From assembly GCF_030694085.1 (NCBI RefSeq), contig NZ_JAUXZE010000056.1, positions 1-64,000 of the forward strand: a stretch of DNA of 64,000 nt, in the 5' to 3' direction. Numbering within the stretch: position 1 is the first letter of the stretch; the number at the start of each line of letters is the position of its first letter. Positions 1 through 64,000 of this stretch are shown here, piece by piece. The DNA is from Tabrizicola sp. (GTDB lineage: Bacteria > Pseudomonadota > Alphaproteobacteria > Rhodobacterales > Rhodobacteraceae). A program made the position numbers and the translations under genes. Below the pieces are notes generated by a model. That model saw nothing but the letters and a program-made list of their open reading frames with translations, did no database searches and was not told the origin of the DNA.

Positions 1-64
1 TGACGTTGCCCCCTCGGCCTAATCCAGTTTGAGGTAGACTCTGGCCCAACCGAGAGGACCAGAG

Positions 65-331
65 ATGAAGCGTAGCAGGTTCACCGAAGATCAGATCATC
101 GGCATTCTGAAGGAGCATGAGGCTGGGGTTTCGGTCGCCGATCTGTGCCGCAAGCACGGCGTCAGCGATGCGACCGTCTACAAGTGGAAGGCCAAGTATG
201 GCGGGATGGATGTCAGTGAGGCGAAGCGGCTGAAGGGGCTCGAGGACGAGAACGCCCGTCTGAAGCGGTTGCTGGCCGATGCGATGCTCGACAACGCCGC
301 GCTGAAGGATCTTCTGGGAAAAAAGTGGTGA
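65..331 (+). CDS. IS3-family transposase OrfA (HTH)
   Basis: [47 protein letters not shown] is typical of IS3 OrfA. Confidence 0.95.
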
Positions 332-1254
332 CGCCCGCCGCGAAGCGGCAAGCGGTCGCGCATCTGGTGGCGGGCCACGGGATGAGCGAGCGGCGGGCGT
401 GCCGGGTGATCGGCTGTTGCCGGATGACCATGCGCTATGAGGCGATCCGGCAAGAGGACCCTGTGCTGCGCGAGCGGCTGAAGGAGCTGGCGCGTGTCCG
501 TCGCCGGTTCGGCTACCGGCGGCTGCATGTCTTCCTGCGCCGCGAGGGGCTTGAGGTGAATCACAAGCGCCTGTTCCGGATCTATCGCGAGGAGCGGCTG
601 CACGTGCGCCGTCGCGATGGACGCAAGCGGGCCATCGGCACGCGGGCCCCGATGGCGCTGCCGCTGATGCCGAACCAGCGCTGGTCATTGGACTTCGTGT
701 CTGACCAGTTGACCGATGGCCGCCGCTTCCGGATCATGACCGTGGTCGACGACTGCACGCGGGAATGCCTCGCCCTCATCGCCGACACGTCCCTGTCCGG
801 CGCACGGGTGGCGCGGGAACTGGCGGCCCTGTTCGAGGTCCGCGGCAAGCCAATGACGGTGGTCAGCGACAACGGGACCGAGTTCACCTCGAACGCTATC
901 CTGACCTTTGCCGATGATCGCAAGATCGACTGGCACTACATCGCGCCCGGCAAGCCGACCCAGAACGCCTTCATCGAGAGCTTCAACGGTCGCCTGCGCG
1001 ACGAGCTTCTGAACGAAACGCTGTTTGCGTCCCTGAACCACGCCCGCGCCACGCTCGCGGCCTGGCGCACAGACTACAACACCGAACGCCCGCACTCCCG
1101 CCTCGGCTGGCAGACACCCGCCGCCTTCGCCCAGACCTTCGCCCTGCAACGGGGCCTGACGCTGCGCAACCCGCAAAGCTCCGCGCCAGCCCCCGTTGCC
1201 CAAACCGCCCAAGCAGGCAAAACTCAAATCCAGAGTCTCGCTCACGCTGGATAA
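325..1254 (+). CDS. IS3-family transposase OrfB (rve integrase core, DDE), probably made by -1 frameshift from OrfA
   Basis: Integrase-core motifs [52 protein letters not shown] slippery site at 319-325 in the OrfA frame. Confidence 0.95.
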
Positions 1255-1272
1255 AAGTTGGGGGCAACGTCA

Positions 1273-1957
1273 AGCGCACAAGGAGGAAATCGATTCAGCC
1301 AAGTTGGCGATTGCGTTCGAGAGCGAGCACCCTTCCCGTTTTGAGAAGTTCACGGATGGGATCTATCTCAGCGATACAGAAGGACGCCCCACCTACAGCG
1401 TCACCTTCAAGTTCAACGCAAGGGCACATGTCTCGTCCCCGTTCACCGAACGCGCCGCGACGCAGGCTTCTCGCAGATATCTACTTGTGAGCGGACACGG
1501 GGAACTCCGTTCGGTCTGCCGTCTCTACGCGCAAATGGCGGAGAACGAAAACGAGCCCCTTAAGGCCTTCCTGTTTGGCTGGTCTGCAGTTGAGATCCTT
1601 GTGTCAAAAGTGTTTGTCGCATTCGAAAATGAGTTCATGTCACCCCTGCTTGACGGAGCACAGGCCCGACTTCGCCAGAGGTTTCTGAGCCGTGTTCAGG
1701 AGGTAATGAAGGATAAGTATCGTCTTGTCGAGAAATTCACCTGCGTGACCGTCGCGCTGTTTCCCCACTCAGCTGATACGGATGTCGATAGCTATCTCGA
1801 ACAGTTTAAGAGACTTAAGGGGCTGCGGGACAAGTTATTGCACGGTCAAGACGTCCCTGAAGATACCCTGCCAGTCCATGAGCTTGCTGGCCTCCTGCGC
1901 CGCTATGTTCTGGCCTTTCTCGAGAGGACGGCACGATCGTCCGAAGCCTCAGACTAA
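1273..1957 (+). pseudogene. 3' remnant of a HEPN-like (Apea-like) protein gene, 5' part displaced by the IS
   Basis: The listed ORF 1196..1957 starts inside the IS. Host-derived part contains KAFLFGWSAVEILVSKVF and RDKLLH (R-x4-H) near the C-terminus. Confidence 0.6.
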
Positions 1958-2255
1958 CCCCAGCCATGTCGACCAGTTTATGTGGGTGATAGAGGTAGCG
2001 TCTGGATGGGTGGTGCGGCCTGCGCTGGCTGTTGATGTTAACGGGAAGGGCCTGGACGAGATGCAGGCATCGCCAGAGCTCAGCGTTGAATTCGAAACAT
2101 GGGGTAAGACGCCTAGTGGTGCCGGGTAGCTTCCAGGATGAAGCAGTGGGCAGTGCCATCCGTTCCGCCCGTTGGGGCATCCCGTGGGGCACTGTCGACG
2201 ATGCCTCCAGAATTCGGATCCAGGGAAGGTTTATGCCACGAACGAAGAGAGAGTT

Positions 2256-2330
2256 TGGCTGGGGCGCTAGGATTCGAACCTAGGTATGTCGGTACCAAAA
2301 ACCGATGCCTTACCACTTGGCGACGCCCCA
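2256..2330 (-). tRNA. tRNA-Gln (anticodon TTG)
   Basis: Reverse complement TGGGGCGTCGCCAAGTGGTAAGGCATCGGTTTTTGGTACCGACATACCTAGGTTCGAATCCTAGCGCCCCAGCCA folds as a cloverleaf; anticodon loop TTTTGGT; CCA encoded. Confidence 0.96.
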
Positions 2331-2442
2331 ACCGTGCCGGGGTGTTTAGCGAAGCGGGTGGGGGCGTGCAAGGGGCGAAAGCCGAAAATTTCGACTGCCG
2401 GACACGCCTTGCAGGGGTGGGCGCGGGCGGCTAGGACGGGGC

Positions 2443-3609
2443 ATGATCTGGGACGCACTCATTCTTGGGGCCGGGGCCGCCGGCATGATGGCTGCGATCG
2501 AGGCGGGCCGCCGAGGTCGCAGGGTTCTGGTCATTGACCACGCCAAGGCGCCGGGCGAGAAGATCCGCATCTCGGGCGGCGGGCGCTGCAATTTCACTAA
2601 TCTCGGCATTTCGCCTGAACGATTTCTGTCGCAAAATCCGCGCTTTGCGGTGTCGGCATTGAAGCGGTTCACCCAATGGGATTTCATCGCCCGTATGGAT
2701 GCGGCAGGGATCGCCTGGCACGAAAAGACGCTTGGCCAGCTTTTCTGCGACGGATCGGCCACGCAGGTGGTCCAGATGCTGGTCCGGGACATGGAGCGGG
2801 CCGGGGTGACGCTGTGGCTGGATTGCGCCCTGGGTGACGTCCGGCGGGTGGGCGACAGGTTCGAGGTCGACACTGCGCAAGGGGCGCAGCGGGCGCGGTC
2901 CGTCGTGGTGGCGACGGGGGGGAAGTCGATCCCCAAGATGGGGGCGACGGGCTACGGCTACCGGGTGGCCGAAGCCTTTGGTCTGCCCCTGGTCGAGACC
3001 CGACCCGCGCTGGTTCCGTTGACCTTTGCCGATCACGAACTGGCCTGGATGCGGCCTCTGGCGGGGGTCGCGCTGCCGGCACGGGTCGCGTGCGGTCGCA
3101 CCGGGTTTGACGAGGCGGTGCTATTCACCCACCGGGGGCTGTCCGGGCCGGCGGTGCTGCAGGTCTCTTCCTACTGGCGCGAGGGGGAAGCGATCCATGT
3201 CGATCTGCTTCCCGATCGGGAGGTGGCGGCCGAGCTGCGGGCGGCGCGGGGCAAGGTGGCGCTGCGGACCGTCCTGGGGCGATGGCTGCCCGAGCGGCTG
3301 GCGCGGCACCTGGAAGAGGCGGCGGGGGTGACCGGGACGATGGCGGAGCTGTCGGGCGCGGTGCTGGACCGGGTGGCGGCGGGCATCCGCAACTGGCGGT
3401 TGGTACCGGTCGGGTCCGAGGGCTACCGGACCGCCGAGGTGACGCTGGGGGGCGTCGATACGGCTGCGCTGGACGGCCGGACAATGGCCGCCAAGGCGGT
3501 GCCGGGGCTGTATTTCGTCGGCGAGGTCGTGGATGTGACGGGCTGGCTTGGGGGGTACAACTTCCAGTGGGCCTGGTCTTCGGGGTGGGCTGCCGGTCAG
3601 GACCTGTGA
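2443..3609 (+). CDS. NAD(P)/FAD-dependent oxidoreductase, HI0933/TIGR03862-like flavoprotein
   Basis: N-terminal GAGAAGMMAAIEAGRRGRRVLVIDHAKAPGEKIRISGGGRCNFTN and C-terminal GGYNFQWAWSSGWAAG. Confidence 0.9.
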   Translation: MIWDALILGAGAAGMMAAIEAGRRGRRVLVIDHAKAPGEKIRISGGGRCNFTNLGISPERFLSQNPRFAVSALKRFTQWDFIARMDAAGIAWHEKTLGQLFCDGSATQVVQMLVRDMERAGVTLWLDCALGDVRRVGDRFEVDTAQGAQRARSVVVATGGKSIPKMGATGYGYRVAEAFGLPLVETRPALVPLTFADHELAWMRPLAGVALPARVACGRTGFDEAVLFTHRGLSGPAVLQVSSYWREGEAIHVDLLPDREVAAELRAARGKVALRTVLGRWLPERLARHLEEAAGVTGTMAELSGAVLDRVAAGIRNWRLVPVGSEGYRTAEVTLGGVDTAALDGRTMAAKAVPGLYFVGEVVDVTGWLGGYNFQWAWSSGWAAGQDL

Positions 3610-3614
3610 TCGGG

Positions 3615-3639
3615 GGGTGGGCGGATCGCCCACCCTACG
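3615..3639. repeat. REP-like palindromic repeat, copy 1 (imperfect)
   Basis: GGGTGGGCG-GAT-CGCCCACCC followed by TACG, just after the stop at 3609; related to 57536..57565. Confidence 0.7.
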
Positions 3640-4086
3640 CCTGCGCGTCCACGCTGGACGGATTACTCGCGGCCAATGGAATCAAAGGTTTGGCTGTGGG
3701 CGTCAGGACTTTGTTGTCCTTGTTTTGACGGAGATCCGTCGGAGTCCTATCAGGCTGCGCGTCAACTGAGCCTGCCGGGCAGACGGCTCCGGTCATTCAC
3801 ACAGAACGTGGTGCTGCGGACGGAAGATCAGACCTGGCGCACTCAAAGGGGAGCAGCTGACAGACCGGCATGCCAAACAGCGCAGCGTAGACGGACGCTT
3901 GGGCAGGTCGGGTCGGACTGGCCGGACAGGTCATCGACGTCTCGGGCGGCTGAACCTGCTCGCGGCCCAGCACCACGGTAGCGAGCCGAGACCTGATACA
4001 TCAGTTTCGACCTTCAGGGGCATCGGCGCGATTTGCGAGACCAAGTGTCTGGGTGCGTGCCACAGGGCGAACCCCGAAGTGTGGCC

Positions 4087-4917
4087 TCAGACCCGCAGGG
4101 GGTCGGCTTTGGCGAGCCGGTCGAAGGCCATCAGGCTTGCGACCAGCGCGGGCATCTGTGCCAGCGGGATCATGTTCGGCCCGTCCGAGGGCGCGCGGTC
4201 GGGGTCCTCGTGCGTCTCGATGAAGACCCCCGCAATTCCCAGGCTGACAGCGGCGCGGGCCATGACCGGTGCGAATTCGCGCTGGCCGCCCGAGGAATTC
4301 CCCTGACCGCCGGGCTGTTGAACCGAATGTGTGGCGTCCATGATCACCGGATAGCCGGTGCGCGCCATGATCGGCAGTGCGCGCATGTCGGCCACAAGGG
4401 TGTTGTAGCCGAAGCTGACCCCTCGCTCGGTCAAAAGGATGCGCTGGTTTCCGGTCGACGCAACCTTGGCGGCGACGTTTGCCATGTCCCAGGGGGCCAA
4501 GAACTGCCCCTTCTTCACATTGACCACGGCGCCGGTTTGCCCGGCGACCAGCAGAAGGTCGGTCTGGCGGCAGAGGAAGGCCGGGATCTGGATCACGTCC
4601 ACAATCGTTGCGGCCTCGCGAGCCTGGCCCGCATCATGGACATCGGTGAGAACTGGCAGCCCCATCGCACGGACGGCCGCGAGGACCTTGAGGCCAGCCT
4701 CCATCCCGAGACCGCGCTTGCCCGTGAGCGAGGTGCGGTTGGCCTTGTCATAGCTGGCCTTGAATACGAACTGCGCGCCCGCAGCATCGCACGCTTCGGC
4801 CATCGCGCCTGCGATCATCTGAGCGTGATCCAGGCTTTCCAGCTGGCATGGCCCGGCGATGACCAGAAGTGGCTGGTCATTGCCGACGGTCAGCGCTCCG
4901 ATTTTCACATCCGTCAT
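4087..4917 (-). CDS. kdsA: 3-deoxy-8-phosphooctulonate synthase
   Basis: IAGPCQLES, FKASYDKANRTS, GLPVLTDVH, DATHSVQQPGG motifs. Confidence 0.95.
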   Translation of the reverse strand: MTDVKIGALTVGNDQPLLVIAGPCQLESLDHAQMIAGAMAEACDAAGAQFVFKASYDKANRTSLTGKRGLGMEAGLKVLAAVRAMGLPVLTDVHDAGQAREAATIVDVIQIPAFLCRQTDLLLVAGQTGAVVNVKKGQFLAPWDMANVAAKVASTGNQRILLTERGVSFGYNTLVADMRALPIMARTGYPVIMDATHSVQQPGGQGNSSGGQREFAPVMARAAVSLGIAGVFIETHEDPDRAPSDGPNMIPLAQMPALVASLMAFDRLAKADPLRV

Positions 4918-4927
4918 TTACGCGTCC

Positions 4928-6700
4928 CTACGACGAGACCTGTTCCCGCAGGATCGCGGCGGTCATCGAGACCATGAGGTAAATTCCCAGCATGATCAAC
5001 AACGTCACCATCGTGTTTTCGAAGGCGCGGGGGAAGGCAGGCTCATCCGGGGGGATCGGACTGACGGAAAGCGAAAGGTAGCGCACCTGCCGGTTGGCCT
5101 CGACGCGGGCGGTCTCCATCGATTGCAGCGCCTGGGCCAGCAGCATCTGGCGGGTCTGCAGATCGGCTTGGGCGACAAGCAGCTGACCCTGGATCTCGGC
5201 CAGGCTGGTCGAGCCAGCCGAAGTATCGGTCATCCGGGCGCGCAGGTCGGCGACCTCGCTTTCCAGCGTTGCGATGCGCCGTTTTATGGGGTCCATCCGT
5301 GCCTGGTTCGGCTCGGCGTTGGATTCCATCTGTGCCAAGGCCAGTCGTTCCTGGGTAAGCTGGTTCTCAAGCCCGGAAATCTGTCCGACGATCAGCCCGA
5401 CCTCGGTTTCCGAGGACAGGATCTTGAACTTTTCCTGCAGCTCGATGAGCTTCTTCTGCGAGTTGGTCAGCGCGGCCTGCGCGGCCTCGTAGCCCGCCTG
5501 GGCATCGGTCATCTGGTCGGCGCGCAGCCGCTGGGTCAGATGGTCGACCTGTTCTTCGGCATAGGCGATCAGCTGTCTCGACCAGGCCGATGCAACCTGT
5601 GGGTCGGCGGCGATCACATCCATGCGGATCACGCCTTCCGTCGTATCGAACGAGATCTTCAGGAACTTCTTGTAGACCTTGTAGGCCGCTTCCAGGCCGG
5701 CATCGGGGGCCATCCGCTGCAACTGGTCGATCTGCGCGTCCTGGAAGTGGCTCCGAAAGCCCAGGTCTTCGTCCAGCCGCCCCATCGCCTCACGCGACTG
5801 CAGATAGCCCTGCACGGCAATCGAATCCTGCGATGTTGCGAAAGCAGTGCCGGAAAAGAGCCCGCCCATCGACCCGCCGCCACCGCTGGGGCCGGCCTGC
5901 TGGATCACGAACTCCGAGCGCACCGAATACATCGGTGTCGCCATCATGTAGAAATACCAGCCTGCCAGAATCGTGGGCAGAAGGACGAAGGCAAAAAGCC
6001 GCGCTCCCAGAAGGGCGAGGCGGCGACGGCGGCGGCGCGCGATGTCCTGCTGCATGCGCAGGATTTCGGCGGCCTGGTTCACTTCGGCGCGCTGCTCGGT
6101 CGAGGGCAGTGCTATGGGCTTGGCCTTCTTTGGCAGTTGCACAACGTCGCCGGGCAGGCGGGCGATCTCGCGCCCTGGCTCGCGCCCTGGCTCACGTCCC
6201 GGCTCGCGGGGTTCGGCCTGTGGGAAACCCGGCTGCGGCTGCGGATGCACGCCCGGCGTCACTACGTCGGGGGATGGGGTGACCACGCGCAGGATCGACG
6301 CGCGCGAAAAGGGATCGACCCCGGCTTCGCGCAGCAGGCGGACGGCATCAGCCTCTGACGTCGGGGAAAGGTGGCTGCGCTGCGCCACAAGCATGGCCCG
6401 GCGCAACTGTCGTTCGGTCAGGCCTTCGGTCAGGATCGCGGCATTGACGCGGGTGATCTCTTCGGGCGTGACAGCGCGGGCGACGGGTTCGGCCGAAGCG
6501 ACGCCGGCGGGAGGCGCAGGCTCTGGTTCAGGGGTCTGGGTGCGGCTGGCGGCCTGATCCTCGGGCCGGCGGAAGTCCATGTTGCCAAAGCCGTCATCCT
6601 GGTTGTCGAACAGCTGGCCGCTGCTTCCTGCGTCCGGCGGGACGGCGGAACGGTCCACCGGGCGGGTGTTGTAGCGCGGAACCTTAGGCGTCGTAGTCAT
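4928..6700 (-). CDS. Capsule polysaccharide export inner-membrane protein (KpsE/CtrB-like) with long disordered N-terminus
   Basis: Wzz/KpsE-like TM and periplasmic segment (ATPMYSVRSEFVIQ, coiled coil, C-terminal TM). Start MTTTPKVPR chosen at 6700 inside the longer ORF; overlaps the end of kpsT. Confidence 0.85.
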   Translation of the reverse strand: MTTTPKVPRYNTRPVDRSAVPPDAGSSGQLFDNQDDGFGNMDFRRPEDQAASRTQTPEPEPAPPAGVASAEPVARAVTPEEITRVNAAILTEGLTERQLRRAMLVAQRSHLSPTSEADAVRLLREAGVDPFSRASILRVVTPSPDVVTPGVHPQPQPGFPQAEPREPGREPGREPGREIARLPGDVVQLPKKAKPIALPSTEQRAEVNQAAEILRMQQDIARRRRRRLALLGARLFAFVLLPTILAGWYFYMMATPMYSVRSEFVIQQAGPSGGGGSMGGLFSGTAFATSQDSIAVQGYLQSREAMGRLDEDLGFRSHFQDAQIDQLQRMAPDAGLEAAYKVYKKFLKISFDTTEGVIRMDVIAADPQVASAWSRQLIAYAEEQVDHLTQRLRADQMTDAQAGYEAAQAALTNSQKKLIELQEKFKILSSETEVGLIVGQISGLENQLTQERLALAQMESNAEPNQARMDPIKRRIATLESEVADLRARMTDTSAGSTSLAEIQGQLLVAQADLQTRQMLLAQALQSMETARVEANRQVRYLSLSVSPIPPDEPAFPRAFENTMVTLLIMLGIYLMVSMTAAILREQVSS

Positions 6701-7340
6701 AAAGGCGTTTCGCTTCTTCCAGGGTCTCGAACTGATAGAGCTTGCCATTCCGCAACACGGCGGCCGTGCGGCAAAATTTCTCAAGCGTCTTCGGTGAGTG
6801 CGAGACGATGACGACGGTCGAGCGTTTCAGCCGCTCTTGCAGGATGTTGCCAGCCTTGCGGTTGAACTCGACATCAGCGGTAGCGGGCATGCCTTCGTCG
6901 ATCAGGTAGATGTCAAATTCGATCGAAAGAAGCAGCGCAAAGGAGAACCGCCCGCGCATGCCCGAGGAATAGGTAGCGAGCGGCATTTCGAAATATTCGC
7001 CAAGTCCGCAGACCCAGCGGCAGAAGCTTTCGACATAGTCGGGGTCCAGGCCGTAGAGCCGGGCAATGTAGCGGCAGTTTTCCTTGGCCGAATGCTTGTT
7101 GTTGACGCCCCCCATGAACCCAAGGGGAAAGGACACGCGCGAGGTCTTGCGGATCGTGCCTTCGTCGGGCTTCTCCAGGCCTGCCATCATGTTGATGATC
7201 GTGGTCTTGCCGGTGCCGTTTCCGGCGAGGATGCCCAGCGAATTGCCCAACTCGACGCGAAACGAGGCGCGGTCAAGGATCACCTTGCGCTGCGTTCCCG
7301 TCCAGAAAGATTTCGATACGTCCCGGAACTCGATCATCAT
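6684..7340 (-). CDS. kpsT: Capsular polysaccharide ABC transporter ATP-binding protein
   Basis: GILAGNGTGKTTIINMMAGLEKPDEGTI, TYSSGMRGRFSFALLLSIEFDIYLIDEG. Confidence 0.92.
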   Translation of the reverse strand: MMIEFRDVSKSFWTGTQRKVILDRASFRVELGNSLGILAGNGTGKTTIINMMAGLEKPDEGTIRKTSRVSFPLGFMGGVNNKHSAKENCRYIARLYGLDPDYVESFCRWVCGLGEYFEMPLATYSSGMRGRFSFALLLSIEFDIYLIDEGMPATADVEFNRKAGNILQERLKRSTVVIVSHSPKTLEKFCRTAAVLRNGKLYQFETLEEAKRLYDYDA

Positions 7341-7452
7341 GGCCTCGGCGCCCGTAGATCGGGCGTCTTTCTCTTGCTACGGCCATATCGTTAACATTGG
7401 GTTTGTGGCCTTTAAAGGGCCGAGAACGGAAAGACGGCCATCTGTGCCGGTT

Positions 7453-7487
7453 GCGCCGGGTCAGAGGCGCCGGGTCAGAGGCGCCGG
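7453..7487. repeat. Short tandem repeat, 14-nt unit GCGCCGGGTCAGAG x 2.5
   Basis: Direct reading; covers the antiporter stop codon. Confidence 0.85.
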
Positions 7488-8683
7488 CTGGCCAGAAGAA
7501 GTGCGGCAGGACCGGCAAGAAGACTTAGGGCAAGGCCCAGACGCGCGGCCTCCTGCATCGCGCCGCCGGGAAGGGCGGTGGCCAGGCTTAGGACGGGAAC
7601 AGTGAAGCCCATAGCCATGATCAGCGTGATCCGCAGGACATCGCGCAAGGTGACACCTGCCGGCAGGCGCAGGCCAAGTGCGGCGGCTAGGCCAAGGCCG
7701 ATCAGGATCATCCCAAGCGGCCGACCCAGCCAAAGCGCGGCGAGCGTGGTCAGGGTGGTGGGCGCGAAGGCCGAAAGATCGACGCCGCCGCGCGTCAGGC
7801 CGAAAAGGAAAAGGACCCCCGTCAGCGGCCAGGCAAGCGCGTGGGCCAGCCGGTTGAGTGGGTCGTGCAGCAGTTCTTCCGCTTCGGCGAAAAGCCCGAA
7901 GCTGCGGTCGGCATGGGCGATGGCCGGGATCACCGGCAACAGCCCCAGCACTGGCGGCAGGCCAGAGGCCGCGACACCGATCCAGGACAGAAGGCATGCA
8001 ATCACATAAGGCAAGAGCCGCCGACTGGACTGTCGCCGGGTCTCGGGCGCAGTGGGATCGGGCGTCCGGCCAAAGAGCGTCCAGGTCGCAAGTGCTGCGA
8101 CAAGCGGCAAGAGAAGCCAGACCAGCCGCAGCGAAACCGCGGGCTGGGTGAGGCCGGAAATGAGAAGCGCCAGGATATCGGTGGCGATCGATAGCAAGAG
8201 CAGCAGATGCAGCGCCGGATGCCCCGGCCCGAAGACCGCGCGCCCGATCAGGAAGCACAAGACGACATCACTGCCCAGGGGAACCTGCCAGCCGGTCGCG
8301 AATCCGGCCTCCTCGGCCGTCTCGATCAGGCTGCCGACCAGGATCCACATCAGCGCCGCCCCGGCGATCCCGCCAAGGGTCAATCCGGCTGGAAGCAGCG
8401 CCTGGCGGCCCTTGAGCGCGCCATGTTCCAGCCTCAGCGCCTCCCACAGTTCCTTGCCGATGAAGAACAGGAATAGCGACATGGCGGCATCGGCCACCAG
8501 GTTCAACGGCGTCAGGCTGACGGGCAGGGGGACGATCCAGCCGGGAAGGGGCAGGTCAACAAGCCGCCATTCGATGCTGTCGTAATAGCTGGCCGGGGCA
8601 AGATTGACCCAGAGCGTTGCCAGCGCCGCGCCGCCGATAAGCGCCTTGGCGAAACGGGGCACGAAGGAAGAGACGCGATACAT
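7475..8683 (-). CDS. nhaA: NhaA-family Na+/H+ antiporter (divergent)
   Basis: NhaA-like segments DAAMSLFLFFIGKELWEALRLEHG, ATGWQVPLGSDVVLCFLI, SIATDILALLISGL, PLTGVLFLFGLTRGGVDLS. Start MYRVSSF at 8683. Confidence 0.8.
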   Translation of the reverse strand: MYRVSSFVPRFAKALIGGAALATLWVNLAPASYYDSIEWRLVDLPLPGWIVPLPVSLTPLNLVADAAMSLFLFFIGKELWEALRLEHGALKGRQALLPAGLTLGGIAGAALMWILVGSLIETAEEAGFATGWQVPLGSDVVLCFLIGRAVFGPGHPALHLLLLLSIATDILALLISGLTQPAVSLRLVWLLLPLVAALATWTLFGRTPDPTAPETRRQSSRRLLPYVIACLLSWIGVAASGLPPVLGLLPVIPAIAHADRSFGLFAEAEELLHDPLNRLAHALAWPLTGVLFLFGLTRGGVDLSAFAPTTLTTLAALWLGRPLGMILIGLGLAAALGLRLPAGVTLRDVLRITLIMAMGFTVPVLSLATALPGGAMQEAARLGLALSLLAGPAALLLASRRL

Positions 8684-9408
8684 CAGGCGGACTCGGGACC
8701 AGGGCCAGGGCGCAGGGTTCCATTTGACCCGGATTTGCGCGCACCGCAATGGGCGGCCCTGCCTTGGAACGGGGAGCCGTCGCAGGGGGCATCGAGCCCC
8801 CCGCAACGGCGCTGCCGCAGACCGATTGGACCGGCCACCGCGCGGGTGGACGGTGGGAACGTCCGGCGGGAGTTTCCGGCGATCTTCCGGCGGAGATGGT
8901 CACGGATCGATCCGGCCCTCAGGTCCGTCAAGCCGACGCGGTCGCCAGTCGAAACGGTTGTGCGGACGGGGGATCGGGGTCAAGGCACGGGCGGACGCAT
9001 TGCGCCATCATTGGGGCCATCATCGGGGATGGGGGGCTTTGGGTCTGCCTTCGGATCGTTTTCAGGATATGGGGCAGGACATGGGGGCGTTCGCACGCAA
9101 AGAAGCGCCGGGGCGCGCGGCGAATGACTTTGAGCATCGGGCGGCCGGATTTGCGACTGCGAAGCACAGACGCTGGCTTGGTCTGCATTGCCACCAGAGC
9201 CGCAAGATCGATCCGGGAAAGGCGGTCCTTTTGATAGGCTTTCGGGAAGGGAGGGGGGCCGCACGGCCTGCTGTCCGTGACTGGTGCGGCGTCCAGGCTT
9301 GGGCGGCGGGTCTGGTGTCAGAACTATCATGGCCAGGCTGCGGCAGAGGGGCGGGGCAGCGGCGTGGCCGGGGTTGCGGGTCGCGGCGGCTCAGGTCAGG
9401 CTTGGGAC

Positions 9409-9987
9409 ATGCAGTTGAGCGTGGAGATCCGCGCCTGTCGCCTCTGTGCCGCGCGCTTTGTGGCCACGGCGACGGCGCACGCGCCGCGGCCGGTGGTCTG
9501 GTTCCGGCCCGGGGCGCGGATAATGGTGGCAGGGCAGGCTCCCGGTCTGCGGGTGCATGACAGCGGGCGGCCCTTCACCGACCGCTCCGGTGACCGCTTG
9601 CGCGACTGGATGGGGCTGAGCGAGGCCGAGTTCTACGACCTCGACCGTGTGGCCGTGGTGCCAATGGCGTTCTGCTTTCCCGGCTATGACGCGACCGGCA
9701 GCGACCTGCCCCCGCCGCCCATCTGCGCGGCAATGTGGAGAGGGCGGGTGCTGGACGCTTTGGGTGACATGCCGCTGACCCTTCTGGTCGGCGGTGCCGC
9801 GATCCGCTGGCACACGGGCCTGCGCGACGTCACCAAAGCCGTGGCCGATTGGCGCGCCTTTGCCGCGCGGGGCGTCTTTCCCTTGCCGCATCCGTCGTGG
9901 CGGAATACGGGGTGGCTGAAACGCCATCCCTGGTTCGAGGCCGAGCTTCTTCCGGCCTTGCGCGCCCGGGTCCGGGAGGTTCTTTGA
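9409..9987 (+). CDS. Uracil-DNA glycosylase family protein
   Basis: CRLCAARFV, IMVAGQAPGLRVHDSGRPFTDRSGDRLRDWMG, PLPHPSWRN: UDG family 4/5-like layout. Confidence 0.85.
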   Translation: MQLSVEIRACRLCAARFVATATAHAPRPVVWFRPGARIMVAGQAPGLRVHDSGRPFTDRSGDRLRDWMGLSEAEFYDLDRVAVVPMAFCFPGYDATGSDLPPPPICAAMWRGRVLDALGDMPLTLLVGGAAIRWHTGLRDVTKAVADWRAFAARGVFPLPHPSWRNTGWLKRHPWFEAELLPALRARVREVL

Positions 9988-10772
9988 TGTCAGAGCTAGT
10001 GACCCTGCTTGACGCGGCCCATGCCGCCGTTTCGGCCGACCCCGAGAACGAGGTCCTGCGCCTGCGTTTCTTCGAGCGGCTGGCCGACGGCGAAATGGTG
10101 CTGCTTCTGGAACGCGAGGCGGAGGGCCAAAGCCTGGAGCCGAAGGTGTTCGCGCTGGAGGACGGGCCTGTGGTCCTGGTCTTCGACCGCGAGGAACGGC
10201 TGGCCAGCTTTACTGGCGGGATCGCGCCCTATGCCGCGCTGCCGGGGCGGGTGATTGCGGGGCTTCTGAAGGGGCAGGGGATCGGGATGGGCGTGAACCT
10301 GGGCGTGGCACCCTCGTCCATGCTGCTGCCGCCCGAGGCGATGGACTGGCTGGCCGAGACGCTGGAGGAGGCGCCCGAGGAGGTCGAGGCGCGGCCCGAG
10401 GCGTTTGTCGCGCCGACCGTCCCCGAAGCGGTGATCGCGGCGCTGGACGGCAAGCTTGCCCGGGCCGGAGGGCTGGCGGCGGCGGCGGTGCTGGCGGGTG
10501 TGGTCTATGCGGGTGGGCGGCGCGGCCACCTCCTTGCGGTGCTGGATGCGGTGGACGGGGCGCAAGCGGCCCTGGCCCGCGCGATGAACGAGGCGCTGGT
10601 CTTTTCTGGCGTCGAGGCGGGCGAGCTGGACGTGGTCTTTCTGGCAAGTGGCGATCCGGCGGCAGCGGCGCTGGCCAAGGTCGGCTTGCGGTTCGACCTT
10701 CCAGCCCCAGAAAGGCCAGCGGCCGCCGCAGCCCCCGGCATGGACCCGTCGCGGCCGCCGAAGCTTCGGTGA
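9987..10772 (+). CDS. SseB family protein
   Basis: SseB-like N-terminal half (VFALEDGPVVLVFDREERLASF); start overlaps the upstream stop (TGATG). Confidence 0.75.
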   Translation: MSELVTLLDAAHAAVSADPENEVLRLRFFERLADGEMVLLLEREAEGQSLEPKVFALEDGPVVLVFDREERLASFTGGIAPYAALPGRVIAGLLKGQGIGMGVNLGVAPSSMLLPPEAMDWLAETLEEAPEEVEARPEAFVAPTVPEAVIAALDGKLARAGGLAAAAVLAGVVYAGGRRGHLLAVLDAVDGAQAALARAMNEALVFSGVEAGELDVVFLASGDPAAAALAKVGLRFDLPAPERPAAAAAPGMDPSRPPKLR

Positions 10773-10809
10773 CGCCTCCGGCGGGGATATTTTGGCAAAG
10801 ATGAAAGGC
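10771..10809 (+). repeat. Dispersed 3'-end repeat, copy A (GCCTCCGGCGGGGATATTTTGGCAAAGATGAAAGG)
   Basis: Matches copies at 52932-52966, 52996-53030 and 53471-53502 on the opposite strand. Confidence 0.8.
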
Positions 10810-10963
10810 TTAAGTTGGGGTATCTTGATACCGTTGTTGTAAGTGTTTGTTTTTTATGTGATAAATATTGATCCACGCGCTTGACGCAGCGCGGACCTTC
10901 GGCGATAAGCCCGCATCCGAGTTTCCGGGGGCGCCTCAGGCCCCCTTCTTCTTTGGGAAAACC

Positions 10964-11428
10964 ATGAAAACCTTCACCGCTACTCCGGCGGACATCGAGA
11001 AGAAGTGGATCCTGATCGACGCCGAGGGCGTCGTTCTGGGCCGCCTTGCCACGATCGTCGCCAATATCCTGCGCGGCAAGAACAAGCCGACCTTCACCCC
11101 CCACATGGACATGGGTGACAACGTCATCATCATCAACGCCGACAAGGTGCAGATGACTGGCAACAAGCGCAACGACAAGATCTACTACTGGCACACCGGC
11201 CACCCCGGCGGCATCAAGCAGCGCACCGCGCGGCAGGTGCTGGAAGGCAAGCACCCCGAGCGCGTGGTGGAAAAGGCCGTCGAGCGCATGATCACCCGCA
11301 ACCGTCTGGGCCGTCAGCAGATGACGAACCTGCGCGTCTACGCCGGGGCCGAGCATCCGCATGAAGCACAGCAGCCCACCGTTCTGGACGTGAAAGTCCT
11401 GAACCCGAAGAACACCCGGAGCGCGTGA
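10964..11428 (+). CDS. rplM: 50S ribosomal protein L13
   Basis: [30 protein letters not shown]...[11 protein letters not shown]. Confidence 0.98.
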
Positions 11429-11430
11429 TC

Positions 11431-11913
11431 ATGGCCGATATCAAATCTCTTGATGACCTGAAGTCGGCTGTCGGTTCCGCCCCCGCTGCGGTGGAAGCCG
11501 CGCCGCGTGTGGCCGTCCGTGACAAGCTGGGCCGCTCGTATGCGACCGGCAAGCGCAAGGACGCGGTCGCCCGTGTCTGGGTCAAGCCCGGTTCCGGCAA
11601 GGTTGTGGTCAATGGCAAGGAAATGGCGGTCTACTTCGCCCGTCCCGTGCTGCAGATGATCCTGAAGCAGCCGTTCACCGTGGCCAACGTGGAAGGCCAG
11701 TTCGATGTCTACGCGACCGTCGCCGGCGGGGGCCTCTCGGGCCAGGCTGGCGCTGTGAAGCACGGCATCTCGAAGGCGCTGCAGCTGTACGAGCCCACGC
11801 TGCGCGGTGCCCTGAAGGCCGCCGGCTTCCTGACCCGCGACAGCCGCGTCGTCGAACGGAAGAAGTACGGCAAGCCGAAGGCCCGCCGCTCGTTCCAGTT
11901 CTCGAAGCGCTAA
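11431..11913 (+). CDS. rpsI: 30S ribosomal protein S9
   Basis: [20 protein letters not shown]...[25 protein letters not shown]. Confidence 0.98.
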
Positions 11914-11953
11914 TTGCCATCGTAGGATGCGCTACAGCGCACCTTGCCTTGCG

Positions 11954-11981
11954 AAGGCCCGCCCTTGTGGCGGGCCTTTTG
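11954..11981 (+). terminator. Rho-independent terminator after rpsI
   Basis: AAGGCCCGCC-CTTGT-GGCGGGCCTTTT. Confidence 0.85.
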
Positions 11982-11994
11982 CTTTGCGGTTGCC

Positions 11995-12021
11995 AAAAAA
12001 AGGGCCGGGAAAACCCGGCCC
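11995..12021 (-). terminator. Rho-independent terminator after the DUF1127 gene
   Basis: Minus strand GGGCCGGG-TTTT-CCCGGCCC followed by T7. Confidence 0.85.
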
Positions 12022-12062
12022 AGTCAGGGGTAAGAGCGTCAGGACGCCCGGGGACTCTGGCC

Positions 12063-12266
12063 TCAGGGTTGCCAGAAGGGTTTGGTGTATTCGCGGCGCA
12101 CTTCCTGCGGATCAAGGCCGATGTCGCGCAGAAGATGCGCATCCAGGTGGGCCAGGCGCTGACGCTCGCGGCGGCGGGTCAAAGCGGTGAGAAATGCACT
12201 GCGGACGCGCGAGAAGGTCCCGGAACGGGTGCGCAGCGGCAAATTCGCGATATGGGTCTGGGGCAT
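12063..12266 (-). CDS. DUF1127 domain-containing small protein (67 aa)
   Basis: LDAHLLRDIGLDPQEVRREYTKPFWQP is the DUF1127 signature; real start within the long shadow ORF 12063..13847. Confidence 0.9.
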   Translation of the reverse strand: MPQTHIANLPLRTRSGTFSRVRSAFLTALTRRRERQRLAHLDAHLLRDIGLDPQEVRREYTKPFWQP

Positions 12267-12284
12267 TTGAGCCTCCTTCGATTT

Positions 12285-12298
12285 TTGTATTGATACAA
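12285..12298. promoter_or_regulatory. Putative operator, inverted repeat TTGTAT-TG-ATACAA
   Basis: In the 72 bp between divergent DUF1127 and MocR genes; half-site TGATACAA recurs at 12365-12372. Confidence 0.5.
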
Positions 12299-12338
12299 TA
12301 AGCCTGCTTTGGTACACACAATGTAGTATCTCCGCCGA

Positions 12339-13763
12339 ATGAGTCGCCAGAGGATTATTGTGACTGATACAAATTGGGCGCCCGACCTGACTCAATTCCC
12401 CGGGCCGAAGTATCTCGCCTTGTCGCGCGCCCTGCGGGATGCGATCCGTGCGGGGGATCTGCCGGCCAACTCCCAGCTGCCGACTGTGCGTGATCTGGCC
12501 TGGCGCCTGCATCTGACACCCGGAACCGTGGCCCGTGCCTACCAGCTTGCGACGCAAGAGGGGCTTCTGGCGGCCACCGTCGGACGCGGGACCTTTGTGG
12601 CGGCGCAATCGCCGCGCCTTGGCCCGACCCAGGCATTGTATACGGAGCGGGTGACCGGCGGCACGACCGGGCTGGTTGACCTCCGCCCGCCGCAGGTGCC
12701 GGAAGTCGGCCAGGCCGAGGCCTTCCGCGCCGCCCTTCTGGAGATGGCAGGGACGACGGGGCAGGGCTGGCTCGATTATACCAGCCAGATGGGCGAGGCC
12801 AGCTTGCGGGCCGAGATCGTGACCTGGATGGGCGACCGCATCCTTGGTCCCATCGGACCCGAGGATGTGGCGCTGACCCACGGCGGGCAGAACGCGATTT
12901 CCCTGATCTTCGATTGCTGCCTGCGTGGCGAACGCCCCGTGGTCCTGATCGAGGAACTTGCCTATCCCGGCTTTCGCTATGCCGCCCGCGCCGCGCGGGC
13001 CGAGGTTGTACCTGTCGAGATCGACGAACACGGCATCGTCCCCGGCGCGCTGGAGGCGGCCTGTCGCCGTCACGGCGCGCAGGTCCTGTGCCTGACGACC
13101 GAGGCGCAGAACCCCTCGACCGGCCGGATGCCGGTCAAGCGGCGTCAGGAGATCGCCGAGATCGCCCGCCGCTATGACCTGCAGATTCTCGAAGACGACT
13201 GCTATTCTGTCGCCGAAAGCGACATCCCGTCCTTGCGTGCGCTGGCGCCAGAGCGGGTCTGGCTGGTCGGATCGGTCTCGAAGACGATCTCGGCGGCGCT
13301 GCGGTTCGGCTATGTGATCTGCCCGGCGGGTATGGGCGAGGCGGGGCGGCTGACTGCGCAGCACGGATTCTTCGCGCTGTCGCGCCCGGTGGCCGACCTG
13401 ATGCTGCACCTTTTCCGTTCCGGCGAAGCGCAGCGGATCAAGGTGGAGGTGCAGGCCGAATTCGCGACCCGGTTGCAGACCCTGGTCAACCGGCTGGGCG
13501 CCTATGATCTTGGCTGGCAGCCTGGTGTGCCCTTCGTCTGGCTGCGTCTGCCAATCGGCTGGCGGGCTTCGGCCTTCGTGCGTGCCGCCGAGGCCCGCGG
13601 GGTTCTGGTCCGGTCGGCCGACGAATATGCCCTGGTCCACGGCCGTGCGCCGAATGCGATCCGCCTGGCGATTGCTGGCAACCTGCCGCGCGATGCGTTC
13701 GAGGCCGCCGTGCAGACCCTTTCCGACCTTCTTGGCCGGCCGCCTTCGGACCTGTCCGTATAG
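12339..13763 (+). CDS. MocR-type regulator (GntR HTH plus PLP-dependent aminotransferase domain)
   Basis: LPTVRDLAWRLHLTPGTVARAYQLATQEGLLAATVGRGTFV; TTEAQNPSTGRMPVKRRQEIAEIARRYDLQILEDDCY; VGSVSKTISAALRFGYV. Alternative start GTG 12360. Confidence 0.93.
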   Translation: MSRQRIIVTDTNWAPDLTQFPGPKYLALSRALRDAIRAGDLPANSQLPTVRDLAWRLHLTPGTVARAYQLATQEGLLAATVGRGTFVAAQSPRLGPTQALYTERVTGGTTGLVDLRPPQVPEVGQAEAFRAALLEMAGTTGQGWLDYTSQMGEASLRAEIVTWMGDRILGPIGPEDVALTHGGQNAISLIFDCCLRGERPVVLIEELAYPGFRYAARAARAEVVPVEIDEHGIVPGALEAACRRHGAQVLCLTTEAQNPSTGRMPVKRRQEIAEIARRYDLQILEDDCYSVAESDIPSLRALAPERVWLVGSVSKTISAALRFGYVICPAGMGEAGRLTAQHGFFALSRPVADLMLHLFRSGEAQRIKVEVQAEFATRLQTLVNRLGAYDLGWQPGVPFVWLRLPIGWRASAFVRAAEARGVLVRSADEYALVHGRAPNAIRLAIAGNLPRDAFEAAVQTLSDLLGRPPSDLSV

Positions 13764-13887
13764 GAAAAACCCGACCTGTTGCATTTGGGACTCGCTCACA
13801 GGGAATGGCCAATCCGTGAGTTGACCGAAGGGCAAGCTCTGCCTCACAGTCCGGGCACGAGCAGAACAAAAAAAGAGAGCCCGAAAA

Positions 13888-14148
13888 ATGGGACTTCAAC
13901 ATGCATTCCACGCGCCGCACGGCGGCGCGGATTTTCTGGGTTGGCGCAAGACCCGTCAGGGTGCCACCGAGATCGTCTACGATGACGGCGTCGCCCGCCG
14001 CATGATCTGGCGCGTGGCCACCGACGACCCGTCCGAAGCCCGCATCGCCGAAGCGTTGCGCGTCGCCGTGGGCTCGATCCGCGTCGTCCCCACGCTTTAT
14101 GACGAGCTGAAGAAACGGGCGATCGCCATCGAGCGCGTCGCGGGTTGA
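13888..14148 (+). CDS. Hypothetical small protein (86 aa)
   Basis: Clean ORF between the MocR gene and the ABC permease; no recognised domain. Confidence 0.6.
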   Translation: MGLQHAFHAPHGGADFLGWRKTRQGATEIVYDDGVARRMIWRVATDDPSEARIAEALRVAVGSIRVVPTLYDELKKRAIAIERVAG

Positions 14149-14289
14149 CCGGGCCGGGGCCCCAGCGCCCCGGTTCGCGCCGCCACAGCTTGATTTCCCA
14201 CCGTTTTGATGGCCCTCTTGCCTAAAGCCATGCGTTCGGTCTAATTTGATCAAATGACAAGGCTGCCGGAGTGCAGTCGGACAGGGGGA

Positions 14290-15162
14290 ATGATGGCGCA
14301 AACGCCGGGATCCGAGGCCAGGACGGGCCTCAAGCTGATCTCTCCGACAGCAATCTACGTGATTCTCCTGCTCGCCGTGCCGTTGGCGACCGTGCTGATC
14401 TATTCCGTGATGACCGGGGGGCGGGGGATCGTGGCTTTCCCGCTGACCTTCGAGAACTACGCCCAACTCTGGTCGAAGTCGGTTTACGGCTACATCATGT
14501 TCAAGTCGCTGATGGTGGCGCTGGCCGTGACCTTCATCACCGTGATGCTCGCATATCCGGTCGCCTATTTTGTCAGCTTCCACGTCAAGCCCGAACGCAA
14601 AAGCCTGTGGCTGTTCCTGATTACCATCCCGTTCTGGACCAGCTACATCATCCGCGTCAGCCTGTGGTTCGTGATCCTCGGCTACGACGGGCTGCTGGAT
14701 AAGGCGTTGATGGCGCTGGGAATCATGGACTCGCAGCTGAACTTTGCCAGCTATGGAATCCCGGCGATCATTTTCGTGCTGGCCCATGCCTACGCCCCCT
14801 TCGCCGTCCTGCCGATCTTTGTCAGTCTCGAGAAAGTCGATCGCTCGCTCCTTGAGGCCGGACAGGACCTCGGGGAAAGCCGCTGGGTTACGTTCCTGCG
14901 CGTGACCTTGCCATTGTCGATGCCCGGCGTGATAGCAGCTGCGTTGATCGTCTTCATCCCGACCGTCGGCGACTATGTCACTCCGAAACTAGTCGGCGAC
15001 GGCAAGGAGCCGATGATTGCCAACTTCATCGAGACCCAGCTTCTGCGCCTGCAGAACATGCCGCAAGGCTCGGCCTTCGCGGTGGCCTCGATGCTTATGG
15101 TGGGGATCGTCAGCGTGATCTTCGTGCTCTTGAACCGACGCTTCCTTGGGGGATCGAAATGA
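14290..15162 (+). CDS. ABC transporter permease, PotB-like (polyamine type)
   Basis: LLEAGQDLGESRWVTFLRVTLPLSMPGVIAAALIVFIPTVGDYVTPKLVG (EAA loop). Confidence 0.92.
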   Translation: MMAQTPGSEARTGLKLISPTAIYVILLLAVPLATVLIYSVMTGGRGIVAFPLTFENYAQLWSKSVYGYIMFKSLMVALAVTFITVMLAYPVAYFVSFHVKPERKSLWLFLITIPFWTSYIIRVSLWFVILGYDGLLDKALMALGIMDSQLNFASYGIPAIIFVLAHAYAPFAVLPIFVSLEKVDRSLLEAGQDLGESRWVTFLRVTLPLSMPGVIAAALIVFIPTVGDYVTPKLVGDGKEPMIANFIETQLLRLQNMPQGSAFAVASMLMVGIVSVIFVLLNRRFLGGSK

Positions 15163-15968
15163 AGAGGGCCCCCATCCTGCGCGGTTTCACACTGTTCTAC
15201 CTGCTGTTCCTCTACAGCCCGATCCTGCTGCTGCCGATCTTCGCTTTCAACGAAAGCAAGGTCATGGCATTCCCGCTCCAGGGCTTCACCCTGACCTGGT
15301 TCGTCGAGATGGCCTCGGACCAGAACCTGCGCAATGCCGCGAAGAACAGCCTGATCATCGCGCTTTCGGTCGCAACCTTGTCTACCGTTCTTGGCATCTT
15401 TGCGGCTCGGGCGAGCGTGCGATATCGGTTTCCTGGCAAGGCCCCGCTGATGTCAATGATCATGCTGCCCCTTGTCCTGCCCGAAATGATCGTGGCGATG
15501 GCGCTTCTGGTCGTGCTGTTGTCGCTGAACATTCCGCTGTCGCTTTTCACCGTGATCCTGGGACAGGTGCTGATCTGCACGCCTTTCGCCGTGGCGATCC
15601 TGACCTCGGCCTTCCAGTCGCTTGACCGCTCACTGGAAGAGGCGGCGCTGGACCTTGGCGAAACCCCCTGGTCGACCTTCCGCCTGATCATCCTGCCATT
15701 GGTCATGCCGGGGATCATGGCCAGCTTCCTGATCTGCTTCACCATCTCGTTCGACGAATTCATCATCGCGAACTTCCTTGGCTCGGGCCAGCCGATCCTG
15801 TCGGTCTACATCTTTGGCCAGTTCCGCTTTCCCGCCAAGGTGCCCTCGATGCTGGCGCTGGGGACGGTATTGGTCTGTTTCTCGATCATCCTGCTTGGCT
15901 TTGCCGAGTACATGCGCCGCCGTGGCATCGCCAAGGCCGGCGGTAAAGATTCCGGAGGCTTCCTGTGA
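15159..15968 (+). CDS. ABC transporter permease, PotC-like
   Basis: LEEAALDLGETPWSTFRLIILPLVMPGIMASFLICFTISFDEFIIANFL. Confidence 0.92.
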   Translation: MKRAPILRGFTLFYLLFLYSPILLLPIFAFNESKVMAFPLQGFTLTWFVEMASDQNLRNAAKNSLIIALSVATLSTVLGIFAARASVRYRFPGKAPLMSMIMLPLVLPEMIVAMALLVVLLSLNIPLSLFTVILGQVLICTPFAVAILTSAFQSLDRSLEEAALDLGETPWSTFRLIILPLVMPGIMASFLICFTISFDEFIIANFLGSGQPILSVYIFGQFRFPAKVPSMLALGTVLVCFSIILLGFAEYMRRRGIAKAGGKDSGGFL

Positions 15969-17065
15969 CCTTTTCCGATGACCGTCCGACGATGATCGAG
16001 TTCAAGGACGTCCACAAGTATTACGGCGACTACCACGCGTTGCGGGGGATCAACGGCTCGATCAGGGCCGGTGAGTTCTTCTCCTTGCTGGGGCCATCCG
16101 GCTGCGGCAAGACCACGCTTCTGCGCACCATCGCCGGGTTCGAGGACATCTCCTCGGGCGTGATCATGATCGACGGCAAGGACATGGTCGGCGTGGCCGC
16201 CAACGTGCGTCCGACCAACATGGTGTTCCAAAGCTACGCGATCTTCCCGCACATGACCGTCGAGGAAAACGTCGGCTTCGGCCTGCGCAAGGACCCCCGG
16301 TCGAAGGAAGACAAGGCCAGGGCCGTCGCCGAGGCGCTGGAGATGGTCGGCCTCAAGGGCTTTGGCAAGCGGGCCGCCCATGCGCTGTCAGGCGGCCAGC
16401 GGCAACGCGTGGCGCTGGCCCGCGCGCTGATCCTGAAGCCCAAGGTGCTGCTCCTCGATGAACCGCTCAGCGCGCTCGACAAGAAGATGCGCGAACACAT
16501 GCAGGTCGAACTCATCAAGCTCCAGCGTCAGGTCGGGATCACCTTCATCCTGGTCACCCATGACCAGGAAGAGGCGCTGGTCATGTCCGACCGAATCGCG
16601 GTGATGTTCGAGGGCGAGATCGCCCAGCTTGCCGACCCCGAGACGCTGTATCGCCGCCCGGCGACCCGGAAGGTCGCGGATTTCATCGGCACAATGAACT
16701 TCATCCCCGCCGAGATCCTGTCGGAATCCGGCGATGCTGTCGAAGTCGAGGCCAAGGGCCTTGGCCGCGTGGCCCTGGACATCGCCCAGGCCCCCGCCAA
16801 GACCGGCGAGACTCCGGTTGTCGGCCTCCGTCCCGAAACGCTCACGCTCCTCTACGACGACCAGAAGGCACCCGAGCGGGAGACCGACGGCGTGATCGAC
16901 GAAGTCATCTACTTCGGCGACATGACCTATTACGACGTCTACCTCGGCGGCACCGATGTCGAAGTGCGGCTGTCGATGCGCAATGTTCCGGGTCGCCCGG
17001 TCCTTGATGTCGGCACCAAGGTCCGCGTCGCCTGGAGCCCCTCTGCTCTGGTCCTCTTCCGCTAG
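15965..17065 (+). CDS. ABC transporter ATP-binding protein, PotA-like
   Basis: LLGPSGCGKTTLLRTIAGFE, ALSGGQRQRVALARAL, LLLDEPLSALD, TOBE-type C-terminus. Confidence 0.95.
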   Translation: MTFSDDRPTMIEFKDVHKYYGDYHALRGINGSIRAGEFFSLLGPSGCGKTTLLRTIAGFEDISSGVIMIDGKDMVGVAANVRPTNMVFQSYAIFPHMTVEENVGFGLRKDPRSKEDKARAVAEALEMVGLKGFGKRAAHALSGGQRQRVALARALILKPKVLLLDEPLSALDKKMREHMQVELIKLQRQVGITFILVTHDQEEALVMSDRIAVMFEGEIAQLADPETLYRRPATRKVADFIGTMNFIPAEILSESGDAVEVEAKGLGRVALDIAQAPAKTGETPVVGLRPETLTLLYDDQKAPERETDGVIDEVIYFGDMTYYDVYLGGTDVEVRLSMRNVPGRPVLDVGTKVRVAWSPSALVLFR

Positions 17066-17161
17066 CCAAGCCCGCCCCGGCCTCCGAGCCGGGGCCTCCA
17101 CCGATCAGAACCGCATGTCTTCTTGCTGCGACGGCGGCTCTGGCTGTGTCGCGGGGAAGAC

Positions 17162-17737
17162 CTAGTGGGTCTCGTCTTCCTCGCAGGCCATGTAGTCGTC
17201 AAAGACCCAGCCGACGACATTGTCGCCAGCCCACTTTTCGACATAGATCCATTGCTTGCCCTGATGCGACCTTTGCGCGATGGCCCGCACCACCGTTCCG
17301 TTGCGCAGGGTGGCAAAGATCTCGCCGCCGGGGTCGGCGCGGGCGTTCAGGGGCGTGCCGGTCGGATCGGCAACCGTGCAGGCGACAGTGGTCGCCGTGC
17401 CGTTTGCAAAGGGCACCTCGGGCAGCGCCCGCGTCGTGCCTGCGCAATCAAGGTAGCTGCCAAAGACCCAGGCCCCGTCGAAGTCGGTCGCCAGCTCTCC
17501 GTCGTGAAAGCGTTCCACCAGCGCCCAAAGCTTGCCGTCGACCTCGCGATGCTCGACGAACATCAGTTTCGTCCCGTTCCTGGTCGAACCGACGACGGGG
17601 CCGTTTGGCGATAGCCGGATGTTCAGGGGCGTGCCGGTCGGATCGGCCACCGTGCAGACCGGTGCCCCGCCGCAGGCCAGCGCCACCCCTGCCGTCGCCA
17701 GCAGGAAAAGGGGGAAGCCAAGATACCGAAGGCGCAT
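17162..17737 (-). CDS. Secreted protein with two SH3b-like repeats
   Basis: Signal peptide; CTVADPTGTPLN(I/A)R occurs twice, each followed by an SH3-like segment. Confidence 0.75.
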   Translation of the reverse strand: MRLRYLGFPLFLLATAGVALACGGAPVCTVADPTGTPLNIRLSPNGPVVGSTRNGTKLMFVEHREVDGKLWALVERFHDGELATDFDGAWVFGSYLDCAGTTRALPEVPFANGTATTVACTVADPTGTPLNARADPGGEIFATLRNGTVVRAIAQRSHQGKQWIYVEKWAGDNVVGWVFDDYMACEEDETH

Positions 17738-17974
17738 GTCCAGATCCTTTCAAGGGCGACGTCAGGTCCGCACTCTGCCTGTCCGCAGGGCGTCTGTCAC
17801 CTCAGGACTCCCTGACCGGAGGTGTCAGCCGGTCGGGCCAAGCGAGTGTCTTGGGTGTCCGCTTCGACCGCTGGGGAAGGCGGCCGGAAATGGCGAGAAA
17901 CCCGGCCAGAACACATCTTAACAATTCCTGAACGCCCGCGGCCAACCCATTGATTTCAGGGCGTTGATCGGCTT

Positions 17975-17989
17975 TGTCCACCGTGGACA
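17975..17989. repeat. Palindrome TGTCCACCGTGGACA, copy 1
   Basis: Identical 17-mer TTGTCCACCGTGGACAC also at 58674-58690; just downstream of the tetR stop. Confidence 0.8.
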
Positions 17990-17996
17990 CCTGCCG

Positions 17997-18608
17997 TCAC
18001 CGATCCGGCGACAGAAGGCCCAGACCCCGCAGGTAGATCCCGATCCCGGTCTCCAGCAAGTCCTCCGCCGGCCAGGGCTGCGGCCCGCCGTTCCCCCGAA
18101 GGAACAGTTCGACAACCCCGTGAGAGACCGCCCAGACATGGGCCGAGATCATGCTCGCCGGTGGCCGCCGCCCCTCTGGCAGCCCCTTCACCAGCGTCTC
18201 AGCCGCCCGGTCCATCGTCGCCCGCGCCTTGCCCGCGACCGAGGCAAGATCCGGGTGTTTCCCTGGTTGCAGCCCGCTTTCGAACATCGCCTGGTAGTGG
18301 CCCGGATATTTCCGGGCAAAGGCCAGATAGGCCCGTCCCGTCGCCTCGAAGGCTGCCAGCGGGGACGGCCGCCCCTCGTCGTAGGCATATTCAAGAAGGG
18401 CCGCGAAGATGTCGAACCCCTGCCGCGCGACCTCGGCCAGAAGCTCGTCCCGCCCCGCGAAGTGCCGGTAGACCGCCGCCGGGGTCACGTCGGCTGCCTT
18501 CGCCGCCTCGGACAGGGTAAAGCCCTGCGGCCCCTTCTCGGCGATCAGCGTCAAAGCCGCCTCGACCAGTGCCTGCCTCAGGTTGCCGTGATGATAGCCG
18601 CGCTTCAT
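17997..18608 (-). CDS. TetR/AcrR family regulator
   Basis: [57 protein letters not shown]; overlaps the ppk2 stop. Confidence 0.93.
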   Translation of the reverse strand: MKRGYHHGNLRQALVEAALTLIAEKGPQGFTLSEAAKAADVTPAAVYRHFAGRDELLAEVARQGFDIFAALLEYAYDEGRPSPLAAFEATGRAYLAFARKYPGHYQAMFESGLQPGKHPDLASVAGKARATMDRAAETLVKGLPEGRRPPASMISAHVWAVSHGVVELFLRGNGGPQPWPAEDLLETGIGIYLRGLGLLSPDR

Positions 18609-19477
18609 CAGCCCTTCCGAAGCTTCGGTCCGCCGCAGATATTGCCGTCGATCTTGCCGATGGCCGCCGCATCCTTCCCGGGATAGTCCACCGACCCCAG
18701 AATCGTCTGGATCGCGGCAATCCGCGCGCGCTTCTTGTCGTCGGACAGGATCACCGTCCAGGGAGCATGTCTGAAGTGGGTCTTTTCCATCGTCTCGTCG
18801 ATAGCCGCGCAGTAGTCGTCCCACTTTGCCAGCCCGTCGACGTCGATCTGGGACAGTTTCCACTGCTTCAGAAGGTCTCCCTCGCGGTCGAGAAAGCGCT
18901 TCAACTGCTCGGCCCGACCGACCTCCAGCCAGATCTTCAGAAAGATGATCCCTTCATCGGCGATCATCTGCTCGAATTCGGGGAGTTGCTTGAAAAACTT
19001 CGCTCGCTCCTCGGGTTTGCAGAAGCCGAAAACGTGCTCGATCATCGCGCGGTTGTACCAGCTGCGGTCATAGAGGGCGACTTCGCCCTTGGCTGGGAAC
19101 CAGTCGACGTAACGCTGGAAATACCATTGCTGGCTTTCCCGCTCGGTCGGCTTCGACAGGGCGACGACATAGGCCTGCCGGGGGTTCATGTTTTCCGTCA
19201 CCGCCTTGATCGTCCCGCCCTTGCCGGCAGCATCGCGGCCCTCGAAGACGACGATCAGCCGTTTTCCGCTGGCTTTCAGACCCGCTTGCATCTTGGCAAG
19301 TTCGATCTGCAGCGCCTCCATCTGACGCTCGTACTCCTTGCCCTTCATCTCCTCCCGGTAGGGGTAGGAGGCGGTCATGATCTCGTCCTTGCCTGCGGTC
19401 TCGATCGCCTTGCGCACTTCGTTCGGTGCGCCTTCGCGGAAGTAGCGGCTGATCGCGCCGTCGAAGGGTAGGGTCAT
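18608..19477 (-). CDS. ppk2: Polyphosphate kinase 2
   Basis: [48 protein letters not shown]. Confidence 0.95.
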
Positions 19478-19520
19478 CTGAATCCTCCTTACATCGCGGC
19501 CAGTATGGCGATTGGCCAGG

Positions 19521-20453
19521 TCAGCGCAATGCAGCGCGAAGGGTCGCTGCGATGACCTCGTCGGCGTGAGCGTGATGCGGCATGTGGCCCGCGCCGGGGA
19601 TCACGGTCAGTCTGGAGTTGGGGAGGAGCTTCGAGACCGGCTGCGAGTGGATGTGCAGGGGCACGATGGTGTCCTCGGTGCCGTGGATCATCTCGACCGG
19701 CAGGGTCAGCGTGGGATAGCGCGGCTCCATCGTCATCAGCTCGGCGCGCAGGGCGTTCACCTGCGCGACATTGGCGGCCAGGGTCTCGCGCCGCAGGGTG
19801 AGCGGGGTGCCGATGAAGTTGTCATAGCCGGGCGGGACCGGGTCCGGGGCAAAGACGGCGTCGATCGCCTTGCGGACGTAACTGTCAGGCACGAAGGCCG
19901 AGGCAAGCGGGATCGCCACCGCCCGACCGACCGCGTTGTCGGTGGCGCGGTACCAGATGTCCAGCTTGCCCGGCCAGGGCATCGAGGGGCTTGCGACCAG
20001 AACCAACGCCTTTGGCCCACCGTCCAGCGCCCAGGCAAGTGCGACGGCCCCGCCGTAGCTTTGGCCCAGCACAATGGGCTCCGTAACGCCCAGCTGTGCG
20101 ACGCCCGACTTGATGAAACGGGCCTGGGCCAGAAGACTGGTTTCGTCCAGTGCATCAGAGTGGCCAAGGCCTGGGCGGTCCACCACGGTCACACGGAAGC
20201 GGTCGGCCAATCGGTCACGCAAGCCGAACGTCAGGTCGCGCAAGGACCCGCTGGCACCGTGGATCATAATCAGATCGGGGCCCTGGCCTGTCATCTCATA
20301 ATGCAGGCGCTTGCCGTCCACGGTCACGAACGACCCCGAGGGAGGATGGGCCGCCTCAGCCGTTGCCTCGCGCGCGGCGGCCCGCCAGTGGGTGACACCG
20401 GCCAGGGCCGCGACGGCGATGAGGAAGCTAGCGGCCAATCTCTTCAATGTCAT
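19521..20453 (-). CDS. Alpha/beta hydrolase
   Basis: [33 protein letters not shown], catalytic His in [10 protein letters not shown]. Start MTLKRL at 20453. Confidence 0.92.
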
Positions 20454-21345
20454 AGGGCGTGGACTGATAGATCTCGTTGATCCAGTTGCCATATAGCAGG
20501 TGGGCGTGGCTTCGCCAGCGATTGAGCGGCGGCATCGCGGGGTTGTCATCGGGGTAGTAGTTCAAGGGCACGTTGATCGGCGTGCCGTTGGCGACGTCGC
20601 GGTCGTACTCCTGCTTCAGCGTATCGCTGTCATATTCGAAGTGGTTGAAGATATAGAGCGCGCGGTGGGCCGTATCTTCGACCAGACAGGGGCCGACCTC
20701 ATCGCTGCCAAGCAGGGTCTTCAGGCCGGGGGCGGCGTCGATTTCGGCCTGTTTCATCTCGGTCCAGCGGCTGACGGGGATCACGAAATCGTCCGAGAAC
20801 CCGCGCAGGTAGGGCGAGGTCGGGCACAGGTTCTGGTGGCGGAAGCAGCCGAAGGCCTTGGCGGGCAGCATGTGCTTCTTCACGCCGTGGAAATGGTTGA
20901 TCATCGCCATCCCGCCCCAGCAGACGCCGAAGGTGGACTGCACGTTGGTCTGGGTCCAGTCCATGACCTCGCACAGCTCGTCCCAGTAGGTGACGTCCTC
21001 GAAGTCCAGATGCTCGATGGGAGCGCCGGTGATGATCAGACCGTCGAACTTCTCGGCCTTCACCTCCTGGAACGGACGGTAGAAGGTCGCCATGTGTTCG
21101 GCTGCGGTGTTCTTTGTCGTGTGTTCGGACATGCGGATCAGCTGCAGGTCGATCTGCAGCGGCGTGGCCCCGATCAGCCGGGCGAACTGGTTTTCCGTCT
21201 GGATCTTCTTCGGCATCAGGTTGAGAAGCCCGATCCGCAGGGGCCGGATGTCCTGATGCGCGGCGCGGGTGGGCGACATGACCATGACGCCCTCGGACCG
21301 CAGCACGTCATAGGCGGGCAGGGTTTCGGGAAGCGTGATGGGCAT
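20428..21345 (-). CDS. metA: Homoserine O-acyltransferase MetA
   Basis: [65 protein letters not shown]. Confidence 0.96.
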
Positions 21346-21405
21346 GGTCAGGGTCCTTGGGGCCAGAGGGCCAAGAGCTAGGGGTTTCGTGTCAGGGTTG
21401 CAAGG

Positions 21406-22263
21406 TTACGCCCGGTCAATGGCGCGGGTCATGAGGGCGTCGAAATCATGCGCACTGGCGACCTCTGCAACCTCCTCGGCCGTTACGGTCACGCCCCAGC
21501 GCGCCATGGCGGCATATCGCGGCTGGCGGTGGGCAAGGGCGCGGGCATAGGTCCAGCGGACGAAGTGGTCGGGATCGCAGCTTTCTTCGGTCACGGAATG
21601 GGTTGCACGGTATTCTTCCCACGCCGCATGAAGAAAGTGCGGCTGGTAGTACATCGGCTTTGGCGCGCGGTCGAAGCGGCGGACAAGCTCGGCCGTGTGG
21701 GCGTCCGAGCCCTTGATCCAGACCAGCAGCAGGGTTTCCGATAGCTGCTTCATCACCGGATCGGCGGGGTCCTCGGCCTCTACCACCTCGCAAATCGACC
21801 CAGAAGTGTCGCAGACGAAATTCGGGTAGCCGTAGATTTCCTCCGCACGCTCCATGAAGCGGGCGGTGTCCAGCGTCGCGGCCACTTCGGCAGCGCGATG
21901 CTGGTCTTGCCGCTTCATGTATTCGGCGAACGGCACGCCACCCTTGGCCGGGTCGCCGGGCTTGCCAAGGTAGGTGGAGAGGGGGGCCAGATTGTCGAAG
22001 GTGATGTTCGACGCGATGTAGACGCTGTCGGTCATCAGCAGTTCGCGCAAGAGCGGGACCTTCATCGCCTCGCGCTTGAAGTTGTCGGCGATGTATTCGC
22101 CCATGTAGCGCGTGCCGATCCGGTAATCGACCGAGTAATGGAACCAGTCGCCGTGGTCGCGCAGCAGGTTCGACAGGTAGGTCTTGCCCAGGCCGGACAT
22201 GCCGAACAGCATGACCCGCTTTCGGGGGGCCTTAAGATAGTCTGCACCGGACTGGTAGAGCAT
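21406..22263 (-). CDS. P-loop ATPase/kinase-like conserved protein
   Basis: VMLFGMSGLGKTYLSNLLRDHGDWFHYSVDYRIGTRYM. Confidence 0.8.
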   Translation of the reverse strand: MLYQSGADYLKAPRKRVMLFGMSGLGKTYLSNLLRDHGDWFHYSVDYRIGTRYMGEYIADNFKREAMKVPLLRELLMTDSVYIASNITFDNLAPLSTYLGKPGDPAKGGVPFAEYMKRQDQHRAAEVAATLDTARFMERAEEIYGYPNFVCDTSGSICEVVEAEDPADPVMKQLSETLLLVWIKGSDAHTAELVRRFDRAPKPMYYQPHFLHAAWEEYRATHSVTEESCDPDHFVRWTYARALAHRQPRYAAMARWGVTVTAEEVAEVASAHDFDALMTRAIDRA

Positions 22264-22314
22264 CGCGTCACCTCTCGCGGCCCGTGTTAGCCGCGCGTCA
22301 GAGGTTCCACAACG

Positions 22315-22341
22315 AAAAACCCCGCCACACTGGGCGGGGTT
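22315..22341 (-). terminator. Rho-independent terminator after the outer-membrane protein gene
   Basis: Minus strand AACCCCGCCC-AGTGT-GGCGGGGTTTTT. Confidence 0.85.
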
Positions 22342-22363
22342 GAACGGGGCGATGTGGCTGGGA

Positions 22364-23422
22364 TCAGAATGTGTAGCCGATCCGGATGCCGACGCCGACG
22401 CCGGAGTTACCGGTGAAGTTGCCGCTGATCACGTTGGTGGTCGCATCGCCGATGTCGACGTAGCGGATACCGCCGGTGACCTTCAGGTTGTCGCGGGTGT
22501 AGGTCGCGGCAAGGCCTATGCTGCGGAAGCCGTCGGTCGGGCCAAGGTTGCCGGTGATCTGGCCGTCGGACGGCTCGTATCCCAAGGTCACGGCCCCCGA
22601 CCAGGTTTCGTTGAAGCGGCGACCAATTCCGAGGTTATAGGTGATCCGGTCCTCGGGGTAGCTGACCAGCGGGATCGGGAGGGGATAGTTTGGCGGGTCG
22701 ATGACGAACGCGCTCCAATCGACCCAGCGGATTGAGCCAAACAGCAGCGTGTCCTTGGCGATGCCGGTCTGGAACTCAAGGTTCACCGACTGCGGGACCT
22801 CGGTTTCGAAACCTGCCGTGGGGGTGCCGTTCTCAACCGATTCAAGGCTGTGAGTGATGGCAGAGTTGTAGGTCAGTGCCACGCGCGCAGCGATCTCGGG
22901 TTTCTCCCAGGCCAAGCCTACTAGGTAACCCAGCTCGGAATCGTAGTTGGTGCTCATCACGTAGCCGGTGCCAAGTGCCACGTCGCCCTTGACCGTCTGG
23001 TAGCGCAGGCCACCGTAGATCGACACGTTGTTTTCGAACTTGTAGCGCAGCATGCCGGTCAGGGCCGAGGACCGAAGATCGGCGGTTGACCCGGCCAGAA
23101 GAGGATAGCCGGTACCGGAAGGATAGGCGATGTTCGCCCCGATCGGCTCATCCAGAACCATCGCGAAGTCGAGCTTGTCGCCGATGTCCATCTTGTAGCC
23201 AAGGCTCCAGCTGTTGAAGCTAGGCGACATGTCGCCCGACGACAGCGCCCCTCCACCAACGGTTCCACTGACGTCCGGCGAGAAGTGTCCGAAGCTGAGT
23301 TCGACGTAGCGGCCCTGTTCGAACAGGATCGCCACAGACTGCGCCGAGCGTTCAACACCACCTGCATATGCGCCGCTGGTGGCGGCAAGCATGGCTGCGG
23401 TGACCAATGCATAATGTTTCAT
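22364..23422 (-). CDS. FadL/OmpP1-type outer membrane transporter
   Basis: N-terminal AYAGGVERSAQSVAILFEQGRYVELSFG; repeated beta strands; C-terminal aromatic GIRIGYTF. Confidence 0.85.
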   Translation of the reverse strand: MKHYALVTAAMLAATSGAYAGGVERSAQSVAILFEQGRYVELSFGHFSPDVSGTVGGGALSSGDMSPSFNSWSLGYKMDIGDKLDFAMVLDEPIGANIAYPSGTGYPLLAGSTADLRSSALTGMLRYKFENNVSIYGGLRYQTVKGDVALGTGYVMSTNYDSELGYLVGLAWEKPEIAARVALTYNSAITHSLESVENGTPTAGFETEVPQSVNLEFQTGIAKDTLLFGSIRWVDWSAFVIDPPNYPLPIPLVSYPEDRITYNLGIGRRFNETWSGAVTLGYEPSDGQITGNLGPTDGFRSIGLAATYTRDNLKVTGGIRYVDIGDATTNVISGNFTGNSGVGVGIRIGYTF

Positions 23423-23516
23423 GGTCCTCATCCCTGAATTGAATTCCCGACCCGGGAACTCCCCCTTAAATGCAGGCTAAGACCTGCGACATTTTGGGTC
23501 AATCAATGACGCCACG

Positions 23517-24404
23517 TCACGGTTTTGTGACGTGGGGTGCCTGTGGCCGGGATGCCCCACCTCGCAGCGTGATCCAGATTCCTGCGAAGATCAGCGCCGC
23601 CCCAAGGAACAGCGTCGCCTCCACCGTCTCGTTGTAGAAGACGGCGCCGACGACGGCGATGATCGGCAGGCGGGCGAAGTCTACGGGGACGACAGTGCTG
23701 GCCGGGGCAAGAGACAGCGCCGTCGTCAAGGAGAAATGCGCGGTGATTCCGGCGATGCCGATCAGGACCAGCCAGGGCAGGGTGGCCAGCGTCGGCAGGG
23801 TGACGGTGCCGAAGACGGTCATCGCCACGGTGCCGAAGACCGCCTGCATCAGCGTCAGCCAGAACAGGATCGACAGGATCGGCTCGCCCCGGGTCAGCAG
23901 CTTGGTCATCAGCGTTGTCGAGGCAAAGAAGAAGGCAGCGGCGGCGGCGGCAAGGACCCCGGGCTCGATCCGGCCGAAGTCCGGGCGCGCGACGATCAGG
24001 ACGCCGGCAAAGCCCAGGGCGGCAGCGGCCAGCTTGCGGCGGGTCAGGCGTTCGCCAAGGAAGATCGGGGACAGCAGGATCACCCAGATCGGCGAGGTGA
24101 ACTCCAGCGCGAAGACCTGGGCCAGCGGGATCATGGTGATCGCCCAGAACCACAGCGACTGGCCGGTGAAGTGGAAGACATTGCGGACCACATGGCTGGG
24201 CAGCCGGTCGGTGCGGACGTCCGAAAGCTTGCGGAACACAGCGGCCAGGGCCACGACCAGCACCCAGCCGATCATGGAGCGGTAGGCGAGGATCTCGAAC
24301 GTGTCATGGACGCCGTTGATCTGCCGGGTCGCGATGGCCATCGCCGTGAAGGCGGCAATCGCTCCGATCATCCAGAGCGCGGCGGCAAGGGGGCGGTGCG
24401 TCAT
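23517..24404 (-). CDS. EamA/DMT family transporter
   Basis: About ten hydrophobic segments; FALEFTSPIWVILLSPIFLGERLTRRKLAAAALGFAGVLIVARP. Confidence 0.92.
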   Translation of the reverse strand: MTHRPLAAALWMIGAIAAFTAMAIATRQINGVHDTFEILAYRSMIGWVLVVALAAVFRKLSDVRTDRLPSHVVRNVFHFTGQSLWFWAITMIPLAQVFALEFTSPIWVILLSPIFLGERLTRRKLAAAALGFAGVLIVARPDFGRIEPGVLAAAAAAFFFASTTLMTKLLTRGEPILSILFWLTLMQAVFGTVAMTVFGTVTLPTLATLPWLVLIGIAGITAHFSLTTALSLAPASTVVPVDFARLPIIAVVGAVFYNETVEATLFLGAALIFAGIWITLRGGASRPQAPHVTKP

Positions 24405-24493
24405 GGGCGAAACCCTTGCCGGGCCGGCCCGGAATGTCCAGACCAGTCAGCGCGGTTCGACCCTGGGTGCCTCTCGCCCCCGGCAGAGGGAAA

Positions 24494-25483
24494 CTAGCCG
24501 GGGACAACCAGAACCTTGACCTCGCCTGGCGCGGCGGGGTTGGCGATGACCTCTGCGGCCTCGGCCAGCGGGATGATCCGCGAAATCAGCGGGGCGACCT
24601 GAACCTGACCCGCCATCAGCATCGCGGCGGCGCGGGTTTGGGTGAAGGGGTTGATGAAGCTGTGCAGCAACTGGATTTCCCGGAACAGAAGGTCGAAGGG
24701 CTCGATCCCGACCTTCTGACCTTGCGGCATGACGCCCAGGATCACCACCCGCCCTCCCGACCGGGTCAGGCGTGGGGCCATCTCGACCGTCTCGGCCACC
24801 CCGGCACATTCCAGGACCAGGTCTGCCCCTTGCGGCAGAAGCGCCCGCGCCTCGGCCTCGGTCGCGGCGGTGCGCGTCGCGCCGACAGTCAGCGCCAGCT
24901 GGCGTTTGGCCGGATGGCGGGTGACAAGAGTGACCTCGGCCCCGGCATTGCGGGCCAGTTGCACCGCAAGAAGGCCGATGACCCCGCCGCCAAGGACGAT
25001 CACCCGCTCGCCGGGGACGGGCGCACCAAGGTCGACACCGTGCAGGGTGCACGCCAAGGGCTCGGCAAATGCCGCGTGAAGCGGGTCGAGATCGGGGACC
25101 GGGACGGCACGGTGTGCGGGGATCACCGCCATTTCGGCAAAGCCGCCGTCGCGGTGGATGCCGATGGCGACGTTGCGGATGCAAAGGTTTGTTCGGCCAC
25201 GCAGGCATTGATCGCAGGCTCCGCAGGCGATGTTGGGGTCGCAGGTGATCCGGGTCCCGTGGGGCAGGGTGACACCCTCGCCGGTGCCAATGACCTCGCC
25301 CGAAAACTCATGGCCCAGGGTGACGGGCGGGGCGCAGGGAAACTCGCCTTTGTAGAGATGCCGGTCCGTTCCGCAGATCCCGGCGGCGAGGACGCGCACC
25401 AGCACCTCGCCGGGACCAAGAGAGGGGACGGGAACATCCACCGCCTCGATTCGACCTTGCGCCTGCAACCGCACTGCCCGCAT
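24494..25483 (-). CDS. Zinc-dependent alcohol dehydrogenase family protein
   Basis: GICGTDRHLYKGEFPCAPPVTLGHEFSGEVIGTGEGV, CGACDQCLRGRTNLC, Rossmann VLGGGVIGLLAVQLA. Confidence 0.93.
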   Translation of the reverse strand: MRAVRLQAQGRIEAVDVPVPSLGPGEVLVRVLAAGICGTDRHLYKGEFPCAPPVTLGHEFSGEVIGTGEGVTLPHGTRITCDPNIACGACDQCLRGRTNLCIRNVAIGIHRDGGFAEMAVIPAHRAVPVPDLDPLHAAFAEPLACTLHGVDLGAPVPGERVIVLGGGVIGLLAVQLARNAGAEVTLVTRHPAKRQLALTVGATRTAATEAEARALLPQGADLVLECAGVAETVEMAPRLTRSGGRVVILGVMPQGQKVGIEPFDLLFREIQLLHSFINPFTQTRAAAMLMAGQVQVAPLISRIIPLAEAAEVIANPAAPGEVKVLVVPG

Positions 25484-25636
25484 CTTCACCCTCCCTTGGC
25501 CGTGCTGGATCATGGCATGGGCACTGACCTCTGTCTCCGGGGTTCTGTGCGCGGACAAACACAGGGTGGGCGGGCAGGGCGGTTGCCGGGGGCCTGGTGG
25601 CGACCTATCTCACTGGATCAGCAGAAGGATGACGCC

Positions 25637-26230
25637 ATGAGCCTTGATCAACCCGCCGGTCGCCAGCCCGACCACCCGGTCGCCCCGCAATTCCCGGCCC
25701 GCTGGTCGCCTCGGTCCTTCACCGACCGCACGGTGACCGAGGTCGAGGTGATGTCGCTTCTGGAAGCAGTCCGCTGGGCTCCTTCGGCCTCGAACCACCA
25801 ACCCTGGCGCCTGGTCTGGGCGCGGCGGGGGGAGGATGGCTTTGCCACGATCCATTCGGCGCTGGCTTCTGGCAACCAGGTCTGGGCCAGACAGGCCGCA
25901 GTGCTGTTTGCCGTTGCGTCGAAGGATACCGTGACCAACCGCGAGGGGGCAGAGGTGGCGAACCGCACGGCCGGGTTCGACACCGGAGCCGCCTGGATGA
26001 GCCTGGCGCTGCAGGCGCGGGCGATGGGCCTGGCCGCGCACGCAATGGGCGGGTTCGACAAGGACAAGCTGGCGGCAGCGGTGGGTCTGCCCGACGGCCA
26101 CACGCTGCACTGTGTCGTGGCGGTGGGCGAACAGGGGTCGGCAGAGGCGCTGCCGGAGGATCTGCGTGCACGGGAAAAACCCAGCGGGCGCAAGCCAATG
26201 GCAGAGATCGCGGTGCACGGGCGGTTCTGA
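25637..26230 (+). CDS. Nitroreductase family protein
   Basis: RWSPRSFTDRTVTEVEVMSLLEAVRWAPSASNHQPWRLVWARR. Confidence 0.93.
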   Translation: MSLDQPAGRQPDHPVAPQFPARWSPRSFTDRTVTEVEVMSLLEAVRWAPSASNHQPWRLVWARRGEDGFATIHSALASGNQVWARQAAVLFAVASKDTVTNREGAEVANRTAGFDTGAAWMSLALQARAMGLAAHAMGGFDKDKLAAAVGLPDGHTLHCVVAVGEQGSAEALPEDLRAREKPSGRKPMAEIAVHGRF

Positions 26231-26298
26231 CGCGACGCGACCACTTTATCCGCGTCTGATGGGCTTCAGCCGCCGCACCCCAAGTCCCAGGCGGACTG

Positions 26299-26700
26299 TC
26301 AGCCCGCCGCAGTGGCGATCAGACGGCAAAGCTCGTCCCGGACAACGCGATTGCCTGCGATCTGGCCCTGCTGGACCGTGAAGATCGCCTCGATGGTCGT
26401 CTTGCCGGACCGTCCCGAGACGATGAAGCGCAACTCTTGCGGTCGACCTGAGCCGGAGGTTTCCTGCCAGGCAGTCACGACTCCGCCGTTCCGTTTCACG
26501 CGAGAGTAGCCCTCGGATTTCAGCCGCGACGCAAGGCGTTTGGCGGCGATCGTCTGGTCAAGCCCTTTGTAGGTTTCCTGCGTCCGATACTCGATCTGGC
26601 TCAAGAGTGGCAGTCCGAGGGTTGTGAAGTTCTTCGTGCAGTTTGCCGAGGCTGACGACGCCGCGAGGGCAATGCAGAGAATGACGAGGGGAAGGCGCAT
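26299..26700 (-). CDS. Hypothetical secreted protein
   Basis: Signal peptide MRLPLVILCIALAASSASA; no domain recognised. Confidence 0.6.
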   Translation of the reverse strand: MRLPLVILCIALAASSASANCTKNFTTLGLPLLSQIEYRTQETYKGLDQTIAAKRLASRLKSEGYSRVKRNGGVVTAWQETSGSGRPQELRFIVSGRSGKTTIEAIFTVQQGQIAGNRVVRDELCRLIATAAG

Positions 26701-26762
26701 CTGTTGGCTCCTGTAAGAATGAGCGCAACGGTAGGTCGGGCGCAGGGCGCGCCGCTAGTCAG

Positions 26763-27062
26763 CTATTCCTTCCCAGTCTGCGGAAGGGCCGGAGACTCTT
26801 CCACGCGGAAATCGCGCTTCAGATCTGCGGTGGCCTGAGACCAGAGACTGCTGCGGGTGCGTGTCTGGTGGGCGTCAAACGCCTTCCGATCCGCAAAGAC
26901 CTCATCCAGCCGCCAGACAAGCGGATCGTCGGTTGGATCGACGTTGAACTTCTGGCAGCCCGGTTCGGCCCGGCTTAGACGGATATGCTCTGGCAGGCAG
27001 GTGCGGACGATGGCAGCCTCGTCCGGGGTAGAGCAGGTCAGGGTTCCGGTGACGGTGATCAT
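26763..27062 (-). CDS. Antibiotic biosynthesis monooxygenase-like (quinol monooxygenase fold)
   Basis: [45 protein letters not shown]. Confidence 0.8.
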
Positions 27063-28633
27063 TCCAGCTCGATCGTTCCCGGCGGCTTCGAGGTGCAGTC
27101 GTAGAACACGCGGTTGACGCCCTTGACCTCGTTGATGATCCGGGTGGCGGTTTCTCCAAGGAAATCATGGGTGAAGGGATAGTAGTCGGCGGTCATGCCA
27201 TCGACCGAGGTCACCGCCCGCAGCGCCAAAGCGTAGTCGTATGTCCGCCCGTCGCCCATCACGCCGACGGTCTTCATCGGCAGGATCGCGGCGAAGGCCT
27301 GCCAGATCTCGTCGTAAAGCCCATGTTTGCGGATCTGATCGATGTAGACCGCATCGGCGCGACGCAGGATGTCCAGTTTCTCGGCCGTGATCTCGCCGGG
27401 GCAGCGGATCGCAAGGCCTGGGCCGGGGAAGGGGTGGCGGCCGATGAAGCTGGCGGGAAGCCCCAATTCGCGGCCCAGGGCGCGGACCTCGTCCTTGAAC
27501 AGCTCGCGCAGGGGTTCGACCAGCTTCAACCCCATCTTTTCCGGCAAGCCGCCGACGTTGTGGTGGCTCTTGATGGTCACGGAAGGACCACCCGAGAAGG
27601 AGACGCTTTCGATCACGTCGGGGTAAAGGGTCCCTTGCGCCAGAAACTCGGCGCCCTCGATCTGGGCCGCGTATTTCTGGAAGACGTCGATGAACAGCTT
27701 GCCAATTGTCTTGCGCTTGACCTCTGGGTCCGAGACCCCCTCCAGCGCGCCGAGGAAAAGGTCTCGTTCATCGGCGTGGATCAGGTTGAGGTTGTAGTTC
27801 TCGCGGAACATCTGCACGACCTGCTCGGCTTCGCCCAGGCGCAGAAGGCCGTGGTCTACGAAAACGCAGGTCAGCTGGTCGCCGATAGCCTCGTGCAGCA
27901 GGATTCCGGTGACCGAACTGTCGACCCCGCCGGACAGCGCACAGATGACCTTCTTGTCGCCGACCTGAGCGCGGATCTTTTCGATCATCTCGGCGCGGTA
28001 GGCCCCCATCGTCCAGTCGCCCTTGAAGCCCGCCAGCTTGACGAAGTTCTCGTACAACTGCGCGCCCTTCGGGGTGTGGTGCACCTCGGGGTGGAACTGG
28101 ACGGCGTAGAAGTGACGGGCGGCGTCGGCGGTGATCGCAAAGGGCGCGTTGGGCGATGTGCCGTAGACCTGGAAGCCCGGCGCGATCTTCGAGACGTGGT
28201 CGCCGTGCGACATCCAGACCTGTTCCTGCGCCAGCGGACCGGCCTCGGGCGGGAACCAGCCCGCCAGGAAGGGATGCGTCAGGTCGGTCGGGGTGACGAA
28301 GGCCTTGCCGAACTCGGCCGTGCCATGCCCGCCTTCGACGTGCCCGCCCAGACAATGCATCATAACCTGCTGTCCGTAGCAGATCCCCAGGATCGGCACG
28401 CCCATCTCGAACACGCCCGCCGGGGGCATCGGGGCATTTTCCCAGTAGACGCTGGCAGGCCCCCCCGAGAAGATCACCGCCTTCGGGGCGAAGGCCTTCA
28501 GGAAGGCATCGTCCACGCGGTTGTAGGGGTGGATTTCGCAATACACGTTCAGCTCACGCAGGCGGCGCGCGATCAGCTGCGTCACCTGGGAACCGAAGTC
28601 GATGATGAGAAGGCGATCATGCGTCTGGGTCAT
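27059..28633 (-). CDS. guaA: GMP synthase (glutamine-hydrolysing)
   Basis: [51 protein letters not shown]. Start MTQTHDRLL at 28633. Confidence 0.97.
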
Positions 28634-28787
28634 GCGCCCGATTAGGCTGGGACGGGGCGAAGCGCAAGATGGGCGATGTCGTTTGCGACTGGGTGCCATG
28701 TCGGTTTTGGCAGACATGCGGCGGTTTCGGGGGGCGATGCCGCAAGGTTTGGCGGCATAAGGGCGCAAACATCTCCCGGAGGCTGAC

Positions 28788-30329
28788 ATGAACGAAGTTG
28801 CAGGGCGCAGGTCGCGCAGTGGTGGGGGCGCCAGCCGTCGGGCAGAGCGGACCGCGGTCAGCTTCGAGACCGCGCGCTTCATCCAGCGCAACATCCCGAA
28901 CTTCGAGATCCTGAACGAGGAAGCCCTTCAGATCATCGAGCACAACGCCGAGACGGTGCTGGAAGAGATCGGCGTCAACTTCGTCGAAAACCCCGCCGCT
29001 TTGGCCCGCTGGCGCAATGCCGGGGCCGACGTGCAGGGCGAGCGGGTGCATATTCCCCGGGGCCTTGCCCGCAAGCTGATCTCGACCGCGCCCAAGACCT
29101 TCACCCAGCACGCCCGCAACCCCGAGCGCAATGTCGACATCGGTGGGCGGAACCTGGTGCTGGCGCCGGTTTACGGCCCGCCCTTCGTGCGCGACATGGA
29201 AGGTGGGCGCCGCTATGCCACGCTGGAGGATTTCCAGAACTTCGTGAAACTGGGCTACATGTCCAAGTGGCTGCACCATTCGGGCGGCACGGTTTGCGAG
29301 CCGACCGACGTGCCGGTGAACAAGCGCCACCTCGACATGCTGCTTGCCCACATGACGCTGTCGGACAAGCCCTTCATGGGCTCGGTCACCGAACCCAGCC
29401 GCGCGCAGGATTCCGTGGACATGGCGAAGATCCTGTTCGGGGACGCTTTCGTCGACCAGAACACGGTGATGACCTCGCTCATCAACATCAACTCGCCGAT
29501 GGTCTTCGACGGGATCATGATGGGCGCGCTGGAGGTTTATGCCGCGAACAACCAGGCAAGCATCGTCTCGCCCTTCATCGTCGGCGGCGCGATGGCCCCG
29601 GTGACGGTGGCTGGGACGCTGACCCAGGTTCTGGCGGAAATCCTGGCCGGGGTGTCCTACAGCCAGCTGATCCGTCCCGGCTCGCCCGTCATCGCCGGGG
29701 CCTTCGTGACCTCGATCGACATGAACTCCGGCGCGCCGACCTTCGGAACGCCGGAAGCGGCGCACATCACCTATGGCGCGGGCCAACTGGTGCGGCGTCT
29801 GGGGCTGCCCTACCGTTCCGGCGGGTCCTTCTGCGGGTCCAAGCTGCCGGACGCGCAGGCGGCTTATGAGACGGCGAACTCGCTGAACATGGCGCTGCTT
29901 GCGGGCGTGAACTTCATGCTTCACGCCTGCGGCTGGCTGGAAGGGGGCCTTGTCAGTTCCTATGAGAAGTTCGTCATGGACGCCGACCAGCTTGGCACCT
30001 TGCACCACCTGGCACAGGGCATCCAGGTCGACACCAACGGACAGGCGATGGACGCGATCCGCGAGGTTGGGCCCGGCGGCCACTACCTTGGTTGCAGCCA
30101 CACTCAGGCCAACTTCAAGTCGGCCTTCTGGCGCTCGGACCTCTTTGACTACAAGCCCTTCGAGACCTGGGCCGAGGAAGGCGCGCGCGACACGCAAAGC
30201 CTTGCCAATGAAAAGGTCAAGAAGCAGCTGGCCGACTACGTGGCCCCCGACATGGACCCTGGCACCCGCGAGGCGCTGGAGGCTTTCGTCGCAACCCGCA
30301 AGGCCGCGATGCCGGACGCCTTCATCTGA
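28788..30329 (+). CDS. Trimethylamine methyltransferase (MttB) superfamily protein, apparently non-pyrrolysine
   Basis: MttB-like residues throughout ([50 protein letters not shown]) with no internal stop. Confidence 0.9.
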
Positions 30330-30336
30330 ACAGGGA

Positions 30337-30365
30337 AGGGGCGGGAGAGCCGCCCCTTTTCTTTG
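30337..30365 (+). terminator. Rho-independent terminator
   Basis: AAGGGGCGG-GAGAG-CCGCCCCTTTTCTTT. Confidence 0.85.
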
Positions 30366-30368
30366 ATT

Positions 30369-30653
30369 TCAGGCCATTCCGCCCCGGCGCAACAGCTGCG
30401 CCTCGGCCAGAAGCGCGATCAGCACCTCGATGTGCCGCGCCACGGAATAGCTTGCTTCCCCCGCCACGCGGGTCGCTTCCAGCTTTGCCTCGACCGAAAT
30501 CAGCGACGTGACCGTGTCCTCGGGCGAGGCGGCGCTTGCCACATAGCGCCGCAGGTCGCGTTCGCGCCGGTATTCGCCCAGTCCGAAGCGGGCCGCCCGC
30601 ATCAAAAGCCTGGGACGGCGCAGGGTGGCAAGCAGGGTGCGGCAGTCGGTCAT
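30369..30653 (-). CDS. DUF6477-like small protein (94 aa)
   Basis: Clean ORF divergent from the DUF6456-like gene; family call from recalled Rhodobacterales synteny. Confidence 0.65.
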   Translation of the reverse strand: MTDCRTLLATLRRPRLLMRAARFGLGEYRRERDLRRYVASAASPEDTVTSLISVEAKLEATRVAGEASYSVARHIEVLIALLAEAQLLRRGGMA

Positions 30654-30852
30654 GGGATCCTCCGTTACTGGATGGGAGCATCCTTAGCTGACACAACCTG
30701 GCGTTGCGCAACCCAAGGTTGCAGCGCGCGCTGGTTACCGAAGAGTTTAAGATTTCAGTCGAATTGTAAGGGCTGAGCGAAAGCTTAACCTACAGGTAAC
30801 CAATTCGACCCAAGGTTGCAGATGTCCAAAGCTGGACGTATTGCAGCCCAGG

Positions 30853-32004
30853 GTGGACAAGGACAGGACGACTGAATTGCCCGAATTGATCGTTGCCAGC
30901 CTGCCAGACTGGCTTCCTGCAGCTGTGCGTCATTACCTCGACCATACCGAAGACGGCACATCGCTAAGGGAGCTGGCACGGCGCGAAGGGCTCCATGCCT
31001 CGACCATCCTGCGGCAGGTGCGGCGGTTCGAGAACCGTCGTGAAGACCCGCTGATGGACGAGGCGCTTTCAGCCCTGTCCCGCACTGCCTTGCGTCGTTC
31101 CGATGATCCAGCCCGAAAGGATGACCCGCCCATGTCGGTCCATACGCATCTACCTGCCCCGGGCGAACAGCCCGCGATCTGCGACGAGCAGGCCCTGGTT
31201 CGCGAGGGAATGCGCGTCCTGCGCCGCCTGGCAGAACCCAATGCTGTCATGGCCATCGCCCCTGACCTGGACAAGGCGGTGGTGATCCGCGACTTGCCCG
31301 ACGGCAAAAGCCTGCGGACGGCGGTGCTGGAACGGTCCGTCGCCCACGCCTTCGCGCTGAAGGACTGGGTCACCTGCCGCAAGCCGGGCCGCGTCTCGAC
31401 CTACGAGATCACCTCGGCCGGCCGCGCCGCGCTGAAGCGGATGGTGGACGAGGAAGACCGCCGCCGTCAGGGCCTTGCCGAGGCGGCGACGCCCTTCGGC
31501 GACCAGCACCGCAGCTGGGACGAGCGCGAGGTGATGGACGACGGCGGCCCGCGCCGGGTGCGCTATAACCTGGCGGAAAGCCCGGTGGCTCTGCTGGGTC
31601 GCCGCCGCGACCGCGACGGCAAGCCGTTCCTGGAACCCGAACTGGTCGCCGCCGCCGAACGCCTGCGCGAGGATTTCGAGCTGGCCCAGATGGGGCCGCG
31701 CGTGGCGCAGAATTGGGACCGCTTCCTGACCGGCGGCGACCGGGGGGCGTTTCAGGCGGACAGCGGGTTGGCGGAAGGCCCGTCCTCGGCGCGGTCCCGC
31801 GTCGCGGCTGCACTGCGCGACCTGGGGCCGGGTCTTGGCGACGTGGCGCTGCGCTGCTGCTGCTTCCTGGAAGGGCTGGAGGTCGCCGAAAAGCGCATGG
31901 GCTGGGCGGCCCGGTCGGGCAAGATCGTCCTGCGCATCGCACTCATGCGGCTGCGGCGGCACTACGAGGAAACCTATGGCAAGTCCGGCCCGCTGATCGG
32001 CTAG
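30853..32004 (+). CDS. DUF6456-like helix-turn-helix protein
   Basis: LRELARREGLHASTILRQVRRFENRR (HTH-like), conserved C-terminal GLGDVALRCCCFLEGLEVAEKRMGWAARSGKIVLRIALMRLRRHY. Exact start uncertain (ORF track gives 30841). Confidence 0.75.
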   Translation: MDKDRTTELPELIVASLPDWLPAAVRHYLDHTEDGTSLRELARREGLHASTILRQVRRFENRREDPLMDEALSALSRTALRRSDDPARKDDPPMSVHTHLPAPGEQPAICDEQALVREGMRVLRRLAEPNAVMAIAPDLDKAVVIRDLPDGKSLRTAVLERSVAHAFALKDWVTCRKPGRVSTYEITSAGRAALKRMVDEEDRRRQGLAEAATPFGDQHRSWDEREVMDDGGPRRVRYNLAESPVALLGRRRDRDGKPFLEPELVAAAERLREDFELAQMGPRVAQNWDRFLTGGDRGAFQADSGLAEGPSSARSRVAAALRDLGPGLGDVALRCCCFLEGLEVAEKRMGWAARSGKIVLRIALMRLRRHYEETYGKSGPLIG

Positions 32005-32007
32005 TGC

Positions 32008-32583
32008 TCAGGCGCCAATGCCCCGCGCGATCAGCATGACCGAGATCGCCGCCAGCCAGACCGAGGCCAGCCGCCGCAGCACGAAAAGCGCGCGCGGCTG
32101 GCCAACCCCGCGGCGGCGCAGCACTGCGCCGCCTGCGGCCCAGATCGCGGCGACCAGCACCACCAGCGCGGCGAAGAGCACAAGGTTCAGCCCCAGCCGG
32201 TCAGACGAGGGCAAGAGGACCAGCCCGAAGATCAGCGCCTTGGGGTTCAGTGCTGTGGTAACAAACAGGGTCCGCGCCCCGACCGACTTCACGCCCGCAA
32301 CCGCCGCAAGCGGCTGCCACAGCTTCGCCGCAAGGACCGCCACCCACAGCGCCGCCGCCAAAGTCACCGACCGTTGCAGCCACGCGTGATCGACCAGCAG
32401 GGCCGCGCCCACCAGGCTTAGCGGCAGGACCGAAAGGAAATACCCCGCAAGCTCCGCCGGAACCAGCCGCATCGCCCCCGCCCAGCCGCGCTCGGCCGCA
32501 GCTACCAGCACCAGCGAATTCGTCGGCCCCGGAGTCAGAAGCAGAAGCAGGATCGCAAGGGAAAGCTCGGGCACGGTCATCAT
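32008..32583 (-). CDS. LysE-type transporter
   Basis: [30 protein letters not shown]...[17 protein letters not shown]. Confidence 0.85.
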
Positions 32584-32858
32584 GGGCTCCTGTCTTAGTC
32601 TGCAGATGCCCGGTCGGGAAGGGGGATGCCTTGATCCGCATCAACCGCGCAATGCAACCGGGGCCGGCGGTCGCGCCCCGCGCTGCCCCCATCTCCGGGG
32701 CTTCCCCGCCCCCGGAAGCGCGCCGCGACAAGACCAGAGGCGCGCGTGTCCTGCATTTCGCACAAGGGCCTGCGGCGGCCCAAGCAGACCTCGCTGCGTT
32801 GCCTTGGACGCAAAACCGGCTTATCTGGAAGAAGACCAAGCCGTCAGGGGGAATTTCC

Positions 32859-33803
32859 GTGCGCGACCTCAAGCTTCCCGAAGAGCGTCACCCCGAAAAG
32901 GCGCATCGCCCGGACAATGCCCAGCCAAAGAAGCCCGCGTGGATCAGGGTCAAGGCCCCCACCTCCGAGGGCTACAAGAAGACCCGCGACATCCTGCGTG
33001 AAAAGAAGCTGGTGACAGTGTGTGAGGAAGCGGGCTGCCCCAACGTCGGCGAATGTTGGAGCCAGGGTCACGCCACCATGATGATCATGGGCGAGATCTG
33101 CACCCGCGGCTGCACCTTCTGCAACGTGGCGACGGGCAAGCCGCAGACCCTTGACGCCTTCGAACCGGGCCGCGTTGCGCACGCCGTCGCGGAACTCGGG
33201 CTGGCCCATGTCGTCGTAACCTCAGTCGACCGCGATGACCTCGACGACGGCGGGGCCGAACACTTCGCCCAGACCATCCGCGCGATCCGGCATCGGTCTC
33301 CTGCCACCACGATCGAGGTCCTGACCCCCGACTTCCTGAAGTGTCCGCCGTCGGCGCTGGAGAAGGTGGTCGAGGCGCGGCCCGATGTCTTCAACCACAA
33401 CCTTGAAACCGTGCCCGGCCTTTACCACGAGGTCCGCCCCGGCGCGCGCTACTTCCACAGCTTGCGCCTTTTGCAGCGGGTGAAAGAGCTGGACCCGATG
33501 ATGTTCACCAAGTCCGGCATCATGGTCGGCCTTGGCGAAACCCGGCAGGCAGTCCTTCAGGTGATGGACGACATGCGGTCGGCGGACGTCGATTTCCTGA
33601 CCATTGGCCAGTATCTGCAACCGACCCCGAAGCATCACCGTGTCGACTGTTTTGTCACGCCTGACGAATTCAAGGCCTATGAGACGGCGGCCTGGGGCAA
33701 GGGTTTCCTGATGGTTTCGGCCACGCCGCTGACCCGGTCAAGCTATCACGCGGGTGACGATTTTGCCCGGATGCGGGACGCCCGGCAGGCCGGACGCGGC
33801 TGA
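32859..33803 (+). CDS. lipA: Lipoyl synthase
   Basis: [26 protein letters not shown] (radical SAM CxxxCxxC); GTG start at 32859 ([20 protein letters not shown]) preferred to the upstream ATG at 32631. Confidence 0.96.
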
Positions 33804-33813
33804 TCCTGAACAC

Positions 33814-33841
33814 AAAAAGGGCCGCACGTCGGCGGCCCTTT
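33814..33841. terminator. Bidirectional terminator between convergent genes
   Basis: AAAAAGGGCCGC-ACGTCG-GCGGCCCTTT. Confidence 0.8.
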
Positions 33842-33864
33842 CATGAGAGCTCAGGCCTTGGACT

Positions 33865-34740
33865 TCAGAACTTGTAGCCGACGCCTATGTCGAAAAGCTC
33901 GTCCGAGCCCGTAACCTTGGTGCCGCCGCCTTCGACGAACAGACCGTTGTCCAGGCTGTAGGTTGCCGAGATCGAGTAGATGTCGCTGGCGTCCTGCACC
34001 ATCAGCATGTCGCCGCGCAGGGTCAGCGCCGTCATGACGTCAACGCTGCCATAAAGCCGCACCGTATGGCGGGTGTCCGCAGCATCGTATTGCGCCAGCG
34101 CGGCTCCGATGTCGAAGCGGTCGGCATCGTGGAACGCGCCGATCTGCATCAGGGAAAGATCAGGGCCGGGGGCTGTTGCGAACTCGCCGGTGATGAAGAA
34201 CGTCGTTGCGCCCGCCGCATAATGCATGAAGCCTTCGGCGACGTCGGCGTTCCGGTCGTTCATGTGGTGATACCCGGCCCCGAAGCTTAGACTGCCCGCG
34301 TCCTGCTTCCAGGTGATGCCCGGTGTCATGCCACGATCGAAGGAACTGGCCAGGCTGGCGATCGAACCGCGCAGGAAACTCGACTCGAGGTCAAGCAGGC
34401 GCGAGGACGAAAAGCGCGGCATCACGCGCTCGGTCTCCGACAGCGGGCGCGGGGCACCCACAGCAAACTCGCCAGCGCCGGTCGACAGCACAAGTGCAGC
34501 CCAGATATTCGTGAAGTCCGACCCGTCGTCTAGTCGGGTCGTATCCAGCGCGGCATCAAAGCCCAGAAGACCGCCAGACCGCCAGCTCATGCCGATGTCG
34601 CCGTCCAGCGCCAGCACCTCGTCCGAGCCGCCGTCCAGATATTCCAGCTTGATCTCGCCGCCGAAGGACAGGCCCGTGTCCTGGGCGGTGGCGGGAAGCG
34701 CGAAAGCCGCGACAAGCGCGGGAAGAAGAAGCCTGCTCAT
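33865..34740 (-). CDS. Porin-like outer membrane beta-barrel protein
   Basis: Signal peptide, alternating strands, C-terminal FDIGVGYKF. Confidence 0.75.
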   Translation of the reverse strand: MSRLLLPALVAAFALPATAQDTGLSFGGEIKLEYLDGGSDEVLALDGDIGMSWRSGGLLGFDAALDTTRLDDGSDFTNIWAALVLSTGAGEFAVGAPRPLSETERVMPRFSSSRLLDLESSFLRGSIASLASSFDRGMTPGITWKQDAGSLSFGAGYHHMNDRNADVAEGFMHYAAGATTFFITGEFATAPGPDLSLMQIGAFHDADRFDIGAALAQYDAADTRHTVRLYGSVDVMTALTLRGDMLMVQDASDIYSISATYSLDNGLFVEGGGTKVTGSDELFDIGVGYKF

Positions 34741-34870
34741 TGGTTTTTTTCCGTTCTGCTCGGGTTATTTTTTTGCCAGTATGCCGCAAAACCCTGCGAA
34801 GGGAAAGTCCTCGTGATCAATATCTTGTGGCTTTGTCCACCGGTAGCGGTTCCGCCATAACGGATTTCGG

Positions 34871-35758
34871 TCAATCCGCGTTGGGCACGGCCAGCAGATA
34901 CTCTGCCACCGCTTGCCGGTCGCTTTCGGGCAGCCACGCCATGTTCTCGACCACATGCGCCATGTGGCCGCCAACGCTGTCATAGTCCGGCGTGAAGCCT
35001 GTCGTCAGGTACTGAACGATGTCGGGCGCGCTCCAGCCCAGCTTTCCCGGCGTGATGTTCGGAATACGCCCCTCGCCAGACGGGTTCGGCGCGCCCCCCA
35101 GCCAACGCGCGGTATCCATGCCGCCCAGCATGTTGCGGGGCGTGTGACATTCGCCGCAATGCGCCATCGCTTCGGCGATGTAACGGCCGCGCGCGGCAGT
35201 GGGTGTCAGGTTCCCCGGCAGCGCCCAGTCGTCCGTCAGGAACATCAGCTTCCAGGCCCCGATCGTCTCTCGCCGCGAAAAGGGGAACCCCAGTTCGTGC
35301 GGCTGGCTGGGGGTCGCATCGGCCGGCAGCGTCTTCATGAAGGCGTAAAGGTCCGCCACATCCTGCATCTTCATTTTGGCATAAGACGCATAGGGCAGGG
35401 CAGGATAGTAATGCTCGCCTTCCGGGCTGACCCCTCGGGTGATGGCATTGGCCAGGTCCAGCAGCGTCCAGTCGCCGATCCCGTGCTGTATGTCCTGGCT
35501 GATGTTCGGCGCGATGAAGGTGCCGAAGTCCGACGTAAACCGCTGCCCGCCCGACAGGACCAGCTCGGCCTCGCCTTCGGCCTTGTCGGCGGCGTGGCAC
35601 GAGGCGCAGCCGGTGGCCCAGAAAATCGACTCGCCCCGCGCGGCATCGCCGGTCAGGTCCGACACGGCGGCGGCGGCCAGCGGATTTGGCCGGGCCAACA
35701 CGTAAAGCCCCCCCGCGCCGACCAGACCAAGGACGACCAGCCAGCGAATGATCCGCAT
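34871..35758 (-). CDS. Membrane-anchored diheme cytochrome c
   Basis: Two CxxCH motifs (CASCH, CGECH), N-terminal TM. Confidence 0.92.
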   Translation of the reverse strand: MRIIRWLVVLGLVGAGGLYVLARPNPLAAAAVSDLTGDAARGESIFWATGCASCHAADKAEGEAELVLSGGQRFTSDFGTFIAPNISQDIQHGIGDWTLLDLANAITRGVSPEGEHYYPALPYASYAKMKMQDVADLYAFMKTLPADATPSQPHELGFPFSRRETIGAWKLMFLTDDWALPGNLTPTAARGRYIAEAMAHCGECHTPRNMLGGMDTARWLGGAPNPSGEGRIPNITPGKLGWSAPDIVQYLTTGFTPDYDSVGGHMAHVVENMAWLPESDRQAVAEYLLAVPNAD

Positions 35759-35816
35759 CTTGTGTCCTCCGATACACCTGCGCGGCGACCCTAACCGACC
35801 CGCCGCGCGCGTCCAA

Positions 35817-35993
35817 TCACGGTTTCGGGCGTAGGCTGTCCACCGTCATCCAGTCGGGCCAACCGATGAAATACTCGATCCCGACCAGAACCAGGCACAG
35901 CGCGACCACCCCGAACACCAGTTTCACCCGACCCTCGGAGGGCGGGTTCTGCGCCCAGCGTTTGGCGCGCAGCAGCCAGGTCAGGGCGTTCAT
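35817..35993 (-). CDS. Small membrane protein (58 aa), below the ORF-track cut-off
   Basis: Minus strand reads [61 protein letters not shown] overlaps the hpt stop. Confidence 0.8.
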
Positions 35994-36535
35994 GCTTCCT
36001 CGGTGAACCGCACCTTGCCGATGTAGGGCAGGTTGCGGTTGCGTTGCGCGAAGTCGATGCCGTAACCCACCACGAACTCGTCGGGGATCTCGAACCCGGT
36101 CCAGTCGGCCTTGACTGGCACTTCCCGGCGCGAGGGCTTGTCGAGAAGCGCGCAGACCCTAAGCCGCTTCGGCTCGCGCGCCTGCAAAAGGTGGATGACA
36201 TGGTGCAGCGTAAAGCCGGTGTCGACGATATCCTCGACCAGCAGGACATCCCGGCCGGCGATCTCGCCCCGCAAGTCCTTCAGGATGCGCACTTCGCGGC
36301 TGGAGTGCATCGCGTCGCCATAGCTGGAGGCCTCCAGGAAATCGACCTCGACTGGCAGCTCGATCTCACGCACCAAGTCCGCGATGAAGACGAAGGACCC
36401 GCGCAAAAGGCCCACGACGACCAGCTTGTCGGTGCCGTGGAAGTGCTGGGTGATCTCGCGCGCCAAGGCCTCGACCCGGGCCGCGATGGATTTGGCGCTG
36501 ATCATCTGGTCGATCACGTAGGGGCGGTCGGGCAT
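35990..36535 (-). CDS. hpt: Hypoxanthine phosphoribosyltransferase
   Basis: [51 protein letters not shown] (PRPP motif). Confidence 0.95.
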
Positions 36536-36657
36536 CGTGTCATCCGGGTTGTTCGTCCCTTCCTAGCCGCCAAAGCCACAGTTGCCTAGGCCGTGACACG
36601 ACGCCCGCTTGATCTTGGCCGCGCCTCGGGCCACATCTCTGGCCGAAAGAGACGCCG

Positions 36658-37116
36658 ATGCCCACCCATTCCGAAACCAAACGCCTGCCCTATACCGCCC
36701 AGCAGATGTACGATCTGGTGGCCGATGTCGCATCATACCCGAAGTTCCTGCCCTGGAACTCGGCAGCCCGCATCCGCTCATGCACTCCCATCGCGGGCGG
36801 AGGCGAGGTGATGGAGGCGGACCTCGTGATCAGCTTCAAGGTCTTCCGTGAACGCTTCGGCAGCCGGGTCACCCTCTGGCCCGAGGCGATGAGGATCGAC
36901 ACCGAATACCTCGATGGCCCCTTCCGCCACATGCGGTCGAACTGGGCCTTCCGCGACATTTCAGGTGGCTGCGAGGTCGACTTTCATGTCGATTTCGAAT
37001 TCAAGAACGCGATCCTGCAAGGGATCATCGGCGTCGTGTTCAACGACGCCATGCTGCGCGTGGTCCGCGCCTTCGAACGCCGTGCGGCGGAATTGTATGG
37101 GCCGGGGCCGATTTGA
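36658..37116 (+). CDS. COQ10/RatA-like SRPBCC protein
   Basis: YTAQQMYDLVADVASYPKFLPWNSAARI; DFHVDFEFKNAILQGIIGVVF. Confidence 0.92.
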   Translation: MPTHSETKRLPYTAQQMYDLVADVASYPKFLPWNSAARIRSCTPIAGGGEVMEADLVISFKVFRERFGSRVTLWPEAMRIDTEYLDGPFRHMRSNWAFRDISGGCEVDFHVDFEFKNAILQGIIGVVFNDAMLRVVRAFERRAAELYGPGPI

Positions 37117-37174
37117 CGCGACGGAAATTCCTCGTGGCGGCGTGACACCCGCATGACCTGACCGGAGGAATTCC

Positions 37175-38041
37175 ATGCGAGTCATTGCCCTGCTGATTGC
37201 CATCTTCCTGTCCCAGCCGCTTGCCGCCGAGACCGTCCGGCTTGGCGACCGCTGGTACAGGATCGATCTGCCCGCCGATCCAAGGGGCGCGCCGCTGATC
37301 CTTGCGTTGCATGGCGGGGGCGGGGACCCCGGCCAGTTCGCCCGCGCTTCGGGTCTGGCCCGTGCCGCGACGCGGGCAGGCTTCGCCGTGGCCTTCCCCG
37401 CGGGGACGGGTCGGCGCGAGGATCGGCTACTGACCTGGAACGGTGGCTACTGCTGCGGCTGGGCCGCGCGTCGGGACGTCGATGACATCGGCTTTCTGAA
37501 ACATGTGATCGCCGATGCCGCCCAGCGGTTCGGCGTGGACGGGCAGGGGGTCTATCTGACCGGCATGTCCAACGGCTCGATCCTGGCCGAGACCTTTGCG
37601 GCGAAACATCCCGATCTCGTGCGCGCTGTTGCGGGCGTGGCCGGCACGATGGACACCCGCCGCAACCGGGTTCAGGGCCAAGTGCCCGCACTGATCATTC
37701 ACGGCACCGCCGACACGATGGTTCCTTTCGCGGGCGGTCTGGGCGATACCAGCCTGACGCGGACCAAGTTCGCCTCGGTTCCTTCCGTGGTGCAGGCCTT
37801 TCTGGCACCCTGGGGCGGCGGGCTGGTCCAGACCAGCCGCGCCATCGATACCCGCGATGATGGCACTTCGGTCACCGTCACCGACTACCGGACGCGCGGC
37901 CGTGTGGTCCTGCGGCTGATGACGGTCGAGGGCGGAGCGCACCACTGGCCGGGCGGGCGCAAGGCCCGGCTTACCGAGGGCAAGACAGAAGAGATCGACG
38001 CGACGACCGAGATACTGCGCTTCTTTGCGGCCAATCCATGA
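37175..38041 (+). CDS. Secreted polyhydroxybutyrate depolymerase/LpqC-like esterase
   Basis: Signal peptide; LILALHGGGGDPGQF, VYLTGMSNGSILA (GxSxG), C-terminal GGAHHWPGG. Confidence 0.88.
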   Translation: MRVIALLIAIFLSQPLAAETVRLGDRWYRIDLPADPRGAPLILALHGGGGDPGQFARASGLARAATRAGFAVAFPAGTGRREDRLLTWNGGYCCGWAARRDVDDIGFLKHVIADAAQRFGVDGQGVYLTGMSNGSILAETFAAKHPDLVRAVAGVAGTMDTRRNRVQGQVPALIIHGTADTMVPFAGGLGDTSLTRTKFASVPSVVQAFLAPWGGGLVQTSRAIDTRDDGTSVTVTDYRTRGRVVLRLMTVEGGAHHWPGGRKARLTEGKTEEIDATTEILRFFAANP

Positions 38042-38047
38042 AGACCA

Positions 38048-38094
38048 AAATTCCTTAAGCAAGGAATTTGACAAATCCTTTACTTAAAGGATTT
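38048..38094. terminator. Tandem inverted repeats between convergent genes (possible double bidirectional terminator)
   Basis: AAATTCCTT-AAGC-AAGGAATTT (38048-38069) and AAATCCTTT-ACTT-AAAGGATTT (38073-38094). Confidence 0.7.
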
Positions 38095-38098
38095 GGCC

Positions 38099-38575
38099 CT
38101 ACTCCAGCGCCGCTGCCAGCAGTGTCAGCGCGTGCTCGGTCGCGGCCTTGCGCACCTTCACCCGACCAAGTGCCCCGAATTCCACTGTCTCGACCCGGGT
38201 TTCCCGCCCCCTTTGCGCCAGACCGAAGCAGACCCGGCCTTCGGGCTTGAACTCGGACCCGCCAGGCCCCGCGATGCCGGTGATCGACACCGCGAGGTCC
38301 GCCCCCGAATGGGCCACGGCCCCATCGGCCATCTCGCGCGCGACCGCCTCGGACACGGCGCCATAAGCGGCAAGCGTCGCCGCCGACACCCCCAGCATCT
38401 CGACCTTGGCCGCGTTGGAATAGGTGACGAAGCCGCGCTCGAACACGTCGGACGAGCCAGCCACATCGGTCAGCCCGGCCGCAACCAGGCCCCCGGTGCA
38501 GCTTTCCGCCGTGGCGATCCGAAATCCCCAGTAGCGCGCCCGCGCCAGGAGATCGGGAACACTTACCCCAGCCAC
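38099..38575 (-). CDS. CinA family protein (C-terminal nicotinamide-nucleotide amidohydrolase domain)
   Basis: [53 protein letters not shown]. Probable GTG start at 38575. Confidence 0.93.
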
Positions 38576-39069
38576 GGCTGCACCAGCCCGTGATACACCC
38601 CCGCCAGCGCGACCGACGCGACCCCGGCGAAAAGCCCAGCCCAAAGGTCATCCAGCATCACGCCCTTCGCCCCCTCCATCCGGTCGGCCCGGCCCACCAG
38701 CCAGGGTTTCCAGATGTCGAATAGCCGGAACAAGAGGAACGGCGCGACCCAGCCCGGCCAGGCGCCGAACAAAAGGTCCGGGACATCGTGCCGCCACAGG
38801 GGAATCACCGTGAAGGACAGGGCAAGCAGCTGCCCCGCGACCTCGTCGATCACCACCTCCGAGGGGTCCTCGCCGCCGGTTGCGCGAAGGTATTGCGGCA
38901 CGGCCCAGAACCCCAGCATCGTCGCCACCACGAACCCGACCGGCACCGCCAGCGCCCAGCCGGCCTGATAGGCCGCGACCGCCAGAGCCACCGTGACCGC
39001 CGACGCCCAGGTCCCCGGTGCCGGTTTCAGGAAACCAGCGCCAAGGAAGGTGGCGACCATGCGGCTCAT
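38563..39069 (-). CDS. pgpA: Phosphatidylglycerophosphatase A
   Basis: [44 protein letters not shown]. Confidence 0.94.
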
Positions 39070-40196
39070 GCCTGCACCAGCACGGCCGTCGCCAGCGCGG
39101 CGATGCCCTCTTCGCGCCCCGTGAAGCCCAGCCTTTCGGACGTGGTGGCCTTGACCGAGACGCGCCCCGCATCCACCCCCATGATCCGGGCCAATTCCGC
39201 TTGCATCGCAAGGGCATGCGGACCGATCTTCGGCCTTTCGCAGACCAACGTGACGTCACAGTTCCCAAGCTCGTAGCCGCGCGACCGGGCCAGCCCGATG
39301 GCATGGGCCAGGAAGATGTGGCTCGCGGCCCCCTTCCACTGCGGGTCGCTCGGCGGGAAGTGCCGTCCGATGTCCCCTTCGGCCAGCGCGCCATAGATCG
39401 CATCGGTCAGCGCGTGCATCCCGACGTCCGCGTCGGAATGGCCCAGCAGGCCTTTGCCGTGCGGCAGGCTGACGCCGCACAGCCAGACATGGTCGCCGTC
39501 GCAGAAAGCATGCACGTCGTAGCCATTGCCCAGCCGAATCTCTGGCCGCACATCCATGTCACGCCCCTTCAGGATCGCCTCGGCCCGGGCGAAATCGCCG
39601 GGGTAGGTCAGCTTCAGATTGGTTTCCTCGCCCTCGACGATGGCCACGTCAAGCCCAGCATCCCGGGCGACCTGAACATCGTCCAGCGCGCCCCCCGGAT
39701 GGCTGCGATGTGCCGCAAGAATCGGCGCAAGGCGGAAGGCCTGCGGCGTCTGTGCGCGCCAAAGGCCCGTTCGGTCCACCGTGCCCGAGACGCGGCCCCC
39801 ATCCCCACGCCACAGGGCATCCGTGACCGGCAACGCGGGGGCCGCGCCGTCATGCGTCGCCAGCGCGTCCAGCAGACGTCCGATCAGCGCGCGCGAAACC
39901 AATGGCCGCGCCCCGTCATGGATCAGCACGGCCTCGACGCCCGACCCCTCAAGTGCCCGAAGTCCCGCCAGGACCGAGGCACCCCGCGTCGCCCCGCCCT
40001 CTACCAACTGGACGCCCAGGTCCTCGGCGCGCGGCCGGTCGTCGGGATGGATCACCAGCACAACCCGCATCCCCGCAAAGGCCGCCAGCGTGTGCGACAG
40101 CGCGGGCCTGCCCGCCAGGATCTGCCACTGCTTCGGCACCTCGCCGCCCATGCGGCTGCCTCGACCGGCGGCGACGATGATGACGGCTGTCTGCAT
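39066..40196 (-). CDS. ispDF: Bifunctional IspD/IspF
   Basis: [18 protein letters not shown] (IspD) fused to [11 protein letters not shown]...[40 protein letters not shown] (IspF). Start at 40196. Confidence 0.97.
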
Positions 40197-40265
40197 GGCA
40201 CCTTCCTTTGTCTCCTGCCTAATCCAGCCGGACCTGCATGACAATCTGGCGCTTTGCACCCGCCA

Positions 40266-40284
40266 ATGCACAAAATTTGTGCAT
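40266..40284. promoter_or_regulatory. Putative NtrC-like binding palindrome ATGCACAAAATTTGTGCAT
   Basis: 19-nt perfect inverted repeat fitting TGCAC-N7-GTGCA, about 92 bp upstream of dusB. Confidence 0.5.
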
Positions 40285-40375
40285 CGCATGTTTTTCAGTC
40301 ATAATGGCCGCTTGGCGCCTTGGTCCCGTCACCCTCCGGCGCTAGCACCATAAGCAACTGCACAAGGATAAGGCT

Positions 40376-41353
40376 TTGCCCCTGCCTCTTGGCCCACTGT
40401 CATTGACCCCCCCGGTTTTCCTGGCCCCGCTGGCCGGGATCACCGACCTGCCGTTCCGCCGCCTTGTCGCGCGCTTCGGGGCGGGGCTAGTGGTCAGCGA
40501 GATGGTCGCCAGCGCCGAAATCGTCCGCGCCCAACCCGAGGCCCGCGCCCGCGCCGAGCTTGGCCTGGGGGAGCAGGCGACCAGCGTCCAGCTTGCAGGG
40601 CGTGAGCCTTACTGGATGGCCGAAGGGGCCAAGCTCGTCGAAGGGCAGGGTGCCAAGGTCATCGACATCAACATGGGCTGCCCCTCGAAACGGGTGACCA
40701 CGGGCCTCTGCGGCTCGGCCCTCCTGCGCGACCTCGACCTGGCGCTCACGCTGATCGACGCCGTGGTGAAGGCGGTGAAGGTTCCGGTGACCCTGAAAAC
40801 CCGGCTTGGCTGGGACGATACCCTGCACAACGCGGCCGAACTTGCGAAGCGCGCGGAAGGCGCGGGGGTGCAGATGATCACCATCCACGGCCGCACCCGC
40901 TGCCAGTTCTACAAGGGCCAAGCCAACTGGGCCGCGATCCGCGCGGTCAAGGAGGCCGTCCGCATCCCCGTCATCGCCAATGGCGACATTACCGACACCG
41001 CCACCGCCCGCGAAGCCCTGCGTCTGTCCGGCGCGGATGGCGTGATGATCGGTCGCGGGGCGCAAGGTGCCCCCTGGAAACTGGCGCAGGTGGCCCACGA
41101 CCTTTACGGCACGCCCGCCCCGAAGGTCCCCGAAGGCGCCGCGCGCGGTCGGATGATCCTGGACCATTATGAGGACATGCTCACCTTCTACGGCCGCGAG
41201 CTTGGTCTGCGCATGGCCCGCAAGCACCTGGGCTGGTATCTGGATGAGGCGGGCCTTCCCCATGCGCGCGAGGCGATCCTGACCTCGACCGACCCCGCCG
41301 AAGTCATCGTCCTTCTGGAACAGGCGTTCGCCGAACTGGAGCTAGCCGCATGA
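40376..41353 (+). CDS. dusB: tRNA-dihydrouridine synthase (DusB/NifR3)
   Basis: LAPLAGITDLPFRRLVARFGAGLVVSEMVAS; DINMGCPSKRVTTGLCGSALL; TTG start. Confidence 0.96.
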   Translation: MPLPLGPLSLTPPVFLAPLAGITDLPFRRLVARFGAGLVVSEMVASAEIVRAQPEARARAELGLGEQATSVQLAGREPYWMAEGAKLVEGQGAKVIDINMGCPSKRVTTGLCGSALLRDLDLALTLIDAVVKAVKVPVTLKTRLGWDDTLHNAAELAKRAEGAGVQMITIHGRTRCQFYKGQANWAAIRAVKEAVRIPVIANGDITDTATAREALRLSGADGVMIGRGAQGAPWKLAQVAHDLYGTPAPKVPEGAARGRMILDHYEDMLTFYGRELGLRMARKHLGWYLDEAGLPHAREAILTSTDPAEVIVLLEQAFAELELAA

Positions 41354-42447
41354 CGCCCTACCGCGCGCCTTACCCGGTGCCTGGCGTCATCTGGGCCTCG
41401 CTGCCGCTGCCGACGCTGCTGATCGACCAGGGCGCGATGATCCTGGAGGCGAACCCTGCCGCCGAGACTTTCCTCAACACCTCGCAGAAAAGCCTGATCG
41501 GCCAGCCCGTCTTTGATCGTCTGTCGATCGAGGCCCCGATGGAAGAGGCCCTGATCCGCGTCCGCGCCAACCAGTCGCCGCTGAACATCAACGATGTCGA
41601 CGTGACGACCGGCGAACGCCCCCCGGTCCAGTGCACGATCCACCTCGCGCCCATGCACGACAACCCCGGCATCGTGATGCTGATCCTGTCGCCGCGCGAA
41701 CTGGCCGACCGTCTGGGTCGTTCGATGGGTGCCAAGACCGCCGCGCGGTCTGCCATCGGCATGGCCGAGATGCTGGCGCACGAGATCAAGAACCCGCTCG
41801 CTGGCATATCGGGGGCGGCGCAGCTTCTGTCGATGAACCTTGCCCCCGAAGACCAGGAGATGACCGACCTGATCGTCGAGGAAACCCGCCGCATCGTGAA
41901 GCTTCTGGAACAGGTGGAGCAATTCGGCAACCTGCGGCCCCCGGACCGCAAGCCGGTGAACCTGCACGACGCGCTGGACCGCGCCCGGAAATCGGCGCTG
42001 GTGGGTTTTGCCGCCCACATGACCATCACCGAGGATTACGACCCCTCGCTCCCGCCCACTTTCGCCGACAGCGACCAGCTGATGCAGGTCTTCCTGAACC
42101 TGATCAAGAACGCCGCCGAGGCCTGCCGCAATGGCGGCACGATCCGGCTGCACACCTTCTACGACCTGTCGCTGCGCCTGCGCCGCAAGGACGGCCCCTC
42201 CGCCGCTTTGCCGCTAAACATCGAAATCATCGACGACGGCCCCGGCATCAAGCCCGAAATCGCCGCAAGCATATTCGAGCCCTTCGTCTCGGGCCGCGAG
42301 AACGGCACAGGCCTGGGCCTGGCGCTTGTTTCCAAGATCATCACCGACCACGAGGGCTGGATCACCGTCGATTCCACCCCTGGCCGCACCGTATTCCGCG
42401 TCTCGCTGCCAATGGCGCCGCGCGAGAAGAAGAAGGAGTCCCGCTGA
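41350..42447 (+). CDS. ntrB: Two-component sensor histidine kinase NtrB
   Basis: [55 protein letters not shown]; synteny dusB-ntrB-ntrC. Confidence 0.95.
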
Positions 42448-42448
42448 A

Positions 42449-43813
42449 ATGGATGGCACCATTCTCGTCGCCGACGACGACCGCACGATCCGCACGGTCC
42501 TGACCCAGGCGCTGACGCGCGCTGGCTGCAAGGTCCACGCGACCTCCAGCCTCATGACGCTGATGCGCTGGGTCGAGGAAGGGAAGGGCGACCTGGTGAT
42601 CAGCGACGTGATCATGCCTGACGGCAACGGGCTGGACGCGCTGCCCCGGATTTCCAAGATGCGCCCCGGCCTTCCGGTGATCGTGATCTCGGCCCAGAAC
42701 ACCATCATGACCGCGATCCAGGCCGCCGAGGCCGAAGCCTTCGACTACCTGCCGAAACCCTTCGACCTGCCCGACCTGATGAAGCGCTCTGCCAAGGCGC
42801 TGGACCAGAAGCGCCGCGCGCCCAAGGTCGTGGTGCCTGCGCGCGAGGCCGGGGATGACCTGCCTCTTGTCGGCCGAACCCCTGCGATGCAGGCGCTTTA
42901 CCGCCTTGTCGCCCGGGTGATGAACACCGAACTTGCCGTCCTTGTCACCGGCGAATCGGGTACGGGGAAATCGCTCATCGCCCGCGCCATCCACGACTTC
43001 TCCGACCGCCGGACACTGCCTTTCGTCGTCGCACAAGCCGCCGACCTTGCGGGCATCGACGGACCGGCGACGCTTTTGTCCAAAGCCCGCGGCGGGTCGA
43101 TCGTGTTCGACGAGGTCGCCGACTACGATGCCGACACCCAGGCCCGCGTCGTCCGCATGCTGGACATGCTGGGTGACAAGGCCCCCCGTGTCATGGCCAC
43201 CAGCCAGACCGATCTGGCCGGTCGCATGGAAGCGGGCCTGTTCCGCCAGGACCTGTATTACCGCCTTGGCGGCGTCACCCTGCATGTCCCCAGTCTGCGC
43301 GAACGGGTCGAGGACATCCCGCTTCTGGCCGAACATTTCCTGACCAAGGGCGAGCGCGACCTCGGCACCGTGCGCCGCCTCTCGCAGGGGGCCAGCGACC
43401 TTGTGCGTGCCTATTCGTGGCCCGGCAACGTCCGTCAGCTGGAAAACACCATCCGCCGCCTTCTTGTTACCGCATCCGAGACCGAAATCGCCCGGACCGA
43501 GGTTGAACAGGTGCTTGGCCAGCAGCCCAGTCCCGAACCGATGGCGGGCGTGGGGGCGGGCGACAAGCTTTCCGCCTCGGTCGCGCGGCATCTGAAGCGC
43601 TACTTCGATCTGCATGGCGGGCAACTGCCGCCCGCGGGCGTCTACCAGCGCATCCTGCGCGAAGTCGAGCTTCCGTTGATCGAGATCGCACTGGATGCCA
43701 CCGCCGGGAACCAGGCGAAATGCGCCGACCTTCTGGGCATCAACCGCAACACCCTGCGCAAGAAGATCACCGATCTCGACATCCGCGTGACCCGTCGCCG
43801 CAAGTTGATGTAG
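42449..43813 (+). CDS. ntrC: Response regulator NtrC (lacks GAFTGA)
   Basis: Receiver [14 protein letters not shown]...[13 protein letters not shown]; Walker [32 protein letters not shown]; Fis-type HTH. Start MDGTILV at 42449. Confidence 0.95.
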
Positions 43814-43878
43814 ATCAGCCACATTGAATGTGTCTTTCCGGTTTCACCCGGCTTGGCATCAAGATATAGTGGTGGGGG

Positions 43879-46212
43879 GTGGTAGAACCCCCGGCTGACG
43901 TGCGGGACAGGGTGGATCGGGCAGTTCACAGGGATGTCTGGCTAAGGTTTTCCCGGCTGCGGCGGCAGCGCCGGGTGCAGACGGCCGTCACCCTTGGCCT
44001 GGTCTTCCTTGGTCCGGTCCTTGCTGTTGCAACGTTTCTGGCGCTTGGCCCCTTCAATCAGGACGCAGGCTCTCCGGCGCTGCGGCTGATCCTTCTGGCC
44101 GACCTGATCTACGTCCTGGTCATCGCCGCCCTTGTCCTGGCCCGTGTCGCCCGCTTGATCACCGACCGGCGCTCGAAGTCCGCAGGCTCGCGGCTGCATA
44201 TGCGGCTGTCGGGCGTCTTCATGCTGATTGCGCTGATCCCCACGGTTCTCGTCGCCGTTTTCGCGGTTCTGTCGATCAACATCGGGCTTGAGGGCTGGTT
44301 TTCCGACCGCGTGCGGTCCGTCGTCGGATCGTCTCTCTCTGCCGCCCAGGCATATGAGGCCGTGCAGCGCGACGACCTTGCCGCTGATGTCGTCACACTG
44401 GCCGGCTACCTGAACGACGCCAAGCGCCGCACGCCCTTCCTGCGCGACGACCAGTTGCGCCCGCTTCTGTCCCAGGCTCAGCAGGTGATCCAGCGCGGGC
44501 TGAAAGAGGCCTACCTTGTCGATGGCACCGGCGCGCTGAAGACCCGCGGCGAACGGTCCTATCTCTTTGACTTCGAATCGCTGACCGAGGAACACCTGAC
44601 CCTCGCGCGTGAGGGCAACACCGTCCTGATCCCGGACTGGTCGAACAACGAGTTCCGCGCCCTCATCTTCCTTGAAGCCTACACCGACCGCTACCTCTAC
44701 GTCACCCGCACCGTGGACGGCTCGATCCTGACCCTGCTCGACGAGACGCAGGAAACCGTGCAGCTCTACAACCAGCTTGAATCCGAACGCGGGCGGCTGC
44801 TTTTCAACTTCGGCCTCATCTACCTCGGCTTTGCGTTGATCCTGATCCTGGCCGCGATCTGGCTGGGCCTGTGGTTCGCCGAACGCCTCTCGCGCCCCGT
44901 GGGTCGGTTGGCAGGGGCGGCGGAAAGGGTCGGCGGCGGCGATCTTGACGTGCAGGTCACGGAAGAGGACGGTGACGACGAAATCGCCTCCCTGGGCCGC
45001 CTCTTCAACCAGATGACCCGCCAGTTGAAAGGCCAGCGCGAAGCATTGGTCGAAAGCCACGCCCAAACCGAAACCCGGCGGCGGCTTTTCGATTCCGTGC
45101 TGTCGAACGTGACTGCCGGGGTGATCGGCCTTGATAGCGACGGCAACATCGACTTCGTAAACCGTGCTGCCGAAAAGCTTCTGGACTTCGCCGACCGACC
45201 CGACATGCCCCTTGCAGCCGCCGTCCCGGAATTCGCGCCGCTCTTTGACCGTCTTCGCGACGGCGCGGGCCTGGCGGTGCAGGAAGAGGTTCGCCTGACC
45301 CGGCGCGGCAAGCTGGAAAGCCTGCTTGTCCGCATGTCCACCCGGCGCAGCGAAGCGGGCGATCTGGAAGGCTATGTCGTCGCCTTCGACGACGTGACCG
45401 ACCTTGTCAGCGCGCAGCGCATGGCCGCCTGGGGCGACGTCGCCCGCCGCATCGCGCACGAGATCAAGAATCCGCTCACCCCGATCCAGCTGTCCGCCGA
45501 ACGCATCAAGCGCAAGTTCGCCACCCAGGTCCGCGACCATGAGGACCTGGAGCAATACACCGACGTGATCATCCGCCAGACAGGCGACCTGCGCCGGATC
45601 GTCGACGAGTTCTCCAAGTTCGCCCGGATGCCCGAACCCGACCGCCGCGATTGCGACCTGGCCGCTCTCCTGAAAGGTGCTGTGCTGCTGCAAGAGAACG
45701 GCCAGCCCGGTGTCCGCTTCGTCAAGGACATCCCTCCGGGTGAGCTGCACCTGGACCTCGACGCCACGATGATCGGACAGGCCTTCACGAACTTGATCAA
45801 GAACGCCGGGGAGGCGATTGAATCGCTTCAGGAAAAGTCCAAGCCCGCAAACTTCGCACCCGAAATCCGCGTCACGCTTTCCGCTGACGATACCGAGGCC
45901 GTGATCCGCATCATGGATAACGGCACCGGCCTTCCCCCCGACCGAGCCCGCCTGTTCGAACCCTACGTCACCACCCGCGAAAAGGGCACCGGCCTTGGCC
46001 TGCCCATCGTCAAGAAGATCATCGAGGAACACGGCGGCACCCTTACCCTCCTTGATGCGCCCGTCTTCGACGGCAATGACCATCCCGGCGCGATGGCCGA
46101 AATCCGCTTGCCCCGCGCCCTGCGCAAGCGGTCCCGCACACAGATTCCGTTGGGTGCCGCGCCCCCCGACAAGTCTCACGACACGCCTCACGACAAGGAA
46201 GCCCACGCATGA
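43879..46212 (+). CDS. ntrY: Sensor histidine kinase NtrY
   Basis: N-terminal TMs, HAMP and [47 protein letters not shown]. Confidence 0.95.
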   Translation: MVEPPADVRDRVDRAVHRDVWLRFSRLRRQRRVQTAVTLGLVFLGPVLAVATFLALGPFNQDAGSPALRLILLADLIYVLVIAALVLARVARLITDRRSKSAGSRLHMRLSGVFMLIALIPTVLVAVFAVLSINIGLEGWFSDRVRSVVGSSLSAAQAYEAVQRDDLAADVVTLAGYLNDAKRRTPFLRDDQLRPLLSQAQQVIQRGLKEAYLVDGTGALKTRGERSYLFDFESLTEEHLTLAREGNTVLIPDWSNNEFRALIFLEAYTDRYLYVTRTVDGSILTLLDETQETVQLYNQLESERGRLLFNFGLIYLGFALILILAAIWLGLWFAERLSRPVGRLAGAAERVGGGDLDVQVTEEDGDDEIASLGRLFNQMTRQLKGQREALVESHAQTETRRRLFDSVLSNVTAGVIGLDSDGNIDFVNRAAEKLLDFADRPDMPLAAAVPEFAPLFDRLRDGAGLAVQEEVRLTRRGKLESLLVRMSTRRSEAGDLEGYVVAFDDVTDLVSAQRMAAWGDVARRIAHEIKNPLTPIQLSAERIKRKFATQVRDHEDLEQYTDVIIRQTGDLRRIVDEFSKFARMPEPDRRDCDLAALLKGAVLLQENGQPGVRFVKDIPPGELHLDLDATMIGQAFTNLIKNAGEAIESLQEKSKPANFAPEIRVTLSADDTEAVIRIMDNGTGLPPDRARLFEPYVTTREKGTGLGLPIVKKIIEEHGGTLTLLDAPVFDGNDHPGAMAEIRLPRALRKRSRTQIPLGAAPPDKSHDTPHDKEAHA

Positions 46213-47600
46213 GTATTCTCATCGTCGACGACGAACAGGACATCCGCGAACTGATCGGCGACATCCTGCGGGACGAGGGCTACACCACACGCCTCGCCGC
46301 CAATTCCGACGACTGCATGGCTGAGATCAACGCCGATCCCCCCGCGCTGATGATCCTCGACATCTGGCTCAAGGACAGCCGGATGGACGGGATCGACATC
46401 CTCAAGACCGTAAAGCGCGACAATCCCGATATTCCGGTGGTGATTATCTCGGGTCACGGAAACATCGAGATTGCTGTCGCCGCGATCAAGCAGGGCGCCT
46501 ACGACTTCATCGAGAAGCCCTTCAACATTGATCAGCTTATGGTCGTCGTCGCCCGGGCGATGGAAACCAGCCGCCTGCGCCGCGAAAATCAGGAACTGCG
46601 CCGCCGCGACGTCACCTCGGCCGAGATGGTCGGCTCGTCGCTTGCCTTCAAGACGCTGAAGGGCAACCTCGACAAGGTGACGAAGTCCAACGCCCGCGTC
46701 ATGCTGACCGGCGAGCCCGGCACCGGCAAGGAAATGGCCGCGCGCTATATCCACATGCAGTCCAGCCGGGCGAGTGCGCCCTTCATCACCGTCTCCTCGG
46801 CCTCGATCGAGCCCGAGCGGATGGAAGAGGTTCTCTTCGGCCGCGAAACCCCGGAACGCGGCGTCGAACCCGGCCTTCTGGAACAGGCGCATGGCGGGAT
46901 CGTCTATTTCGACGAGGTCGCTGACATGCCTCTTGGCACCCAGTCCAAGATCCTCCGGGTGCTGACCGAACAGCAGTTCACCCGCGCCGGTGGCACCGAC
47001 AAGGTCCGCGTCGACCTTCGCGTCATCTCCTCCACCTGCCGGGACCTGAGAACGGAAATCGGCATCGGCCGGTTTCGACAGGAACTTTATGATCGCCTGA
47101 ACGTCGTCCCCATCGCTGTCCCCTCGCTCTCAGCCAGACGCGAGGACGTGCCGGAACTCACCCGTCACTTCATCGACTGGTTCCACCGGACCCAGGGCCT
47201 GCCGAACCGCAGCCTGTCGGATGAGGCGACCACGGTCCTGCAGACTCTTCCCTGGCCCGGCAATATCCGGCAGCTCAGGAATGTGATCGAGCGTATCCTG
47301 ATCCTCGGTGACGGTACGGGTCCGATCGAGGCGGCCGAGATCCCCGGCAACGAACCCAAGGCCGAAACGGAAAGCGCGCTTTCGCTCTCCGGTACCGTAG
47401 CGACACTGCCATTGCGCGAGGCACGCGAGCTTTTCGAACGGGAATACCTGCTGACCCAGATCAACAGGTTCGGCGGCAACATCAGCCGTACGGCAAGCTT
47501 CGTCGGCATGGAGCGCTCGGCGCTGCATCGGAAGCTCAAGTCGCTAGGGGTCGTTGGGTCCACGCGCGGGGGCAGGGGGTTCTCCGACTTCGAGGAGTAG
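46209..47600 (+). CDS. ntrX: Response regulator NtrX (lacks GAFTGA)
   Basis: MSILIVDDEQDIRELIGDILRDEGY; GEPGTGKEMAARYIH; Fis-type HTH NRFGGNISRTASFVGMERSALHRKLKSLGV. Confidence 0.95.
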   Translation: MSILIVDDEQDIRELIGDILRDEGYTTRLAANSDDCMAEINADPPALMILDIWLKDSRMDGIDILKTVKRDNPDIPVVIISGHGNIEIAVAAIKQGAYDFIEKPFNIDQLMVVVARAMETSRLRRENQELRRRDVTSAEMVGSSLAFKTLKGNLDKVTKSNARVMLTGEPGTGKEMAARYIHMQSSRASAPFITVSSASIEPERMEEVLFGRETPERGVEPGLLEQAHGGIVYFDEVADMPLGTQSKILRVLTEQQFTRAGGTDKVRVDLRVISSTCRDLRTEIGIGRFRQELYDRLNVVPIAVPSLSARREDVPELTRHFIDWFHRTQGLPNRSLSDEATTVLQTLPWPGNIRQLRNVIERILILGDGTGPIEAAEIPGNEPKAETESALSLSGTVATLPLREARELFEREYLLTQINRFGGNISRTASFVGMERSALHRKLKSLGVVGSTRGGRGFSDFEE

Positions 47601-47855
47601 TCGGACGGCTCCCCCTCACGCGCCCTCTGCCCCCGCGGGAAGAGGGGACCTGTAGCGCCTGTGCGTCGCCGCTTCCCGTCCTTTCTGCCGGGTCCGGCGC
47701 GGACACCGCCTTCAGGCTGCACTTGTCCGCACATCCGCCGGGTGAGAGGGTCAGGGTAAAGGGTTGCGCTTTCCCGCCCCTTACCAGATTGCGCGACGGT
47801 TCCCCCAGGCGTCCCCTCTCCCCGCGGGGGAGAGGGCCAGGGTGAGGAGCCATAG

Positions 47856-48206
47856 ATGCAGCAGAGCGACCCGTCCAAGGCTCGTGCCAGACGCATGCCG
47901 AGGAACTGACCCCCGCCGATCGCGCCCTGTGGTGCGCAATTCGCAACCGCCGCTTCATGGGTCTCAAGCTCCGCCGCCAAGGTCCCATCGGCCCCGACAT
48001 CGCCGACTTTTACTGCGCGGATCACCGCCTGGTCATCGAAGCCGACGGATCACGGCTTCTTCCGGGACGCAGCGCGGGACGCATGGCTGGCGCAAGGCGT
48101 CTGCGTCCTTCGCCTGTGGAACCACGAGGTCCTGACCAACCTTCCGGCTGCCTCGACACCATTGCTGCCAAAGTTCCGCAACATTGACCCTTCCGCTGTG
48201 ATCTGA
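47856..48206 (+). pseudogene. Frameshifted DUF559-type (Vsr-like) endonuclease pseudogene
   Basis: Three frames join to MQQSDPSKARARRM / THAEELTPADRALWCAIRNRRFMGLKLRRQGPIGPDIADFYCADHRLVIEADG / HGFFRDAARDAWLAQGVCVLRLWNHEVLTNLPAASTPLLPKFRNIDPSAVI*. Confidence 0.8.
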
Positions 48207-48241
48207 CATGCAGTCCGAGACGACGGATCGCGGGGAATCTG

Positions 48242-49618
48242 ATGAAGGTGATCATCTGCGGCGCGGGTCAGGTCGGCTGGCAGATCGCCCGCCACCTCTC
48301 CGGCGAAAAGAACGACGTCACCCTTGTCGACACGAATGCCGACCTCGTCCGCCGCGCAACGGATACGCTGGACGTCCAGGGCGTCGTTGGCTTTGCCAGC
48401 CACCCGGACACTCTGGCCAAGGCGGGCGCGCGTGACGCCGACATGCTGATCGCCGCCACCCATTCCGACGAAGTCAACATGGTCACCTGCCAGGTGGCCC
48501 ATGTCGTGTTCAACGTCACCCGCAAGATCGCCCGCATCCGGGCGCAGAACTACCTTGATCCGCTTTACGGCACCCTGACGAACCAGGAAGGCCTGGCCAT
48601 CGACGTGGTGATCTCCCCGGAACGCGAAGTGGCAGAGGCGGCCCTGCAACGTCTGGCCGCGCCCGCGACCTTCGACACCGAAAGCTTCATGAATGGCCGG
48701 GCGCAGCTTCTGGGCATCCAGCTGACCGAGGATTGCCCGGTCCTGAACACGCCCCTGCGTCAGCTGAACGAGCTCTTCTCGACCCTCCGCGCCATCGTCG
48801 TCGGCATCCGCCGCGAGGACCGGCTTTTCGCGCCCGACCCAGGCGACCAGCTATATGCCGAGGATCAGATCTACGTCTTCACCCATTTCGAGGACGTGAA
48901 TCGGGCCCTGGAAATCTTCGGCAAGAAGACGAAAAAGCAGGAACGCGTGGTGATCGTCGGTGGGGGCAACGTGGGCCTTGCCGTGGCCCGTGCCCTGGAA
49001 GCCCGGACCGACCGCATCCGCGCCAAGATCATCGAAAAGGACCGAGCCACCGCCGAAGCCGCGGCCGACGCGCTGGAACGCACGATCGTGCTGAACGGCG
49101 ACGGGATGGACATCGATCTGCTGATGGAGGCATCGATCGACCGGGCGGATGCGATCCTTGCCGTGACCGACGACGACAAGACCAACCTCCTCGTCGCCGT
49201 GCGTGCCAAGCAGGCGGGCTGCCAGATGACCATTGCGCTGGTCAACGATCCCACACTCGCCCCCCTGATGGCGCCTCTGGACATCGACGCCTACATCAAC
49301 CCGCGGGCTACCACCGTCTCGTCGATCCTGCGCCACATCCGTCACGGTCGGGTCCGCGCGGTCTACTCCATCGGCGACGCCGAGGCCGAGATGATCGAGG
49401 CGCAGGTCCTGTCCACCTCGCCGCTGGCCGGTCGCCTCGTGCGCGACATCGAATTCCCCGAAGGTGTGCTGGTCGGCGCGGTGATGAAGGGCGACAAGGT
49501 CCTGAAGCCCACCGGCGACCTCAGGATCGAGGCCGGCGATGTGATTGCGCTCTTTGCAATGGCCAAGGACGTGCCCGAGGTCGAGCGCCTCCTGCAAGTC
49601 TCCATCGACTTCTTCTGA
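48242..49618 (+). CDS. trkA: Trk system potassium transporter TrkA
   Basis: MKVIICGAGQVGWQIARHLSGEKNDVTLVDTN; second TrkA-N VVIVGGGNVGLAVARALE. Confidence 0.96.
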   Translation: MKVIICGAGQVGWQIARHLSGEKNDVTLVDTNADLVRRATDTLDVQGVVGFASHPDTLAKAGARDADMLIAATHSDEVNMVTCQVAHVVFNVTRKIARIRAQNYLDPLYGTLTNQEGLAIDVVISPEREVAEAALQRLAAPATFDTESFMNGRAQLLGIQLTEDCPVLNTPLRQLNELFSTLRAIVVGIRREDRLFAPDPGDQLYAEDQIYVFTHFEDVNRALEIFGKKTKKQERVVIVGGGNVGLAVARALEARTDRIRAKIIEKDRATAEAAADALERTIVLNGDGMDIDLLMEASIDRADAILAVTDDDKTNLLVAVRAKQAGCQMTIALVNDPTLAPLMAPLDIDAYINPRATTVSSILRHIRHGRVRAVYSIGDAEAEMIEAQVLSTSPLAGRLVRDIEFPEGVLVGAVMKGDKVLKPTGDLRIEAGDVIALFAMAKDVPEVERLLQVSIDFF

Positions 49619-51129
49619 TGCTGGCGCGGCTGGCAGAACTGCCGCTTCTGGTGGTGCTCCTCGGCCTTTCGGGGGCCATAGCGCTGGTACCGGCGATCTA
49701 TGCCTTCGGTGTGAACGACAACGAACACGCCCGCGACTTTCTCTATTCCGCGCTGATCCTTCTGGTCATCACGGTGATGCTTGGCATCGCCACCGCTGCC
49801 TATCTGCCGCGCGATCCCGCGCGCAGCCACCTGGCGGCACTGGTGCTCGCCTATGCCTTTCTGCCCTTCGCCCTCGCGCTCCCCTTGCGTGAGGCCTTGC
49901 CCGACACCTCGATGGTCAACGCATGGTTCGAGATGGTCTCGGCCTTCACCACCACGGGCGCCACTGTCTACCCGCCGGACCGGCTGGCCGATGCGATCCA
50001 CCTCTGGCGCGCGACCGTGGGGTGGTTCGGCGGCTTCCTCATCATCCTTGCCGCCTACGCGATCCTCGCTCCGCTGAACCTTGGCGGGACCGAGGTGTCG
50101 TCCGGCCGCGTCCCCGGTCGCGGGGCCGTGGGCACCGCCCAGGTCGCCCGCACCGCCGACCCCGCTTTCCGGCTGACCCGCTTTGCGCTGATGCTCTTTC
50201 CGGTCTACGGCTCGATCACCTTCCTGTTGTGGTGCGGTCTCCTGCTGCTGGGTGAAAGCGGGATTTCGGCGCTGATCCACGCGATGGGCACGCTTTCCAC
50301 CTCGGGCATCACCGGCCGCACTGCCTTTCAGGAAGCCGGCGCCGGCGTGCTGGGAGAGCTTCTGATCTTTCTCTGTCTTGCCTTCGCAGTCACCCGCCGC
50401 GCGCTGCCCGGTGTCCGCCTGGCCGAGAACCGCCGCCCGCTTCTGCAGGACCCCGAACTGCGTCTTGCCGCACTTCTGGTCCTGACCGTGACGCTGATCC
50501 TCTTTCTGCGCCACTGGTTCGTCGCGACCGAAACCGATGGCGACGCCGCTGAAGTCCTGCCCTCGTTCTGGGGCATCCTCTTCACCGCCGCCTCTTTCCT
50601 GACAACCACCGGCTATGTCTCCTCCCACTGGCAGACCGCCGCCAACTGGTCCGGCATCGGCACCCCTGGCCTTGTCCTCCTCGGTCTTGCCATCATCGGT
50701 GGCGGTACCGCCACGGCAGCCGGTGGCGTCAAGCTTCTCCGGGTCTACGCACTCTTTCGCCACGGCGAGCGTGAACTGGAAAAGATCATCCATCCGAACT
50801 CCATCGGTCGCGGCGGCACCGAGGCCCGTCGCCTCCGGCGAGAGGGCGCACAATTCGCCTGGGTCTTCTTCATGCTCTTCGCCACCTCCGTCGCGGTGGT
50901 TTCCGCCCTTCTTCTGCTGAACGGGGTTGGTTTCGAGCAGACGATGGTCCTTGCCATCGCCGCCCTGACCACGACAGGCCAGCTGGCGCAACTGGGCGCG
51001 GCCCAGCCCATCGTCTATCAGGATCTCGGCGAGCCGGTTAAGATCATCCTCGGGGTGGCGATGGTCGTCGGACGGCTCGAGACGCTGGCCCTTCTCGCCC
51101 TGATCCTGCCCAGTCGCGGCCGCCGCTAG
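49618..51129 (+). CDS. trkH: TrkH family potassium transporter
   Basis: FEMVSAFTTTGATVYPPDRL; ATVGWFGGFLIILAAYAIL; ATG at 49618 within the ORF listed from 48733, overlapping the trkA stop. Confidence 0.94.
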   Translation: MLARLAELPLLVVLLGLSGAIALVPAIYAFGVNDNEHARDFLYSALILLVITVMLGIATAAYLPRDPARSHLAALVLAYAFLPFALALPLREALPDTSMVNAWFEMVSAFTTTGATVYPPDRLADAIHLWRATVGWFGGFLIILAAYAILAPLNLGGTEVSSGRVPGRGAVGTAQVARTADPAFRLTRFALMLFPVYGSITFLLWCGLLLLGESGISALIHAMGTLSTSGITGRTAFQEAGAGVLGELLIFLCLAFAVTRRALPGVRLAENRRPLLQDPELRLAALLVLTVTLILFLRHWFVATETDGDAAEVLPSFWGILFTAASFLTTTGYVSSHWQTAANWSGIGTPGLVLLGLAIIGGGTATAAGGVKLLRVYALFRHGERELEKIIHPNSIGRGGTEARRLRREGAQFAWVFFMLFATSVAVVSALLLLNGVGFEQTMVLAIAALTTTGQLAQLGAAQPIVYQDLGEPVKIILGVAMVVGRLETLALLALILPSRGRR

Positions 51130-51280
51130 TCCCGCACGGCTAAGAGCCTGATTTTTTGCGCTGGAAACTCCTGCGCGCCCGCTTCATACTTGGCCTAGCC
51201 GTGACAAGCGGCACGAACAGGGCAACGAAGAACGACCACGACGCGACAGTGAAGCGCTAGAAAAACAAGGCACAAGAACG

Positions 51281-51514
51281 ATGGCCGCTGACAAGCAAAA
51301 CCTGCAAGACGCCTTTCTCAATCATGTCCGCAAAGCCAAGGTCCCGGTGACGATCTTCCTGATCAACGGCGTCAAGCTGCAGGGCGTGATCACCTGGTTT
51401 GACAATTTCTGCGTGCTTCTGCGCCGCGACGGTCAATCGCAACTGGTCTACAAGCATGCGATCTCCACCATCATGCCGGGCGCGCCGATCAGCCTCTATG
51501 AAGGGGAAGACTGA
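51281..51514 (+). CDS. hfq: RNA chaperone Hfq
   Basis: [59 protein letters not shown]. Confidence 0.98.
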
Positions 51515-52845
51515 TCTCCAGACCGCCCCAGGATGACGACGATCTGCTCGCCAAGCGCGAGGGTCAGCGCCTGCGCGACACTGCCGCGCAGCCGACGCGG
51601 ACCTTCGTCCTGCATCCGGCGCTGAAGTCGTCCAACGCCCGCCGCCTGCCCGAACACGGACTGGCCGAGGCGGTCTCGCTTGCCGCGGCTCTGCCAGAGC
51701 TGGAAGTGCGCGGCGCTGAAGTCATCCGCCTCGCCCGTGTTGCCCCCGGCACGCTCCTTGGCTCTGGCAAGGTGGCCGAGCTGAAGGACCGCTTCCACGA
51801 CGACCACATCGACCTTGTCATCGTCGATGGGACCGTCTCGCCGGTCCAGCAGCGCAACCTGGAAAAGGAATGGGGCGTCAAGCTGCTTGACCGGACCTCG
51901 CTGATCCTGGAAATCTTCGCCGACCGCGCCCGCACCCGCGAAGGCGTCCTGCAGGTCGAACTCGCCGCCCTCAGCTACCAGCGCACCCGCCTTGTCCGCG
52001 CCTGGACCCACCTCGAACGCCAGCGCGGCGGCTTCGGCTTTGTCGGCGGTCCGGGCGAAACCCAGATCGAATCCGACCGCCGCGCCATCGACGACCAGGT
52101 GATCCGGCTCAAGCGCCAGCTGGAACAGGTGGTGAAGACGCGTGAGTTGCACCGCGCCGCCCGCGCCAAGGTTCCGTTCCCGATCGTGGCCCTTGTCGGC
52201 TACACCAACGCCGGCAAGTCGACGCTCTTCAACCGGATCACCGGGGCCGAGGTTCTGGCCAAGGACATGCTCTTTGCGACCCTCGACCCCACGATGCGCG
52301 GCGTGACCCTGCCCACGGGGGCCAAGATCATCCTTTCCGACACCGTGGGCTTCATATCGGACCTGCCCACCCAGCTCGTCGCCGCCTTCCGCGCGACGCT
52401 GGAAGAGGTGCTTTCCGCCGATCTCATCCTCCACGTCCGCGACATCTCGCATCCCGAGACGGGGGAACAGGCCGCCGACGTGGCCGACATCCTCACCTCC
52501 CTCGGCGTCGGTGAGGATACGCCCCAGATCGAGGTCTGGAACAAGCTCGACCTCGTCGACGCCTCCCAACGCGAGGCGCTCAGCGCGCAGGCCGCCCTAC
52601 GCCCCCGCGTCCTGCCCGTGTCGGCCCTGACCGGCGAGGGCGTCGAGAAACTCCTGACCCTGATCTCTGCGACTCTGGACGCCGACAGGACGGAGGCCGC
52701 ACTCACCATCGCGTTCGACCAGGGCCGCAAACGGGCCTGGCTCCACGAGCAGAACATCGTCCAGCACGAAACCGAGGCCGAGGAGGGCTGGCATCTTACC
52801 GTACGCTGGACCGCCCGCCAGCAGAACCGCTTCCGCCGCCTGTGA
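51511..52845 (+). CDS. hflX: GTPase HflX; probable non-canonical CTG start
   Basis: [45 protein letters not shown]; HflX-like residues extend upstream of the track start (51706). Confidence 0.9.
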
Positions 52846-52931
52846 CCGGACCTGCCCCAGGACCCGGCGCCCCGGTCCGCCCCGGTCCGCCCCGGCCGCT
52901 TTCACGGTCCCCACTCCTGCCGCCCGATCCG

Positions 52932-52966
52932 CTTTTCAGACTGGCCGAAATACCCGCGCCGGAGGC
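52932..52966 (-). repeat. Dispersed 3'-end repeat, copy C
   Basis: cttttcagactggccgaaatacccgcgccggaggc. Confidence 0.65.
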
Positions 52967-52995
52967 TCCTCCCGCCAAACCCACCACGACCAGCG

Positions 52996-53030
52996 CCTTT
53001 CATCTTTGCCCAAGTATCCCCGCCGGAGGC
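52996..53030 (-). repeat. Dispersed 3'-end repeat, copy B
   Basis: cctttcatctttgcccaagtatccccgccggaggc, closest match to copy A. Confidence 0.8.
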
Positions 53031-53072
53031 ATCCCCCGCAGCCATAGGAACCGTCCCAGGGCAGGGGGAGCG

Positions 53073-53315
53073 ATGATCCTCCGTCTCGCCGCACTCTGGG
53101 CCACGGCGGCCGGGACGCTCTGGGTCCACGCCCTTCTCGGCATCCCCGGCGACTACCTCGGCCAGGGCTTCCCGCTTTATCCCGGCCTCAAGGTCACCCT
53201 CGGCGACCTCGCCCTGACCGCCGTCCTGGCAACCTTGCCGATCCCGCTGGCCGCCGCGCTCGCCCGCCGTCTCCGCCCCTCGTATTTCTTTGGCTCCTGG
53301 CCGCCGACTCGATGA
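53073..53315 (+). CDS. Hypothetical small membrane protein (80 aa)
   Basis: MILRLAALWATAAGTLWVHALLGIPGDYLGQGFPLYPGLKVTLGDLALTAVLATLPIPLAAALARR; two hydrophobic segments, GGGGGAG upstream. Confidence 0.5.
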   Translation: MILRLAALWATAAGTLWVHALLGIPGDYLGQGFPLYPGLKVTLGDLALTAVLATLPIPLAAALARRLRPSYFFGSWPPTR

Positions 53316-53464
53316 TTCAACCTTTCACCATCGACTTCGGCACCACTTGGGCGGGGACCGAACCGCTGCGCGCGCTTTTCCTCCACCCGCTCCATTCGCC
53401 CCTGGCCCTGACCCTCACCGCCGTCGCTGCGGCCTGGGCGCTCGCACAGCGCCGCGCGACCTAA
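53312..53464 (+). CDS. Hypothetical small membrane protein (50 aa)
   Basis: MIQPFTIDFGTTWAGTEPLRALFLHPLHSPLALTLTAVAAAWALAQRRAT*, ATGA overlap with the preceding ORF. Confidence 0.35.
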   Translation: MIQPFTIDFGTTWAGTEPLRALFLHPLHSPLALTLTAVAAAWALAQRRAT

Positions 53465-53470
53465 GACCGC

Positions 53471-53502
53471 ATTTCCTGTGCGGAAATATCTCCGCCGGAG
53501 GC
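53471..53502 (-). repeat. Dispersed 3'-end repeat, copy D
   Basis: atttcctgtgcggaaatatctccgccggaggc, downstream of the GNAT gene stop. Confidence 0.65.
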
Positions 53503-53601
53503 AATCCCGAGCGCTTTTGCGTCCTTCACGCAAAAGCGCGAGACAAAAGACTTGCGGCGCAAGCCGCTCTGTTTGAAAGCCGCCGTTACCCGCGCGGTGC
53601 C

Positions 53602-54108
53602 TCAGGTCCGGGCGCGCGCCAGATAGATGCTGTCACACCATTCGTCGCGCCAAAGCAGGGTCCGCTCTGCCCGATGCGTCTCGCGGAAGCCCAACCGGCC
53701 CAGAAGCCGCAGCGAGGCCGCATTGCGCGGATCGACCTCGGCGGTCAGCGCGGGCAGGGCAGGGAACTCCGCCTCCAGCGCGGCGATGACCGCCACCATC
53801 GCCTCCTGCGCCAGACCTTGCCCCCAATGATCGGGATGCAGCAGGAACCCCACCTCCGGCAAGACCCAGGCCCCTGCCTTGCCGATCACCGCGCCGTCCT
53901 TCTCGATCAGCCAGTCCCGGCTGTCCGGTGCCTGGTCGACCAGAAAGCCCAGCCAGGCCCGCGTCTCCTCCAGCGTCTCATGCTCGGGCCGTGACCAGTA
54001 ACGCATGATACGCGGGTCCGACATCAGCCGGTGCACCGCTTCCAGATCCTCCCAGACCGCCTGCCGCAAGATCAGCCGCGCGGTCCGCAAGGTCAGGACC
54101 CCGGTCAT
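53602..54108 (-). CDS. GNAT family N-acetyltransferase
   Basis: LTLRTARLILRQAVWEDLEAVHRLMSDPRIMRYWSRP; GFLLHPDHWGQGLAQEAM. Start at 54108. Confidence 0.93.
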   Translation of the reverse strand: MTGVLTLRTARLILRQAVWEDLEAVHRLMSDPRIMRYWSRPEHETLEETRAWLGFLVDQAPDSRDWLIEKDGAVIGKAGAWVLPEVGFLLHPDHWGQGLAQEAMVAVIAALEAEFPALPALTAEVDPRNAASLRLLGRLGFRETHRAERTLLWRDEWCDSIYLARART

Positions 54109-56570
54109 GGCCCCTCTGGTGTCAGCACCATGATGCCCGCCGCCGCCGCCCGCGCCAGTTCGGGGTCCAGCGACATCGGGATATACTCGCCCCGCCGCCA
54201 AAGTTCGCCCAGGTCGTCGTAGTGGCGCGAGAGGGGGTGCCCCGACTGCCCCGTGGCCGTGATGAAGACCGAGCTGTCGGGGTCGGCGAAATCATAGACC
54301 CCCCGATAGCCTGCCGAATGGACGTTCTGGTAAGGCTCGGACCCGTCGCCACGGGTGACCCCCCGCATCAGCGTGTCGTCCCCGCCGCTGGTCGATTGCC
54401 GGATGTTGACGAAATACTTGACGAACGCCACCTCACCCAGCACCGGGTGGTCATGCGTCGCCAGGTGCGCGTCGCCCCAGCGCCAGCTCTCCAGGTTGTT
54501 CCCGTAGCGCTCGGTCAACTGCAACAGCGCCTCGTCCAGTGCGATCCGGGAAATGTCGGTGCAGCTTTCCACTGCCGCCGACTGGATCACGTCGCACCAC
54601 ACGCTCGCCCCGCCCACGTTGCGATAGACCCGCTCGATGAAGACAGGGGAGATATGGGTAAAGCTGTCCGCCATCGCCCCCAGGTCGTCCTGGATCAGCC
54701 GCTTCATCAGTGCCCGCATCCAGGCCTCTGCGATCAGCGGTTCCGGCAGATGCTCGTTCATCTCGCCGTTCCATTCCGCCAAGAGGATCAGCGCCCGCTG
54801 CCGCAGACGTTCCGGCGTGCCCTCCGGTGCCGCTTCGCCAGTGAACCACAGGTCCGCCCCGATCAGCGGCAGCAGCGACCGCGCCGTCGGGTTCACCGTA
54901 TCCAGCTGCGCCTCGATGAAGCTTTCCCGCGTGTGGACTTCGCGCGCCTTCATCAGCGTCAGCCACCGCTGGATGCGCTGCGTGTCGCCCCAGTCGAAGC
55001 TCACGTGATTGGGGAAGGGCCGGTCCACCGTCTTGTTGTTGGTGTTGCCCAGCAGGCCCGAAGCCGGACTTACCACCCGCGGGTTCTCCTCATAGCGCAG
55101 CACTCCCTTGAAGCCGACCCGCGCGTCCGACCCCAGCGCCGGCAGCCGCCCCTGCGACGGATGCCCCGCATCGCGCGCCGGCAGCGCCCCCATCACCTGC
55201 AGCGCAATCCCCGTCCCGTCCGCCAGCATCACATTCTGCGCCGGGGCCAGCACCAGCCGCCCCGCTTCCAGCGCCTCGGGGATGTCTTGCGCCTTCATCA
55301 GTGCCATCGCGCCGCTGATCGAAGTGTCGGCCCCGGACAGCGCCGTCCAGCTGACCGCTGCCACATGTCCGCCGGGGGTGATCGAGCCCAGATCATAGTG
55401 CCCGCCCGGCAGGATCGGCCCGTTCCGCGACCAGCGCAGCGTCACCGTCACCGGCTCGGCACCCTTGACCCGGATGATCGACTGCCGACCCTCGAAACCC
55501 GCCCAGCCTTCGGGCGTCTGGTATTCCTCCGGGTTCTCCGGGTTCAGCGCCTCGATCACCACGTCCTGATCATCGACGTAGGCCGTCGTCAGCCCCCAGC
55601 CCAAGGTCTCGGACCGCCCGACCAGCACCAGTGGCACCCCCGGGATCGTCCCGCCGATCACCGCTCCCGATCTCAGCTCCAGCCGCGCCAGATACCAGAT
55701 CGTCGGCGCCGTCAGCCCCAGGTGCGGATCGTTGGCCAGAAGGCTTCCTCCCGCCGCGGATCGTTCCGGCATCGCCGCCCAGGAATTCGACGCCCCCGCC
55801 ATCCCCGGTGCCGCCACTGGCGAGAACGGTCCTTCGGCGAAGTCCAGCGGCGCGACAAGGGGCGGCACCCCCGGCACCAGGCTGGCATAGTCCGGCAGCG
55901 CCATGACGCCCTGTCTGGGATCGTCCGGCAGAATGTCGGCCAGCCGCGCGTTCGGCAACAGAAGCGAGACGCGGGCCCGCAACACCTCGGTCTGCAAGGC
56001 GCTGGACAGCTGCAGCGCCATCAGCTTCAGGATCGCGATGGAATCCGCCGGGGCCCAGACCGAGATCTCCGGCTCAAAGAGGAAGAACTCCGGCGCGCCA
56101 CGCCCGCGCGCGCCCTTGTTGACCTCGCCGATCCAGGCGTTCACCCCGGCCGCATAGGCCTTCAGCGCGCGGGTGGTGGCCTCGTCCTGCACCTCGGTCG
56201 ATTGCAGCGCCAACCCGTAAAGGTCATAGCGCCGCATCAGCTCGTCGACCTTGACCGTCGCTGGCCCGAAGATTTCCGACAGCCGCCCCTGCGCCGTCCG
56301 CCGCAGCATGGTCATCTGCCACAGCCGGTCCTGCGCATGGGCAAATCCCAGCGCATAGAACACGTCTTCATCGGTCTGGCCGAAGATATGGGGCACGTTG
56401 TCGTTGTTGCGCACGATCTCGACCGGCGCGGTGATCCCCGAAACGGTGAAATCCTCGTCATAGTCGACCAGCGACCGCGACAGGATGTAATAGGCCAGAA
56501 ACGCCACGACGAGGCCAAGAGCGATCAAGCCCGAGACGATCCTTATCAGCCAGCGAAAGGCGGTCAGCAT
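54105..56570 (-). CDS. Penicillin acylase family protein
   Basis: N-terminal TM; VPHIFGQTDEDVFYALGFAHAQDRLWQMTMLRRTAQGRLSEIFG; Ntn junction GASNSWAAMPERSAAGGSLLANDPHLGL. Confidence 0.93.
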   Translation of the reverse strand: MLTAFRWLIRIVSGLIALGLVVAFLAYYILSRSLVDYDEDFTVSGITAPVEIVRNNDNVPHIFGQTDEDVFYALGFAHAQDRLWQMTMLRRTAQGRLSEIFGPATVKVDELMRRYDLYGLALQSTEVQDEATTRALKAYAAGVNAWIGEVNKGARGRGAPEFFLFEPEISVWAPADSIAILKLMALQLSSALQTEVLRARVSLLLPNARLADILPDDPRQGVMALPDYASLVPGVPPLVAPLDFAEGPFSPVAAPGMAGASNSWAAMPERSAAGGSLLANDPHLGLTAPTIWYLARLELRSGAVIGGTIPGVPLVLVGRSETLGWGLTTAYVDDQDVVIEALNPENPEEYQTPEGWAGFEGRQSIIRVKGAEPVTVTLRWSRNGPILPGGHYDLGSITPGGHVAAVSWTALSGADTSISGAMALMKAQDIPEALEAGRLVLAPAQNVMLADGTGIALQVMGALPARDAGHPSQGRLPALGSDARVGFKGVLRYEENPRVVSPASGLLGNTNNKTVDRPFPNHVSFDWGDTQRIQRWLTLMKAREVHTRESFIEAQLDTVNPTARSLLPLIGADLWFTGEAAPEGTPERLRQRALILLAEWNGEMNEHLPEPLIAEAWMRALMKRLIQDDLGAMADSFTHISPVFIERVYRNVGGASVWCDVIQSAAVESCTDISRIALDEALLQLTERYGNNLESWRWGDAHLATHDHPVLGEVAFVKYFVNIRQSTSGGDDTLMRGVTRGDGSEPYQNVHSAGYRGVYDFADPDSSVFITATGQSGHPLSRHYDDLGELWRRGEYIPMSLDPELARAAAAGIMVLTPEGP

Positions 56571-56663
56571 TTGGCCCAGTCCATTCAGGCCTCTCCTTGA
56601 CGGCGGGAACCGGATCGGTACCTAGTCGAAGCGCCGGTCAAGGGCAACAGCAGGGGGGCGCAC

Positions 56664-57527
56664 ATGGCGAAGGTTGCATTTCTGGGGCTCGGAGTCATGG
56701 GGTTCCCGATGGCCGGACATCTGGCCGCCAAGGGGCATGCGGTGACGGTCTACAACCGCACCCCTGCAAAGGCACAGGCCTGGACCGAAAGGCACCGGGG
56801 AACCGCCGCCGCCACCCCGCGCGAGGCGGCGACGGGGGCCGAGTTCGTCATGGCCTGCGTCGGCAACGACGATGACCTGGCCCAGGTCTGCACCGGGCCG
56901 GGCGGCGCGTTTTCGGGCATGTCGAAGGGCGCGGTCTTCGTGGACCACACGACGGTTTCGGCCCGGATCACCCGTGAACTCGCCACCAGGGCAGTGGATC
57001 TTGGCCTGCACTACGTCGACGCGCCTGTTTCGGGCGGGCAGGCGGGGGCTGAAAATGGCCAGCTTTCCATCATGTGCGGCGGCGCCCCTGCCGACTATGC
57101 GCGGGCCGAGCCGGTGATGGCGTCCTATGCCCGGATCTGCCGCCTGATCGGCGACAGCGGGGCCGGGCAGCTGGCCAAGATGATGAACCAGATCTGCATC
57201 GCCGGCCTGATGCAGGGCCTGTCCGAGGCGCTGGCCTTCGGGCAGAAGGCGGGCCTTGACGGCGAAAAGGTGGTCGAGGTGATCTCCCAGGGTGCTGCAG
57301 GGTCGTGGCAGATGGTCAACCGCCACAAGACGATGCTGGCCGACACATTCGACTTCGGTTTCGCTGTCGACTGGATGCGCAAGGACCTTGGCATCTGCCT
57401 CGACACCGCCGACCAGATCGGCGCGCGCCTTCCGGTGACCGCGCTGGTGGACCAGTTCTACAAGGACGTGCAACTGATGGGCGGAGGCCGGAACGACACC
57501 TCCAGCCTGATCCGGCGCCTGAAATAG
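56664..57527 (+). CDS. NAD(P)-dependent oxidoreductase, 3-hydroxyisobutyrate dehydrogenase family
   Basis: VAFLGLGVMGFPMAGHLAAKGHAVTVYNRTPAKA; DAPVSGGQAGAENGQLSIMCGG. Confidence 0.94.
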   Translation: MAKVAFLGLGVMGFPMAGHLAAKGHAVTVYNRTPAKAQAWTERHRGTAAATPREAATGAEFVMACVGNDDDLAQVCTGPGGAFSGMSKGAVFVDHTTVSARITRELATRAVDLGLHYVDAPVSGGQAGAENGQLSIMCGGAPADYARAEPVMASYARICRLIGDSGAGQLAKMMNQICIAGLMQGLSEALAFGQKAGLDGEKVVEVISQGAAGSWQMVNRHKTMLADTFDFGFAVDWMRKDLGICLDTADQIGARLPVTALVDQFYKDVQLMGGGRNDTSSLIRRLK

Positions 57528-57535
57528 GGCGCAAG

Positions 57536-57565
57536 CGTAGGGTGGGCGATATCGCCCACCCTACG
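57536..57565. repeat. REP-like perfect palindrome, 30 nt, copy 2
   Basis: CGTAGGGTGGGCGAT/ATCGCCCACCCTACG, 9 nt after the stop at 57527. Confidence 0.85.
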
Positions 57566-57569
57566 ACCC

Positions 57570-58493
57570 TCACAGCACCGGAAAGCTTGCCTGCGCCACG
57601 GCATAGAGGTTGTCCAGGTCCACCCAGCCCTTCAGCCGCGCCTTGTTGCCGAACTCGCCGGTGATCACCCCGTCCTCCTGGAACTGGCGTCTGACCATGC
57701 CCGACTGCCAGCCATTCCCCTGGCCGCCGTCGCCGGTGGTCCACTCGCTGCCCGTGGCATCCAGGATCACGCCGACATGCTGGAACTGCCCCGGTTTGTC
57801 GTATTGCGCCAAGAGATAGATGTCGCCCGGCAAGGGACGATTGCCGCCCGCGAAGGGCCCCCAGCATTTCTTCACCGGGCCGTATTGCGTGTCGACGGAC
57901 TGTGCTAGCTGCTCCCACCAGGTCGTGGGCGAGGTCAGGTACAAGGTCCCGGCACCGGCCACCTGCACCTTGAAGGCGCCCGGCTGGCCTGGCGGGATCA
58001 CCGGAAGCCGGTTGAAGACCCGCCCCGGAAACTCGCCGCATCCCGTGGCCCCCTTGGGACCGCTGCCGCCGACTGTCAGGCCGGTCGGCGGCACCAGGGA
58101 CTTCGCCGTCTGCACATACCGCCGCCTGACCGGAGAGTTCGGACCAGCCTGCGTCGGTCCGGCAGGCAGCTGCGGGGCGGGGGCCGGCCCGGTCATCCCG
58201 CCCAGCAGCGCCGCAAGCTTGCCAAGCTGGTCCAGCAGCAGCAACAGCGTCCGTTCGGTCTTGCCCGCCACGTCGATCCGGCTGTCGGCCAGGCACTGGT
58301 TGGCTGACTGGAAGCGCCGGATCGCTCCGGCGGTCATCGGCCCGCAAAGCCCGTCGGTGGCCAGCGCCGGAAACGCACCGCCGCGCGCAGCCGGGACTGC
58401 GTTCAACAGAGTCTGGACAAGCTGCACGTCGGCACGCTGGTTCTGGCCGCCAAAGCCGACCGACCCCCTGAGCACGGATGACGGAATAGCCAT
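57570..58493 (-). CDS. Peptidoglycan-binding domain protein with CHAP/NlpC-like putative amidase domain
   Basis: N-terminal PG_binding_1-like VQLVQTLLNAVPAARGGAFPALATDGLCGPMTAGAIRRFQ; C-terminal TGCGEFPG...GDIYLLAQYDKPGQFQHVGVIL. Start MAIPSS at 58493. Confidence 0.75.
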   Translation of the reverse strand: MAIPSSVLRGSVGFGGQNQRADVQLVQTLLNAVPAARGGAFPALATDGLCGPMTAGAIRRFQSANQCLADSRIDVAGKTERTLLLLLDQLGKLAALLGGMTGPAPAPQLPAGPTQAGPNSPVRRRYVQTAKSLVPPTGLTVGGSGPKGATGCGEFPGRVFNRLPVIPPGQPGAFKVQVAGAGTLYLTSPTTWWEQLAQSVDTQYGPVKKCWGPFAGGNRPLPGDIYLLAQYDKPGQFQHVGVILDATGSEWTTGDGGQGNGWQSGMVRRQFQEDGVITGEFGNKARLKGWVDLDNLYAVAQASFPVL

Positions 58494-58674
58494 CGCAAGG
58501 ATCCTTTCTGAAAATGGGTTTGCTCCGCAAGAATACTCCCGCGTGCCACCCTGCGTCCAGCGCAGGATACCCAACCCGAAGGCCGCCGACGCTTCTGTCA
58601 GCGGTGGACCAGGCCGGTTAAGAAAGTGTGAACGTCCTCGGACAAGCTATTGAAAGTATTTACGCTTGTCCGAT

Positions 58675-58689
58675 TGTCCACCGTGGACA
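58675..58689. repeat. Palindrome TGTCCACCGTGGACA, copy 2
   Basis: Identical to 17975-17989; directly downstream of the SYLF gene stop. Confidence 0.8.
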
Positions 58690-58693
58690 CTTC

Positions 58694-59263
58694 TCAAGGA
58701 ATGATCCGCGTATACTTGATCCCGGCCAAAGAGGCCCCAGCAATCAGCCCCTGCTGCCCGAAGACCATCGCGATGACCTCGTCCAACTCGGTCGTCTGCT
58801 TGCCGATCGAGGCCCCTTCCTCGGGGCTCGCATAGCGGATGTCCGCCCCCGCCGCCCAGCCCGATGACCGCCGGAAGCTTTCCAGCGCCGCGGGGGTCAT
58901 GAAGAACAGCGCGTGGGCATACTGCTGGGCCCCGATCTGCAATCCAAACGAGCCCTTCGCCGCCGAATAGTAGTCGACCGTCACCCCCTGGATCCGCAGC
59001 GCGCCGCGCCCGAAGGCCCCGCCGAAGCCGGCACCGACCTCGGTCATCAGGGGCATGTAGAGCACCCCGGCGGCCCGGCTGGCCAGGTCCCGCGTGCCGG
59101 GGAACTGGGCGAACAGGAACTCCTCGGTCGCGGCAACCCGCGCCTCGATCTGGCTCGCCCCGTTCGACCCGATCCCGTTGTTGCACCCTGCAAGCGCACC
59201 CGTCGCAACCACGGCCCCGGCACCCAGCAACAGCCCGCGCCGCGTCATCATCCTGTCGGTCAT
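58694..59263 (-). CDS. SYLF (YSC84-related) lipid-binding domain lipoprotein
   Basis: Tat-like RRGLLLGAGAVVATGALAGC lipobox; GVLYMPLMTEVGAGFGGAFGRGALRIQGVTVDYYSAAKGSFGLQIGAQ. Confidence 0.88.
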   Translation of the reverse strand: MTDRMMTRRGLLLGAGAVVATGALAGCNNGIGSNGASQIEARVAATEEFLFAQFPGTRDLASRAAGVLYMPLMTEVGAGFGGAFGRGALRIQGVTVDYYSAAKGSFGLQIGAQQYAHALFFMTPAALESFRRSSGWAAGADIRYASPEEGASIGKQTTELDEVIAMVFGQQGLIAGASLAGIKYTRIIP

Positions 59264-59383
59264 AATACCGCCCTTTCATGCCTCATGGGGTCTAGTCACC
59301 CTTTTCGGGCGCCCCTTGCCGCGCAAGTTATCTGCTTTCCCCGCACCTGTCATGCCCCGATGCCCCGACCGGCAACCAGACGC

Positions 59384-59974
59384 CTAAGCGGAAAGGGTCG
59401 CATATAGCCCAAAGTCCTCGGCCGCGACCTCCTGCAACCTGGCAGCGGTTTCCGCAGTGATCTCGGTGGCCCCGGGCGGAGAGACGTTCAGCCGGGGCAG
59501 GATGACCTCGCAATTCAGGCGCTCTTCCAGGAACTGGACGAAGCTGCCGATCTCTTCATAGCGGAACAGGCGGTCGACACCGACGCCCTGCCTTGGCCGT
59601 AGGAACTTCCCCTGGCTGCCGACATCGGCAAAATCTGGTCGCGGGTCCTGGCACCAGGCCCGCACGAAGTCGTCGAACGACATTCCCTTTGTCGACTTCC
59701 CGACATCGGTCTCGTCCCGCTGGCGGAAGCGGTACCATGACCCAAGCCAATCCGTCGGCTCGCGCATCAGGGCGACCAGGGTGAAATTGTCCTTCGACGC
59801 GGCCTCGAGAAACGGGCCGATGAAGCGCCGATAGCGATGGACCGTGGTGTGCTTCAAAAGGGGAGGCCGCTGGATCGACACCGCCGCCAGCGATTCGAGC
59901 GCAGCCGCAATTGCCGTCGACCCGGTCTTCGGCGTCGCGAGAAACGCAAGCCTCTGCTCCCAGAACACCAGCAT
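59384..59974 (-). CDS. Sulfotransferase-like protein
   Basis: AFLATPKTGSTAIAAALESLA (5'-PSB-like), LVALMREPTDWLGSWYRFRQR. Start at 59974. Confidence 0.65.
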   Translation of the reverse strand: MLVFWEQRLAFLATPKTGSTAIAAALESLAAVSIQRPPLLKHTTVHRYRRFIGPFLEAASKDNFTLVALMREPTDWLGSWYRFRQRDETDVGKSTKGMSFDDFVRAWCQDPRPDFADVGSQGKFLRPRQGVGVDRLFRYEEIGSFVQFLEERLNCEVILPRLNVSPPGATEITAETAARLQEVAAEDFGLYATLSA

Positions 59975-60114
59975 CTTGGCCTCTTTTCCCCGAATAATCC
60001 TTGCAGTGCCCGGATGCACCTGACTTCCGTCAACACTCCCTTAACCAAAGCCGTGAAAAACTGCCACCACGAGATTTGAGTTGAATTGTTCCCTTTTTGT
60101 GCTCATAAGGTCAG

Positions 60115-60129
60115 GAACACTTGGGGAAC
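60115..60129. promoter_or_regulatory. Putative LexA/SOS box upstream of recA
   Basis: GAAC-ACTTGGG-GAAC, i.e. GTTC-N7-GTTC on the minus strand (alphaproteobacterial LexA consensus). Confidence 0.75.
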
Positions 60130-60178
60130 ACGGGCAAGGATTGCCGCCTGCGGGTGGCTGTGAAATAAGGAGCGTGAC

Positions 60179-61248
<1,070 letters not shown>

Positions 61249-61252
<4 letters not shown>

Positions 61253-61797
61253 GCAACCACGTCACCAGCGATGAACTGATGGCCGCGCTGCCGGGGGTGC
61301 TTTGCGCACCCAAGACCGGCAGCGCGGTCGAGCTTTTGTGCCTCCGACCCGGCTACGGCGAGCGCCGTTTCGTCGATCAGCTGACCGTCACCAGGGCGCA
61401 AGGCATCCCCGGCGAACGCTGGGGCACCGCGCCCTGGCTCAAACTGCCCGACGGTTCGGGTCACCCCGGTATCCAGGTCTCGATCCTGCCGCGCCGGGTG
61501 CTCGACCTTGTCTGGCGGGACCGAGACGCCGTGGTCCATCCCGGCGATACCTTCGTCTGCGACCTGGACATGACCGAGGCAAACCTGCCAGCCGGTCAGC
61601 TTCTTGCGGTAGGGTCAGCGGTTCTTCGTGTCTCCGATGTCTGGAACGACGCCTGCGCCAAGTGGAAAGTACGCCACGGCGAGGCGGCCTTCGACTGGGT
61701 CCGCGCACACCCGGACCTTCGCCTGCGCGGGGTCCTTTGTTCGATCGAACAGGACGGGATGATCCGCAACGGCGACGCCGTCGAAGTGCTGCGCTAG
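61249..61797 (+). CDS. MOSC-domain-like protein
   Basis: [46 protein letters not shown] (MOSC-like layout); GTG start overlaps the recA stop. Confidence 0.65.
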
Positions 61798-61908
61798 CTG
61801 CCTTTTTCCCTTGCGCGCAAGGCCGACTGTGGACAGCCCCTTTGCAGGGGGCTACATGGGGTCCGAACCCACGAATTCGCCCCCGATCTGGCTAAGGACC
61901 GCCCCCAC

Positions 61909-64000
61909 ATGGCCTCGCTGAACGACATCCGCTCCACATATCTCGACTTCTTCCGTCGCAACGATCACCGGGTCGTCGACAGCTCGCCCCTGGTGCCGCG
62001 GAACGATCCGACGCTGATGTTCACCAACTCGGGCATGGTCCAGTTCAAGAACCTGTTCACCGGGGTCGAGACGCGGGACTACAAGCGCGCGACGACGGCG
62101 CAGAAATGCGTGCGGGCCGGGGGCAAGCACAACGATCTCGACAATGTGGGCTACACAGCGCGGCATCATACCTTCTTCGAAATGCTGGGGAATTTCAGCT
62201 TCGGCGACTATTTCAAGGACCAGGCCATCGCCTTCGCCTGGGAGCTCTTGACCAAGGACTTCGGTCTGGCCAAGGACAAGCTTCTCGTCACGATCTACCA
62301 TACCGACGATGAGGCCGCGACGATCTGGAAGAAGGTCTCGGGCCTGACCGACGACCGGATCATCCGCATCGCCTCGGACGACAACTTCTGGCGGATGGGT
62401 CCCACCGGCCCCTGCGGCCCCTGCACGGAAATCTTCTACGACCACGGTGACCACATCTGGGGCGGCCCGCCGGGCAGCGCACAGGAAGACGGCGACCGCT
62501 TCATCGAGATCTGGAACAACGTCTTCATGCAGAACGAGCAGTTCGCCGACGGGCGACTGATCCCGCTGGAGATGCAGTCGATCGACACCGGCATGGGGCT
62601 GGAACGGATCGGGGCGCTTCTGCAGGGCAAGCACGACAACTACGACACCGACCTGATGCGCAGCCTGATCGAGGCCAGCGCGAACGTCACCTCGCAAGAC
62701 CCTGATGGACCAGGAAAAATCCATCACCGCGTCATCGCCGATCACTTGCGATCCACCTCCTTCCTGATTGCCGACGGGGTGATGCCGTCGAACGAGGGGC
62801 GCGGCTATGTCCTCCGCCGGATCATGCGCCGCGCGATGCGTCACGCCCACATGCTTGGCGCGCAGGATCCGGTGATGCACCGTCTGGTGCCTGCGCTGGT
62901 CCGGCAGATGGGTGGGGCCTATCCCGAACTCAGCCGCGCCCAGTCGATGATCGAAGAGACGCTGCGCAGCGAAGAAACCAAATTTAAACAGACGCTTGAC
63001 CGTGGTCTGCGGCTTCTGGACGACGAACTGTCCGGCCTCGCCGAAGGCGCGGCGTTGCCCGGCGCGGCGGCTTTCAAGCTGTACGACACCTACGGCTTTC
63101 CGCTTGACCTCACCCAAGATGCACTGCGGGAGAAGGGGCGTGAGGTGGACGTGCAGGGCTTCGATGCCGCGATGGCCGAGCAGAAGGCCAAGGCCCGCGC
63201 CGCATGGTCGGGCACGGGTGCCGCAGGCGACGCGAAGATCTGGTTCGAGATCGCCGAAGACCATGGCGTGACCGAATTCCTTGGCTACGACACCGAAACC
63301 GCCGAGGGCGTGATCACCGCGCTGTTGCGTGACGGTGCGCCCGTGGGGCAGGCCGCTGCGGGCGAAACGGTGCAGATCGTCGTCAACCAGACCCCGTTCT
63401 ACGCCGAATCCGGTGGCCAGGTTGGGGATTCCGGCCTGATCCGCACCCAGACCGGCACCGCCGAAGTGACGGACGTGAAGAAGGCCGCCGGGGTCTTCAT
63501 CCATATTGGCCGCGTCACGAAAGGCACTGTTATCAAAGGACAACCTGCCAAGCTGGAGGTGTCCCACACCCGCCGTTCGGCGATCCGCGCGAACCACTCT
63601 GCCACGCACCTTCTGCACGAGGCGTTGCGGCGCACCCTTGGCGACCATGTCGCTCAGCGCGGCAGCTTGAACGCCGCCGACCGGCTGCGTTTCGACTTCA
63701 GCCATTCCACCGCCATCGCGGCCCCGGATCTGGCCACCATCGAAGCCGAGGTCAACACCTACATCCGCCAGAATTCACCCGTGGAAACCCGGATCATGAC
63801 CCCCGACGACGCCCGCGCCATCGGTGCCCAGGCGCTGTTTGGCGAAAAGTACGGCGAGGAGGTTCGCGTCGTCTCGATGGGCACCCTCGAAGGCTCGGGC
63901 AAGGGGAGCGATGGCAAGACCTATTCCCTGGAACTTTGCGGCGGCACCCATGTCCAGCGGACCGGCGATATCGGCGCGATGGTCCTCCTCTCTGAAAGCG
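61909..64000 (+). CDS. alaS: Alanine--tRNA ligase (3' end outside the window)
   Basis: [52 protein letters not shown]; runs off the right edge, so absent from the ORF track. Confidence 0.97.

Follow-up and report, generated by a model that had tools for sequence, protein, structure and literature searches.

An IS3-interrupted gene for a putative HEPN-like RxxxxH protein at the tRNA-Gln end of a probable integrative island in Tabrizicola sp.

The window, as the whole 64,000-nucleotide stretch of Tabrizicola sp. DNA analysed here is called, begins with a complete IS3-family insertion sequence (positions 1–1272, plus strand), which is followed by the tail of an interrupted protein-coding gene (1274–1957, plus strand) and by an intact tRNA-Gln with the anticodon ttg (2256–2330, minus strand). 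The insertion sequence has the organization of other IS3 elements and shows no unusual feature: its ends, TGACGTTGCCCCC, form a perfect 13-bp terminal inverted repeat of the TG...CA type, its length is about 1.27 kb, and its transposase is encoded by two overlapping frames, OrfA (65–331, plus strand, 88 aa, HTH_Tnp_1) and OrfB (325–1254, plus strand, 309 aa, rve integrase core), which are matched by NF033516 and PF01527/PF00665. Over the whole of its length it shares 90% identity with an IS3 element carried by a Paracoccus marcusii plasmid. Base 1 of the window is also base 1 of contig C48, which is thus broken off at the left end of the IS, and no second copy of that end turned up when the genome was searched for it.

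The initial annotation had described the sequence directly after the IS right end as the C-terminal ~228 residues of a host gene truncated by the element, and this description holds. A frame of 227 codons without an internal stop abuts the IS and runs to the stop codon at 1957, with RDKLLH in its ending region. A 363-aa homologue encoded in a Hyphomicrobium MAG (L010:8575–9666) matches the DNA from base 1273 onwards, which is the first base past the IS, with 72.6% identity over 658 columns; the two proteins are 70% identical, with a dN of 0.19 and a dS of 1.55. The start of the match right at the IS edge indicates that about 140 N-terminal residues are missing and, together with the protein identity and the dN and dS values, that the frame is a genuine gene tail and not a chance one. 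The IS3-family element has thus severed the N-terminal part of the gene, and the lost portion, likewise anticipated in the annotation, has no match elsewhere in the assembly when the Hyphomicrobium and Sinorhizobium homologues are used as queries. As the IS took away the N-terminal part, the copy in this strain is probably inactive, and the frame of the remaining domain, still open after the interruption, fits a recent event.

The protein belongs to a rare, unnamed and mobile family. Its five members found, which are 25–77% identical to one another, come from this genome, a Sinorhizobium megaplasmid, an Arthrobacter plasmid, and the Hyphomicrobium and Trichlorobacter MAGs; the two MAG members were recovered with a profile, after a first scan of genome contigs with the single protein had given none. 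No other genome with the gene was present among 397 genomes of the same taxonomic family, 385 of the class and 399 of the phylum (overlapping sets), the phage and viral contig searches revealed no relatives of the protein, and a PDB sequence search with it returned nothing relevant. The Sinorhizobium homologue adjoins a NucC-type nuclease, the Hyphomicrobium homologue is divergent from an LmuB/PtuA-like (Lamassu/PtuA-like) ATPase gene, the Arthrobacter homologue has a type III restriction enzyme as its neighbour and an annotated integrase nearby, and that of Trichlorobacter is close to an integron integrase (TIGR02249 above cut-off, 4e-89; contig L011 1–3503). No conserved partner gene is common to these loci, and the simplest model is therefore an effector that acts alone, its N-terminal part serving as the sensor.

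At two of these loci, further details were observed. On plasmid pA of Sinorhizobium chiapasense, the NucC-type nuclease (L004 8683–9321, minus strand, PADLOC E 9e-88) is also next to an IS21-like pair (9471–11725, from ORFs), and an obvious CBASS cyclase is absent from the 16 kb read. The Trichlorobacter homologue is possibly carried as a gene cassette, and inspection by eye revealed no clear attC.

The C-terminal domain of the protein is likely to be of the HEPN type. Its R-x4-H motif, R-D-K-L-L-H (codons 185–190; 1826–1843, plus strand), occurs among the homologues in the variants RDKLLH, RDGLLH, RNKIAH and RDALFH, with a D or N following the arginine, and both the arginine and the histidine are invariant in all five. 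The alignment of the C-terminal domain contains 12 invariant columns, and the only polar residues among them, with an invariant tyrosine column counted as aromatic, are an E, a D, and the R and H of the motif. The invariant E is followed by x4-K in three of the five members, compared to the typical Ex3[KR]. The domain (1517–1936, plus strand) is predicted to be helical with the helix order of HEPN domains (pLDDT 74 and pTM 0.66, the fold models being built from only three sequences), and the model would place R104 within the helix 86–108, H109 just past the end of that helix, and the last helix at residues 120–139. In the HEPN layout described by Anantharaman et al. 2013 (PMC3710099), the arginine closes a long helix, and the histidine comes at the start of the loop that leads to the last helix; the placement of the two residues in the model agrees with this layout, which supports a HEPN-like domain.

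The profile matches to known HEPN domains are weak. The sole PADLOC match of the fragment, which is not at a curated level, is to CARF_HEPN (E 0.026), the Arthrobacter homologue has a weak match to HEPN_RiboL-PSP (E 0.055), and Pfam and NCBIfam scans of the fragment gave no match. In a comparison with a profile of 22 RiboL-PSP-HEPN domains, the family scored above all 150 of 150 column shuffles and well below held-out true members, at a low absolute score. Foldseek with the domain model (pLDDT 74) returned no HEPN chain among the matches shown, and with the low-confidence full-length model (pLDDT 48) the matches were meaningless and included no HEPN. Of the earlier designation of the protein as HEPN/Apea-like, the HEPN-like part is upheld by the invariance of the R-x4-H and of the E and D residues, by the correct order of the helices and by the weak profile matches, although neither a Pfam or NCBIfam match nor a fold match accompanies them. 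The Apea-like part is abandoned, with no Pfam match and a profile comparison score that was reached by 87 of the 150 shuffles.

Identity with HEPN_Apea (PF18739) was rejected on that score, which is no better than that of column shuffles, the Apea profile built here consisting of three members only. The ApeA HEPN proteins do share the R-x4-H motif and an N-terminal extension with the present family, but the ApeA-NTD1 extension is about 300 aa long and mostly made of beta strands (PMC3710099), whereas the extension here measures about 200 aa. To the HEPN superfamily at large (RiboL-PSP-HEPN, PF18735; CARF-HEPN effectors; integron-cassette HEPN, PMC3710099) the family is alike in its C-terminal helical domain, in the position of the R-x4-H where the penultimate helix ends, with a D or N after the R, in a conserved upstream acidic residue, and in its mobile and defence-linked contexts, one homologue being close to an integron integrase. 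It differs in falling below every curated cut-off, with a profile similarity slightly above that of shuffles, in the E-x4-K form of the acidic motif in three of five members, and in that no structural match was found.

The gene tail sits, as was first stated, on the 3′ side of the tRNA-Gln, which is the target of an integration. The att core, TTGGCTGGGGCGCTAGGATTCGAA (2255–2278, plus strand), is the 3′ end of the tRNA, and an arm-type repeat pair, TGGGGCA-N5-TGGGGCA, is located at 2173–2191 (plus strand). In the 300-bp interval that separates the gene tail from the tRNA, the initial annotation had seen no convincing gene. The segment 1962–2126 (plus strand) may be the decayed tail of a 522-aa gene of a related island in genome G793, a weak assignment at 37% identity over 57 aa with one stop and an E of 0.0013 genome-wide. 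The interval, which also holds the repeat pair, is not quite empty, and from its sequence it may be composed of the faint tail of that gene and an attachment arm.

The att region has only one other match in the same genome, at C57:2957–3001 on a separate contig, and there the 24-bp core is repeated exactly at C57:2978–3001 on the reverse strand. This copy is a tRNA 3′ end alone, with no tRNA called at the position by ARAGORN. A tyrosine integrase (C57:420–1637, PF00589 and DUF6538) is encoded on the same side of the att copy as a number of small island genes, the island portion of the contig extending over approximately 1–2977, and a histidine kinase and further sequence are found on the other side. 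In the related genome G800, the C57 sequence past the att repeat is co-linear and continues right next to the tRNA-Gln and to the window's flavoprotein gene, which represents an empty site, and G791 likewise has an empty site that is near-co-linear with the same sequence. In two other relatives the same tRNA-Gln is occupied by islands with a core at both ends, of about 3.4 kb in G795 and about 6.5 kb in G793, the second core of the latter having two mismatches; the integrases of G793 and C57 are 95% identical, and stretches of the C57 end survive in G795 at 93% identity. The TGGGGCA pair, with its 12-bp step, is located inside the att at both ends here and recurs with the same spacing next to the tRNA in G795 and G793, an arrangement that integrase arm sites would be expected to show.

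The beginning of the window thus very probably constitutes the end of an integrative island that lies next to its target, the 3′ end of the tRNA-Gln. The initial annotation had raised a possible island boundary here, which is now borne out by the 24-bp att repeat, the integrase on C57 and the empty sites in G800 and G791, the comparison of the tRNA-Gln locus in relatives that it had called for having produced empty sites in two of them and a repeated core in two others. A core-genome gene at this tRNA, the opposite expectation, was not encountered, as the gene is present only in this genome among the genomes searched. From the gene order in relatives, we infer that the window end and the C57 end belong to one island, although no contig spans the two. 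The arrangement resembles other tRNA-targeted tyrosine-recombinase elements in the insertion at a tRNA 3′ end, the direct repeat that keeps the tRNA whole, the nearby integrase close to one end, the paired arm sites, the exchangeable cargo and the empty sites in relatives. It differs from elements of this kind in that the pieces read showed no genes for phage structural proteins or conjugation, and in that the island is incomplete here. Integration at tRNA-Gln has been reported for Rhodobacteraceae prophages (PMC8224337).

The reading that we favour on balance, with reasonable though not strong confidence, is that a tRNA-Gln integrative element carries an RNase of the abortive-infection type which an IS has inactivated; that the protein is a defence RNase at all appears, judging by sequence, only slightly better than an even proposition. 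An island would have entered the tRNA-Gln 3′ end via its tyrosine recombinase, with the far end, carrying the integrase and the second att, now on C57. Its cargo would include a gene for a protein of about 360 aa, with a putative N-terminal alpha/beta domain, as suggested by a low-confidence model, and the C-terminal helical RxxxxH domain. The N-terminal part may sense a phage or stress signal, upon which the HEPN-type, metal-independent RxxxxH domain would cut host RNA and stop growth, leading to abortive infection. In this strain, the IS3-family element has removed the presumed sensor half together with the start of the gene.

It is unlikely, though well short of negligible, that the helical domain is instead not a HEPN and its R-x4-H coincidental, the protein having perhaps a structural, another enzymatic or a binding role, or being neutral island cargo. 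The failure to match any Pfam or NCBIfam family or, among the matches shown, any PDB HEPN chain, and the low absolute HEPN profile score all agree with such a view, but no polar residue other than R, H, E and D is invariant across the five members, at 25–77% identity, and such a view has to contend with the HEPN-like helix and motif layout, with CARF_HEPN and HEPN_RiboL-PSP among the weak matches, and with the defence-like neighbourhoods. A rather improbable alternative concerns the state of the gene, which could still be working through low-level expression from a TTG at 1196, in the open frame that crosses the IS right end, or from an internal ATG at 1535 that could yield the bare helical domain, the product being an unregulated or altered protein. 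Between 1160, inside the IS, and the stop codon at 1957 the frame is uninterrupted, and the domain and motif are complete with no frameshift accumulated; an intact frame is, however, equally expected shortly after the interruption, an unregulated RNase would be toxic, and by eye there is no evident ribosome-binding site at 1535.

For the fate of the missing part, a deletion of neighbouring island DNA by the IS is a real possibility that falls somewhat below even: position 1 of C57 may adjoin the IS left end, with the N-terminal part gone from the genome. Its absence from the assembly even though homologues are known, and the fact that both contigs stop inside the island, point in this direction, but at a completeness of 95.7% an unassembled gap accounts for the absence equally well. 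It is very improbable that the two contig ends derive from two different islands or from a mixed assembly, with the att likeness reflecting use of the same tRNA. While no contig spans the ends and contamination is estimated at 2.3%, in the relatives the histidine kinase of C57 is situated right next to this tRNA-Gln and flavoprotein gene, and no locus in the genome other than these two matches the att region.

In the G795 island (L045, G795:C4), the tRNA-adjoining gene (13145–13990, minus strand) encodes a 281-aa protein with an R-x4-H motif, RNNLVH, and a sub-threshold OST-HTH/LOTUS match (E 0.0009), and from its sequence this protein is possibly a second RNase cargo in the same tRNA-proximal slot.

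A broader and rather doubtful idea is that an undescribed and very rare single-gene phage-defence RNase family, combining an N-terminal alpha/beta sensor with a C-terminal RxxxxH domain, moves among tRNA islands, plasmids and integrons, and that the tRNA-proximal slot of this island family swaps unrelated RxxxxH RNases, the exchange being suggested by the RNNLVH protein with its OST-HTH-like domain in the G795 island. If the favoured reading is right, the mobile defence repertoire would gain an RNase-type effector family not yet listed and overlooked by PADLOC, Pfam and NCBIfam, the tRNA-Gln site of the genus would be a small and easily surveyed hotspot for such cargo, and the window would hold a gene of defence type that an IS appears to have silenced. 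The arrangement itself is of a familiar kind; it is the protein family that is rare and unnamed.

Further loci of relatives deserve mention. In G785 (L049/L023, G785:C3), the TGGGGCA-N5-TGGGGCA pair is present in exact form next to the tRNA-Gln, at 276 bp from its core, and neither a second core nor an island was found within the 14 kb read; the pair is possibly the scar of a lost island. The G793 island (L048, G793:C35) encodes the 522-aa protein at L048 11231–12799, which has polymerase-like stretches by eye (VDFKGLH, HDSF) and no match in Pfam, NCBIfam or PADLOC. In the same island, the tail of the histidine kinase is copied between the arm sites and the tRNA (5775–7184 and 13465–13692), which makes the duplicated stretch much longer than the tRNA end.
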